Part shown: positions 1 through 64,000 of the stretch, in pieces
Position numbering within the stretch: the first letter of the stretch is position 1
Layout: every line of letters begins with the position of its first letter
Assembly: GCA_963575745.1 (NCBI GenBank)
Contig: CAUYUJ010015260.1
Coordinates: 976,977-1,040,976, forward strand
Direction: 5' to 3'
Length of the DNA: 64,000 bases
From: Prorocentrum cordatum
Lineage: Eukaryota > Sar > Dinophyceae > Prorocentrales > Prorocentraceae
Position numbers and translations under genes: made by a program
Notes under the pieces: model-generated
Seen by the model: the letters and a program-made list of their open reading frames with translations, nothing else
Database searches by the model: none
What the model was told of the DNA's origin: nothing

Positions 1-386
1 CGAAGAAGAGAGGCACGAGGAGAGGAGGCCCGAAGAAGACAAGGAGAGGTTCGATGGACAAAGAGGCACGAGGAGACAATCGGGAGAGGAGAGGTTCGAG
101 GAGGCAAGCAGAAGAGAGGCATGAAGAGGAGAGGATGCCCGAAGACAAGGCAGAAGAGGCGCGCAGGAGAGAGGCAGAGGAGAGGAGATGAGGCACGAAG
201 AGGAGGCTCGATCAGAAGAAGAGTTTGGCGTGAACGTAATACTATCGGGGAGCCCATCGATAGAGGACAGCCCAGGCCGAGGAGAAGAGATACGATCCAG
301 GAGCGCAACGATAGAGGACAGCCCAGGCCGAGGAGGAGAAGAGATACTATCTGGGAGTGCAACGATAGAGGACAGCCCAGGCCGAG
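1..386. repeat. Purine-rich tandem repeats
   Basis: Positions 1-230 are degenerate purine repeats built on GAGAGGAGAGGCACGAGG. From about 238 to 386 a ~52-bp unit containing GATAGAGGACAGCCCAGGCC occurs three times (near 260, 311 and 365). Open frames here are by-products of the composition; no gene is seen. Confidence 0.8.
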
Positions 387-603
387 AGATCCCAGCAGGA
401 TTCAGCAGCCCGACAGACTTCAGTTCGTTCTATCGGCAGGAGGAAGAGCGCCAGAAGGAGGAGCGAAGGTTGAAGGAACGGCCGCGTTTTCCCATTGAGG
501 AAGACAGGGAGGGCGCCTGTCGTCAGTGAGGTGGCGCCGCGCTGTCGGACGGACGGCGGTGAGCGCGCCGCCCTTGCGCTCGCTCATCATCCTTTTCGTC
601 ATC

Positions 604-960
604 TGGAGAAGTTGGGAAGCAGGAGGAGGACGAGGAGGAGGAGAGGAGGAGGAAGGAAAAGGAGGAGGAGGAGGAGGAGGAGGAAGGAGGAATGAGCAGG
701 AGAAGGAGGGTAGGAATGAGGAGAAGGATGATGCGGGCACGCCAACGTTACCTTGTGCACATTCGCTCATCCCGAATATTCAGGGTACCACAACGCACAA
801 CATGTTTCACCGTTCAAAGTCTCCTCCTCCTCCTCCTCCCTCTCCCGTTCCTCCTTTTCCGCTGCTCATGCTAATCCTCTACCTCATTATGCTGCTCCTT
901 CCCCCCCTCATCCTCTTCCTGCTGCTGATCCTCCTCATCCTTCTCCCCTCCGCCCGCGCT
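604..960. repeat. GGA-rich then CTC-rich low-complexity DNA
   Basis: A purine (GGA)n stretch at 604-720 is followed by a pyrimidine (CTC)n stretch at 815-960, so the two halves form a loose inverted repeat. No gene is seen from 387 to 1006. Confidence 0.75.
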
Positions 961-1006
961 CCCGAACATATTTCGCGCGCGCTGAAAGCGCGCCTTATTC
1001 ATTCAC

Positions 1007-1240
1007 CTCACGGCGCCCCCAAGCTGGCCCAAGAGGGCCACCAGACGGCCGGATAGCCGCCCAACGCGGCCCAAGACGTCCGAGACGGGCCGAAAAGAGG
1101 CCCCAGAGGAGGGCCACGACCCAAAACATCCAGCCTTCCGCCCCAAGAGGCCTCCGGGAACCCCTAAGAAGAGGCCCCAATGATGAGGGCCTACCAACCC
1201 CTCGAGAGGCCACCAAGACGCTCCAAGACGCCCGCAAGAC
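1007..1240 (-). repeat. GC-rich minisatellite (CTTGGGGCCGTC family)
   Basis: Degenerate short repeats around CCCAAGACGTCC and CCCAAGAGGCC. Read on the minus strand they match the CTTGGGGCCGTCTTGGAGG repeats at 38340-38640, 41085-41480, 46540-47040, 51190-51600 and 52380-52660. The sequence stays open on both strands, but the residues follow the repeat. Confidence 0.7.
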
Positions 1241-1479
1241 GCGGAGAAAGAAGAGGAGGGTGAGAACGAGGATGATGAGAAGGAAAACATGGAAGAGGAG
1301 GAGGGGGAAAATGATGTGGAGGGGTGGAGGGAGGAGGGGAAAAAGGAGCCGGCGCAGTCTGTAGGATAAATTGCTGTTCGCGCCCCACTACAGCATCGCC
1401 TTTCAAGACGTATCCCTGCAAGTATTGTTTTCCACACGCCGACTGGGTCGACCAAGGATATGCCGTATACAAGAAAAGA

Positions 1480-1870
1480 TAATACAGCATAGCAGCATAA
1501 TGTATTGTATCTGATATACCACACCCCATACGACAACATAATATAGATAACTGCACAACATACGTGGGATAACACAATAAAACATAAGGCGCCACGCGTT
1601 CCATGTATGATACAATAGGATAGCACATACGGCAACACAAGACAACCATACGATCACATAAGATAGCACATACGATAACACATAATGCAACATATGCGTG
1701 CCACATACGACGACATATCCATAATATAACATACACATGCGATAACACATACGATGACATAAGCTAACACATAAGATCGCATACCCTTACGACAACATAT
1801 GGCAGCACAACAGATACAATAGTGTATCCAATACTACAACATAAGGTAACACATGCGATGTCCATACTAT
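1480..1870. repeat. AT-rich degenerate tandem repeat
   Basis: Repeated short words such as ACATACGATAACACATAA with a spacing of roughly 15-20 bp. The composition contrasts with the GC-rich flanks. No coding signal is visible. Confidence 0.7.
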
Positions 1871-2099
1871 GATAATTACTCATATGCATGCATCCCCCTT
1901 GCCCCTTTGCCCACATGTGCGCGTGGTGGGGTGGTGGTGGACGGGGGGGAGAGGGGTGGTTAACCTTGTAACCGACACTAAGGCCAGGACAGTCCCGCCG
2001 AGGCCCCGAGGGGAGAGCAGCGCGAGGCCACGGCTCCCGCCGAGGCCACGGGGCGGTAGCGGCGAGGCAGGCGGCGGGTCCTTGGCATCGCTCAGAGCC

Positions 2100-4215
<2,116 letters not shown>

Positions 4216-4379
4216 AAAATTATGCAAACGGAGTTCCCCACATAAAAATTATTAAAAGTTTCGTGGGACCCATGGGGTACGACAACATCAACACGAAGGA
4301 TAAGCTCATCGAGCGAGTAAGTACGCACGAAAGGGCAGACGAAAGAAAGGAGGAGGGAGGACAGGTGCTCAGGAAACGA

Positions 4380-6350
<1,971 letters not shown>

Positions 6351-6429
6351 GGCGTGTGCGTTTTCCTCTTCTTTTTGTCGCGCAGCGAGGGCCGTCGAGG
6401 AGCAGCCTGGGGTCTCTTTGTCGACTGTA

Positions 6430-6625
6430 CTTGCACAGGATCACTTCTACAGTGATTTCCTGAGCATACTTGCGACAATACAGATTCACTGCAGATGTGT
6501 GATGATTTCTTCAGTCTGCTGAGGAGAGATTGGCCAGTGTTGGCTTGAAGATCAGCATCAGCAGACTTGATGAGCACATCTATCCAATGGCTTACGATGT
6601 CTCTGCAGGAGAGAAAACCACACAC
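6430..6625. other. Balanced-composition segment, possible exon remnant
   Basis: About 200 bp of balanced base composition, unlike the GC-rich repeats around it, and open on the minus strand. Many CTGCAG words give possible splice acceptors on either strand. No family is recognised. It could be an exon remnant or unique intergenic DNA. Confidence 0.2.
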
Positions 6626-6760
6626 ATGAACTTCTGGCGCTCCTCGCGGATGTCCTGGATCTGCGCGGGGCCCCCCACCGGATCGCTCGGGCGTGCGCTT
6701 AAAAAAAAAATGCGCAGCGAGGGCCGTCGAGGAGCACGTGGGCCTCTGCAGAAGAGAACC
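6625..6760. mobile_element. Truncated TIR-element halves
   Basis: 6625-6683 matches the left arm of the GCGCTCCGCGCGG hairpin family. It runs straight into the left arm of the ATCGCTCGGACGT family (ATCGCTCGGGCGTGCGC). Neither has its partner arm nearby. Confidence 0.55.
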
Positions 6761-6948
6761 ACACAGCGGGGGCGTGTGCCAAGAAACCGGTTGGATTCTG
6801 CCAGGGTGCCCTGGGTCTCTTGGATTTCGAGGTGCCCCCAACAAGATCTCCACGAGTCTCGATCGACGAATCTGGGCCTTCACGGAACAGATCGCGGACT
6901 CCAGGGCTCGGTCTTTTGCGGAGGTTTCTTTTGGCCGAGTCCCCATTG

Positions 6949-7121
6949 TTCGGAAGTGGATAGACCTCCTACCCTGACACGTCGATTAAGGAATTTACCG
7001 TTTTCGGTTCGCGAGAGGGCGTCGCGGCCGTCATTTTTGCAGGTCCAAGTCCGCCGCGTTCGGTCCCAGGCCGTTTTCACCAAGGGGAGTTTTACTAAAG
7101 GGAGGTTTGTCCACCGCCGAA
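6949..7121. mobile_element. 173-bp TIR element, copy 1
   Basis: The ends are TTCGGAAGTGGATAGACCTCC and the complement of TTCGGCGGTGGACAAACCTCC, about 21-bp TIRs. A second copy of exactly the same length lies at 43119-43291. Both sit at or inside GCGCTCCGCGCGG hairpin elements. There is no coding capacity. Confidence 0.85.
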
Positions 7122-7310
7122 TTGTATACATGAGCTTCTGGCGCTCCTCGCGGATTTCTTGGTGCTGCGCCGGGCCCCCCACCGGCGCCGCCTCCGGCGG
7201 GGCCCCATGGCGCGCTCCGCGCGCCAGGGGGGGGGGGGTCCAGCGCAGAGCCGATGACTCCGCGCGGAGCGCAAGCAAGTTCATGTTTATGCCGCTTTTT
7301 CTTCCTCCAG
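7122..7310. mobile_element. Hairpin TIR element, left end truncated
   Basis: The left arm (CTTCTGGCGCTCCTCGCGG) pairs with the right arm near 7240-7300 (GCGCGGAGCGCAAG). The outer left end is replaced by the 173-bp element. The core GGCGCCGCCTCCGGCG is typical of this family. Confidence 0.65.
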
Positions 7311-7321
7311 TGGCATCGCTC

Positions 7322-7523
7322 ATGGAGCAAAAAGTGGCAGAGACACAAAAACTCGAAGGTCCGCACAGGATTTCTCGGATCGGCGCTGGGGCCCCCCGGC
7401 GGCGCCTCCGGCGCCGCCTTTGGGGCGCGCTTCTCGCTCGCCAGGGAGGGGGGTCCAGCGCCGATGCGAGAAATCCTCGCGGACCTCCGAGATTTTATGT
7501 TGATGTCACTTTTTGTTCCCCTA
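7322..7523. mobile_element. Hairpin TIR element, TCTCGGATCGGCGCTGG family, copy 1
   Basis: Almost the whole element folds back on itself. The left arm has GAGCAAAAAGTGGC and GGATTTCTCGGATCGGCGC; the right arm has GCGCCGATGCGAGAAATCC and CACTTTTTGTTCCCC. Related copies are at ~13968-14145 and 53871-54069. Confidence 0.8.
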
Positions 7524-7527
7524 TTTC

Positions 7528-7697
7528 GGGCGACGAAATCTATACATATCCACTGCTCCCTGATCATGCCCATCTTGAATCCAGGAGCTGTGTATGCGCC
7601 CTCCTGGCCAAGCCAGGAGGGCGTGGCGTATACACCGCTGCGGGGTTGAGGATGGGCCTGGCCAGGGAGCAGTGGATATGTATAGATTTCGTCGCCC
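7528..7697. mobile_element. Palindromic element, perfect 34-bp TIRs
   Basis: Starts GGGCGACGAAATCTATACAT and ends with its exact complement, ATGTATAGATTTCGTCGCCC; identity continues through CCACTGCTCCCTG. The interior also folds (GCCCTCCTGGCCAAGCCAGG). A diverged relative is at 45541-45706. Near-perfect ends suggest recent insertion. Confidence 0.88.
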
Positions 7698-7701
7698 TAC
7701 T

Positions 7702-8031
7702 ATTGCTCGAACGTGTGCGCTTTTTTGTCGCAGCGAGAGCCGTCGAGGAGTGCATGGGCTCATCCGGGCGGCGAGCCCGGGTAGGGAGTGTGAGAGGGCG
7801 GGCCTTCTCAGAAGGCCCGGAAGCCCCCCGGCCCTCTGAACGGGTTTCTAGGCCGCCCCCGAGGACACCGGCAACGTCTCAGAACGCGCGAGGGGTATTG
7901 AGAAGTCCCGCCGCCTTCTGAGAAGGCCTTCTCCTTCTCTTTCCCCTCCCCCCCCGCTCGCGGCCGATCATCCCACGAAAAAAAACGCACGACATCGAAA
8001 CATGCACGGGAAATGGACGTCCGAGAGACGG
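7702..8031. mobile_element. ATCGCTCGGACGT-family element split by an insertion
   Basis: The left arm at 7702-7759 (GCTCGAACGTGTGCGC) and right arm at 7968-8031 (GGACGTCCGAGAGACGGCAT) match the two halves of intact copies at 34845-34967, 41911-42034 and 61001-61123. The middle is displaced by the element at 7766-7967. Confidence 0.75.
7766..7967. mobile_element. 202-bp nested TIR element with TCATCC duplication
   Basis: TCATCC lies at 7760-7765 and again at 7968-7973, as a 6-bp target duplication. The TIRs are GGGCGGCGAGCCCGGG and the complement of CCCCCCGCTCGCGGCCGA. The interior holds GGCCTTCTCAGAAGGCC-type arms. A relative is at ~24690-24895. Confidence 0.8.
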
Positions 8032-8104
8032 CATGGGCGGCGGGAGGAAGGAGAGACGAAGCAGGGACACGCTCGCGCACCGCCGAGGAGAGGTCCCCCG
8101 CTCA

Positions 8105-8265
8105 CCCTCCTCTTCGTTCTCCTCGTCGTCGGCTCTAGCCTCCTCAAGCCTCGTCGTCCTTGTCGTTCTCCTCGTCGTCGTCGTCGTCGTCGTTCTCCTC
8201 CTCGTCGTCCTCTTCGTTCTCCTCCTCGTCGTCGTCGGCTCTAGCCTCCTCTCTTTTTCCCCTCA
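8105..8265 (+). repeat. CTCGTCGTC-type microsatellite
   Basis: Imperfect CTC/GTC trinucleotides. It lies just upstream of the esterase exon, probably within an intron. Confidence 0.75.
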
Positions 8266-8416
8266 ATCCCGTGGCTGGACCGCTGCGGGCATGCAGCGTT
8301 TCGACGCATGCGCGTGCCCGTGCGTGCAGGACGAGCCGCAGAGGGGTCGTCGACGGGCCGAAGTCCTGGCGGCCCCCAGGGTGGTCCCCCGCTCCTGCTA
8401 TCCCACACCCTCGCAG

Positions 8417-8542
8417 GCTATCCTTCATCTGCCACTCCGTGGGCGGGCTCATCGCGCGCGCCGCGCTGCCCCTGCTGGCCCTGGAGTTCGGGGCGTACTT
8501 CCACACCTACATGTCGTTCTCGTCGCCACACCTCGGCTACAT
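8417..8542 (+). CDS. FAM135/DUF676-type serine esterase, exon with catalytic serine
   Basis: The exon encodes LSFICHSVGGLIARAAL followed by MSFSSPHLGYMY. FAM135/DUF676 putative lipases have an xGHSxGG nucleophile elbow and a downstream S-x-PHLG-x-LY motif, and both are here in the right order and spacing. The usual glycine before the histidine is cysteine (CHSVGG); the serine is kept. The family consists of alpha/beta-hydrolases thought to act on lipid esters. The exon probably opens after the acceptor CCCTCGCAG (8408-8416). The end is taken at ACAT|GTACCC and is less sure. Exons upstream (the oxyanion strand) are not recognised. The next exons are proposed at 9238-9270 and 11856-11963. This is strong for family and moderate for borders. 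Confidence 0.75.
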
Positions 8543-8554
8543 GTACCCTTTTTT

Positions 8555-8784
8555 TGCTGATTTTGCTCGGGGGCAACGATCGGGGGGGGGGATAGGCATG
8601 GGGGGGGATGCAGCGCCCCCCAATCGCTCATTGATCGCCGACAGGGGCCCGATAGCACCGCCCCGCCCAAGAAGGTGCGGATCCACTATCGGGGGCCCAT
8701 CGCCGATCTATCGGCGATACATCTCCGATTCCAAGTTGATTTTGTCCCCCCTATCCCTGCCCCCCCCCCTGTCGTTGCCCCTCA
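8555..8784. mobile_element. TIR element in the esterase intron
   Basis: The left arm GGGGGCAACGATCGGGG...ATAGGC pairs with the right arm CCTATCCCTGCC...TCGTTGCCCCTC. An internal palindrome, GGGCCCGATAG / CTATCGGGGGCCC, sits in the middle. A paralogous right arm occurs at 9155-9200. Confidence 0.65.
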
Positions 8785-8928
8785 CAGGCCAGCCACAACT
8801 GGGAGAGCTGTGTTCCTTACCCCCCATGGGGGACCCATCGATTTCGACACCCCTCTCGAGAGATCGTCGATGCGATGGGTCCCCCCAGGGGGGTAAGGAC
8901 CACAACTCCCCCAGTTGTGACTGGTCGG
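8785..8928. mobile_element. 144-bp TIR element, CAGGCCAG family, copy 1
   Basis: Starts CAGGCCAGCCACAACTGGG and ends with the near-complement CCCAGTTGTGACTGGTCGG. CCTCA (8780-8784) and CCTCG (8929-8933) look like a 5-bp target duplication. The paralogous stretch at 9178-9205 lacks the element and reads straight through CCCCTCATCTGCGCAGG. The sister copy at 42778-42920 is an intron. Confidence 0.88.
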
Positions 8929-9237
8929 CCTCGTTTGCGCAGGCGGATGCGAGGGAGGAGAAGGGCGGCGGTTCCAGGGGTGCAACACCTGGACGCCGCC
9001 GACGCCGCACCCGTCCGTGCGCGCAGCGGCGTCGGGTCGTGAGCCCCCGCGTCCCCCTGCAGCGGAGAAGGATCAGGAGTGGAACAAAAACACAGACACA
9101 AGCAACCGTCGATTCCCAGGAAGTTGTGGGAAAATCATGGGTCGAGCTTTCCCCCCCTATCCCTGTCCCCCCCCGTCATCGTTGCCCCTCATCTGCGCAG
9201 GCAGGTGCGAGGGATGAGAAGGGGGAGGGGGGGGGGT

Positions 9238-9270
9238 CTGGAGAGCTTTTCCGGAGGGCTTTGGCGACCC
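9238..9270 (+). CDS. Probable short exon of the FAM135-type esterase
   Basis: Eleven codons reading LESFSGGLWRP. Known FAM135 proteins have a GLW segment between the PHLG-x-LY motif and the S-L-x-QL motif. Here GLWRP joins in phase 0 to MWNSVCLEQLS of the next exon: the donor is CCC|GTCCTT and the acceptor CCGCAG|ATG, giving GLW followed by a second W as in the family. The left border is not fixed. It lies between a TIR arm and the (CTC)n tract at 9271-9380. Confidence 0.5.
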
Positions 9271-9380
9271 GTCCTTCTCCTCCCTCCTCCTCCTCCCTCC
9301 TCCTCCTCCTCCTCCCTCCCTCCTCCTCCTCCCTCCTCCTCCTCCTCCTCCTCCTCCTCCTCCTCCTCCTCCTCCTAAGG
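9271..9380 (+). repeat. (CTC)n tract in esterase intron
   Basis: CCTCCTCCT repeats directly after the proposed donor. They form the 5' part of a ~2.6-kb intron up to 11855. Confidence 0.85.
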
Positions 9381-9692
9381 GGGAGGGGGGGAGGCGCTCC
9401 CACCAGGGGGCCTCGGCGGCTCCAGGGGTGCAGCACTGGGCGCCGCCGGCGCCGCACCCCGTCCGTGCGCTGCAGCGGCGTCGGGTCGGTGAGCCCCCGC
9501 TGCCCCCCTGCAGCGGAGAAGCATCGGGAGAGGAAAAAATCACGGCCACAGACACAAGCAGCCGTCGACTCCCAGGAAAACGTGGGAAAGTATGGGAAGT
9601 GGAAGGGAAGAGCAAAACCCAGAAAACTTGTGAAACAATGGGGCATCAGGCTATGTGTGTCTAAGTGCCAGGAGTGGATCACGAGTGGAAAA

Positions 9693-9849
9693 CAAGGGCG
9701 CCGTCGAGGGCGCGAAGTTATTCGCGCTTCGCGGTTCGGCCTCGGCTCCTCCTCATGCTCCTCTTCTCCCCTGGGAGGCGGCGCGAGAGCGCGAAGTTAT
9801 TCGCAATCCGCGCTTCGCGCAGCGCGAAGCGCGAAGTTGGGAGCCCTTG
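9693..9849. mobile_element. TIR element, CAAGGGCTCCC family, copy inside the dispersed repeat
   Basis: Starts CAAGGGCGCCGTCGAGG and ends GAAGTTGGGAGCCCTTG, with GCGAAGTTATTCGCGCTTCGC hairpin units inside. It sits between GAGTGGAAAA and GGGAAAAAACACAGACAC. This means it inserted into the 5' part of a dispersed-repeat copy that resumes at 9850. Same family as the insertion in the LINE (16803-16978). Confidence 0.75.
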
Positions 9850-10010
9850 GGGAAAAAACACAGACACAATCAACCGTCGATTCCCAGGAAAATATGGGAA
9901 CATATGGGAAGTGGAAGGGAAGAGCAAAACCCAGAAAACCTGTGAAAAAAGATGGGGAGTCAGGATATCTGTGTCTATGTATTTGTGTGTCCCAGGGACC
10001 CTTCAAGGGA
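9850..10010 (+). mobile_element. Dispersed ~160-bp repeat, copy 3
   Basis: ACACAGACACAATC, AATATGGGAACATATGGG, AGAGCAAAACCC and GTGTGTCCCAGGGACCC in family order. Its first bases were displaced by the insertion at 9693-9849. Confidence 0.8.
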
Positions 10011-10978
10011 AGAGGGGTTAAGCGACCAGCCAGGTACGCCCACGCCATAGCTCGCATCCTTCCCCATCCTATCTAGTCCTTCCCACTGTGCTGATCTCTG
10101 TCTGCAGTTGCCGACGCGTGACCTGGAGTACCAACACGGGGCCCATCGTGATATGTGCAGTCGAAAGAAGATGGATATATAGGAGGATGAGGTGGCCGAT
10201 GGGCAGGAGGATTAACAGGAGGAAAAGAAGGATGAGGAAGGAGGAGGACGAGGATGCACCGCAGCAGCAGGAGTCGGAGTGGAAGGACGGGCGGAGCAGG
10301 AGGACCAGGGGACGGCATAGGAGGGGAACGGAGGGAGGGTTCGAATCCAGAAACGTGACCCCGCTCCGATCCTAAATAGTGGCCCGCGCAGCAGCAGCAC
10401 CACCATTCTGGGACCGAACAAAGGCCAGCTTGTAAGAAGCAGTACGAACGACCAAGCAATGACATCCTGTGTAAGAAACCGTGCGCGGAGAGGGCGGGGC
10501 AATCGCCCTAGAGATTCAGGGGAGAAGGGAGAGTAGTATTCATGTGGAGTGATTGCGGAGGGGTGGACCACCCCTCCTCGTCCCCACCTTTTTTCCCCAT
10601 TTCGGCTCGCCTTGATGCTCCTCTTCCCCCATCCTTCGTCGTCCACCTACCGGACGGGGCTAGGACGAGCAGAAATCCAGAACGCTCCAGAACGCTCTGA
10701 GAAGGCCGTGGTGCCCGAGGCATCCTCTCGAGCCGCCCGATCCAAGAGATGATCGATTTATCCGTACCCGATGTGATCCTCGTCCTAGCTTCGTTTTGCA
10801 CCCTTCCGCGTCTCCTCCTGATGCACCTTTTCTTCCTCTCTTCCTCGTCCTCTTCGTCCATGTCTCCTAGGTGAATATGTTCGTGTCGTCGGCGTTCTCC
10901 CCACTTGCAGTGCCATCTTTCTTTGGAGAGGTACGAGCGGGCATCGGCACGTGGAGGAGGAGCAGCATGCGGAAGACG
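10011..10978. other. Esterase intron, no recognised gene
   Basis: GGA- and CTC-rich runs alternate with unique sequence. Acceptor-like CTGTCTGCAG (10097-10106) and CCACTTGCAG (about 10900-10910) are present, but no following frame matches the FAM135 family. Confidence 0.4.
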
Positions 10979-11120
10979 AGGATCAGGAGTGGAAAAGCAC
11001 ACAGACATGATGAATCGTCGACTCCCCAGAAAATATGGGTACATATGGGAAGTGGTGGGGAAGACGAAAAACCCAAAAATATATGAACATATTGCGAATA
11101 TTGGGATTTGTATTCATTTC
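10979..11120 (+). mobile_element. Dispersed ~160-bp repeat, copy 4 (3' end lost)
   Basis: Starts AGGATCAGGAGTGGAAAAG. AATATGGGTACATATGGG and AAACCCAAAAATATATG follow. The usual CCCAGGGCCCCTTC end is missing. 11121-11850 holds nothing recognised. Confidence 0.7.
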
Positions 11121-11855
11121 AGTTGTGGAGGAAGAGAACGTGGAGCAGCACGGCCAGAATAATAAAGCGGGAACCACTGCCTAGAAACCCTTTGTCTGCC
11201 TCCAGAGTGTTTTGCGTTTCTTGGGTTTCAATGGTTCTGCTGTGGGGAGCGTGGTTGTCGAGCTCCTACTGTCATAGCACGACGAGAGAAGAAAGGGACC
11301 ATACGGGGATTTGCGAACGTGTATATCTTGCTGGAGAGGCATGACATGGTTGGTTGACAAGGAGCTTGAGACGTCAGAGGAAGAAAGGGTGACAGGGGCG
11401 CAGACATGTTCCGTTGCTCGCGGACCCTCTTTCTGATCTTCTCGAGGTACACGCGCAACTCGATTTTCAAGACTGGGCTGTGGCTTGCCGCCAAGGCCGG
11501 CCTGCGCATGGTTGACGCTGCATTCGGGGGTGTATCTCCATGTGGTGTCACCGGCGTCGGACGGCTGGTAGAGTGAGGTCATTGTGGTGGGATGAGGCAG
11601 CAGTTTAGCCATTCGTAGCGCGTCCGGCAGAGCCTCGAAAAGACTGGGTGGATCGCACCCTCGGGCGCTGCGGCGCCTCCCTGCCCAGCCGCCCTTCTCT
11701 CCCTCCCCCCGTCCTCCCCGTCTGTCGTCCCCAGCCAGCCTGTAGCTCCATGGCGCCGCAGCGTCGGTCGAGTCGAGTCGGGCCCCCTCTTGTGCCCACC
11801 CTCCCCGTTCTTCTCCACCTCTCCCATCCTCTGGCCTTCTGCCCCGCCTCCGCAG

Positions 11856-11963
11856 ATGTGGAACTCCGTGTGCCTCGAGCAGCTGTCCATGAACGACTCG
11901 GCCGACCAGCGCGGCCTGTTCCTCCTGGAACTGTCGCGGCAGGGAGGGCTGTCCAACTTCAGG
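11856..11963 (+). CDS. FAM135/DUF676-type serine esterase, downstream exon
   Basis: The exon encodes MWNSVCLEQLSMNDSAD, then FLLELSRQGGLSNFR. In FAM135 proteins the PHLG-x-LY motif is followed about 20 residues later by S-L-x-QL-x-x-x-D and F-L-x-x-LS-x-x-x-GL-x-x-F, and this exon matches that order. A clear pyrimidine-rich acceptor (GCCCCGCCTCCGCAG) precedes it. The end is uncertain: the family signal stops at LSNFR, but the frame stays open to a GTGAGT at 12072 through a run of about ten G. The following VVLVAS/SAR exon of the family is not found before the LINE, so the gene may continue far away or be broken. Confidence 0.72.
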
Positions 11964-12239
11964 CCCGCGAGGGCGGGGGGGGGGGTGTGGACGTGGGGGG
12001 CTGCCCGGCTCCTCGCCCCGTGCTCGAGGAGGTTGCTCCTCTTACCAGAGGGGCCCCTCCTCGTGCTCCCTGTGAGTCTCCTGCCCTGAATGGATCCTCG
12101 ATGCTGGCTTGCTCCCCTTCTCCCTTCTCCACTTCGCCCCTCTGCTCCCCCATCTGCCTCCCCCTCCGCCGACCTCGCCCTCCTGCCTCCTCTCCTCCAT
12201 GTCCTCGTCCTTGTCCTCCTCAGCACCCTTCGACCGAGC

Positions 12240-13530
12240 CATGCAAAAGCGTGCGAGCCGACCTCAGCTGCAGTGCTAGAGCAAGCTCGCGCGGGAAAGT
12301 GCGGGCAAACACCCTCTGCTGCCATGAAGCGGCCAGAGCGTGCGAGACAGAAAGCGGGGCGCGAGTCAATAATCTGCGACATTGTTTGGGTCAGCTCGTG
12401 CGAGAGAAGGGACCAATGACCGTGCACGCAGTCATTTCGAAGAAGCGGTGCCGGAGCCAATCATCGGCTACAACGTTGGGGCCAGCTCATGCGAGAAGGT
12501 GGGCAGTAACATTGCACACCGTCGTTATGATAACGCGAAGCGTGAGCCAAACGGTTGGATTGGTTCAAGGCCGACGGCGTGCCGCGACAGAATACAGTCA
12601 TTGCGAGTAAACGGGGCGAGAGCCAATCATCAGCTACAGCCTTGGCATCAGCCTGGCCGTGCGAGAGGACCGACAATGGCCACGGGCTACAACGTTGAAG
12701 TCAATATTGATCCGCACGGTAGCAGTTGAAAGGCGAAACTAGCGCCCGACGTCGGCGGCTACAGAGCTGGCATCACGTCGCGCGAGAAGAGGCAATGGCG
12801 ACAGGCGGCAGTGGCGCTACCCAGTGACAAGCTGGCGGCGAGGCTGGAGCCCGAGATCGTCAGAAACAGCGCTGGCAGCAGCGAGTGCGCAAAGGGCGAT
12901 CAGTTGTAGCAGGCTCTGGCGCTACTTCCCGAAACGAGGAAGGAAGGCGAAACTCGAGCCCAATCGCATGAGCCACAGCATAGGTATCCAGGTGCGCGAG
13001 AATAAACAGCGACAGGTGGCTCCGCTATCCTCTTGCGAGAAGCGGGAGGCGGAATTGGATCCCGAAGTCGTCAGCAGACACACTGTTACAACCAGCGCGT
13101 GCGAGAAACTCTGAGAGACAAAACTGGAGCCATACGCCATCAGCTACAAGGTCGGGGCACAGGGACGCGAGGATACCTCAGTGCGAAAAGCGGGAGGCGA
13201 AGTCGCGGGAAGGCAAACCGCGGCCGCCGTCTCTGGCGCCGACGGGAGGTTGGCGAAGGTGCAAGTCGAGATCATTATGCACAGCGCGGGGCCAGGGCGT
13301 GGAAGCAAGCTGAAAAGGTGAAGCTCCGCCCGATGTCAGCTGCAGTACTGGGGTCCGCACGCGCGCGAAGGCAGAGGCCGAAGTCGCGCGAGAAGAGCGA
13401 GCAACGGCAGCGATCACTGCTGCCGCCCTGCGCGATGAGTTAGTCGAAGCTGGAACCCGCAGCTACAGCGCTGGAGTCAGGGTGGCAGCTGGCCGCCATC
13501 AGCTACAACACTGGTTATCGCCACAATTTT
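12240..13530 (+). repeat. Degenerate ~70-80-bp tandem repeat
   Basis: Diverged units keep CAGCTACAGCGCTGG, GGTCAGCTCGTGCGAGAAG and CGGGAGGCGAA. At least fifteen partial units are visible, for example near 12330, 12400, 12490, 12780, 13040, 13105 and 13390. Many stops occur in all frames. It looks like an old decayed satellite. Confidence 0.65.
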
Positions 13531-13967
13531 CGGGCAGAGCTCCTGGGGCCAAGGCAGGCAAACTTGACGCCTTCTTCGTCGCCCATGATAGCCTTGGGGG
13601 TGGCCGTGCTCCGCTTCGTCGGCCCTGGAGTCGCGTTCCATGCGGGTCTGATCAGGGCAGTCGAGTCCAGTCGAATCCGCAGCTAACTTTTTCGCCTTCG
13701 CCACCCCCTCGTCGGGTAACAAGACCCTCCTCCCACGCATTCCACCATGAAGTCCGCTCCCAGTATTTCCTCTCCTCCATCCTCTCCTCCCTCCCGCCCT
13801 CGGCCACCCATGTGCGCGTGCACTGCGCGGGGCAGTGCGCGAATAGGGGTGTCCCCCTTGGAGCGGCGGGGCCCAGCTTGGGTCTGCCGCGCCGCCCGCG
13901 GTCGCTCGGGGCGCGCGCGCAAGGCCGCGTGGCTGCCTGCGCGACCTCAGTTCCTCAGTTCTAAAAC

Positions 13968-14145
13968 TAGGGGTATAACATCTCGGAGGTCCGCGCGGAT
14001 TTCTCGGATCGGCGCTGGGCCCCCCTCCCCGGCGCGCGAAGCGCGCCAGGGGCGGCGCCGGTGGCGCCGCCGGGGGGCCCCAGCGCCGATCCGAGAAATC
14101 CGCGCGGACCTCCGAGTTTTTTATGTTTGAATCATTTGTTGTCCC
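13968..14145. mobile_element. Hairpin TIR element, TCTCGGATCGGCGCTGG family, copy 2
   Basis: GGAGGTCCGCGCGGATTTCT at the left is exactly complementary to the right arm ending CGCGGACCTCCGAG. The loop holds GGCGCGCGAAGCGCGCC and GGCGCCGGTGGCGCC. It is one of the most perfect palindromes in the window. Confidence 0.88.
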
Positions 14146-14199
14146 CCCAAAAAATTATAGAAGTGGTGGCGGGCGCGCCCAGAGCATTGCGTCCGCGGC

Positions 14200-16400
14200 G
14201 TTTCCTCCAGCTTCTGGGCCACTGCGAGCAGACGTATAGATCGGGAAATTCGGGGTGGAATTGAATGGAATCTGGGTTTGTAGAGCACGCGGGGCCATGG
14301 CCAGACAGCGGATCGCGGATTGCCCCTTCCCTCTGTTGTCATATGTTCGCTCGCATGCTCGTGCTGCAAGCTTGATGTAGCCTCGGGCCCCAACGGCAGA
14401 GCCGCGTGCCCGTCGCTCTCCTATCGCCCGCGTTGCGGTTGCGCCCGGGCGCGGCTCGCGCGCTCGCAGGAGCGCTGGTGGCACAGGTTGCCATGGGCAT
14501 CCACGGCGAAGTTTCGCCGATGAGGACGTTCGTGGAAACGCAAAGCTTTCGCGGCGCGCCTTGTCTCGCCCCGGCGGGCGCCGCGGAGATAGAGATGGCC
14601 GCGGCGGGGGGGGGGGCGCGCGAGAACCTGGCGCTTTCGTTTCAATTTGAGGGGGCCGTGCGCCGTGGGCCGGCAGAAATGACCGCGGTCGCGGGCGCGG
14701 CGCCGGGCGCGCGCCGCCTGGCGGCCCGAGCCTTTCCGACGACCCCCCCCCCCCTGCCGGCCGACTCGGAGAAGTCGGGGCGCGAGGGTCGGGCCGAAAC
14801 ACACAAGTTACCATTCCACCTCGAGAGGCCCCTCGTGGGTTACCAAGTAAGCATTCTTCGGAAAGGTGCCCACGCGGCGCCGCGCCATTATTCCGACATC
14901 CCCTCGCGGATTTGCCTCGCAGCGGCGCCCTTGGACAAGGTCGCGGACGCAGGCGGAACAGTTCTCCGCCCGGGGGCCCCGGCGACGGCGGAGGCGGTTG
15001 ACGTCGACATCGCTGGGGCCCACCAGCTGTGGCTCCGCGTCAGGTAGCATTTCCAGTCGAAGGCTCGCCTCTCCCCAGAAACCCCGACTCCGTCGACGCC
15101 CGGGCGGCCAGCGCCATCGCCGAGGAGAGTTTGGCGCGGCGCCGGAAGCGCAGAGGGGGCCGCCCGCCGATCCACGCGGCATCGCGTCGGGGGGCGGCGA
15201 TGCGCAGCCGCCCCGTGAAGGCCGCCGTTGCCGCCGAGAGCGGCTGCCGGCCCCCTTGGGCCGTCTGGGCGAGCGGGGGCGGGGGGCCAGGCGCGCGAAG
15301 CCGCGAGAAGGCGCCCAAATACTGGAGACGCCGACGCCGCCAACGGGGGCGAAGAAAGGAGCTTGCAGGGCATGGGCCCCGAGACGCAGTCGGAGCAGGA
15401 CAGGCAGGTCGCGGAGCTCCAGAGCCGCCAGCCCTGCTGGCGGGGGCGGCGGCGAGACGAGGGCAGGGGCCGCGGTCGGGGCCGCGGCGATCGACGATGG
15501 GAAACCCGCCAGCGACGGAGGGAGGCGGTTTCCTCATCTTCTTCCCCCCGCCATCAAGCAGGGGCCTCTGCTGCCGCGGCCCTCGGGCGCGCGGCCGAGC
15601 AGCGGCCCGGAGGTTGTCCTGGCCCGCGCAAGGGTTGCAGGCCATCCCATTGTGCCCCGGGCGGGGCCGGAGGCAGGCCTCCCCCGCGCGAGGGGCGAGC
15701 GCGGGCCCCCAGCCCCCCCCGCGCCCCGCGGACATGGCGCATGTCGGCGCGGGTGGCCCGCGATTTCCCGGTCGGCCGCGTCCTTGGGTGAACCCATTTT
15801 TCATCGCTGATTCGCCGCGGGGCGAGTCGCTCGCTCTGTTTGCGGCCTGCGCAGGCCCGGCCCGTCGGCGTGGCTGGAGCCTCTTGCGGGCGGAGCCCGG
15901 CGCCTCTGCGGCCGATGCGGAGTTTGATCGACGGCAGAGCCAACCAACATCGTGACCTGGGTAGGGGCCTATCGCCATCTCGCCATCATCGTCCCGCGCA
16001 TCTTGCGCCGCGCCGCGGAGCTGTTTTTCGCGTCGCAGGCCCCCGCCCAGCCAGGGCTTCCATTCCGAGGTGAAGGCGTTGATTCTGAGCGATTCGACAG
16101 CAGTTGCCGCGTCTCTCCTGTAGGCGCCGCTCTGCGCCCGGGGGGCTGCGTGACGGGCGCCGATGTTTTGGGGCAGATGGGGGCGGGGGGCGGCATTGAA
16201 ATGGGCGTGCAACGAAGAGCGCGACACCGTGAACGCTGTCGTCTCTCGGACCATCCCTGTCATTATTCTGGGGGGCGCCGTCGCGGGTGCTGCATTCCGC
16301 TCGCCCCCGTGGATCGTTCAGCGCGCCGTGGAACCGCGAATGGTTCTCTGCCGCGCGCTCTCGGACAACTCCGACGGGCTTGCCGGGCTGATCGATCGAC
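14200..16400. other. GC-rich unique sequence with long open frames on both strands
   Basis: No repeat is apparent. Frames of 200-400 codons overlap on both strands, for example 14406-15047 (+) and 15040-16263 (-), as expected at this GC content. Runs rich in Arg, Ala, Gly and Pro argue against assigning either. A gene may be present, but no motif identifies it. Confidence 0.35.
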
Positions 16401-16500
16401 NNNNNNNNNNNNNNNNNNNNNNNNNNNNNNNNNNNNNNNNNNNNNNNNNNNNNNNNNNNNNNNNNNNNNNNNNNNNNNNNNNNNNNNNNNNNNNNNNNNN
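16401..16500. other. Assembly gap of 100 N
   Basis: Exactly 100 N between unique sequence and a (CTC)n tract. The round number marks a scaffold join of unknown true size. Confidence 0.99.
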
Positions 16501-16640
16501 CTCCTCCTCCTCCTCCTCCTCTCCATCCCCCTTCTCCCTCCTCCCTCCTCCTCCTCCTCCTCCTCCTCCTCCTGTACTTCCTCATCCTCCTCCTTCTCCT
16601 CTTCCTCCTTCTCCTCCTCGGCCTCCTCCGCCTCCAGTGC
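16501..16640 (+). repeat. (CTC)n tract at the LINE 3' end
   Basis: On the LINE strand this is (GGA)n directly after the last LINE sequence. A similar tract lies at the other end (22437-22680), so the element sits between two copies of the same microsatellite. Confidence 0.8.
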
Positions 16641-16802
16641 AGAAATCTGCAGCCGGGCGGATTCCACCTGACCGAAGCCACTCTGGGGCGCTGCACGTCC
16701 GCGAAGTAGCGCGGCCATGCGCCAGACTCGCAGCCGTTGCTGTGAGTCAACTCGGTACACTTTGGAGCCGAGTCTGAATTCACCTCGGGCGAGACACCGA
16801 AG

Positions 16803-16978
16803 CAAGGGCTCCCTCGAGGGCGCGAAGTTATTCGCGCTTCGCGCTTCGCGGTCCTCGTTCCTTCTCCTCCTCCTCCTCCTCGTCCTCCTTTTCTCCCTTT
16901 GGGGGGGCGGCGCGAGGGCGCGAAGTTATTCGCGCTTCGCGCTTCGCGCAGCGCGAAGCGCGAAGTTGGGAGCCCTTG
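16803..16978. mobile_element. 176-bp TIR element inserted in the LINE, 12-bp target duplication
   Basis: GAGACACCGAAG occurs at 16791-16802 and again at 16979-16990. Between them the element starts CAAGGGCTCCC and ends GGGAGCCCTTG, a perfect 11-bp TIR. The interior consists of GCGAAGTTATTCGCGCTTCGC units around a CTC tract. Related to 9693-9849. It is younger than the LINE copy. Confidence 0.93.
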
Positions 16979-16989
16979 GAGACACCGAA

Positions 16990-17370
16990 GTGTCTTGGCC
17001 CCATGATCCGACACATGTGGTGGACAAGGCTGGCCAAGCACAGAAACACGAACAGCAGCGAGGCAGGCACAGAGAGTGCATCCAACAGCGACAGGCCCGT
17101 TGTGGAGAACGATGTTGGCAGGCGAATGACGCCGCTCGCCAGCTCCCAAGGCATGATGAGCACAGACAACACGGGAGACAATGTCTTTGGGAGCTGGCTC
17201 ACGAACGAGGACAAGCTGCGGCAGGCGAGGCTTGCCTTTAGAATGCTTGGGCGGGTGCCCACAATCAAGAAGACCGTCCCCCACCCGACCAATCCACGAC
17301 GCCCACAACTTCACGACTTGAAGCCTCGCCTGCAACTGGTGCCTGGCAGCGGAGTCCAGCCGCGCGCCGC
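16990..17370 (-). pseudogene. LINE region after RNase H
   Basis: Continues the RNase H frame with natural-looking residues (for example LVLVREPAPKDIVSRVVCAH). No known domain is assigned. Beyond the TIR insertion the frame resumes at 16790-16660. Confidence 0.6.
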
Positions 17371-17374
17371 TCGC

Positions 17375-18109
17375 ACCCGCGCGCGCGGCAGCATCTGATT
17401 GAAAGTTGCCGAAGCGCCGCCTGCCCGTGATACGGCCTAGCTGCACATCAGCAGGGGTGGCGTGACCGACGATCTTGACCAGATCGATCGCGCCTCCCCA
17501 ATCATCAACAAGCCTCCAAGGCTCACGCCAGAGGTGTGCATATGAGGCAGCGCACGAGGTGGTGAAGAGCCGCCCGCGCACATGAAAGCCATCAAACACG
17601 TACTGCGAATCGGTGAAAACACGTAGCGGCGGTGCCGCATGCCTGAGAGACTGGATGACTGCCACGAGCTCGACAGCGTTGATACACTGAAGTGGGTCCA
17701 ACAAAGGCCCATACAGGCTTGCAACAACCTCGTTGCGGCTGGGGCCTAGGGCGACACACTCCCATCCTGCAGATGCAAGGGAGGCAAATTTAGCCTCATA
17801 GACAGAGCCGTCAACATAAACATAGCCAGTGAACAGGCTGGGGGAGCCGCAAACCCAGGTGACCTCCACACCTGGGTGCGGCCGCGACACGATAGGCATG
17901 GGCACAAGCGCTCGCTCAGCAAAGAGTGCCGCGAGCGAGGAAATGGCAGCAGCAGCTTCAAAGCGAGCTCGAACCACAGGAGGATCGGCTAGACCCTCGA
18001 GGCGCGAGCAACTGCAGTGACGATGCAAGAGCGTGCCTTCTTGGCCTGGACACAAAAGACAATGAGGAGACGTGGGGCAACCCTGGCCCCCTGACGCTTT
18101 TGGGGCCAA
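17375..18109 (-). pseudogene. LINE RNase H domain
   Basis: Type I RNase H acidic residues are in order: YVDGS (~17800-17820), NAVELVAV (~17665-17685), FTDSQYV (~17600-17620) and FQSDAAARAG (~17380-17405). This is the D-E-D-D set of the catalytic site that removes RNA from the cDNA hybrid. Upstream in the same frame (18063-18013) a Cys/His cluster reads HCLLC...LLHRHCSC, a likely nucleic-acid-binding knuckle. All four acidic positions survive, so the domain decayed late or recently. The frame differs from the RT frame. Confidence 0.85.
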
Positions 18110-18600
18110 TGGCCCCCGACAGTCGTGGATCGAAGGTGCGCTGTCTGCACGGCAGGCAGGCTAGATTTCAGCAGCGACAGGAGGGGCTGCAGCAGAATGC
18201 CACGTTCAATCTCTGGCTCCTCCGGATGATCAGCGACGCGACGCCATTGCCACGCTTCAACAACACGAAAGAGGAGGGCCTGCACGGTGAGTGGGCAGTA
18301 GTCGTTGGGGTTGACGATGGCACCGTCGGGCCAGACCCAGGCATCGGCGGAGTACGCGGTGATGCCCACACGCCTAGGGGAGGCCCACAGAGCGCCAAAG
18401 GGGCCCCTGATGGAGGACCAAGGGTGCGACAGTCCCGAGAGATGAGCATGGGCCTCACGAATGCCGATATCCAGGGCCTGGAAGGGCAACCAGAGGTCCT
18501 GGAGAGCATGGAAGGATTTAGCAGGCAACCAAGTAGCTCTGTAAATGGGGCCCAGACAGGGAACAAGGGGCCAACAAGAGGGCCAGAGTGCGGGACTTGC
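18110..18600 (-). pseudogene. LINE region between RT and RNase H
   Basis: Open in a third frame, with coherent residues such as PWSSIRGPFGALWASPRRVG and RVVEAWQWRRVADHPEEPE. It joins the RT frame near 18600 and the RNase H frame near 18115 only by frameshifts. This is the connector typical of LINE ORF2. Confidence 0.65.
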
Positions 18601-19930
18601 CATCTTGATGGTAGTCCTGAAGTTTACCAGCAGCTCCTCGCAGAGCCTCCAACTCCCGTCCGTTAGTGCCCATAACAGAAGAACCATAAAGCACGGAAGT
18701 CTCCAGAGCACTTCGAGCCATGCGCCCAAGCACGCGGCGACGAGGCTTAGAACCTTGCAGAAAGGACATGCGTTTCCTACGCAGCCGCATCGCCTTGACG
18801 CGATCGGCAGCGGTGGCCTTGCCACCGACCTGGCCCGAGGCAAAATCCACACCGATATTGCGCTCCGAGCGCACAGGCAGGGGCCGGAGGCTCTTTAACT
18901 TAGCGGCAATTGAATTGCGCACAGAGGGCGTGTTGCCAAGCACACGCGGTTTGTCTAGAGAAAACTTAAGGTCGACGTCCTTGAGCTCGCCATGCAAGCG
19001 CTTGCCAGCTGCCACGATGTCATCAACAACCCGCTTCTCGGTGCCCCAGCGCATGAGGCCGAAGTCATCAACGTTGACGGAGAGGTTCACAGTCGGGCAG
19101 CTGGCCTGCACGGCATCGAGCGGGCCTAAAAGAACAATCTGCAACATGCATGTGGCAAACGTACATCCTGGCACAACGGTTTGCTCAACCTTCAACAAGG
19201 AACCAACCTCGCCAGCAACATCGAGCAACCCAGGGGCACGATAAATCTGGACCAGGAGGCACAGTTGCCACATAGGAAATCCAGTGGCCTTGGCAGCAGA
19301 AATCAAGTGAGAGCGCTGAACAAGCTCGAACGCTTTCTTCAAATCAAGAAGCAAAGTGGCGCAACTGCGGTTCTTATACGTGGAGTGCTCCGACCACGCA
19401 GCTTGGATCCACGCGCATTTTTCCGAGGACTTCCCGTGGGTGGACCAGAAGAACGAACGATCGTTTTGAGCTTGCCACTGCCTGATGAGAGGACGTCTCA
19501 AGCGACATTGCACGCGGGCCAACACGTGCAAGAGCCCCAAGGGACGGACCCCACCAGTTCTCTTAAGAACGAAATCAATTCTGTTCCACATGACAGGCCA
19601 ATCTCGCTGATGCCCAATGTGAGAAAGCAAATCGCACAAAGCTTCAAGGGCGGGCGGCGGCAGCAGCAAGAGCGATCTCGTCGAGATCTGGTCAAAGCCA
19701 GTGCCCGTGCCAGCCTTAAAGCTTTTGAGAGAGGACACAAGCTCAGGAACGGTAGGCCTGGGAGGGGGATCTCCGAGCTCGGGCCGAACGAGGGGGGGCT
19801 TTTTGGACCCGACGGACCACCACTGCTTCCACTCAGCTTCGAGAACGTCGATCGACTCGATCGACGAAGCAGGGCGAAGGGTGGAGTGGTCAAGCACGTC
19901 AGGCTGCCAACCGATGGGCAGCGACGAAAA
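18560..19930 (-). pseudogene. LINE reverse transcriptase domain
   Basis: Palm motifs are visible. Motif A is LLLDLKKAFELVQ (~19325-19365). Motif B is VVPGCTFATCML in place of the usual G-x-PQG. Motif C is VNVDDFG (~19061-19075), keeping the two catalytic Asp but with Val-Asp-Asp where most LINEs have Ala-Asp-Asp. Upstream FKAGTGTGFDQIS and KRTGGVRPLG fit the fingers (motifs 1-2). The thumb-side text continues to 18560. The enzyme copies element RNA at the nicked target. A frameshift at about 19930 separates it from the linker. Confidence 0.9.
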
Positions 19931-20410
19931 CCTGAAAAAGGGCCGACATCCCCCCCGAGGAATGCTTGTCAACCCACTGATTCCAATCCCTTTCCTTGGT
20001 GGCGGACGAGAGGGAGTGCCGGCGCTTGGCCTCGCAGTCGGCCATGCGCGCGAGCGCCGCGAGCGAAAGGTGCGGCACAAGGGGGGCCTGCCGCAGCACC
20101 GCCGACCACGCAGCATACTCCGCGGTGTCGGACAGGCGTAGGAAACCTGACAGACGATGAGTTGCTGAAGCCAACTGCAGCCTGTGGGTACCCACAGGAT
20201 CTCGAGCGAGGTCGGAGAGGGGCACGCTAACCTTCCTCCAAACGATCTTAAGAGGCTGACAACGCCCGACGAACCGATCAGCGTGCCCCCCCCCCCCCCC
20301 CTCCCCCGACTCAGCTTCGGCTGCGCGGACAAACGCGGGCCACTTGGCCTGAGCCGCAACGTTGGGGTCGGCACAGAGATCCTGGACGGGCTCCCAAAGC
20401 CCTTCGAGGG
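19930..20410 (-). pseudogene. LINE EN-RT linker in other frames
   Basis: Sensible protein text appears in frames different from EN and RT: LWEPVQDLCADPNVAAQAKW (about 20400-20340) and SDLARDPVGTHRLQL...MADCEAKRRHSL (about 20225-19940). Homopolymer runs at 20287-20303 (C) and 20407-20428 (G) sit exactly where the frame changes. They may be real decay or assembly errors. Confidence 0.7.
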
Positions 20411-20479
20411 GGGGGGGGGGGGGGGGGGACCGCAGCCGATGGGGACCTCAAGGGGGAAATGCCTGGGGACATTGACGAC

Positions 20480-21190
20480 GCGGACAGAGGCAACATTCTC
20501 GACCTTGGGGAAGGAGAGCCTGACAGGAAGGTGAGGAGAGGTGGGGACGTCAGGCACGACTTCAGCCCTGGCCCCACCTGCAATACACCTTGAAACGACG
20601 AAGAAATCGACGCAGCGAATGGCTGGGCGACAGGTGCCGCCCTCAGGAGCAACGACTGCGGAGTCCATGGCGCCCACCCGGCCAGACTTGACCAGGTCGC
20701 CGTGGGGAACGTTCCAGTCGCCACCGATCACGAAAGGGATGGCGGCACACTGCAACCGAGAGCCAACGCGGCTCAGAATATCCCAATTGAACTCATCGGG
20801 GCCGACCGAATGCTTCAGGGAAAGGTTGGCGACAAGAAAGCCACCGCGCATCATGCCGCCGACGTGATGCAGGCTGGCACGAGCTGGATGGATGTCCTTG
20901 TCAACGGAGTCGAGCACCCCAAGCCCGACGCGCCGCGGAGTCGCCGTAAGTAACCTTCCTGTCGGATTGCCAAACGCAGGCGGCGCTGCCGCGAGAGACG
21001 CAGACCAGCCGATGACGCGGAGCCGAGCCTCAGTGGCGCCCATGTTGGCGCCGATCACCCTGGTCTCTTGAATCGACAAAACGTCGGCAGGAATGTACTC
21101 GGCGAGAAAAGCATCTCGACCTGCCTGCCCGCCAACGTTGGCGGTGAGCAAAGACCACACCTTGGGCTCGCGCAAGCCCGGCGTGTTAAA
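20480..21190 (-). pseudogene. LINE APE-type endonuclease domain
   Basis: Landmarks of the endonuclease/exonuclease/phosphatase fold are in order: LLTANVGG near the start, LSIQETRV (Mg-binding Glu, ~21060-21080), VIGGDWNVPHG (~20705-20735), CVDFFVVS (~20600) and SPHLPVRLSF (terminal catalytic His, ~20520-20545). It nicks target DNA for target-primed reverse transcription. All key residues appear intact. It overlaps the end of ORF1 in a different frame. Confidence 0.85.
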
Positions 21191-22298
21191 GAGACTGCGC
21201 GGCAGCTTGCTCTTGGAACGGCGAAACAGAAAGCACCCTCGAGGTGGCCTCATTGATGCCTCCGAGAATATTCTCAGCATGCTTGCGAGTGAGGCCTTTC
21301 GTTTTGAGAAACTCGTCCCAACCTTCATCGGTGGTGAGCTTCTTAAGATAGCCTTTGAAAACCCTCGTGGCGGCGGCGCCGCGAGGGGTAGGTGTGACCT
21401 TGCCACCCCGTCCCCGCCCAGTGCCCCTCCCCCCGCCACGTAGAGAAGCAGGCGCGTAGCCAGAGGCAAAAGGTGACGCAGAGCCAGCGAGAGGCGCGGC
21501 CGAAGCGGCGACGCTGGCAGAGTCAGCTTGCGAGGCTTCACTGATTGCAGTGCCTGGCACCACATCCTCCATGACCTCGGTGTCGCCATCCTCGCTGGAC
21601 TCGCCTTCTGCACTGCGCGCATCAGCACGAAGAAGGCCGTCTCGTGTGGCGAGCAGGGCTTGGAGCGACATGGCCAACGTGGGATCGAGCGACTTGAGCT
21701 GCAAAAGGAGGGCGAATGCGGGATCCTCAGGGGACAGTGGCACACCTGCACCGTCGACGACATTGACGCGATGAGCGGCACAGTGCGCCCAGGCCGCAGT
21801 AGCCTTGGCTGAGGCGTCCCGTTCACGCTCCTCGAGCGACTCCATGGCGTACTTGAGCTGCACGAGCCCAGAAACCTGCCCTGCAGCTCGGACCTCGACC
21901 TTCTGGATCTTCTTGGCGGTCTGCATGATCTGGCGGTTGGCGTCATCGAGGACGGACTGCGCATGCTGCGTGACCGCACGCGGGTCACCGGCGGCCAGCG
22001 CCCGCTGGGCGACCACCTTGGCCCTCTGCGATGGAGACAGCAGAGGCCTGACCACCTCGAAATCCTCGTCAGACATGCGCACCATGCGGGCCAGCTGCTC
22101 AGGCTCGAGCAGCTTGTGCTTCGGCTTGGGCTTGGGCGGCCCACCCGCCCATGCGGCTTGAGCAGCAGGAGGCTGCACAACAGCAGGAGCAGGAGGACGA
22201 GCCGTACCGCACTTGTAGCAGAACTTCTTTCACGCAAAGTTGGTTTTGAACCCGCACTTCCGCTTGGGACAGCACCACACATCATTGCGATCGCCCAT
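21186..22298 (-). pseudogene. LINE ORF1, interrupted by one TGA
   Basis: From ATG at 22298 the frame reads VWCCPKRKCGFKTNFA, then TGA (22232-22230), then KKFCYKCGTARPP and about 340 further codons. The four-cysteine pattern CC-P-x3-C...C-x2-C is zinc-ribbon-like, as in ORF1 proteins of dinoflagellate LINEs; the TGA lies inside it, perhaps from a TGG. The body has a helical acidic segment (LEERERDASAKATAAW) and a GRGRGG stretch near the C-terminus, both fitting RNA binding. The stop is at 21186, overlapping the endonuclease frame. Apart from the TGA the frame is intact. Confidence 0.78.
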
Positions 22299-22399
22299 CG
22301 AATGGGCGGGACACGGAACACTTGCTCCAGCAGGAGCTCACAAAGAAAGACGGATGCCAAAATCGCTGGTTGACTCAACCACCTTGAAAAGATGAACTA

Positions 22400-22436
22400 C
22401 TTGAGCCAAAATGGCTTGAGCCAAAATGGCTACGGA
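22400..22436 (-). other. Dinoflagellate spliced leader plus relict leader
   Basis: Minus strand 22436-22415 is the full 22-nt dinoflagellate spliced leader (TCCGTAGCC...GGCTCAAG, first base T within the allowed D). It is followed by CCATTTTGGCTCAAG (22414-22400), the last 15 nt of a second leader, cut exactly after the leader's own TAG. This is the known pattern when an earlier leader, already in the genome, is used as the trans-splice acceptor for a new one. It marks the 5' end of the LINE. Confidence 0.97.
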
Positions 22437-22690
22437 CCCTCCTCCTCCTTTTCCTCCTCCTCCTCCTTCTCCTCCTCCTCCTCCTCCTCCTCCTCTCTCC
22501 CCCTCCTCCCCTCCTCCTCCTCCTCCTCCTCCTCTTCCTCCTCCCCCCCTCCTCCTCCCCCCTCCCCCTCCGCCTCCTCCTCTCTCCTCCTCCCTCCTCC
22601 TCCTCCTCCTCCTCCCTCCTCCCCTCCTCCTCCTCCCCCTCCTCCTCCCCCTCCTCCCTCCTCCTCCTGCTCCCCCTCTTTCTCTTTCTA
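22437..22690 (+). repeat. (CTC)n tract at the LINE 5' end
   Basis: About 250 bp of imperfect CTC repeats begin directly at the first base of the spliced leader. Confidence 0.9.
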
Positions 22691-22825
22691 CAATTTCTCA
22701 ATATGGATACTATTCTCCCTCTTCCCCTGATGACGGCCTGCGAGTGTCCGACCCCCCCGCGTATTTTTTTTACACAGGTTTCCCCGGAGTTGTGTTTTCG
22801 CCTGCATTTGTTTCCAAAATGCTGC

Positions 22826-23012
22826 TGTCGCTGAGGCGCCGGCCTCATTGTCGGGCCCCGCTCGTTCCGAATCGTGCTCCCGCTGCAGCGCTGGCCTCAT
22901 TTCCGTGTTTCTGGTCGTTCCGAATCGTGCTCCCGCTGCAGCGGTGGCCTCATTTCCGCGCTTCCGCTCGTTTCGACTCGTGCTCCCGCTGCAGCGCTGG
23001 CGTCATTTCCCG
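22826..23012 (+). repeat. ~53-bp tandem repeat, about 3.5 units
   Basis: The unit contains TTCCGAATCGTGCTCCCGC and TGCAGCG.TGGC.TCATTTCC. Units are close to identical, so the expansion is recent. Confidence 0.85.
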
Positions 23013-23219
23013 TGCCATCCCACGGCGTGCAATGCAATGCTAGGTTGATGCTACGCTTTGCGGTGCTCTTCTACGCCATGCCATGCCGTGCTCTACAATG
23101 CATCGCGTACCTTTTCGGGATCATTGCCCTGCTCGACATCCGACTGTGCGAGTAGAGAGGGGATCTGCGCCATGGTAAGGGATGGGAGGGAGGGTAGGAT
23201 GTCAGATATGACGCGAGCG

Positions 23220-23575
23220 CACCTAGCTTGCTTCCTCCCCTCCTCCTCTTCCTCTTCATCCTCCTCCTCCTCCTCCCTCTCCTCCTCCTCCTTCCCTCCC
23301 CCTCCTTGCGAAACGCGCTGTCTGCCCACGCGCAGCCCTTGGCCGTTTGTGGGCCGCTGCGGACTCGCCAGCCACCAGGACCAATATGCCCCTTTCGAAT
23401 CTGCCAGGCTGGAGATGGCCGACGGCGCTAAGAAGGACTCGCGCCGATCGCGCCGTGCAGCGCTATTGCTCGATCTAAAACCCTGGAGCTTCGACATCCT
23501 TGGAAATGACAGCAATGAGGCCGGGCAGCTGTATGGCTTGTTGGTTGTCCTCCCGAGGGCCTGGTAGAGGCTGCC
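23220..23575 (+). other. CTC tract, then a segment open on both strands
   Basis: 23225-23310 is CTC-rich. 23330-23575 is open on plus (ending SFDILGNDSNEAGQLYGLLV) and on minus. No domain is recognised on either. It could be a terminal exon or chance. Confidence 0.25.
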
Positions 23576-24560
23576 GTCTCGGGGGGGCGAGGCAGGAGTC
23601 CGAAACGGAGACGCTTGAGTTCTAGATTCGATGGTTTCTTGTGAAGGCCCACGGGCTACCTCTAATGTTCCCGTTGCCGCTTCAAGGCTCGTCCGCATTT
23701 CTTTTCGCCAAGTTTTAAAACATATTACAAGGAATTTGCTCGGCATCGATCGTGGGTGCTCCAAGGATGGACCATTGTTTTTGTAGCGTCTGGTGCCTAC
23801 ATGGGTGCAATTGTGTTGGGGGCGGAGTCTATGGTCATGCACGACTTCGTATAATCAATACGTAGGCGTACTAGTAACGCATGACAATCCTTCGGACCAG
23901 AACTTTCGATCGTGGCTGATGTTTGGTATGGTTCGTTGTCTGGGTGGGCATCCAACGTCGCGGTAAATTGAATATCCATGTTGACATCGATTGTGGCCGT
24001 ATCGCGAGTAGTGCTTATATTTTTCTCCAGGGCGTGCCCCAATGAGTGGGTCGTATGTGTATTGTTGATGTGCTTGAGCATGATCCCGACATTGACGGCC
24101 AGAAACATCAGTCCTCCATTGTTTGCCCTCCCCCTCCCCAACACTCCACGCTGTCTGCATATCTTATGCACTCTACACCCTTCACAGTATCGACGTTCTT
24201 TACAGCCCCCTGCGCGAGAGTACTAGTCCCCTCCGAATGACTTTGTTTGGTGCATTCTGTAGCTGTTCCATACGAAGACTTCTTTATTCCTTCCTATGCG
24301 CTCTCTACGCTCACCACACTGCCAATATATCCTCTGCGTCATGGATGCTATCCACACTTCCCACAATGCGATTATTCTCGAGGTCTACAGTATCTGTGCC
24401 CTTACGGTCTTCATGCGCATGCGTTCAATCAGGCTCGGTGTCTGCGTGCTTTCCGACTGCCTCACCTTGCACGTTGTTCCCCAGATTCCATCTGCTCTCT
24501 AGACGCACCCTCTTCCGCGCGGAGAGATCCGCAGGCCGGGTTCGTCGTAGCCGCCGATGG
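23576..24560. other. Unique intergenic sequence
   Basis: Balanced composition, short frames only, no repeat or gene recognised. Confidence 0.4.
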
Positions 24561-24689
24561 GGTGACAAGAAGGGGTGATCGCGCGAGGACTCGCCTTCCG
24601 GAAGGCTCTACTCCGAGATGCTGCAGAACATCCTGGGGCCCTTGGAGCCCGACAGGACGCGGCAGCAGCCGCTGGCTTTGGGGAGGTTC

Positions 24690-24895
24690 GGCGGCGAGCG
24701 AGGGGGGGGGAAGGGAGAAGGAGGAGGCCTCCTCAGAAGCCTCCGAAGTCCCCCAGCCTTCCGAGAAGTGTTCTGAGCCTTCCCCGAAGACGCAACGAGC
24801 CCCTCAGAAGGCGCGAGGGCTCCTGCGGAGTCCCGCCGCCTTCTGAGAAGGACTCCCCTTTTCTCTCTCTTTTTTTCCCCGCCTCGCGCGCCGCC
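24690..24895. mobile_element. TIR element related to 7766-7967
   Basis: The left arm CGGCGGCGAGCGAGGGGG...CCTCCTCAGAAGCC pairs with GCCGCCTTCTGAGAAGG...CGCCTCGCGCGCCGCCG. The centre has AGAAGTGTTCTGAGCC. The preceding stretch (24598-24660) could encode RLYSEMLQNILGPLEPD, a possible short exon. Confidence 0.65.
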
Positions 24896-25089
24896 GATCT
24901 TCGGATCACGGGAGCTCGATCGGCCCCATCCGGCCAAAGCGGGCGTTCGCGGGCTTTGGCGCCCGGCAGGGCCCCCGCACGGGGCCCCTCGTGCCCGGCC
25001 CGCGAGACTCTGGCAGACGCAGAGGGGCGTCGCGCTCCCCTCCCGTGTTCTCCTCGCGGTCGAGCCTGAGCATCAGCAGTCAACCCTCT

Positions 25090-25410
25090 GAGCATCAGGA
25101 GGGACAAAAAAAAACACAGACACCATTTTATCGTCGACCCCCCAGAAAATATGGGGAAATAGGGGGAGTGGGGGGGAAGACAAAAAAACCCAGACAGTCG
25201 GCGAGAATTCAGGGAATCCTGTTATTTGTGTGTGTGTGTGTGTGTGTATCTATTTGTGTGTCTCAGGGCCCCTTCAGAGAAGCTCGCCGCCGCCTTCCGT
25301 CGAACAAGAAGCAGCGCCACAAGCATAAAACTTTTGGCGCTCCGCGCGGATCTCTTGGATCCGCGCCGATCCCCCCTCCCCTGCCGTTGTTCCTTGGTCT
25401 CTTCTGAGAA
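25090..25410 (+). mobile_element. Dispersed ~160-bp repeat copy 5, followed by half a hairpin element
   Basis: 25090-25275 runs from CATCAGGAGGGACAAAA through a (GT)n expansion to GTCTCAGGGCCCCTTCAG. 25289-25400 carries the left arm of the hairpin family (GCGCTCCGCGCGGATCTCTT) without its full right arm. Confidence 0.75.
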
Positions 25411-25733
25411 TCAGAGCGTGAATTACCTACCCCGCTTTCGCTTCCAGGCAAAACCAAGCCATACCACGCGCCTCCTCTTCAAGCGGCCTGACCAGTACAG
25501 GCTGCAATTTTGTATATCTTGGAAGCGAGGGTGGTCAAAAGCGAGGTCGGTTTGTTGCCCCTAGAGAAGCTTTTCTCCTCCTCGCTTCCTCCCCCCCTAG
25601 CTCGCCGCCGAGAGGTGTGTGCGTGGGCGCACGGCCCCCGGTGCTGCTGCCGCAGTTGCTGCCGCCGCGCCGCTCTGCCCACGGTCATGGGCCAGCTCGG
25701 GCCCCGGCCCTCGGCTGTGTCGGGGCTCGAGCG

Positions 25734-27750
25734 TGAAGTCGGGCGTGTCGTCCCTCTACAGGAGGGATATCCAAACGTCGTCCAAACAATAGTCAGGATA
25801 CGAGTGTTGTGTTATATCTATATATATAGATATAGAGCAGTAGTGTTTGACGATTGTTAGGTTTTGTGATGACGTGACATGGGCGCATCTACTTCTGCGA
25901 GCGGCATTCCGGAGGCTCGCAGCCCCCCAGGGTTGCGAGGTCCCGCTCAGATCTGCGCGGTGCCTCACTCCGTTGGACCCGCCAGCAGCCCTCGAGAGTT
26001 GCGACAGTTTCGCAGATCGCAGCCCCCCAGGGACAGTCCCGCTCAGATCTGCGCGGTGCCTCACTTCGCTGAACCCACCAGTCTTCGAAAAGAGAGAAGG
26101 TTCGCAGATCGCTGCCCCCCGGGCACGGCGAGGTCCCGCTCAGATCTGCGCAGTGCTTCACTCCGCTGGACCCACCAGCAACCTTCGAAAGTGGCGACAG
26201 TTTCGCAGATCGCTATGCTGGCCCCCCAGGCAGCCCTCGAAAGTGGCGACAGTTTCGCAGATCGCAGCCCCCCAGTGACGGCGAGGTCCTGCTCGGATTT
26301 GCGCGGAGCGTCACTCCGCTGGACCCACCAGCAACTCTCGAAATTGGTGACAGTTTCGCAGACCGCAGCCCCCCAGGGACGGCGAGGTCCCGCTCGGATC
26401 TGGACCCACCATCAGCCCTCGAGAGTTGCGACAGTTTCGCAGATCGCAGCCCCCCAGTGATGGCGAGGTCCCTTTCAGATCTGCGCGGTGCCTCATTTCG
26501 CTAGACCCACCAGCAGCCATCGAAATTGGCGACAGTTTCGCAGATCGCAGCCCCCCAGGGATGGCGAGGTCCCGCTCAGATCTGCGCGGTGCTTCACTCC
26601 GCTGGATTCTCCAGCAGTCCTCGAAAGTGGCGACAGGTTCGCAGACCGCAGCCCCCCAGGGACGGCGAGGTCCTGCTCAGATTTGCGCGGTGCTTCTCCC
26701 CGTTGGACCCACCGGCAGCTTTCGAGAGTGGTGACAGTTTTGCAGATCGCAGCCCCCCAGGGACGGCGAGGTCCCGCTCAGATCTGCGCGGTGCCTCACT
26801 CCGCTGGACCCACCACCAGCCCTCAAAAGTGGCGCCAGGTTCGCAGCCCCCTAGTGACGGCGAGGTCCCGCTCAGATCTGCGCAGTGCCTAACTCCGTTG
26901 GACCCGCCAGCAGCCCTCGGGAGTTGCGACAGTTTCGCAGACCGCAGCCCCCCAGGGACGGCGAGGTCTCGCTCAAATCTGCGCAGTGCCTCACTCCGTT
27001 GGACCCGCCAGCAGCCCTCGGGAGTTGCGACAGTTTCGCAGACCGCAGCCCCCCAGGGACGGCGAGGTCTCGCTCAAATCTGCGCAGTGCCTCACTCCGT
27101 TGGACCCACCAGCAGCTCTCGAACGTGGCGACAGTTTCGCAGATCGCAGCCCCACAGGGACGGCGAGGTCCCGCTCAGATCTGCGCAGTGCCTAAATCCG
27201 CTGGACCCACCAGCAACTTTCGAAAGGGGTGACAGTTTCGCAGATCGCTATGCTGTCCCCCCAAGCAGCACTCGAAAGTGGCGACAGTTTCGCAGACCAC
27301 AGCCCCCCAGGGACGGTGAGGTCCCGCTCAGATCTGCGCGGTGCCTCTCCCCGCTGTGCCCGCCAGCAGCCCTCGATAGTGGCGACAGCTTCGCAGATCG
27401 CAGCCCCCCAGGGACGGCGAGGTCCCGCTCAGATCTGCGCAGTGCCTAACTCCGCTGGACCCACCAGCAGCTTGAAAGTGGCGACAGCTTCGCAGATCGC
27501 AGCCCCCCAGGTACGGCGAGGTCCCGCTCAGATCTGCGCGGTGCCTCAGTCCGCTGGACCCCCCAGCAGCCCTCGAAAGTGGCGACGGGTTTGCAGATCA
27601 CAGCCCCCCAGCGACGGCGAAGAGAGGACAGGAGGTGGGAGTAGGCGGGAGGAGGAGCAGACGCGACCGTGGTGCTTTGTTCAAAACGAGAGCCCAACCA
27701 AGGAGGGTTGGGACAATCCGTCTGTAGGAGGACATGGCCGACCTAACTCA
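25734..27750. mobile_element. ~2-kb composite flanked by inverted ends
   Basis: The left end (25734-25763: GTGAAGTCGGGCGTGTC, CCCTCTACAGG) is near-complementary to the right end (27721-27750: CTGTAGGAGGACATGGCCGA, CCTAAC). The same ends bound a small element at 45373-45528 and similar ones occur around 35130-35800. Nearly all the interior is a 101-bp tandem array (25905-27610), plus a short palindrome ATATCTATATATATAGATAT at 25815-25834. Confidence 0.6.
25905..27610 (+). repeat. 101-bp tandem array, about 16-17 units
   Basis: The unit contains GACAGTTTCGCAGATCGCAG, CCCCCCAGGGACGGCGAGG, TCCCGCTCAGATCTGCGC and CACTCCG.TGGACCC. Adjacent units at 26895 and 26996 differ by exactly 101 bp. Some units have indels. 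Because 101 is not a multiple of three, the same peptide cycles through three frames and long open frames appear (one of 307 codons). They are not taken as genes. Confidence 0.93.
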
Positions 27751-27849
27751 AGCGACGGGGGTCAATGCAAACGGGGGTCAGTCAGAGCGCCAGATCATGC
27801 AGGATCCTGCGGGTCCACGGTCGCATTGACCCGGACTTCGGTGCAATAT

Positions 27850-28045
27850 TCGAAGAAGAAACAATTGCATAAACATAATTTTGTGGCGCCCCGCGCGGAT
27901 CTGCGCTGGGCCCCCCTGGCGGCGCCTCCAGCGCCAATCCTGGCGCGCTCGGCGCGCCAGGCAGGGGACGTCCGGCGCGGATCCAAGAAGTCCATGCGGA
28001 GCGCCAAAAGTGAAAGCTTTCGCAGTTCATTCTTCTTCTAAGGAT
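27850..28045. mobile_element. Hairpin TIR element, GGCGC-CCGCGCGG family
   Basis: The arms GTGGCGCCCCGCGCGGATC and GATCCAAGAAGTCCATGCGG...GCGCCAAAAG pair, and the outer ends have GAAGAAGAA / TTCTTCTTC. AGGATCCTGCGGG occurs on both sides (near 27801 and 28039) and may be a flanking duplication. Confidence 0.7.
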
Positions 28046-28410
28046 CCTGCGGGATTCTGTCACATCCTGCAAATCTTGACTGGCCCGGGTCTGGACTGAC
28101 CCGGGTCAGTAGGTCCCCGATGGGAGGTCTTGGCCCCGCTGCGCGCTGCGTCCACGCGCAGGGCCTCGTCCGCAGCGGCCCCTGGTCGTGGGGGACCCAT
28201 CTTGGCATTGCTCGGCCGTGTGTGTTTTTTCTCTCGGCAAGAGCTGTCGAGTACCACTTCCGTCAATCCTGTGGAACAAATGCGCGCACGAAACCAGAGG
28301 GTGCGCGAGGAGTGTACGCCCGAGCGACGGCAAGACATCCCATCGTTTGCCCTGGTCTTGGGACGAGGTCCCACCAGATCGGGTCCTGGCCCGCGGTGCT
28401 CCGCCCTTAG

Positions 28411-28676
28411 TGGGCCCCGGAAACGGCAGGGCCGGTTTTTCACCGTTTCCGAAAAAGTGTCCCTTGAGAATGGAGACGGCAACAAAAACGGCGACCGGAA
28501 ACGGCAACAGAAACGGCTCCAGGATTGGAATTGGAGCGGGGACCCGCAAAAGAACGGCGACGGAACCGGTAAAAAAACGGCGTCGGAACCGGGACAAAAA
28601 ACGGCAGAACGAATCGGGAAAAAAACGGCAGAGCGGAACCGGCAAAACAAAACGGCCTTGTCGTTGCCAGGGCCCA
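28411..28676. mobile_element. TIR element, GTGGGCCC-GGAAACGGCAGGGCC family, copy 1
   Basis: Starts TGGGCCCCGGAAACGGCAGG and ends with the complement (CTTGTCGTTGCCAGGGCCCA). The interior is a string of AACGGCGACGGAACCGGTAA units. Three more copies are at 34614-34837, 37488-37722 and 39664-39900. Confidence 0.88.
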
Positions 28677-28794
28677 TTAATAGGCTCCGCGCACTCGGGT
28701 CCTGCCGGGTCCGGTTCCTGCCCGCGGTGCCCCGTCTGTTGGGTCTTGCTCAGCTTTTGGTCCTGGCCTCGATTTGCCCGGATGTGGTTGAGAG

Positions 28795-29450
28795 GGAGGA
28801 GGAGGAGGAGGAGGAGGAGGAGGAGGAGGAGGAGGAGGAGGAGGAGGAGGAGGAGGAGGAGGAGGAGGCGGAGGCGGAGGCGGAGGAGGAGGAGGCGGAG
28901 GAGGCGGAGGCGGAGGCGGAGGGGAGGCGGAGGCGGAGGGGCGGAGGCGGAGCGGAGGCGGAGGGAGGCGGAGGCGGAGGCGGAGGCGGGCGGAGGCGGA
29001 GCGGAGGCGGAGGCGGAGGCGGAGGCGGAGGCGGAGGCGAGGAGGAGGAGGAGGGAGGAGGAGGAGGAGAGGAGAGGAGGAGGAGGAGGAGGAGGAGGAG
29101 GAGGAGGAGGAGGAGGAGGAGGAGGGGGAGGAGGAGGGAGGAGGAGGAGGAGGGGAGGAGGAGGAGGAGGAGGAGGAGGAGGAGGAGGAGGAGGAGGAGG
29201 AGGACGAGGAGGAGGAGAGGAGGAGGAGGCGGAGGAGGCGGAGGAGGAGGAGGAGAAGGAAGAGGAGGAGGAGGAGGAGGCGGAGGAGGAGGCGGAGGAG
29301 GAGCAGGAGAGGCAGGAGGAGGCGGTGAGGAGGCGGCGGAGGAGGAGGAGGAGGAGGAGGAGGAGGAGGAGGAGGAGGAGGAGGGGGTGGAGGGGGAGGA
29401 GGGGGAGGAGGGGGAGGAGGGGGAGGGGGAGGGGAGGGGGAGGAGGTTCG
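28795..29450 (+). repeat. ~650-bp polypurine tract
   Basis: GGA and GGAGGC repeats, pure purine apart from scattered C. Frames would encode poly-Glu, poly-Gly/Arg or poly-Pro on the other strand. A triplex- or quadruplex-prone sequence, not a gene. Confidence 0.95.
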
Positions 29451-29584
29451 CCAGAGGATCCTGGCATGCATTCTGCCCAGAGGTGGTGGCCGTCGCAGTG
29501 GCTGCCTAAAGGGTTCGCTTCGCAGGGTCAGGCCTTGGTTGCCAAGTCGGCCTGGATCACACGTTTTGGCCCACCCACTGGAGT

Positions 29585-29611
29585 TGTGTGTGTGTGTGTG
29601 TGTGTGCGTGC

Positions 29612-29672
<61 letters not shown>
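29585..29672 (+). repeat. (TG)n microsatellite
   Basis: About 40 TG dinucleotides with a few CG interruptions. Confidence 0.97.
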
Positions 29673-29751
29673 GTGGGTCTTTCGTTGAGCTTTCGTTGCT
29701 CTCTGGCCCCGCTGACCCCGACGCATTCTGGCCAAACGGACACCGTCTCAG

Positions 29752-30015
29752 GTGCGAGGTAACTCGGGCTTCCCTGTAGCGATTTCTAAGCTGTGCATTC
29801 GTTCTCTGGTGCTGCTGTTCTGCCTTACCATCGCCAGCCAGCTCCGACGCGCTGAAAGAGCCCTTTTTCCAAGGATTATCCGTTTCGACATCGACTTCGG
29901 CATTACAGAAGTGAGTTTGGATTCTTTTATAGGGCGTGCTGCCCACATCCACTTCATCGAGAGCCAGGAACTCATGAAGATGTTGACCCACATGTACCCG
30001 TTCCTTTTTGAGTAG
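29752..30015 (+). CDS. Small open frame, uncertain
   Basis: Codes for up to 87 residues ending MLTHMYPFLFE, with a hydrophobic stretch LVLLFCLTIASQL near residue 20 that could be a membrane segment. The composition is natural and unlike the repeats around it. There is no homology or splice evidence. It might be an exon or chance. Confidence 0.25.
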   Translation: MRGNSGFPVAISKLCIRSLVLLFCLTIASQLRRAERALFPRIIRFDIDFGITEVSLDSFIGRAAHIHFIESQELMKMLTHMYPFLFE

Positions 30016-30019
30016 CTGG

Positions 30020-32345
30020 TATTTTGACGAGATCGGTGGTTTAGCTGGTAAGGGCTTCATACTGATGTAGTGGCAAGCGTAGCGCTGATTTATTAGGCTT
30101 TTCCGAATCCGCCGACCCATTGTTGGCCTTTCGGCAGTTGGAGGTCGGGCTTCATAGTGGGGCTCTGGCGTAGGGTACCTCTTGGAGCATGGCCCGCTCG
30201 CTCTTTGGGTAGATTTGATCCGTCTTGGGGCAACCTTGGTGGTTTCTTCGGCCGTCTTGGACGCACCCAGCATAGCCTGGACCCCCTCCGTTGCCCAGTG
30301 CCTTCCCCCTCCCCCCTCCCCCCCAGACTGGCAAACGGGGCTCCCGGGCGAGGGCAGCTATCTCACACGCCATGGGCATTCCCAGGTCGGCAATTTTGGC
30401 TATGTGCGGCTGTCGTGCCATTTGGCTCGTGTATGCGTTTGTTGTTGTTTTCAAGTCTGCGCGCAGGTCTTCTAGCTAAGCTCCTATGATACATATCATC
30501 TGAGCTCAGCAGTTGCCGCGAGCACGTGGCCCCACGTTCAGGGTCGGGGGAGTCGGGGGAGTAATCGAGGGGGCGGATATTATCACAACAATGCCGACGT
30601 GCAACAGTGACGGTGAATCGAGAATCACAGTCTCATTTGGAGCCGTTGCTTTGCAAGTGAAGCTCTGCAAGCAGAGGAGGGGATCTGAGTGTCGGCGTAC
30701 GGCGATCCTCCATGGGGTTGCTCCCACAAGGTGGCGGGACGATGTGCAAGCACAAGTTATTATCTTGAATATCGTTTTGTATATATTCGCGAAATGAAGG
30801 GACCAGGGTGATGGTTCGATCAACAGATGGCAGCAGTCGTAATACCCGGCCATTTGTGTCACGCGGCGCTGAGACTGCACCACTTGGTGATCACACTTAT
30901 CTTTGTTCAGATTGACTTTCTGGTCTGCAAGCCTGCTCAGGGCCAAACAGTCACCTGTATGGCAGTCTCATGCTCAGTGATAGTCCATGCTGATTCATGG
31001 CAGACGCCTTCATAGGTGGTTGTTATCTGAGCCACGAAGGTGCATGCAGTGAGACACCATGTTAGTCATACTTGACCCCACACACTGTGTTTCTAAACAT
31101 CCATGCTATCTGATCTATATTGCGCAATCTCTGGTGGTCAAGCTACGTGGTACAATCTATGTGGTGCATTGGCCACGCTGCACCGCGCGGGACCACTTAC
31201 CATTCTCGTGCAAACATCCCACCGTCCCACCCGCATCTAGGTCGACAACACTCATAAGGTCGCGACTGCAGTTGCAGCGTGGAGTTCGTCCGCAAATTTC
31301 ATCGAGCCCACTGGCACGCAGTACCTCGTGGCGCGGGCACATCCATGTTGCGGGAGATAGCGCGGACGACGGTGCAACGACGATGGTGCGGTTGGCGGAA
31401 TTCATAAGGTCGCGAGTGCAGTTATAGCGTGAAGCCCTTCCAGTAAATTCATCGTGCGCATTGGCGCGCGGGCGGTCACCGTGCGGGCAAAGTCCATCTT
31501 GCGGGAGACGGCGGTGACGACGGCGTCGACCGACGACGATGAGGATACTCACGGCGCTTCCGACGGCAATGGCGACGATGACGGGGCCTCGCATGGCATG
31601 ATTTGACAAGGTTCATGCTTCTGGCAAGCGCGCGAGGGCATTGTAATACGTTCGACATGCACTCGCGAAAGCGTCCTTGGACAGGAAAGTTGAACAAACA
31701 AAACAACAGTTGCTTTTTGTTGTTGACAGGGATGAAAGAGGGGCACGATACCCGGACTAGCTGGGATGGAATGAACTCGTATGCAAAATGCTCAAACCAG
31801 GCATCATCAAATGTAGACTGCAGTACCCCGTGGGTGGGGAGTAGTAGTCCGCGGGGGTGGTGCGGACTAGACATTTACACTTTTATCGAGAGTAGAATCA
31901 ATGTGATGCAACTAGTGTTGTTCGATTTAGAATGTGCAATATTAGTCGTGCGATCTACGTTGTGCGGACTGTGATGAAACATTTGGTGTGCAGTGGATGA
32001 GGTGCACTCGATGCGGCGATGTGTATATATCTATATACTCATACACATACGCATGCATATGTACGTACACACACATTTTATATAGCTGCTTTACCGTTAC
32101 ACATGCGCAACCTATGTGGTACATCGCATGTTGTACACTTTATGTTGTACACGATGTGTTGCGCAGCGCACGTGGCGCAATGTAATATATAGTGTGTAAT
32201 TGATGTGGTGCAATAGACGTTGCACATATCATGTCATGATGCGGTGGCATTTTCATGTTGGGAGTTGTAAGTGCTATTATATACGCGGTGCAACCAATGC
32301 GGGGCAATTTATGTGCAGTCTAAGCAGTGCGTTCTATGTTGTGCA
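30020..32345. other. Mixed unique and AT-rich sequence
   Basis: 30020-31040 shows short frames only. 31040-32345 is AT-richer, with recurring GTGGTGCAAT and GTTGTACA words, especially 31990-32345. No gene is recognised. Confidence 0.4.
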
Positions 32346-32349
32346 ATCT

Positions 32350-32550
32350 AGGGCGGCGACAGGGCGGCGGCGAGGGGGGAGGGCGACCACAGAGCTGCCA
32401 AACCACCGCGCAGGCCCAGACGACGGGCGGCGACGGGGCGGTGACGGCGACCACGGAGCCGCCGGACCGCCAGGCAGGCCCAGACGACGGGCGGCGACGA
32501 GGCGGGGACGCGGCCGCGACGGCGACCACGGAGCCGCCAGAGCGCCACGC
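32350..32550 (-). repeat. ~84-bp GC-rich repeat, reverse orientation
   Basis: CAGGCCCAGACGACGGGCGG and CGACCACGGAGCCGCCGGAC are the complement of units at 3905-4130. Confidence 0.8.
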
Positions 32551-33104
32551 ATGCCCAGTTCTTTACCGTAAGAACCCCCGATTGCAAGCACGGTCAGGGG
32601 AAACAACGCGTACCCATATTTGCTTCACGGTTCCAGCCGCACCCCCCCTCCCAGTGCGAATGGGATCGGCCCCACCCCCCCGGATGGATGAGTACGCCCG
32701 TGAACCCCGCGAAGGTTTCTCGAATGGGATAACCCCCCATCTGTGGTCTTGGCCCTGTGGGCGTGGCGTGGTGGATGAGGGTGCGGGTGCCCTCGCCCCT
32801 CCCCCTGTTGGTGTGAGGTGGTGTCGCGGTGCCGTCGTCCTTGTCGTCGTCGCCATCGTCGCCCTCCCCTCCTCTGGGGGTGGGGGCCGTGTGGACCAGT
32901 GGGACCATGCCAATCTGAGGGGGGGGGCTGAGCCCTCGACCGGGGATCCTATATCCCGCAGGCGCGGCGATCTGCCATTCGTTCGTCGAAGGTCCCAGAC
33001 TTGGGCAGAAACCTGGGGCGGGCAACTTTTCTGTCGTTGCCGGTTAGTTGTTTCTTTCCGCTCCGGGCTCTTTTGTCTGCACGAACGAGATGGGCACGGA
33101 AAGA

Positions 33105-33450
33105 ATGGGCACGATGCCCAACAGCGGATTTTGTTCATTCTGAACAGGATTCGCTGTCCACGCCGCCGCGGCCTGTGTCCATTCGAGACAGAAGGCCGCC
33201 TGTCCAACAGCGGCCACTGTTGGTTTGGGGCAAGATTTGTTGTTGGACATTGTATACAGTACCCATTTTTTTCGGGGGAGCGTAAGACCCGGGTTTGCCA
33301 GAACTCGGGTTCGCCATCCTTTTTTGACGACCGCGCCTCGGATTTTGACGAGGAGGAGTTTCGTGGGATGTCTGCAGCGGGAGGCCTCGTCAAAATGCAG
33401 GCTCGGCCTCGTCATTTTTTTGACGACCTCGTCGGGGATTTCCGAGTCCC
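33105..33450. repeat. Two adjacent inverted repeats
   Basis: GCCCAACAGCGG...GGCCGCCTGTCCAACAGCGG at 33115-33215, and TTTTTTGACGACCGC...CCTCGTCATTTTTTTGACGACCTCG at 33315-33440 with ATTTTGACGAGG inside. They may be decayed TIR elements. No gene is seen at 32560-33600. Confidence 0.45.
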
Positions 33451-33611
33451 CTGTACCCAGGTCTTACGTCCCCCTGATTTTTCCGTATCCATCTCGGGCG
33501 TCCAAATTTTGGGGCATCTCTTGTCCTCCACGGGCGGGCCTCCGGGTCTTCACGGCCGGACCGAGGTATAAGATCCAGGCCGGTTCGGGGAGGGTGCCCT
33601 AGTTTATATCA

Positions 33612-33765
33612 GCCTCGAACGTCTCCCCATCCCTGAAATTGACACGCCAAAAGGCGATGACAATCTTAGGGATCCGCCCTCAAAAACTAAGGGAATCCCT
33701 AATATTGGCATCGTGATGAGGAGGTGCCCAGCATAGGGATAGGGATATGCTCCAGGCTGGTAACT
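33612..33765. mobile_element. TIR element, CCTATCCC/GAGATTGACACGCC family, copy 1
   Basis: GAAATTGACACGCCAAAAGG then CGATGACAATCTTAGGG, and GGGATAGGGATATGCTCCAG at the right. Same order of parts as 59532-59695. Internal hairpins around ACACGCC and CCCTCAAAAACTAAGGG. Confidence 0.65.
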
Positions 33766-34613
33766 AGTGTGTTTCGTGTTTGTTGGATGTTCTTGTGCAT
33801 TCTGGGGAGGGTACCCTTGGATGTTGTCTCTGTTTCGGCCGACGGAGTGTCTCGTGTTCTTAAGGGGTGTTCTTCTGGCCCAGGTCCGCCTGTGCCTTCT
33901 GCAGTCCTCCACGACGCCGCGGAGTCCCCGCGGCCAGGCCTCCAGAGTCGCCCCCCCGCTGGCCGGAGGGGATGGGAGGGGACAGTGCCGTCGTTGCCGA
34001 GAGCAGCCATGGGCAACGAAGGTCGGGGTTCCTCACAAAACCCCTCCCCGTGCTTCCTCGTGCCCTCCCCCTCAGTCTTCCTGACCTTCCGCCCTAACTT
34101 TCCGTGTCTTTTTCGATCTGATCTATGTGGGTTTCTTCGAGTTGCGTAAGGTATCCATGAGTTTCGATGAATTTTTCCGCACCATCCGCGGAGGTCGGAA
34201 GGTGCCTAGAAGGTGGAGGTGGAGGGCAGCCCTCCTCTTGCTTCCTCGTGAGGTGCCCTGGCTTCGTGAGGGCCCTGGGACGGAGGTGATGCTGCGGGGC
34301 GTTGCCGTTCTGGCCGCGCTGGTGCGCTGGCATTTCGGAGCCCCGTGAATGCGCGGCGATGAGGCGCGCGGGAAAGAATGTCGCGAGCGGCTCCCGCAAT
34401 GTTGCTGCATGTTGCGATCGCGTAAGCTCGGCATCGCCCAAGCTCAGGAAAGGAAGAGTTACCGATGCCGCCAACTTTCCTCGTTGTCCCTTCTGTGGGG
34501 TCCTTTTGGGAGGCCCGCGGCGCCGCCGCCGCTGGATTCACCTCGGCATCCTCGTCAGAACGCACCCAGGAGAGGTCCGGAGAGTAGCGGCACGGTGGAG
34601 ACGTTGAACGGAG

Positions 34614-34837
34614 TGGGCCTTGGAAGCGGCAGGGCGTTCTTTCACCGTTTCCGGAGAAGTGTCTCTCGAAAATGAAGCCGGGAACAAACGCGGCTCTAGG
34701 ATTGGAGCCAGAGCCGGAACCGGTAAGAACAAATGGCGACGGAACCGCGGTAGGTACCAAACGGCGCCGGAACCGGTGAACAAAAACCGGCCAAACGGAA
34801 CCGGTAAGAAAATCGGCCCTGTCGTTCCCAGGGCCCA
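34614..34837. mobile_element. TIR element, GTGGGCCC family, copy 2
   Basis: Left TGGGCCTTGGAAGCGGCAGG, right CCCTGTCGTTCCCAGGGCCCA. It lies 7 bp from the next element at 34845. Confidence 0.8.
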
Positions 34838-34844
34838 CTTACCC

Positions 34845-34967
34845 GGCATCGCTCGGACGTGTGCATTTTCTCTCGGCGAGGACCACTGAGGACGCTCCTG
34901 GACCAGCGAGCAAAAAAACACGCACGAAACCGACAAATGCACGGGAACTGGACGTCCGAGCGATGGC
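34845..34967. mobile_element. TIR element, ATCGCTCGGACGT family, copy A
   Basis: Starts GGCATCGCTCGGACGTGTGC and ends ACGTCCGAGCGATGGC. The interior has a near-palindrome, GACCACTGAGGACGCTCCTGG. 123 bp; intact sister copies are of similar size. Confidence 0.88.
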
Positions 34968-35115
34968 GAGCTTCGCGTCGGGCGGACCACCTGTGCGACT
35001 CAGGAGGGGCTCCGGCCCCGCCGCCGGCCTCCCCCCAGGGGGCGGTCCTCGCGCACGCGCCTGACCAGCATCGGCGCTCGCCCCGCCTCGCCGCGCCCAG
35101 GTCGGTGCAGGCCCT

Positions 35116-35800
35116 GGGGGATTCCTGAGCTAGTGTGCAGTCGGGCCTGTCCCTCGACAGTTATGTTGCATCTTCGAATTTGCACGGATTCGACACGGGG
35201 TCCGACGAGTCCGACATGGATTCGACACAGATTCGACGCGGATAGGGTCGCGACGGGACAGGCAAGGTCCCTCGAGGATGCAACATAATTTCAGGAGATA
35301 TGCAAAAACCGGAAAGATGCTCTCGGGACGATGTTTTTGACCAGTTTTGCACATGTTTGGGGGTATTTTTTTGAAGCTCGCTGAGGGGCAGCGAACGCGA
35401 TCTGTGTTTCTGGGGCGACGGGGGAGAGGGCAATGCTTCTGTAGGGCAAGAGCAAGCATGAGCAGCCCAATCGTGGGCAAGAGCAAACCTGAAATCAGAG
35501 CTTCTCGCGACGGGCGGCGGTAAGGCTTGCTGCTGACCGATCCAGCGCGCCCAGCGAGCGTACGGGGATCTGGCCCTGGAAACAACGCTGCCCCCCCAGC
35601 GACCTTCAACTGGGGGATTCCTGATCTAGTGTGCAGTCGGGCCTGTCCCTCTACAGGAGAAATGCGCAAAAACCGGAAAACAATTGTCTCGGGACGATGT
35701 TGCTGACCAGTCTTGCACCTTTTTGGGGGGTATTGTTTGGCTCTGTTTTCATGTTTCGTCCAGAATTCGCGTCCAGGGGGACATGCCCGACCTGAATCTA
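35116..35800 (+). repeat. Duplicated segment with an insertion in one copy
   Basis: Copy 1 (35116-35400) and copy 2 (35611-35740) share GGGGGATTCCTGA, GTGCAGTCGGGCCTGTCCCT, GCAAAAACCGGAAA, TCTCGGGACGATGTT and GACCAGT.TTGCAC. Copy 1 has an extra 131 bp (35161-35291). The far right (35768-35790) carries GGGGGACATGCCCGACC, complementary to GTCGGGCCTGTCCC. Confidence 0.85.
35161..35291. mobile_element. 131-bp TIR insertion with an empty sister site
   Basis: Starts TTATGTTGCATCTTCGA and carries the complementary TCGAGGATGCAACATAA just inside the right end. CAG flanks both sides (35158-35160 and 35292-35294). The duplicate at 35652-35662 reads CTACAGGAGAAATGC without it. The interior repeats GATTCGACACGG. 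Confidence 0.88.
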
Positions 35801-36235
35801 CTGAGGGCGGCGGTGATCTCCGCGGCCGATCCACGACCGGAGCGTCGCCGGCTGCGAGGCCCTGGACGCCGGCTCCGAGGGTTCCCTGTCCGAGGCGCCC
35901 ACCGCGCAGGTGAACCGTCGCGTGCGAGCCTGGTGGTGCCGAGCTACACCATGCGGGGGAGTGTTCTTCGAAGGAGAACCTGCGTCCGCAATCCAGCAGC
36001 GAGAGATGCCCCAGCCGTATCGGTACCTGCTGGTTTGCCCACGAACGCATCTCTGCTGTGTGTGTGTGTGCGTCGGCCTCCGCAGGGACGGCGCGCGCGC
36101 GCGCTGAGAGCTCGCATCGTATTTGCTCGATGGCGGGCGCGTTCCAGCCGTGCCGCCTGGGTAAAGTCTGTTGCAAGATGTGAGTGTCTTATTCGGGGCG
36201 CGGCCAAGAGGGGGTTGATGACAAGGGGGGTAGAA

Positions 36236-36395
36236 TCATGGCGTGGACCATGATCTTTCTTCAGATTTCATGGGGCCTCGTCTTATTTCATTGCCTCCCT
36301 GGCCCCCCCCCCCCTGGGCCGCGCACATGCCGCTGGCCATGATTTGCGCCCCTTTCTTGGACGCCCCCCTCTTAGCCGACCCCGATTTCTCATAT
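36236..36395 (+). repeat. Dispersed repeat shared with 54187-54345
   Basis: Both carry ATCATGGCG, a CTCGTCTTATTTCA-like stretch, CCTGGGCCGCGCACATGCC and CTTGGACGCCCCCCTCTT. About 160 bp. It does not show strong inverted ends. Confidence 0.7.
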
Positions 36396-36689
36396 GAGTT
36401 GGCATCGTTCGGACGTGTGTGTGTGTGTGTGTGTTTCTTTCTCCTCGGCGGGGGCCATCGAGGGGCATAGAAATAGTATGTCTCTCGGTGTCCTGTGCCC
36501 CGTGAGCCTCCAAACGAACGCCTGCGCGCGTGCGCCAGGCCATTGAGCTGGCCGATGGGCGGCGCTGTCTGCTCCAGTGGCGCTGCTTTGGGGGCCGTCG
36601 CCAGGCCCGCTGGCGCGGCCGGCTGGCTCACGGCCGACGTACCCGAAAGGCCTCGAGCCGTTTACGACAACAAGCGACGTCTTAGAGTG

Positions 36690-36880
36690 CCGTTTTCAAT
36701 ACATGCTCCGCGTGCGGATCATGTATTAAAAATGCAGGGATTTGGTAGTGAAAATAACGACGAGTTCATGCATACATTTATTCACACATTAATCATGTAT
36801 TAAACATCCTATATGTTTAAAAATCCCATGTATCGAAAACTACCCTGCAGACATCGAAACAACGGTCTCTAAGCATGCAG
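36690..36880 (+). repeat. AT-rich dispersed element shared with 59805-59905
   Basis: CTCCGCGTGCGGA, TCATGTATTAAA, ATGCAGGGATTTGGTAG and AACGACGAGTTCATGCATAC occur in both places. Confidence 0.7.
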
Positions 36881-36947
36881 ATACAGGTTTGACATGTGGC
36901 AGGCAGACTGGGGTGGCCATGCGGCCGGCGCCGCAAACCCTGCAAGG

Positions 36948-37167
36948 GGCGGGGGGGGCGACGGCGGAGGCGGCGGCAGCGGCTGCGACGACGACGCTGA
37001 CGCTCCGGTGCCCTTTCGTGAGGCTCTCTTTGGACCCGCTTGTGCTCTGACGGGGGGCCTCTTAGGGGGCTTCTTTGGAAGCTCCGTGGTCACTTGGAGC
37101 CGCCTCGAAGCGGATCTGAGGCCTTTCGAGGTATCAAGGAAAATACGCAAGCACCTTGCAGCAACAG
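36948..37167 (+). CDS. Possible exon, glycine-rich membrane-like segment
   Basis: Reads VPFREALFGPACALTGGLLG then GFFGSSVVTWSRLEADLRPF and ends KHLAAT before a good donor (CAACAG|GTATGAGT). Gly-rich hydrophobic residues could form a membrane helix. An alternative minus-strand reading of the neighbouring 37250-37390 is also natural. No family is recognised. Confidence 0.35.
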
Positions 37168-37487
37168 GTATGAGTGATGAGGGTGCCTCCAGGGGGGGCG
37201 TCCGGGAGGAGGGAGTAGTGGTGTGCGTCAGACATGTAAACAGTGATTCGCACAATTTCAAAAACGGTGCCGAAACGTGCCAAGCAGATGTTCGATACAC
37301 TCGAGAACGATCTTCAAACTTAGCCAGCAGCTCGTACAAGTCCATCCGTCCTATGTACACGTGTTCCTGAGCAACGACTGTGGCCACCACCAGACATTTG
37401 ATATTCGGCGCTCGTGCCCTGGACTGCGCATGGGAGGCACACCGCCCTGCTCAGCGGCTAAGACAGTGGTAGTGTGCCCCGGCTTTG

Positions 37488-37722
37488 TGGGCCCCGGAAA
37501 CGGCAGGGCCGTTTTTTCACCGTTTCCAAAAAAATATCCCTTGAAAATGGAAACTGCAAAAAAACGGCAACCCGAAACGGCAAAAAACGGCTCCAGGATT
37601 GGAATCGGAGCCGGAACCGGTCAAACAACGGCGACGGAACCGGTAAATCAACGGCGTTGGAACTGGAAAATAACGGCAAAACGGAACCGGTAAAAAAACG
37701 GCTCTGTCGTTTCCAGGGCCCA
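37488..37722. mobile_element. TIR element, GTGGGCCC family, copy 3, 9-bp duplication
   Basis: GTGCCCCGG precedes CTTTGTGGG at the left and follows CCCACTAA at the right. TIRs are GGGCCCCGGAAACGGCAGGG and the complement of CTGTCGTTTCCAGGGCCC. Confidence 0.9.
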
Positions 37723-38169
37723 CTAAGTGCCCCGGTCTCCCGCGAGCTGGTGAACTCGTCATGGCATACGGCAGTGGAAGGTCGCAGTCCCAGGTATCGA
37801 AGGCGCCTACGGCAAGCCTTTCGTCGTCCCCTGCCTTTATGGAGACACTCATACGCCAGAAGAACTCAATGCGACAAGCAAGTCTCCAGTTGGAGACATA
37901 CCAGTTGTCGTACTGATAAGAACATATATTACACTTGATCGTAGCCAAAAGACCGAGAAGGTATGCTCGAAATTCCGAGTCCGCCACTAGGGCCGCCGCC
38001 GCAGCTAGAAAACGCTCTCCTCCTCCCCCAGGGGGGGGGCCTCCTCCCTAGGGGCATTCGGCTCGGGCCTTCGGCGCCCCTAGCAAACGATTGGCCGAAG
38101 TCTTGCCAAGCTATTGGAACACAGGTTCTCCGCGGCGTTGTGAACACCCTTGTGCGGGAACATTTGGGA

Positions 38170-38640
38170 GAGGAAGAAAGGGAGAGATGGAGAGAGAGGA
38201 AACAACACATATTTAACAAGAGAGAGAGAGGGAGACAAACAATATAGTGAGAGGGATAGAGAGAGAGAGAGAGACAAAGGTATCGAGAGAGAAAGAGAGG
38301 AGCAGGAGAGGGCGCAGGAGGAAGAGAAATATGATGCCTCTTGGGGGCCTCTTGGGCCTCCTGAGGCCTTCCCGAGGGCCGCTTGGTGGGGTCCTCTGAG
38401 GGACTCATCGAGGAGGCTTCCTGGGGCCCCTTGGGGGCCCCTTGGGGCTACTTGAGGACCCTGGGGATCTACAAAGGGCGCGGGCTTCACTGGGTCATCT
38501 TGGAACGCTTTAGGGCCGTCTGACAGGTCTCTGGGGCCGTCTCGGGCTATCTGAGGGCTCTGGAGCCTCTTCGAGCCATCTGAGGGGCTGGTTGGTCCAT
38601 CTTGGGGCCCTCTTGGAGGCTTCTCGGGCCGCTCAACGTG
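38170..38640 (+). repeat. (GAGA)n tract and CTTGGGGCC minisatellite
   Basis: GAGAGAGAGGGA repeats at 38170-38330, then degenerate CTTGGGGGCCTCTTGGGCC units at 38340-38640. Confidence 0.8.
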
Positions 38641-38837
38641 TGTATATGTTTGACTCTCGGGGCGGTCTGAGCTTGCCAGGAGCTCAGAATGGCGAGAACA
38701 GGAACGTCTGTAAGACGAGCAGTCAGTGTTGGATTCCTGTGAACCTTCCGGATCTTCTTTTTGGAGTAATTTGGAGCGCACCAGGGACCGCTTGGACCGT
38801 GCCACTGGGAACATGTTCGAAGCGTTCAACTGTGGTC

Positions 38838-38998
38838 AGGAGGGAAGGAAACACACAGACACAATTAATCGTCGACTCCCCAGAAAATATTGGAAAATAT
38901 GGGAAGTGGGGGGGGAGACAGAGGCCCAGAAAATATGGGAAAATATGGGGAACATTTTTATTGTGTGTATTTGTTTGTGTGTCCCAGGGCCCCTTCAT
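38838..38998 (+). mobile_element. Dispersed ~160-bp repeat, copy 6
   Basis: GGTCAGGAGGGAAGG, ACACAGACACAATTAATCG, AATATGGGAAGTGGG and TGTGTGTCCCAGGGCCCC in order. 39000-39540 holds a (GGAA)n run (39113-39155) and otherwise nothing recognised. Confidence 0.85.
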
Positions 38999-39663
38999 AT
39001 GGCACGACATCAACCCTTCTTGCAAGCGGCGGGGGCCGGCAGATCTGGTGAGACCCTCGGCCGATCCCGCCACAGAGCACGGACTATGGACCAGAGGCCT
39101 CTTTTCTGCCTGAGGAAGGAAGGAACGAAGGAAGGAAGGAAGGAAGGAAGGAAGGAGGAGGAGGAGGACTGACTAACTGACTATGACTTGGATCCAACGT
39201 GTCGCCAACTGCCTCTGACACTACCTCTTGCCGTGTGGAAAAAAAATTGCAGCATCAATCTGGATCTGTCGGGGCAAGCCCCCTCGCTACGCACAAGTGC
39301 GCGGGTGCCATTCAGCACTCTGACACTGCACGCACCCTACTCCTGCGCTGGCAGGCTAGGGGCATGCGTGCACTCGGATATATAATTATGTGCAGCAGTC
39401 TTGCCTTTGCACGTTTAGCAGCGAGCACTTTAACGTGCTCCGGAACAGCGTTTCCGGAGCACGTTGGAATATCTATGCCGCTGTCTTGCTTTTGCCACGC
39501 TTGCCTCGGCCTCGACTCTTACCTTTGTCCTGCCGAACAGGCTGGGGGCGAGGAGTGAAGGAGGAGGAGGAGGAGGAGGAGGAGGAGGAGGAGGGGGGGT
39601 GGGGGCGCTCCAGAAGGCCTCCTTGAAGCCTCTCGGGGGTCGCTTGGGACCTCCTGAGCTTTG

Positions 39664-39900
39664 TGGGTCCTGGAAACGGCAGAGCCGTTTTTTCACCGCT
39701 GCCGAAAAGAAGTCCCTTGAAAATGGAGACGGCAAAAAGACGGCGACCCGAAACAGCAAAAAAACGGTTCCAGGATTGGAATTGGAGCCGGAACCGGTCA
39801 AGAAACGGCGACGGAACCGGTAAAAAAACGGCGTCGGAACTGGTAAACAAATGGCAAAACGGAACCAGTAAAAAAACGGCCCTGTCGTTTCCAGGGCCCA
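39664..39900. mobile_element. TIR element, GTGGGCCC family, copy 4, 7-bp duplication
   Basis: TCCTGAG lies just outside both ends (before CTTTGTGGG and after CCCACGAAGT). The ends and interior match the other three copies. Confidence 0.88.
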
Positions 39901-39984
39901 CGAAGTTCCTGAGGGTCTCGGACACCATGTTCGGGTCCAGGGCTCACGCCGACAGTTTGGTAGTTCCCTCCTGGAGCCCTCTGG

Positions 39985-40157
39985 TCTAGGCTTCCTAGAT
40001 GGGGTCCGAGTAGATGGTGTCGGAGGATCGCCGATGCATCGCCGATGCATCGACGATGCGGCTCGATGTGGAGACCGTGTTTCCCCACGCCGACGTCGAT
40101 GCATTGCCGACGTCACCGACGCATCGGCGTATTCGGACCCCATCTGGGAGGCCTCCA
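39985..40157. mobile_element. ATGGGGTC/GATGCATCG-family element, copy 2 (short)
   Basis: TCTAGGCTTCCTAGATGGGG at the left, CGGACCCCATCTGGGAGGCC at the right, with a reduced GATGCATCG centre. Confidence 0.78.
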
Positions 40158-40159
40158 TC

Positions 40160-40440
40160 TGGGTATTCTCTTCGGGGCTTCTTCGAGGGCGTGGACGATC
40201 TTGAGGGCCGATCGGGTCGTACTGGGCGCTCTCACGATCGAGCGGGCGAGGAGACGCCTTCTCAATACTGTAGACCTCTTGCACGGGCCGCCCGGGCTTC
40301 AGCACTGGCCAAGATGTGCCCAAGAGGATTTCATGACGGGCTCCGATACAAACTTGGGCTTTGAGCTGGAGCTGTGGGATCCCAGCCACCTTTCCGACGC
40401 TTCAGGACTTGTAGCGTTGGCCGCACCGCGAGCGCCTAGG
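40160..40440 (+). other. Open segment with possible coding text
   Basis: The plus frame gives FMTGSDTNLGFELELWDPSH near 40330-40395, while the minus frame is also open and natural-looking. No domain is recognised. It may be a fragment of a gene or old retroelement. Confidence 0.25.
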
Positions 40441-40539
40441 AGTACCTGTGATCGCCCGTGAATCGGAGTCCGCTCCAGCGTAACCCTCTATGTGGCGCCC
40501 TTGCGAGCACCGCCGAGCAGGCCGTCACGGGTGACATGT

Positions 40540-40945
40540 GCCGCCTCTCGGAGGACGAGGAGACGGACGAGCAAGACGATGAGGACGATGAGGCCCAGAG
40601 CCGAGGAGGAGGAGGAGGGAGAGCACGGGGACGGCCGTCACAGGTTCCGCGTGTCGCCATTGAGGCCGTCACGCGTGACTCTTGTTGTGCACAGGAGGAG
40701 CCAGAGCAAGTGGGCGTAGAAGGTAATACCGTATCCGAGCGAATGGCGACGAGCAGGATGAGGCGGGAAGAGAGGAGGAGGAGGAGGAGGAGGAGGAGGA
40801 GGAGGAGGACGAAAACCCTCATGCGTACATTTGACGTCGGGCAGGAGGAGGATGTGGGTGAGGATAAATATGTGGAGGAGGGTGATAAATCTTGTGGCAC
40901 AGCGAATGAGGATAAGGAGGAGGAGGAAGACGATGAGTAGGAGGA
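40540..40945 (+). repeat. GGA/GAC-rich low-complexity DNA
   Basis: GAGGAGGAGG runs at 40765-40810 and acidic-coding GAGGACGATGAGG stretches. Not taken as a gene. Confidence 0.6.
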
Positions 40946-41084
40946 GGGTCGTTGCATGTGACCCTGTGTCGCCCACAGGAGTAGGGGGGGCGAGAAGGAG
41001 GTGCACGTGCCGTTCTTAGCCACTAGAGAGGCGTAGCTTGTGGCAGACTGTTCCGTGACGTGCCTTCGTCTTCTACGCAGTGGG

Positions 41085-41480
41085 ATTGTTGGGACGCTTG
41101 GCGAATTTGCGGTCGGCCGGTAGGGCATTTCTGGACAGTCTTGGCCTCTTGGGCTCCGTTGCAGGAAAGTCTTGGGAGTATCTTGGGTCGCCATGGGGCT
41201 CTGGAGGCCTCTTTGGCCATGTTGAGGCCCTCTTTGGCCGTTTGGGGGGCTTTCTTGGAGGGCGCCTGGGCCGTCTTGGGCCGACAACAGCCGCAACAGG
41301 AGAGGATGCCCGAATTTTCTCCTGACCAGTTATTGTACCTCCAAGGAGCGCAAGATCGCCCACGAGGCCTCGAAAGAGCCCTCAGAGAGTGGCCCAACAC
41401 CGCCGCTTCGAAAGGCCGCACGAGGGCCCCTAAGGAAATCCCAATACGGCTCCACAGTGGTCCAAGACGGTCCAAGACTG
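41085..41480. repeat. Inverted pair of CTTGGGGCC minisatellites
   Basis: 41085-41290 runs as CTTGGGCCGTCTTGG on plus; 41360-41480 carries the complementary CCAAGACGGTCCAAGAC. Together they could form a large imperfect hairpin. Confidence 0.65.
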
Positions 41481-41634
41481 TTCTCATGCAAGCGCCCCGT
41501 GAGGGAGGAGAAAGAGCAGGTTCCGAGGATTGCAGGGTACGCGCAGGGATGGTCGAACGCAGCGTTTGTGTTGGACAAGGGGGTGCCCCAACTATCTGTT
41601 CACGACGGGCAGTATGCATTTGAAAGAATCACAG

Positions 41635-41798
41635 ATCAGGAGGGAAAAAAACACAGACACAAGTAATCGTCGATTCTCCAGAAAAGATTGGAAACTATGG
41701 GAAGTGTCGGGGGAAGACAGACACCCAGAACATATGGGAGAATATTGGGAATATTTTTATGTGTGTGTATTTATTTGTGTGTCCTGGAGCCCCTTCAA
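41635..41798 (+). mobile_element. Dispersed ~160-bp repeat, copy 7
   Basis: GATCAGGAGGGAAAAAAACA to TGTGTGTCCTGGAGCCCC. All internal landmarks are present. Confidence 0.85.
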
Positions 41799-41910
41799 TG
41801 GAGGGGGAGGGGTGGCACACGTACAGGCCTGACGTTGCAAGCTCGGCTCTTGGATGGAGGTGCGATGACGGTCTCTCGGCAGGACAGGTTGCCGGTTCCC
41901 CTGTGGCCTT

Positions 41911-42034
41911 GGCATCGCTCGGACGTGTGTTTTTTTTCTTCGGCGAGGACCATCGAGGACCATCCTTTATCATTTGGCGAAAAGACCACGCACGAAACCG
42001 AAAAAACACAGGGAATGGACGTCCGAGCGATGGC
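41911..42034. mobile_element. TIR element, ATCGCTCGGACGT family, copy B
   Basis: GGCATCGCTCGGACGTGTG at the left and ACGTCCGAGCGATGGC at the right. GACCATCGAGGACCATCC lies in the middle. 124 bp. Confidence 0.88.
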
Positions 42035-42417
42035 GAGTGTGGCATCTTCAGCGTCTGCATCGCGTCATCTGAGCGCTGGTGCACTGCAGCAGCAAGGCAC
42101 TGCAATGACATAGGCCCTGGGGATGGCATGCCCGCTCCGCATGTGTGCTGCGGGCGTTCCTTGATGCGGCGGACTTGACCACATCACGACGCTGGTTCGG
42201 TGCGTACGCGTGTAGCGATTCGGCGTGTAGCGATTCGCTTCCATGTTCGATTTATTTCTCTGAGTTATGAAACATGGAGACATTCGCAGCCTGGTGGCGC
42301 ACTTGACTGTGCGACCACTCCGAGGCCTCTTGAGGCCACTCGGTTCCGCGCCATTATGTACGTGCTGGATTTGTCCAGGAAAAGTATCATCACAATATTT
42401 GTTTTTATGCCCTGCAG

Positions 42418-42502
42418 CACAAGATCCCTTACGCCAAGTCAGTGCATCGGTCGACTGGGAGCAGTTGGAGTATTGTAGCGCTGTTGATCATCAGCGTTGC
42501 AG
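42418..42502 (+). CDS. Possible upstream exon of the gene at 42627-44990
   Basis: Bounded by acceptor TTATGCCCTGCAG and consensus donor TTGCAG|GTATGT. One frame reads VSASVDWEQLEYCSAVDHQR, natural and acidic. It ends in phase 2, and I could not find an acceptor that links it in frame to the 42627 exon, so membership is not proved. Confidence 0.4.
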
Positions 42503-42626
42503 GTATGTTATTGGCTCGGTTTTGTCAGGATCTGCTCATGGAACGCCCACGATGAATTTTGTAAGCCTGCTCGCGGGGCCCACGTGAGACTTCGGCTGTC
42601 CATCGACCTTGGAGAAGCAGGCCGTC

Positions 42627-44990
42627 ATGTCGACTGACCCTGTCGTGCTCGGCAGCCTCTCTGAAGTGTGCGGCGCACCCCTGCAGCTGTTCGAGCTGGT
42701 CGCGGTGGTCGGAGACGACGGCGACGGCGATGGCGCTGGCTCGATGGCGTACCTCTGCCTCGGCAGGCAGCACATCTCAGGCCAGTCACAACTTGGGGAG
42801 CTGTGGTCCTTACCCCCCTGGGGGACCCATCGATTTCGACACCCCTCTCGAGAGATCGTCGCTGCGATGGCTTCCCCCAGGGGGGTAAGGACCACAGCTC
42901 CCCAAATTACGGCTGGTCGGCATCTTCTTCGTCTCGGAGCAGATACACAGATTGTGCAATGGCCAGAAGTTGCCGTACCTCCAGAGGAAGACAAGACGCC
43001 ACAAGCACAAACGGTGTGCGCTCCGCGCGGGCTTCCTGGATCTGCACCGGGCCCCCCTGCTGGGTCGCGCGGAGCGCGCCAGGGGCGGCCCCGGAGGCGC
43101 CGCCTGGTGGGCCCATTGTTCGGGGGTGGACAGACCTCCTACCCTGACACGTCGATTAAGGAATTGGCCGTTTTCGGTTCGCGAGAGGGCGTCGCGGCCG
43201 GCATGTTTGCGGGTCCAGGTCCGTCGGTTTCCGTCCCAGGCCGTTTTCATTAAGAGGAGGTTTGCTAAAGGGAGGTTTGTCCACCGCCGAAAGGAATCCG
43301 CGCGGAGCGTCCAAAGTTTATGTTGATGGCGTTTTTTCGTCTTCGAACCTCGACATCGAGCGGGCTGTGGTCGACGAGGCGTCGCGCAGTTTGTTCTTGG
43401 TGGTCATCCGCCCCGGCCAGGACACGACGTGGCGCGGCGGCGACAGGCTGCTGGTGAGGAGCCAGCAGCGCGAACTGCTCCTGGAGCGCCTGGCGCTGTG
43501 CTGGCAGACGCAGCAGATGCACGAGCGCTTCCAGGTCAGGAGGCTGCCACAGGCCATCGAGGAAGAGAACAAGACGCCATGAACCATGCACTGCTGGCGC
43601 TCCGCGCGGATTTCTTGGATCTCCGCCGGACCCTGTTTGGCGGCGCCTCCAGCGCCGCCCCTGGCGCGCTTTGCGCGCCAGGGAGGGGGGTCCGGCGCAG
43701 ATCCAAGAAACCCGCGCTCGGCGCCAAAAGTGCATGTTTATTCAAGAGAAGAGTAACCACCCAGACCCGATAATTGGCGTTTGCTAAACGGCCCTGGGCG
43801 TTTGCTGAACAGCCCTCCCCTGTTCGATTCCTTCTTCGGGTGCGTTCACGAAACGTCTTCACTTGTCGAGGTGGCCATTCGGGGGGTGTTTTTTGTTTGC
43901 CTTTTATTTTTGGCGTTGTTTCGCCTCCCGCTCCTCCTCCTCCTCATCATCATCCTCCTTGCAGGCCCGGGCCTCGATCACCAGTGGGCTGCGGGGCACG
44001 GGCGACGGCTTCGCGTGCCGTGTTCTGCCGCAGGTGGAGCCCTTCCGGGGGTACGTGCAGGAGAGCCGGAGGGGCTACAGTTTCTTCGTCCGCGCCGGTT
44101 TCAAGAGCAGGGGCCGGTGCTTCTCCTCGTCCTCCTCGTCGTCGTCCTCGTCCTCGTCATCGTCGTACTCCTCGTCGTCGTCCTCGTTTTCGTCCTTGTC
44201 ATCGTTCTCGTCGTCGTCGTCGTCCTCGTCGTCGTCCTCGGTCTCGTCCTCGTGCTCGTTCTTGTCGTCGTCGTCCTCGTCGTCGTCCCGCTCCCCTCTA
44301 GGCCTCCCTGATGTGGTCGGAGTAGATGGGGTCGGAGGATCGCGCCGCATCGCCGATGCATCGCCGATATGGCTCGACGTGGAGCCCGATTTGCTTCACG
44401 TCGACGTCGCCGATGCATCGCCGATGTCGACGCTGCATCGCCGGTGCATCGCCGACACATCGCCGATACATCGCCGATGTGTCGGCGATGTGGCATTATC
44501 CTATTCCGACCTCATCTAGGAGGCCTCCAGGTGCGGGCGTTTCATCTGCGAGCCCGGGTGGTCGGTCAGGTATGCGGCCGAGGACATCGAGTTGCCTGGG
44601 GGAGTCGAGATCGGGATCTACACAGAGGAGCCTCGCAGGCACGCAGGCCTCGTGAGCGGCGGGCATGAGGACTTGCGAACGGTGGCGATAGAGTACAGGA
44701 CCTTGCTGACCAAGGAGCTGCAGCAGCTCCACGTGCGTGTGAATCGCCCGTTCTTGAAGCGCATGAACCGCACGGGCGACATTGCAGCCTGGGATGGGTG
44801 GGAGTTCTTGGTGCGGTCAAAGCGGCACCTCCTGGCATGTGTGGTGCTCCGGCGGAAGTTCATCCCCCCCCTGTGCGACACCATGCAGGATGTCGTGGTC
44901 ACTCTGCGCTGCCCCGTCGACGCCCTGGACGTGGCGGCTGTGACGCAGAGCATGTGCGATGTGGTTCGAGAGGTCGGGACATTCGGCTAG
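42627..44990 (+). CDS. Five-exon gene of unknown function; introns made of TIR elements
   Basis: Proposed exons 42627-42777, 42926-42981, 43352-43534, 43965-44116 and 44531-44990 join into 1002 nt, 333 residues and a TAG stop, with phase correct at every join. The N-terminal part alternates hydrophobic strands (MAYLCLGRQ, HIFFVSEQIHRLCNG, SLFLVVIRPGQDTTW) and ends in an amphipathic helix (RSQQRELLLERLALCWQ), a pattern like a PH-type domain; this is only a suggestion. The C-terminal half (SVRYAAEDIELPGGVEIG, FLKRMNRTGDIAAWDGWEF) is not recognised. The start is the first ATG after an in-frame stop, but earlier exons are possible. Introns 1 and 2 are TIR elements without GT-AG at the frame-restoring joins. 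Intron 3 has GTCAGG...TTGCAG and intron 4 GTGCTT...CTCCAG. Confidence 0.72.
42778..42920. mobile_element. 143-bp introner-like TIR element, CAGGCCAG family, copy 2 (intron 1)
   Basis: CATCT at 42773-42777 and 42921-42925 is a 5-bp target duplication. Ends are CAGGCCAGTCACAACTTGGG and the complement of TTACGGCTGGTCGG. Removing the element and one CATCT joins GRQHI to FFVSEQ in frame. No position of the cut within the duplication gives GT, GC or GA at the start with AG at the end. Sister copy at 8785-8928. Confidence 0.9.
42982..43346. mobile_element. Hairpin TIR element with a nested element (intron 2)
   Basis: ACCTC at 42977-42981 and 43347-43351 flanks it. The left arm (GAAGACAAGACGCCAC...GCGCTCCGCGCGG) pairs with the right (CCGCGCGGAGCG...GGCGTTTTTTCGTCTTC). 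A 173-bp element (43119-43291) lies inside. Excision with one ACCTC joins KLPYL to DIERAVV in frame. The joins offer no GT-AG. Confidence 0.85.
43119..43291. mobile_element. 173-bp TIR element, copy 2, nested in a hairpin element
   Basis: TTCGGGGGTGGACAGACCTCC against the complement of TTCGGCGGTGGACAAACCTCC. Same length as 6949-7121 and closely similar throughout. Confidence 0.87.
43563..43755. mobile_element. Hairpin TIR element inside intron 3
   Basis: The arms TGGCGCTCCGCGCGGATTTC and AAACCCGCGCTCGGCGCC pair around GGCGCCTCCAGCGCC. It lies between donor GTCAGG (43535) and acceptor TTGCAG (43964). The remaining intron sequence to 43960 is unique, ending in a pyrimidine tract. Confidence 0.75.
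44117..44530. other. Intron 4: CGTCCT microsatellite plus GATGCATCG-family element (44297-44529)
   Basis: GGTGC occurs at 44116-44120 and 44530-44534, so splicing within it is position-ambiguous, and GT...AG is available (GTGCTT...CTCCAG). The left part is (CGTCGTCCT)n (44125-44290). The right part is copy 3 of the ATGGGGTC TIR family, with its own complementary ends CTCTAGGCCTCC / GGAGGCCTCCAG. Confidence 0.8.
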
Positions 44991-45160
44991 GCGTAAGAGT
45001 GACCTTTCGCCAGAGTGACCTTTGGTGCGGGCACAGATGGGCCCCCAGATGGCCGGACGCGATGCGATAGTAGTGTCTTGCGCGCCTGTGTTGGGCCCCC
45101 CCGCGGCCCCCAAAAAGCCGCGCACCAAAGTTCATTCTTACCCATGGTCACTCTTGCGTG
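44991..45160. mobile_element. TIR element directly after the stop codon
   Basis: Begins at the base after TAG: GCGTAAGAGTGACC...AGTGACCTTTGGTGCGGG. It ends with the complement, GCGCACCAAAGTTC...GGTCACTCTTGCGTG. Possible 3-4-bp flanking TAG/CTAG duplication. It would lie in the 3' UTR. Confidence 0.82.
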
Positions 45161-45372
45161 TAGCAGGGACATGCCAACTGCAACGTGCTGCCGGCCTGGC
45201 CCTTCGGTCGGCGCCCGGCGCGCGCGGGTCCCGAGGCCGGGGCGCCGAGGAAGGGCCCGGCCGAGATATCTCTGCAGGGCTGCGCCCTCCGCCGCGCAGC
45301 CCCGTCTCGGCAGCCCGCACCGCTGGGCGCTGTCGGCGGCTCTGAGGCCGACCACGTTGGTGACCCACATTG
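45161..45372. other. GC-rich unique sequence
   Basis: Open on both strands through GC content. No motif is recognised. Confidence 0.3.
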
Positions 45373-45528
45373 TTAAGTCGGGCCTGTTTTTTTGGATTAT
45401 GTTTTGATTATCTGTTGAGTATTTGTTGTTGTTTTTTTTACTATTGTTTGGCCTTTTAGGGGTATTTCTGGGGTACGTGTTATTTTTCGTCGACAACCCT
45501 CCTGTAGGGGGACACTGCCGACTTAAAC
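45373..45528. mobile_element. TIR element, AAGTCGGGC-TGTCCC family
   Basis: Left TTAAGTCGGGCCTG, right GGGGGACACTGCCGACTTAA. T-rich interior. These are the same ends that bound 25734-27750. Confidence 0.75.
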
Positions 45529-45540
45529 CTATTGATGTCC

Positions 45541-45706
45541 CACTCATCGGGCGAAGAGGACTATACACATGCACCGATCCTGGCAGGGCCCATGCTGGAC
45601 CCAGTATCGGGGCATGTACCTTTCTGGCCAAGGCAGAGGGCGTATGCACCGATCCTGTGCTCAGGATGGGCCTGGCGAGAATCGGTGTATGTGCATAGTT
45701 CTCTTT
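45541..45706. mobile_element. Palindromic element related to 7528-7697
   Basis: ACTATACACATGCACCGATC at the left pairs with GAATCGGTGTATGTGCATAG at the right. The middle has TTTCTGGCCAAGGCAGAGG, as in the 7528 copy. 45710-46500 holds only unique sequence with short frames. Confidence 0.8.
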
Positions 45707-46499
45707 CCTCTAACTGACCCTAAACATCATTTATCTATCTGCCCATCAACGAATTGATTGGCTGGTTGGCAGGCGGGCTTGCTGATTGGATGGCTGGATG
45801 GCTGCTTTGGCGGGCTGGCTAAAGATGGGGGCACGGCCCCACAGTTGCCATCCTCATCGTCATCGTCGTTGCCGTCGTCCTCGTCATGATTACTACCACG
45901 TCCTGGCCGCCGTCGTCGCCGATGTCGTATTCACCAGCATCACCCACCCGCACAATTCATTTATCAGCATACCAGCGGTCCCTGCATCATTGTACCAGTT
46001 GCGGAAGGCTGGATAGTATGTATATTCGAGCCTTTTGGATTTGACGATTGGAAGCATGCAAATTTGATAACACCACGTATACTGCACACTCTAGGTCGCA
46101 TTCCCTAGACCACAATCATTGTGCACAACATGTGCATCGAGTGGGCAAGCACCCATTGTTTAGGGTCCACGGTGACACTCAATCATGTTGCGGTGGCATC
46201 GCGACCCCAGGATCGCGGGCCCATGTTTGTTTATAAGGGTCGTGGTTCTGGCATCGCGGACTTACCGGGTTGTCGCGTGCCCCATGGCACTCAGAGATTC
46301 CTAGAACACGTTTATAGACATTGCCCAATTATCGGGGATGTCTACTGCGAGCCTCCGTCGCCCATCGCCTTTCGAAAACGCCAATGCGGCTATTCTTTGA
46401 GCCAAGCTATCTAGTGGACTATGTGTTCCCCCTGCCGTACTTGAACCCTATTGGGGGAATCTGTGGGGGAGAAGTAGACAGTGGGACAACAGAGTGGAG

Positions 46500-47045
46500 A
46501 AGGATGCGGAAGAGGGGGCGGAGGAAGAGGAAGCCTCTCGAGGCCGCCTTGTGGCTCCTGTGGGGCTCCCCGGGAGCCTCTCGGGGGCCTCCGAGGGGCC
46601 TCTCTGGGGCCTCCTGGGGCAGGGGGCATCTTTTGGGGCCTCCGGCGGCCTCCAGGGGGGGCCTCTTGGCCCTCGGAGAGGCCGTCTCGGGGGCCTCTCT
46701 GGGCAGGCGGTGGTCCCGCGCGCTCTGGGGTCGCAGGGCGGAGGTCTGGGGGGCCGCCCTCCCTGACCTTCCAGAGAGCTATGTTTGAGCACGGGATGCC
46801 CAAAAACCTAAAAAACGAAACGAAACAGTCTAAAACCAGGACATTGAATAGCTCTGGGATAGGTTTTTAGGCCGCGTGCTATCTTTTAGCCCTCCTGGAA
46901 GATCAGGGCTGGCGGCCTCCTGTGAGCTGCCGTGGGGCCGTCTTCCGGGCCTCGCTTGGGGGGCCCCGCTTTGGGGGGCCTCTCGGAGGGGGCCTTCTGG
47001 GGTCACCCCCGCGGTGGCCTCTGGGGCCGCCTCGGGGCCCGAGCG
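46500..47045 (+). repeat. GGGGCCTC minisatellite blocks
   Basis: Degenerate CTCGGGGGCCTCCGAGGGG units at 46540-46760 and 46900-47045. The frames follow the repeat. Confidence 0.7.
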
Positions 47046-47330
47046 TGCCTGGCGAGAATTGGTCATCTCACCAGCTGCAAAACTGGCAACAGGTATTGCC
47101 ATCAATCTCGGATTGAGCTCAGAGAAGATCACGAACCCCAGAATGTCGAACTTCTAAGTGAGCTGCAATGGTGCGAACTGGCTTGCTGAACTGGTGCAAG
47201 ATAAATTGCCCAGTTGCTGAAGCTGAATCCGTTCAGCCTCATGGCCCCAGAGGGGTGGTCATTCGGATTACTACCAGTTAGTCGCAGTTCCCGTCAGGAG
47301 TGCTGTTTCGTCGCGGACTCTATTGCGCCG

Positions 47331-47400
47331 GTGGCCGAGTGGCGCTCAGTCGAGCCTCAGCGCGGCGAGACTCGGTTCGATCCTTCGCTCCCGTCGGGAG
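47331..47400 (+). ncRNA. tRNA-like promoter boxes, possible SINE head
   Basis: TGGCCGAGTGG matches the pol III A box and GGTTCGATCCT approximates a B box, 31 bp apart. A convincing cloverleaf cannot be drawn, so a tRNA-derived SINE or chance is likelier than a tRNA gene. Confidence 0.25.
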
Positions 47401-47409
47401 CAGCCTCAT

Positions 47410-48465
47410 CGTAAGTGGGCTGTGAGCACGGCTTGGGCTTCGGGGTGGTAGGCATGCGCGACGGTACTGAGGTTTTGCATGTTTCAGCGGTTTTTCAGCT
47501 CTGTGCAAGCATGCTCCCAGTGCGAACCCCGTTCAGACTTGTCGATTTATCCAGGTGCCCCAAATCTGACAGCGATTCCAGGCGCGGTCGTCGTAGTCTT
47601 TTTTCTCCTCATGTTCTCCCTCTCGCCACCGTCATCCATCCATCTCTTTCCCTCCGTCTTCCATCCTTTATCCCTCGTCTCTTTCTCCTCCGTCATCCCC
47701 CTTCCTCCTTCCTTCATCATCTCTCTTCCCTCCCCTCTTCGCGTTAACTTCTCCCTCCCCCGCTGCTCAAGACTCTTCGCAGTTGTGGTTCTCGTTGGGC
47801 GAGCCGAAGATGACCCCACGAATGGACAAAGACCTGCCGGAAGCGGTGGCAGACAGTCTCGCGTCTCGCAGGTGTGCGCTGTACCGCTGCATGCATTCCA
47901 TGCACCTTCGTCCGATCGCCGAATGCACTCAGGTATGCCGTGTAGTTGTGTGGCAGTGAGGCAAACGACGGTACCACGGGAGCAGTGATGGGGAGGCTCG
48001 ACATCTAGGAACCTATCGGGGGTCGTTAGCGTCATCTTGGAGGTCTGTTGTGTCCGTTAGGAAACATGTGCAGTTTTCTGCAGGTTTTATGTTCGGCCTC
48101 TCTAGAGCCGGGGGGGCCCTCAAGGAGCCATCCCGGAGGCACCAGTCTCGCAAAGGTCCTATGCGCGGTCGTCGTCATCGTCGTCCGTCTCCTCGTCTTC
48201 ACGCCTCGTGCCTCCTTCCCTGCCCCTTCCCGAGTCCTTCTTCCCTCCTCTTTCCTCACTGGTCTCTTTCTCCGTGGCACTGTTATATTCCTCCGTCATC
48301 TTCTCTCGGTTCCCTCCGCTTCGCGTTCACCCCTCTTTCCTCCACTTCTCTCTCCTCCCCTCCTCCTCCCCCCCCCTGCCAGCTTCGTCATGCCACCTCC
48401 ATTCCAAGTCGTCAGCGAGCCGGGCGTTTCGCGCGAGATGTCCTACCACTGCTGGGCCTCAAGCG
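47410..48465. other. Unique sequence with pyrimidine-rich runs
   Basis: CT-rich stretches at 47600-47760 and 48200-48380; no gene recognised. Confidence 0.4.
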
Positions 48466-48469
48466 CAAG

Positions 48470-48850
48470 AATTGGCAGCAGTTTCGCAGATGGTGGGCGC
48501 GTTGCTTCCAACATGTGGCTCTCGCTGTTCCTCCGCGCACATTCGTTTCAAACTGCTGACAGAGTTTCACGGATTGAGGGCGAGGCATTTTCAAGATGTG
48601 GTTCTCGCCTTAGCGAGTTGAGGACAGGTGGTTTTCAAAACGAGGTTCTTGCCCTAGCGCCGCGCACATTCATTCAACAAGAAATTCACGGATGGTGGGT
48701 GTCTCTTTTTCAAGATGTTGTTCTCGCTCTAGCGCCGAGCACATTCGTCTAAGCAAGTATAAGATGTTCGTGGAATGAGGGCAGTTGTTTTCATAATGTG
48801 GTTCTCGCTTCTGTGCCGCGTTCAGTCGTTGTAAAAGTTTATTAGAGTTG
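48470..48850 (+). repeat. ~80-95-bp degenerate tandem repeat
   Basis: Units share TTCAAGATGTGGTTCTCGC, GCCGCGCACATTCGTT and TTCACGGAT. Four to five diverged units. Confidence 0.75.
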
Positions 48851-49319
48851 TGTTGGTTCTCATGGTCAGCGTACCAGGAATGCTGTTTTGGAACGGTTCC
48901 AGGATTTTCAGGGCTCAAATGTTAAGTCGATTCGCGGTCTTGAAGTCCCAGGAATGGTTTTCTAGCACGGTTTAGGATCGTTGTGGAGTTGACGTCGGGA
49001 CAACGGTGTTTAAGCACGCTGCAAGATCTTCAAACGGTTGTCTCCCATCCCGGCATTCCCCCCAGTGGAAAAGAATCTTTGTATGGGGTTTGTGGAGAGG
49101 CAGCTCGGAGGTAGGTTATATTCCAACATCGTTGATGGGTCTTAGGTGGTTTGCACTGGGCTTTCATCCTTCCTCCTATCAGCAACGTCTTTGACCGACG
49201 TCGTTGCACACTCGAGGGACGCATGGGGCATTTTTGCAAATTCTGTTATTGTAAAAACCCCTTGAGTAGAATTCCCCCGTCTTGTGAACGACCAGGCGAC
49301 CGTGGCCAAGCTTCGGATT

Positions 49320-49690
49320 TCAGGTATTCAAACCAGGCCTGGCATATTCATTTGCTGCCCAAGTGCCAACATTGAAGACGCCTAGCCTGGTATGTGTGTG
49401 GCGTGCGTGCGCCAGTATGGGAGGATCAGACCTGAGACGGTAGCCTGCTGTGCGCAAGCCACCATTTGCACATGCCAGGCCTGGCGTCGTCATGCTAGGT
49501 GCAGTAGCCAGCGTTGGAAACGTCCAGCCCCGAGCTCTCCCGTGATATGCGTAAAGCCCAGCATTGAGCAGGTCAGGCCTGACGTGCTTATATGTGGTCG
49601 AGTCGCCAGTGCGGAAGACGTTGACATTGGCAGGATTGTTGATGCGTTGCGCGTCAAACCAGCTTTTGGACACGGCAGGCCTGAGGGGAA
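49320..49690 (+). repeat. ~75-bp degenerate tandem repeat with CAGGCCTG palindromes
   Basis: CCAGGCCTGGC, GTCAGGCCTGACGTGC and GCCAGCGTTGGAAACG recur. About five units. 48850-49320 and 49700-50230 show nothing recognised. Confidence 0.7.
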
Positions 49691-50238
49691 GAGGGCGCGA
49701 TGTGGCGTGTCACGTCTGTGTTTGTGTGTGTGTGTCTTGTGGTGTTGGTGGACAGAGTTGCGTGCTTGGTGTTTGGTGGTGAGTGTTTGGTATTTTGTTG
49801 AAGTTGTGTGCTTGGTGTGTGGTGTTGCGTCGTGTGACTGGTGTGTTTCTTGGGTACCGACTTTACCCTCGAGAGCGCCAGATCATATCCCGGTTTGGTG
49901 CGGTGAAAGTAGGTTTCTTCTCTAGAGAGCATGTCGGCCGGCTTCTTGCCTTTGCAGTGTTTCTCCACCTTCCGTGGATCTTTTTCCCTCCATCACCCTC
50001 CGCCTCTGCCTCTTCTCCTTGGTTCTCCTCATCCCGATGATCCTCCCCACTTTCTCCCCTCTGCTCGTTTTGTTCCTAGTCGTGATTCTGGTCCTGGTCT
50101 TGCTGCAGTTCCTCACTGTCCCACTACTACTCGCGATCTGGTGAGCCTCCGTTCCGACCTGCGATCAGATGTTCGCTCTGCATCGTTGTATCGGGCGGTG
50201 ACCTGAATTGACATCGCCCCACGCGAAAGCTCGCAATC

Positions 50239-50563
50239 ATGTTGTGGAGCGGTAAACCTGAGGAAGTGAAGCACGTGCACAAGGACATCATTCAGGCCCG
50301 GCTCGACTCTCTCCTTTGCTCAGAGGAAGAGATCCTCTGGCTGGAGGGGCACTGCGGCATGGTGCCGTGCCACCGGGAGCAGGCGGTGCGGTTCGTGAAG
50401 TCGATCGTGCACATGCTCGTATCTCAGAGCCTGCTGCCTGGCGACGAAGACATGTTGGACGAGGACATATTCCAGGACGTCCCGGTTCTGCACGAGCCAA
50501 TGCAAGCCCCGGCGGAGTTGTTTGCATCCGCAGAGCCTTTACTCGGGATCGCAGCGGATCAAG
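50239..50563 (+). CDS. Exon A of an unidentified gene
   Basis: From ATG (50239) it reads GKPEEVKHVHKDIIQARLDS, then EEEILWLEGHCGMVP and acidic GDEDMLDEDIFQDVP, ending ..GIAADQ plus one base before donor G|GTGAGG. It joins exon B in phase: the leftover G plus GG makes glycine. The composition is clearly protein-like. Helical, acidic, no family recognised. It lies on the same strand upstream of the armadillo exon and may be its N-terminal part. Confidence 0.6.
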
Positions 50564-50700
50564 GTGAGGCGCCACTGGGTAGAGGCCAGTTGGGGAGCAT
50601 GATGAACAAAAGTAGTATGATAATATTAGCTCGGGTCCTGGAACCTCTCTGGCGAGTCGGCCACTTCAGACTGCATGTTCTCCTATGTTTTTGGGTCCAG

Positions 50701-50954
50701 GGAGGTGTTCAGAGAATCAGGGTTCTTCGTTATCATTGTTCACCAAGCTCCCCACCCCAAGAGGGCGCAAAAACATGTGGTCGTACCGGGTTGCGAGGTA
50801 CTTCTCTTATTGCGTCGACGGGGGTCTGTTGGGAGAGAGGTTCACTCTCAGGAAGCTCATCCGTGGGAGGGAAAGTTGCCAGGATGAGGATACCGTGGAG
50901 AGGCTCAGGTCCGTCATTCAATTTCTCCTCCAGACAGTTCCGACATCGGAGACG
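50701..50954 (+). CDS. Exon B of the same gene
   Basis: Acceptor TTTTTGGGTCCAG precedes it and donor ACG|GTGAGT ends it. It encodes KNMWSYRVARYFSYCVDGGL and LRSVIQFLLQTVPTSET. The 137-bp intron from exon A is a plain GT-AG intron without inverted repeats. The frame stays open past the donor to ~51120, so the exon could be longer. Confidence 0.58.
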
Positions 50955-51189
50955 GTGAGTTGCGACATAGCGGAATTCACAGCATCCAGGGCAGGCATTG
51001 CATACATCAGAGGCAATGCGGTTTTGCTGAAGCCGGGCGAACTCACAACTTACCGGTTTAACGAACGAGTCATGGCGGTGCTTTTGCTAGAGGGTTCGGT
51101 GGAAAGAGAGATGTTTCAAAACGGGTGTCCTGCTGATACTTATTCGAGAGGCTTGCGGCATCCTGCCGACCGTCTGACGCCGTCGGGAG

Positions 51190-51650
51190 CTGTCTTGAGG
51201 GCCGTTCTGAACCGACTTGGAGCCCTCTTGGGGTGCTTCACAGTCGTCTTGGAGGACATCTTGGGTGTCTTGGATGCTTTTTGGGCCGTCTTGGGACCTC
51301 TTGGGGCCGTCTCGGGGGCCTCTTGGGTCTTTGGAGTGCCGAAAAGTAGCCAATTCAAACATACTTTATGACAATTGATGGCTTTTGCCTCTTCAGGCCT
51401 TCCTGGAGGACCTCTTAGAGGCATCTTGGGCCGTCTTGGAAGGCTCTTGGGGGGCCTCTTGGGCTGGCTTGGGCTTTCTTGAAGCCATCTCAGGCCGTCT
51501 GGGGTGCACCTGGGGCCGTCTTAGAGGCATCTTGGGGCCATCTTAGCCGCCTTGGAGGCCATCTTGGCCGTCGGGGAGGCATCCTGGAGGCCATCTTGGG
51601 CGCCATCCTGATTGTCTTTGAGGCGAGTGTGCCATTGTTGTCGGCTGATT
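51190..51650 (+). repeat. CTTGGGGCCGTCTTGG minisatellite
   Basis: Degenerate units such as GGCCGTCTTGGGACCTCTTG across the stretch. A second block is at 52380-52660. Confidence 0.75.
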
Positions 51651-51984
51651 GTGCGGCCCTGTGGTCGGCGCAATGGAATTGAAGCCCCAGGGGGGGTTCT
51701 CTGGCGGAGAAAGAACAACGCAGGATATGGTATTGACAGGCGTGCTTGAGAAGGAGGGGGAGGAGAGGGGAGGGCGATGGAAATTAGCTATTCATGTACT
51801 CGTACTCGACATACTTGCTCTCCAGCATGGGCCACTTCATTCATGCAAACCCATGGAATGCTTATGCCAACGTGCCAACTTTGCTATTCTTTCGCCGCCA
51901 GCTTTTCTCGTCATGGCAGGCCTGTTTTACAGTTTCGCCGTCCCCACGAGTGGGGCGTGACGCCTTCGGGCGTCCGGTCGGACC

Positions 51985-51995
51985 TTTGTTGTTGG

Positions 51996-52053
<58 letters not shown>

Positions 52054-52055
52054 GG
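51985..52055 (+). repeat. (TTG)n microsatellite
   Basis: About 22 uninterrupted TTG trinucleotides. Confidence 0.97.
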
Positions 52056-52379
52056 GGAGTGCTCTTGGAAAATAACCCAAACCAAACACCACAAGATATT
52101 CAGCACGCCAGGCACTCCCGGCGGCAAGCCAACAGAGGGCGGCTGAACGACAGTCACCCCGCATAGTAAGGATGAGGCCATGTTCCGAAGGGTACCCTTG
52201 CATCCATGTCTCCTTGGTCCATCCTTGGCCACTTCCGTTAGCGGCGCCCCGCTCGAAAAGCTTCGAAACGGCCTTCCAAGGCCCTTGCATCCTTATTGCG
52301 CGTCCTTCTGATACGGGTCGATTGTTCCAGTCTTCGGCCCATTCCGCAACCCTGTCTGGGTCGTGGACATGTGGCCGCT

Positions 52380-52760
52380 TGGAGGCGTTTTGCTTGGGGT
52401 CCCTTGGAAGTCCTCTTGCGGGCCTGTGGAGCCTCTTGGGCGCACGGGGGCCTCCCGGGAGCCTCCCGGGGCCTTTTGGGCGCCTCGTGGAGGCACGGAG
52501 GCGCTCTCTGGGGCCACCTCTGGGTTGAGGGCTCCACAGGCCCTTTCGAGTTACCCCCCCCCTTGGGCCTCTCTTGGGGCCCTCCTGGGTCCCTATTTTG
52601 GGGCTTAGGGACTGTCCCCTGGGCCGTCTTGGATGCTCTTTGGACCAAGAGGACGGTCATGCGAAATATCATTCAAGATCTCAGTTTGTCCAATGGTTTA
52701 ACCTCTTGGGCCGACTCCCACGACCCCCGAGACGGCCCACGAGGCCCTCTGGAGAGCTCC
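52380..52760 (+). repeat. CTTGGGGCC minisatellite, second block
   Basis: GGAGCCTCTTGGGCGCACGG and GGGCCTCTCTTGGGGCCC style units. The frames are compositional. Confidence 0.65.
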
Positions 52761-53072
52761 AGGACGGCTCCGCGAGGTCATTCGGATGACGCATGGGACG
52801 TACGGGCTCCCGGCCACGTCCCCACTGCTTCGGGACACTCACTATAGACGACCCAGGGCACGAGAGCGCGCGAGAGCGCCCAGGAACGCCCAAGAGATAC
52901 AGGGGCACTCACAAGATTCAGCGTTGTGGACGGAGGGACACGAGGTCACTCCACTCAGTGCCTATGGCACGATGGCGGATTTCACGTTCCTTGCAGTTCT
53001 TCTGGGCTGTACGTTTGTCAGCGACTCTTTCCGTGCAATGATATGCCAGCTCGTTCTGGATATTTCATGCAG

Positions 53073-53865
53073 GTGCGATAGTGAGAGCCTACACCTGCTT
53101 GTCCCAGCATTGTTGCAAGTAATGAAGGGCTCCAATGTGGTCTTGGCCTCATGCGCTACAGCCGCTCTGGTTAACATGTCATGCGAACGCGCAGCTACGA
53201 AGATGCTCCTGGCGTCGCAGGGGGTCATCCAGATCTGCGTTGAGCAGCTAAAGGTGCGGGACGACGAGCTCAGCCTTTACACGCTGTATTTGCTGGTCAA
53301 TCTCACCAAGGCCCCGCACCACCGCCTGCTGCTGCTCAAGGCGGGGGGCCTGCCCCAGGTCGTGGGATTGCTCTTGTCGGCGTACCAGAATCGCCACAAG
53401 CATGCTCTGCTGAGCGAAAGTGCTTCGATCATCGGCCAGTTATGCAACGACAAGGAGACACTGGCCTTGATGTCGGACAGGTACCCAGTCGTACTTGCCT
53501 TGATCTGGCTTTGGAATGTGGCCCGTATCGGCACCAAGCTCAGTTCCAACGTGTTCTTTGCTCTGAAACAGCTCTGCGCACTGGACCAGAACAAAATCAA
53601 GGCCGGTCCACACATGATTACCCGCATCCTAGACGACCTGTGCCAGGGCGCACCAGACCTGGACGACGAGTGGGTCGCCAATCTCCTCGCGCTGCTGACC
53701 ATGCTGGCCAGCGTTCAGTCCAACGCGCTGGCAGTCGGTTCCGACGGCCGGCTGGACGGCGTCAGGGCCGCCCTGCGCCAGCGGCGCTCCTCTGGTGGCC
53801 TGCTGGAGCAGTGGGAGCTCCTCCACCAGCTCGTCCTGGCCGCGAAGCTGCGCCTGCCCGGATAG
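53073..53865 (+). CDS. Armadillo-repeat protein, C-terminal exon
   Basis: About 264 residues ending KLRLPG and TAG. Successive helical repeats follow the armadillo pattern: LVPALLQVMKGSNVVLAS, CATAALVNMSCERAATKMLL, LYTLYLLVNLTKAPHHRLLL, AGGLPQVVGLLLSAY and ESASIIGQLCNDKETLAL. Armadillo domains bind partner proteins; partner and role here are unknown. The exon probably opens after TTTCATGCAG (53072). The frame is open further upstream to 52786 and includes MADFTFLAVLLGC, so an earlier start is possible. A 27-bp copy of its last bases recurs after an adjacent TIR element. Confidence 0.78.
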
Positions 53866-53870
53866 TGTGA

Positions 53871-54069
53871 TAGAGGAGCACAAAGCGACACAAACATAAC
53901 ATTTCGGAGGTCCGCGCGGTTTTCTCGGATCGGCGTCTGATCCCCCTCCCTGGCGCGCGGAGCGCGCCAGGGGCGGCGCTGGAGGCGCCGCTTGGGGGCC
54001 CCAGCGCCGATCCGAGAAATCCGCGCCGACCTCCGAGTTTTTATGTTTATGCCACTTTTCGTTCCCCTA
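53871..54069. mobile_element. 199-bp hairpin element flanked by a 27-bp direct repeat
   Basis: Starts TAGAGGAGCACAAAGCGACA and ends with the near-complement TGCCACTTTTCGTTCCCCTA. The arms carry GGATCGGCGTCTG / CAGCGCCGATCC. The 27 bp before it (53844-53870, holding the armadillo stop codon) recur after it (54070-54096) with one change. Confidence 0.9.
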
Positions 54070-54096
54070 GAAGCTGCGCCTGCCCGGGTAGTGTGA

Positions 54097-55430
54097 GCGA
54101 CGCCGGCCGAGGGCTCGCCGCGGGCTGGCCAGTCGGGGGCGGCAACGAGGGGGGGTGGGGCTAAAGGTGTGTGTGTGTGTGTGGATATCATGGCGGGGGG
54201 CACGACATCTCCCCAGGTCTCGTGGCGCCTCTTCTTATCTCAATACGTCCCTGGCCCACCCCTGGGCCGCGCACATGCCGCCAGCCATGACTTGCGCCCT
54301 CCCCCTCTTGGACGCTCCCCTCTTGGACGCCCCCAGGCCCGGTGAGCCAGGCCGCAGGCGGAGGTGATCGTCGGCGGCGCAGGCGGCCTTCGCCGAGGAC
54401 GTCGGACTCGTCCTCGCTGCGGTCGGTGGCCAGTGTGCGGAGGTAGAGTCGCGCGGCCCTTGCCCGACGCAGGGGCCGCGTGCTATCAGCGGAACGCCGC
54501 CGAAGACGAGCTGGCACCGCCGGCGAGGGAGGCGCGAGTCGCAGGCGATGGGCGAGGGTCTGGAGGTGTCGCTGTTGGAAGGGCGCCCCTACTGCTGTCG
54601 AGCCCTGGCGACACTGGATCATCGGCAGTGGCGTCCGCGAGCAAGCTTTGTCCTTATGAGCCAGATGAACCTGGACAGCAGGGATGCCTGTGATTCAATG
54701 CGACTGACGCGGTGCTCTCAACGATTCTGCGTATTGTGTCCGTCGCGTCGACATAGCGATGCGGTACATCTCTTGATGCACGAGCCAAGATTCATCACCG
54801 TACTAGCGCAGGACTGCGTGAGGCGACGTTGCGAGAACTGGCCGGTCCATGAGGTCTTGGCTTGTGACAGTTCTCGTTGACGGAATCCTGACGGCAGTCG
54901 CACGTAGGGTCAGGAGTCAGTAGAGTAATCGCAGAGGGTCTTTAATGATGCCGCCCCCTCTTAAGCTCTCGGCGGGGAATAGAAACTCGTCCCTCCTCCT
55001 CCTCCTCCTTCCCCTCCCTCCTCCTTCCCCTCCGTCCTTCTCCTCCGCAGCGGTGGCGGTGGTGTGTCGGAGAGGAGGAGGAGGAGGAAAAGGAGGAGGA
55101 GGCCGCCAGGCGTTGAGCGGTGGGATTTTTGAGCACTTCTCATGACCTCTCATGCATCCGCCGACTAGAATACGTAATTTCCAACTATTGCCGGGGTCCC
55201 AATCCGTCAATAAGCCGGCGGACAAATTATTTATTTTCCATCAGTGCCAGGGGGCTTATTAAAGACCCTTTGTGGGGTTATGGCAATTCACCGACCCCCC
55301 CGGGAACCCCCGAATCCAATTTTGTATTGTATGTTCTCTGGCTTGTTTCTGGTGTTTCTATATGTTTGTACAGTGCCAACCCATGCCAAGAAATCACCCT
55401 GCTTGCCTCCAGGGTGCCCTAGGTTCCTTG
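54097..55430. other. Unique sequence with one dispersed repeat
   Basis: 54187-54345 is the repeat shared with 36236-36395. 54350-54640 is GC-rich and open on the minus strand without recognised domain. 54985-55110 has a CTC block followed by a GGA block. No gene assigned. Confidence 0.4.
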
Positions 55431-57243
55431 GTTTTGATAGTTTTGCTATGGAGAGCTTGACGTTCCCACAACAAAAACATTGGAGGTCCAGGGGTCTCAT
55501 GGTTGGGTTTCTTGCGGGCGGTTTTTTTGTGGTCGAATTCCAAATGTAATGCGTGCGTTCTGAAGTTGTTCGGGGGGTTCCCCGGCCCCTTTCCCCACAG
55601 GCTCCGAGGGGGACCCCCTAAAAAACACCCATTAGTTTTTGTTTGCGCGCTCTTCTATGGTCTTTTCCGTGGGTTATCTGGCCACCGCAGGCTCCAGGCG
55701 GAAAGCCCTCAAGAATAACCCGAGTGGCGGGTTTTTTGTCAGTGTTGTTTCGGAGGTTGTCCAGGGGTCGTCCGGCCACCCCAGGCTCCGAGGGTCAGGG
55801 TGGAAACCAACAAAACCATGCATGTTGTTCCTTTTGTTTGTTTCCAAGGTTCTCCGATGATTCTCTGGCCACCCCAGGCTCCGGCGGGGGAACTCCAACA
55901 GCAAAACAAGTCAGACTTTTTTTTGACGTTTTTCGTCTCGGTTTTCTGTTGGTTCTCCAGCCACCGCAGGCTCCGCGAGGGGGCGGGGGTAGCCCCAGAC
56001 AACAAGAGTCACTCGGGCTTTTTCTGTGTGGCGGGGGTTCCCCAGCCACCCCAGGCTCCGAGGGTGGAAACCAACAAAACCATGCGTGTTGTTCCTTTTG
56101 TTTTTGTTCCAAGGTTCTCCGATGATTCTCGGGCCACTCCAGGCTCCGGCGGGGGAACTCCAACAGCAAAACAAGTCAGACTTTTTTTTGACGTTTTTCG
56201 TCTCGGTTTTCTGTTGGCTCTCCAGCCACCGCAGGCTCCGCGAGGGGGCGGGGGTAGCCCCAGACAACAAGAGTCATTCGGGCTTTTTCTGTGTGGCGGG
56301 GGTTCCCCAGCCACCCCAGGCTCCGAGGGTGGAAACCAACAAAACCATGCGTGTTGTTCCTTTTGTTTTTGTCCAAGGTTCCCCGATGATTCTCGGGCCA
56401 CTCCAGGCTCCGGCGGGGGAACTCAAACAGCAAAACAAGTCATACGTTTTTTGTTGTTTTTTTTCATTTCGGTTTTCTGTTGGTTCTCCAGCCACCGCAG
56501 GCTCCGCGAGGGGGCGGGGGTAGCCCCAGACAACAAAAGTCACTCGGGCTTTTTCTGTGTGGCGGGGGTTCCCCAGCCACCCAAGGCTCCGAGGGTGGAA
56601 ACCAACAAAACCATGCGTGTTGTTCCTTTAGTGTTTGTCCAAGGTTCTCCGATGATTCTCCGGCCACCGCAGGCTCCGGCGGGGGAACTCAAACAGCAAA
56701 ACAAGTCAGACTTTTTTTTTTAAACGTTTTTCGTCTCGGTTTTCTGTTGGTTCTCCAGCCACCGCAGGCTCCGCGAGGGGGCGGGGGTAGCCCCAGATAA
56801 CAAAAGTCACTCGGGCTTTTTCTGTGTGGCGGGGGTTCCCCATCCACCCCAGGCTCCGAGGGTGGAAACCAACAAAACCATGCGTGTTGTTCCTTTTGTT
56901 TTTGTCCAAGGTTCTCCGATGATTCTCGGGCCACTCCAGGCTCCGGCGGGGGAACTCAAACAGCAAAACAAGTCAAACGTTTTATCGTTGACTTGTTCCA
57001 TTTCTCCGTTTTCTGTTGGTTCTCCAGCCACCGCAGGCTCCGCGAGGGGGCGGGGGTAGCCCCAGACAACAAAAGTCACTCGGGCTTTTTCTGTGTGGCG
57101 GGGGTTCCCCAGCCACCCCAGGCTCCGAGGGTGGAAACCAACAAAACCATGCGTGTTAATCCTTGAGTTGTTGTCCAAGGTTCTCCGATGATTCTCCGGC
57201 CACCCCAGGCTCCGGCGGGGGAATTCCAACAGCAAAACAAGTC

Positions 57244-57278
<35 letters not shown>

Positions 57279-57680
57279 CTTTTTTCATTTCCGTTTTCTG
57301 TTGGTTCTCCAGCCACCGCAGGCTCCGCGAGGGGGCGGGGGTAGCCCCAGACAACAAAAGTCACTCGGGCTTTTTCTGTGTGGCGGGGGTTCCCCAGCCA
57401 CCCAAGGCTCCGAGGGTGAAAACCAACAAAAACATGCGTGTTGTTCCTTTAGTTTTTGTCCAAGGTTCTCCGATGATTGTCGGGCCACTCCAGGCTCCAG
57501 CGGGGGAACTCAAACAGCCAAAAAAGTCATTTGTTTTTTGTTGTTTTTTTTCATTCCGGTTTTCTGTTGGTTCTCCAGAGGCTCCGCGAGGGGGCGGGGG
57601 TAGCCCCAGACAACAAAAGTCACTCGGGCTTTTTCTGTGTGGCTGGGGTTTCCCCGGCCACCGGGTTTCCCGGCCACCCC
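55430..57680 (+). repeat. 265-bp higher-order satellite of three ~88-bp monomers
   Basis: Each ~265-bp unit holds three monomers around GGCTCCG: CCACCGCAGGCTCCGCGAGG, CCACCCCAGGCTCCGAGGG and CCACTCCAGGCTCCGGCGG. Landmark TTCTCCGATGATTCTC recurs at ~55851, 56115, 56381, 56646, 56911, 57180 and 57466. The first part (55430-55840) is diverged. A run of about 37 T is at 57243-57279. Confidence 0.93.
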
Positions 57681-57699
57681 AGGCTCCTGGGGGACAATC

Positions 57700-58590
57700 C
57701 ATACAGAAAAAACCCAATGTAGGTATTGATGTCTTTGTTGTTGTTGTTGATGATGTTGATGGGATTCCATATCTGAATAGTTGTTGTTGATCACCCCCGT
57801 CCAGTGCACATTGTTTTTTCGATTGAAGTGCCCTTCCCGGGGCTCGCACCCTGTATTTTATCATGGAATGTCTTGAGGGTCAAACTGTGTTGTTGGCCCC
57901 CGGTTTACAACAACAACGGCTCCAACCTGATACTTCCTCACAATGTATCGAAGAATCGCGCTCTCACTTGGGGCTTCCGCGCTCCTCTCGACACGGTTAC
58001 AGTTCTCACGATCCTTCCGCCCCACTCTCCCAACATCCCGCTTCTTGTCAGGGTTCCACGAAAATGGTTTCTGACACCAGTTCGCAGCTGTACGTCCCCC
58101 CGTGGTGGTATCCACGATATGTTCTTTCAAGGGGGTGGTACGTGGCGCTGTTGATGGCGCGGCCCATGGCGAAACTTATTGTTAACGTGTTGGGGTGGAT
58201 GGCGCAAGACATGGCGCAATCTGAGTCGCCACTCACAGCGCAAATCATCGTCCTCTTTCCTTCTTGCTCCTCCCATCCCTTCTTCCGATCCCTTCGTCCT
58301 CATTCTCCCCCGTTGCCTGTTATCCTTCGTTGTCAAGGGTTTCACCAACCACGCGTGGCAGGGAATGATTCTATAGAAAGGGGGCGCGATCGAAGACGAA
58401 GAGGGCGGATGTCCAGGTTTTGGGATATGCGCATGGAGTGACACGCGAGCATATATGAGCGAACAGTTTTCTACTGACTGTTGTTGTCATTGTCGCTGTT
58501 GGTGGTGGTGTTGCTTGTTTTTTTGTTTTTTTTTCAATCGTTCCCCGATGTGTTCCGAACAACAAAAAATCGGCCAGAAGCCTTTTCCGA
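57700..58590. other. Unique sequence
   Basis: Balanced composition, short frames, no feature recognised. Confidence 0.4.
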
Positions 58591-59530
58591 GGTCCGACGG
58601 TTCTCCTCCGGCCCCTCTCCTCCCAGGCTTTCTGGGGGTAGCTTCTGAAACACACCCCATTTGCTTTTCCCTGCAATGTTCATCTGTTGTGTTTCACGTG
58701 TGGTCTGTCCACCCAGGCCCTGTGCTCAGTCCACGTGCTCAGGCCCATGTTTGCGTTGCTATGTTGCAAGTGTTCTATGTCCGCCCCAGGCCCTGGTTCA
58801 GAGACCAAAACCTCTTGGCGGTTCTTGCCCGTTTTTTTTGTCGACGGTTCTCCGATTGGCCTTCCGGCCGTCCCAGCCTCCAGGGGAGAAAACCTGGATC
58901 CCCCACCCCCGCTCGAGTTGTTGTTTCGAGTGGTTTTTTGGGGGTTTCTCCAGCCACCCCACGAGGTTCCGGGGGGACAATAACAAGGAGAGGAGAGGAA
59001 ACACACACAGACACAATGGTTCGTCGACCTCCAGGAGAAGATGGGAAAATATTGGAAGTGGGGGGAAGACGAAAAACCAGAACATATTTTGGAAAATATT
59101 GGGGATCTTTTCGTGTGTTTGTATATATTTGTGTGTTCTGGGGCCCCTTCAATGAAGAAGAAGAAGAAGAAACCCCCTCACACTCGAGACATTCCCGTGT
59201 TTCTTCTAAGGTTTTCCGGGGTTTCCCCCGCCACCTTCGGGGTTCTGGTAGATTCCGGGGGACGATCACGCAAACCTCCCGCTCCCACCGAAGGCGTTCC
59301 ACGACTTGCAAATTGCCCACTCGCAAACATCCGGGAAAACACCTGTCGGCTTCGATGTTTGTGTATCGTAAATCCCCCCGCGGCGGGTCCAGGCCATTTG
59401 GGAGCAGTTACTCTGCGAGTCGTAGAACGCGTTTGTCTGCACTCGGAATTATTTTGGTTGCGTTTCGGAGGGTCCCGTGGCCGCCCCAGGCTCCGGGGGT
59501 GGGGGGGGGGCAGCACAATCCCAGTTCGGG
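58590..59530 (+). repeat. Diverged monomers of the 55430-57680 satellite, with a dispersed-repeat copy
   Basis: GGTTCTCCGATTGGCC, CTCCAGCCACCCCACGAGG and GTGGCCGCCCCAGGCTCCGG resemble single monomers. The dispersed ~160-bp repeat copy 8 is at 58985-59157 (ACACACAGACACAATGG to GTGTTCTGGGGCCCCTTC). Confidence 0.7.
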
Positions 59531-59531
59531 G

Positions 59532-59797
59532 CGTCTGCTTACCAGCCTCGGACCTATCCCGATCCTTGAGATTGACACGCCAAGAGGCGATGTCAATCTC
59601 AGAGGCGCGCCCTTGACAAACAAGGGAACCCCTGAGACTGGCACTGTGAGGAGGCGGTGTCCAGCTCAGGGATAGGATCTGTTCCAGGCTGGTACGTATA
59701 CGGGTCCCAGTGGAGCGCCTTGGAGGCCTCCTTGTCGGCCCTGGGGTCTCCGAGCAACGCACCTCGGCTGCCTCGGGATAGGTTCGAGGCTGGTAAG
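59532..59797. mobile_element. TIR element, ACCAGCCTCGGACCTATCCC family, copy 2
   Basis: ACCAGCCTCGGACCTATCCC (59539-59558) is answered by GGGATAGGTTCGAGGCTGG (59775-59793) and by an inner GGGATAGGATCTGTTCCAGG (59666-59685). Inner hairpin GAGATTGACACGCC / GGCGATGTCAATCTC. Copy 1 is at 33612-33765. Confidence 0.75.
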
Positions 59798-60270
59798 TAC
59801 AGGGCCGTTTTTTGTACATACTCCGCGTGCGGATTATGTATTAAACATGCAGGGATTTAGTAGCAAAAGCAACGACGAGTTCATGCATACATTTATGCAT
59901 ACATTGATCTTTATTAAAGGATAAGATCCTCAATCATACGTATTATCAGTATGTATATATAGGTGTAGATATATGCATATGTGTATATATAGTATTACCA
60001 TTATTATTTGCCAACTAAATATGTAGTCGATATTAGATTATCATATTAGAAAACAAGGTATTCAAAACTATGTATTTATGAAGTTATCAGAAACCATTAC
60101 ATATGATTGTCAAAGACTATAGGGCTTTTTGATTAACAATCCTATATGCTTGACAATCCGATTATTAAAAAACAATAGCTGCCCTGTATGCGGGTCCCCG
60201 TGGAGCGCCCTGGAGGCCTCCTCTCGTCGGCCCTGGGGCCTCCGAGCAGCGCCTCGTCTGGCTGCCTCTG
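59695..60270 (+). repeat. Duplicated ~75-bp segment around AT-rich DNA
   Basis: GTGGAGCGCC.TGGAGGCCTC, CGTCGGCCCTGGGG and CTCCGAGCA.CGC occur at 59712-59770 and 60200-60265. Between them lie the AT-rich element shared with 36690-36880 (59805-59905) and low-complexity TATATA sequence to 60180. Confidence 0.75.
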
Positions 60271-60319
60271 CAGGACCTCCCCCGGGGGGCCGCGCCCTCG
60301 AGGACGCGGGGCCGGGCCC

Positions 60320-60500
60320 CCCTTGGGGGCCCTCCTCCTCTCCTCCCTCCTCCCTCCTCCTCCTCCTGCTCCTCCTCTCCTCCTCCTTCCTCCTCCCTCC
60401 TGCCTCCCTCCTCTCCTCCCTCTCCTCCTTCTCTTCCTTCTCCTCCTCCTCCTCCTCCTCCTCCTCCTCCTCCTCCTCCCTTTTTTCCCCTGCTCCTCCT
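60320..60500 (+). repeat. (CTC)n tract
   Basis: Imperfect CTC repeats. Minus frames would be poly-Glu/Arg/Gly. Confidence 0.92.
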
Positions 60501-60650
60501 CCTCCGATCGATTCGATCGATTTTTGCACCGAGCCGCCCAAAACAGATGCCCCCCAGCCGCCGGCAGCTCCCGATAGCTGCCAGTGGGTGAGGCATGCGG
60601 GGGCCATCTGCTCGCGGCCCTTCGGGGCACCAGCGGATCGAGCTCATTCA

Positions 60651-60813
60651 GGAGGAAAAGAAACACACATACACAATTATTAATCCTCAATCCCCAGAAA
60701 ATTTGGGAAAATATTGGAAGTGGGCGGGAAGACAGAAACCCAGAAAATATATGACAATTTGGGGAATCTTTTTATTTGTGTGTATTTATTTGTGTGTCCC
60801 AGGGCCCCTTCAT
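60651..60813 (+). mobile_element. Dispersed ~160-bp repeat, copy 9
   Basis: TTCAGGAGGAAAAGAAACAC to TGTGTGTCCCAGGGCCCCTT with all inner landmarks. Confidence 0.85.
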
Positions 60814-61000
60814 GTTGGTGGATCCCGAGTGGGAGTCTGGTAGACGCGCGCGGCCTCGGGCGAGCTCCAATTGCCTTGGAGCTGCTCCCGGAGCAGGACC
60901 GACGCCGGCCAGAACGTGCACCTCCTTCGCGCCCGTGCTGCACTGAAATTTCACGTAGCCCGCGTGCAGCTCCTCGCCCGGTGTGCAGTGCTATGCGCCT

Positions 61001-61123
61001 GGCATCGCTCGGACGTGTGCTTTTTTTTTTCGGCGAGAACCATTGAGGGCGATCCTGGACCATCGAGCAAAAAACACGCACGAAACCGAAAAATGCACTG
61101 GAAACGGACGTCCGAGCGATGAC
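61001..61123. mobile_element. TIR element, ATCGCTCGGACGT family, copy C
   Basis: GGCATCGCTCGGACGTGTGC at the left, ACGTCCGAGCGATGACG at the right, GAACCATTGAGGGCGATCC in the middle. Confidence 0.86.
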
Positions 61124-61479
61124 GAGTTATGCAGTGCAATCCTATGCTGCATGGTTCCTGTGACGCACCAGGTCAGCCCTTGATCTGCCATCCGATGCAT
61201 TGCGCATCAATGCGATGCGAAGACACGAACGCGGGACATACCCGACCCTTTTTTCTGTTGGATGAAGCGTTGCATGTCGGATCACCAAGAATGTCGACGC
61301 AATGGCGCACCACATGGCGCGGATAGTAACGCGCATCTGTCTATGGGTGTTGTTTTGCCCCCTCCCTCCGATCGCAGTATGGGGTTCGGTTGAGGCGACT
61401 CGAAACAGCTCGGTGGTGCAAAATTATGTCGGGAGCCCTCGGGTCTGGGCCCAAGTCGGGCCAGTACTCCATGGCGGCC

Positions 61480-63970
61480 GTGTCCAAGACGAAGCCCGCC
61501 CGCCCGCCGCCCGCCGCCCACGCGCCGTGCTTCCGTGTTCAAGGCGACACCCAGAACTCCACAGCATCCCTCCCCGAAACCATACCCCGTACTCAACAGT
61601 TCCGCTCCCTACATTGCACCCAGTATTCAAACGCACAGCACCCAATACTCCACCGCCTCCGTGTCCAACAGGCCGCAGCACTCCACAGCCTGCGTTTTCA
61701 ACACAGCCCCCTTAGCAAATGCAGTCGACACCCGATCCCGCCCGCCGTGCTCCCGTGTTCAACACAGCACCCAGCGCTCACCAGCTCCCGTTCCCAGCAC
61801 ATCACCCAGTGCTCAACAGCTCCCGTTTCCAAAGCCACCGTGCAGTAGTCTCAGCAGTAGTCTACAGCACGCCATTGCAGAGTAGAGTTCTTTGCAGTCT
61901 TATTCAAATTCCGATGCGCCCGTACGCCGCCCGCCTTGTTTCCGTGATCAAGATAACATTCAGTTTTCAATTTCATCCGTCCTCCGCACCCAGTATTATA
62001 GCACCCAACAGCCATACCTCCAACACAGCACCCAGTACTCAACAGCATATCGTATATTGATGTAAGTCCCGATCAGCCCGCCGCACGTTTTCAGCACGGC
62101 ACGCAGCATTCAACAACCGTATCCGTCTCCAGCAAGATGCCCAGTACTCAGCAGCCTGCGTCCCCAAAACCGCATCCAATGTTCAAGAGCCTCCTGCTGC
62201 AGTCGAGAGTTTGTTTGGGGTGCCACTGACATCCCGACCCGCCCGCCCGCGGCAGGCCCGCCAGCCGCAGCCCGCCGCCAGTCCGCAGCCTTTCCGTGCT
62301 CGGCACAGCACGCGGAGTTCAGCGGCATCCGCCCCCGCAGAGCACCCCGTGCCCAGCAGAATACCGCTGCAATAGAGAGAGAACCCTTAAAAGAGTTCCA
62401 TTCGAATCCCGACCCGCCCGCTCGCCGCCTGCCCCCCGCCCGCCTCCTCGCGTCGCGTCCGTGGTCAACATAACACCCACCATTCAACAGCCATCCTTCT
62501 CCCACACAGCACCCCCTGCTCAACAGCATCCGTCTCCAACACCACTCCCAGTTCTGAACATCCTTCCGCTGCAAACTATAACCCCAAGGAGTTTACAAAC
62601 AAATCCCAAATACCCCGCCCGCCGCCCGCTGGCCGCCGCCCGCCCGCCCGCCGCGCATTCATGCTCAACACACTCACCCCAGTATCCAACGGCATACGTT
62701 TTCATCACAACACCCAGTACAGCATCCGTCCCGAACACAACACGTTAGTACTCCATTTGTCCCCATCTCAAACACAGCACCCAACACTCCACGGCCACCT
62801 CCGTGTCCAATGCGCACCCCAGTTTTCCACATCCTCCGCCTCCAACACCTCACCCAGTACTCCACAGCCTCCATCCCGAACACACCCCCGTACGCAACAG
62901 CCTCGGTTTTCAAAGAGGCTCCTTTAGGACGTGTTTTCCGAACCCGTTCCCGCCCACCGCCCGCCCCCGCCGCTCGCCGCCCGTCCCGCCTGCCCCGCTC
63001 GTCCCGCCTGCCCCAGCCGCTTCCCAGCGCCACACACAGTATTCCACATCTTCCGTCTCCACCACATCACCAGACCACGCGCAGCCCAGTATTCCACAGC
63101 CTCCGTCTTCAACACAGCACCCACTCTTCCACAGCGCACACCTCCAGTACTCCACAGCAGGGCTGGACCTAAACGCTTCGGCTGTGTCTTGTTTTCCGTC
63201 TTGGGAGGGAGGTACAGGGAAACAGGAAGAGCACAACGAACACAACACGACAACATAACGAACACACAACGTTTGGGTCAAACCCTGCTCCACAGCTTCC
63301 GTTGTCTGCACAACGTCTGGTACTCCACGGCTTATGCCTCCATCCCAGCCCATCATTTCACAGCTGCCGCCTCCGAGACGGTTGCCTGCGCACTCCGGGC
63401 GTCCACAGACCCTGCCCCAACCACCATACCCACCACTCCACGGCCCCCGCTGCCAACGCGCAGCCCAGTGCTCCACGGCGTTCGCCTCGAACACATCACC
63501 CAGCTCTCCACAGCCCCTGTCTCCAGCGCACCCCAGCATTCCCCAGCCTGCGTCTCCAAGATGGTTTTCTCAGGTGGTGTATTCGACATCCGATCCCGCC
63601 CTTTGGCCGCGCCCGCCGCCCGCCCCGCCCGCCCCGCCCGCTTCCCCAATGCCACACCCAGTACACCGCAGCCGTCATCTCCGCCACCACAACACCCAGT
63701 ACTCCACAGCCTCCGTCTCCAACATACCCCAGTGCTCCACAGCTTCCGTCTCCAAGGCACACGATCCCGTTCGCCGCCCGCTCCCCGACGCCCCGCCCGC
63801 CTCGCCCGCTTTTCCATCCCCGCGCCCAGTACTCCACAGCTTCTGTCTCCACCACACCACCCTGCATTGCACAGCCTCCGTTTCCAGCGCGCACCCCGGT
63901 TTTCCACAGCCTTCGTCTCCAACACCGCACCAGGTACTCCATTGCCGCCGTCTCCACTGTGGTGGCCTGA
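61480..63970 (+). repeat. ~35-bp GC-rich minisatellite, ~2.5 kb
   Basis: The consensus runs CACCCAGTACTCCACAGC, CTCCGTCTCCAACACAG, at roughly 35-bp spacing, with CGCCCGCCGCCCGCC blocks about every 300-400 bp. Long frames on both strands repeat a short peptide and are not genes. Continues to the window edge. Confidence 0.88.
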
Positions 63971-64000
63971 GAGCTTCTTTGTGGCGTCTTTGGGCGTCAT

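Follow-up and report, generated by a model that had tools for sequence, protein, structure and literature searches.

Introners with TIRs and target duplications that help to supply GT, GC or GA...AG borders are described from many eukaryotes including Symbiodinium (PMC9860276), and a TIR/TSD family of this kind was shown for Symbiodinium microadriaticum (PMC9860276; Roy et al. 2023 as cited in PMC11453091). In Amoebophrya A25/A120, introners that are non-canonical and have free borders are described; over 60% of the introns with RNA support there are non-canonical, and U1 was not found. A table in the same source holds one other genome with 9.3% ‘other’ borders (PMC7789003). It has been suggested that introners of the Amoebophrya type are confined to part of the genus (PMC12005148), and in the literature that we searched, the dinoflagellate introns with free borders are those of A25/A120 (PMC7789003). 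For the nonconventional introns of euglenids, stem-guided removal has been discussed and a MITE-like origin proposed (PMC4770533). The Prorocentrum cordatum genome paper describes introner elements with inverted and direct repeats at intron ends, and reports GT, GC and GA donors for 24.7, 51.4 and 23.8% of predicted introns, together 99.9%; the annotation pipeline had been modified to accept donors of the GC and GA types, with a mention of PASA ‘non-canonical splice sites’ (PMC10666404). We found no report of free-border introns in Prorocentrum in the searched literature, outside which most subscription papers fell.

Here we analyze a 64,000-nucleotide stretch (the window) of a contig of 1,067,622 bases in the 4.13-Gb assembly of P. 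cordatum. In it, a 143-bp TIR element, element A, interrupts an exon of a conserved gene (Table 1). The anatomy that a sequence-only reading had assigned to this element is borne out: CATCT stands on both sides, and the two 44-nt arms are 91% complementary. When the element is removed together with one CATCT, SMAYLCLGRQHI runs on into FFVSEQIHRLCNG in a continuous frame, as that reading had claimed and as the homologs agree. Exactly six cuts in the range searched yield this joint peptide (CA-GG, AT-GC, TC-CA, CT-AT, TC-TC and CA-CT); all six were enumerated and, again as had been stated, none is GT-AG, GC-AG or GA-AG. The putative intron A is 148 nt long, and because 148 is 1 modulo 3, its retention would shift the frame.

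Table 1. Coordinates of the host gene, its insertions and introns, and a second family copy in the window.
Feature	Position	Strand	Basis
Second copy of the element A family, repeats CCTCA/CCTCG, outside any recognised exon	8785..8928	+	family search
Exon 1 of host gene (MSTDPVV...GRQHI), left CATCT included	42627..42777	+	sequence, homology
Left 5-bp target duplication CATCT	42773..42777		sequence
Element A, 143-bp TIR element, proposed non-canonical intron	42778..42920	+	sequence, genome family
Element A, left inverted-repeat arm	42782..42825	+	repeat search
Element A, right inverted-repeat arm	42873..42916	-	repeat search
Right 5-bp target duplication CATCT	42921..42925		sequence
Exon 2 (FVSEQIHRLCNGQKLPYL), between A and B, frame conserved in homologs	42926..42981	+	homology
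Element B, left target duplication ACCTC	42977..42981		sequence
Element B, inverted-repeat insertion, imperfect arms, without GT/GC/GA-AG borders	42982..43346	+	sequence
Element B, right target duplication ACCTC	43347..43351		sequence
Exon 3 (DIERAVVDEA...RRLPQ)	43352..43552	+	homology, open frame
Intron C, usual GC-AG	43553..43964	+	expected joint from NCBI model
Intron D, usual GT-AG	44117..44530	+	expected joint from NCBI model
Intron E1, usual GT-AG	44973..47297	+	joint backed by P0007
Intron E2, usual GA-AG	47337..50262	+	joint backed by P0007
Intron E3, usual GC-AG	50585..50763	+	joint backed by P0007

A second inverted-repeat insertion, element B, lies 56 bp downstream of element A and interrupts PYL|DIERAV, a site at which the homologs are continuous, with SYLDIERAV or close variants of it. 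Its arms are 47 nt long and only 74% complementary, which suggests an old insertion; element B is probably the older of the two. The six cuts within its ACCTC duplication likewise lack a usual border, so that both elements fail to show the usual splice sites of introners, and this conserved gene would hold two distinct apparent introns, A and B, that lack usual borders. Seven introns were solved between 42627 and 50766. The five other than A and B have usual borders (GT-AG, GC-AG or GA-AG) at the expected joint, the expected peptides being those of the public gene model P0001 itself for introns C and D and backed by the protein P0007 for E1–E3. Since these five are usual, departure from the rule is associated with the pair of TIR insertions. 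Stretches of element B are 83–84% identical to a repeat in intron C; a foldback repeat akin to element B starts 9 bases into that intron, whose border is nevertheless a usual GC-AG.

Five homologs of the protein, P0002–P0006, were recovered with E-values of 1.5e-74 to 5.3e-49; P0005 and P0006 are identical in the segment compared, leaving four distinct sequences. At the joint, P0002 reads YFVNREMNSLIEGRERLSYLDISRAV, to be compared with FFVSEQIHRLCNGQ-KLPYLDIERAV for the product of exact removal. The segment restored in this way is present in all five homologs and in a distant copy within the genome, L013, which is 28% identical and crosses the element A site within a single open exon. Next to joint A, five additional residues are present in P0004, which is itself from P. 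cordatum. In the proposed frame, exon 2 scores 30–44 against P0002–P0005, values reached by 3, 0, 0 and 3 of 2000 shuffles; the two remaining frames score no higher than shuffled sequence. Against L013, exon 2 scores 19, which 407 of 2000 shuffles reach, and L013 alone does not discriminate the frame. A predicted model of P0003, of modest quality (mean pLDDT 63.7, pTM 0.50), begins with what we read as the strand order of a PH domain. The only structural match to it with an E-value under 0.001 was an uncharacterised bacterial protein; PH domains scored more weakly, for example that of PKBalpha (TM-score 0.63 by target length, E 0.022). In this model, joints A and B would fall within strands 46–50 and 64–73 of the PH-like domain. 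The predicted PH-like region that removal of element A and one CATCT would restore is conserved in the five homologs and in L013.

The public annotation treats this part of the gene otherwise. P0001 (42627–44972) reads GRQHISGHSPNYGWSASSSSRSRYTDCAMARSCRTSRGRQDRAVVDEA across it; by our reading, it takes a GT-AG intron at 42785–42897, inside element A, and a GC-AG intron near element B. The frame is shifted between the two, and in place of about 22 conserved residues there is a non-homologous stretch, which apparently results from the choice of usual borders. P0001 is one form of a wider alternative in which the spliceosome would use cryptic GT, GC or GA-AG sites in or beside the elements and the protein would be altered there; in another form, some ten residues around the PH-like strand would be lost. 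Such sites are plentiful, with 57 in-frame pairs within 60 nt of the borders of element A and 52 for element B, the 25 nearest for each having been inspected. However, because the conserved peptide is restored by only six cuts per element in the ranges searched, every other option alters it, and the exact joint scores 66–89 against P0002–P0005 and L013, as opposed to 20–28 for the joint of the NCBI model. We regard the use of cryptic sites as unlikely. Protein searches with the N-terminal joint for spliced transcripts returned no match, and no processed copy of the host gene was present among five genome matches, four of which are the gene itself and one L013.

Alternatively, this copy of the gene could be disabled in the sequenced strain, with the elements retained or the locus silent and nothing removing them. 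The presence in a single domain of two insertions whose borders are unusable would fit such a state, as would the fact that family copies without a usual cut are otherwise unrecognised in genes. Against it, the eight joined exons form 569 codons with no stop, the compared segments are conserved, and the frame is open even though the divergence of the element B arms suggests an insertion of long standing. Element A differs from the consensus at seven positions, four of which are private when 43 copies are compared. On the assumption that substitutions in element A postdate its insertion, the probability of chance intactness is about 4e-4 to 2e-5 if five to seven of them arose in place, and about 2e-3, by our own scaling, if only the four private differences count. 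A coding region of 1.7 kb would thus be unlikely to stay open without selection if the substitutions of element A arose in place, and we consider a disabled gene very unlikely. Farther downstream, exons at 50263–53860 encode an armadillo-like region, with PDB matches including beta-catenin and ARMC4. On a 1287-bp JGI contig, the armadillo-like region is present free of introns in P0007, a continuous frame of 390 aa that spans E1–E3 and stops short of A and B; it is 75–86% identical to the host exons, exon by exon, leaving out one match that overran its exon, and looks like the transcript of a relative.

Element A belongs to a large family. A first genome search with the element returned 1089 candidate places, 40 of which were scored. 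The exact 33-nt core occurs at 457 places in the genome and the exact 21-nt left end at 641, the mirror control giving 0 in both cases; no exact match to the core was present in the viral contigs searched. Among 102 copies examined (100 listed exact-core places plus the two copies in the window), both ends were recognisable in 89. An exact 5-bp direct repeat flanks the same ends in 61 of these 89, as against 42 exact matches among 7832 mispaired-end controls, and at least four of the five positions match in 76. In 43 copies, 34–39 match at each of the five duplication positions and 4–18 at eight positions outside. The element A family is a MITE-like non-autonomous DNA transposon with a 5-bp target duplication. 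The window also holds other repeats: long open frames on the minus strand at 18518–22396 resemble, by eye, a non-LTR retroelement endonuclease and reverse transcriptase, and another repeated family recurs at about 38.8, 41.7, 59.0 and 60.7 kb with the translation NTQTQLIVDSPENIGKYGKWGG or near variants.

Three sister copies could be placed in known genes through their joined flanks, which encode enolase (L111; Pfam 8.6e-11, PDB 5.9e-10), a GFO/IDH/MocA oxidoreductase (L072; Pfam 1.2e-6, PDB 9e-4) and a cryptochrome/photolyase (L094; PDB 2.7e-4, with a Pfam E-value of 0.0031 that is below the Pfam cut-off). For all three, the best alignments to solved structures cross the joint ungapped. Together with the window gene, joined-flank homology thus places copies as introns in several genes and, judged by homology, the element A family is an introner family. 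AGG closes the duplication in each of the three sister copies; this allows a GC...AG intron, followed by an exon whose first base is G. By the homology of these flanks, the genic copies recognised elsewhere in the family are canonical, and the window copy departs from them.

AGG targets are over-represented. Duplications ending in AGG number 6 of 60, against 1.0 expected, and genome-wide 62 of 641 exact left ends follow AGG (9.7%, against 1.7% expected from flank composition, about 5.6-fold over). The excess reflects a preference for these targets or else the retention of copies inserted there. A usual cut is available in 9 of 61 copies with exact duplications (seven forward, two reverse). Three of nine copies with a usual cut were recognised as genic, against none of 51 without (Fisher 0.0025), the window copy being omitted because the family was found through it; the association is suggestive only, since candidates were picked by eye and then tested.

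Further genic copies were sought among the flank reading frames, for which 281 peptides from 74 copies were listed. A codon score failed to separate coding from non-coding sequence and was discarded; on this non-discriminating score, the window copy lay between the 90th and 95th percentiles of the null. When 25 eye-picked peptides from 23 copies were scanned with Pfam, a family with support from Pfam or the PDB emerged at the three copies above only, and the window-gene peptide had no match. An RH1 match at L016 was below cut-off (E 0.092), AT_hook for L089 was disregarded (E 0.78), and L105 had no PDB match. At L025 (near 2949–3097; duplication CTTCC) the joined flanks may form an exon for a PAN domain, the PAN_4 match (E 0.021) being below cut-off; this would be a second non-canonical genic copy of the family. 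The idea that the family leads a life specific to introns was rejected, coding flanks being unrecognisable at most examined copies.

The element A family shares with introners its many similar copies, TIRs, short duplications and insertion into an exon (PMC9860276), and its three genic sister copies also share the supply of splice sites by the duplication. Unlike usual introners, element A itself offers no GT/GC/GA-AG in any of its six cuts (PMC9860276). In the latter respect it resembles Amoebophrya introns, with inverted repeats near the ends, direct repeats of 3–5 nt over the borders, borders outside GT-AG and a hairpin that can bring the exons together, although its arms are 44 nt long, compared to 8–20 nt in the Amoebophrya definition (PMC7789003). 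Unlike Amoebophrya, the P. cordatum gene has five other solved introns that are usual, the host is photosynthetic, and element A is an intron predicted from DNA sequence. The P. cordatum genome paper sought introners within predicted introns (PMC10666404), and element A is modelled differently in P0001.

The predicted RNA fold of 42760–42940 has a free energy of -112 kcal/mol, compared to -65.8 ± 4.5 for shuffled sequences, none of 200 being as good. Predicted folds of both A and B leave 7 nt per end (the 5 duplicated plus 2) outside a long stem that would be able to bring the intron ends together. Among 43 family copies, however, element A ranks 38th in free energy; 4 of 61 pairs in its stem are broken and one compensatory pair (17/127) is present. 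Since this stem is weaker than that of most copies, nothing shows selection for the hairpin. Its preservation does not exceed that in other copies, an argument against strong selection, and the compensatory pair was rejected as evidence in view of the broken pairs and the energy rank. The earlier suggestion that the hairpin brings the ends together holds as an anatomical possibility.

These folds bear on a further possibility, that excision is independent of the spliceosome, the stem alone marking the cut and other enzymes cutting and joining. The predicted folds of A and B, and the fact that the two have no usual border motif in common, would agree with such a route. It has been discussed for the nonconventional introns of euglenids, which have variable borders, direct repeats and a stem joining the ends (PMC4770533). 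Euglenid introns have a CAG at +4 to +6 paired with a CTG at -8 to -6 (PMC4770533); read by hand, no single cut of element A puts both triplets in place, and by the same reading a CTG near the 3' end is absent from element B. The unexceptional conservation of the element A stem and the GC-AG borders available in the three gene-placed sister copies, which point to the spliceosome, also count against this route, and we find it rather doubtful, even as it overlaps with the explanation that we prefer, being a sub-case of it with different machinery.

Taken together, a model for the locus emerges in which element A is probably removed precisely from the pre-mRNA despite its borders. A MITE-like element of the introner family would enter an exon and duplicate 5 bp. 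At a target with AG|G at its end, a GC...AG intron would arise from the duplication together with the first C of the element; element A would have landed in CATCT, with no usual borders on offer, and element B, probably earlier, nearby in ACCTC. As the gene is still open and conserved, we infer that both are cut from the pre-mRNA exactly, somewhere inside the duplicated 5 bp, and the exons joined. The spliceosome would most likely act on weak borders held close by the hairpin; it is our first choice because the sister copies show that the family can carry GC-AG borders in genes, and a hairpin-guided route without the spliceosome would come second. The sequence-only reading had taken element A for a precisely removed, transposon-derived intron. 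Its origin as a transposon insertion with TIRs and a 5-bp duplication is supported, and the conserved protein to either side favors exact, non-standard removal at this site; as a family-wide mode, such removal finds no support, the three placed sister copies all having GC-AG borders.

It is a tentative possibility that P. cordatum harbors a hidden class of introns, transposon insertions that would be removed exactly at the duplication with any border, their terminal hairpin being recognised, and that would coexist with GC-AG introns of the same family. These introns would escape public annotation because gene finding is tuned to GT, GC or GA donors. Annotation may also mis-join genes, as at this host gene, where the 22 conserved residues seem to have given way to a frameshifted stretch. 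A family that can form GC-AG introns at AGG targets and, at CATCT, an apparent intron lacking usual borders makes for a natural test of sequence versus structure in intron recognition.
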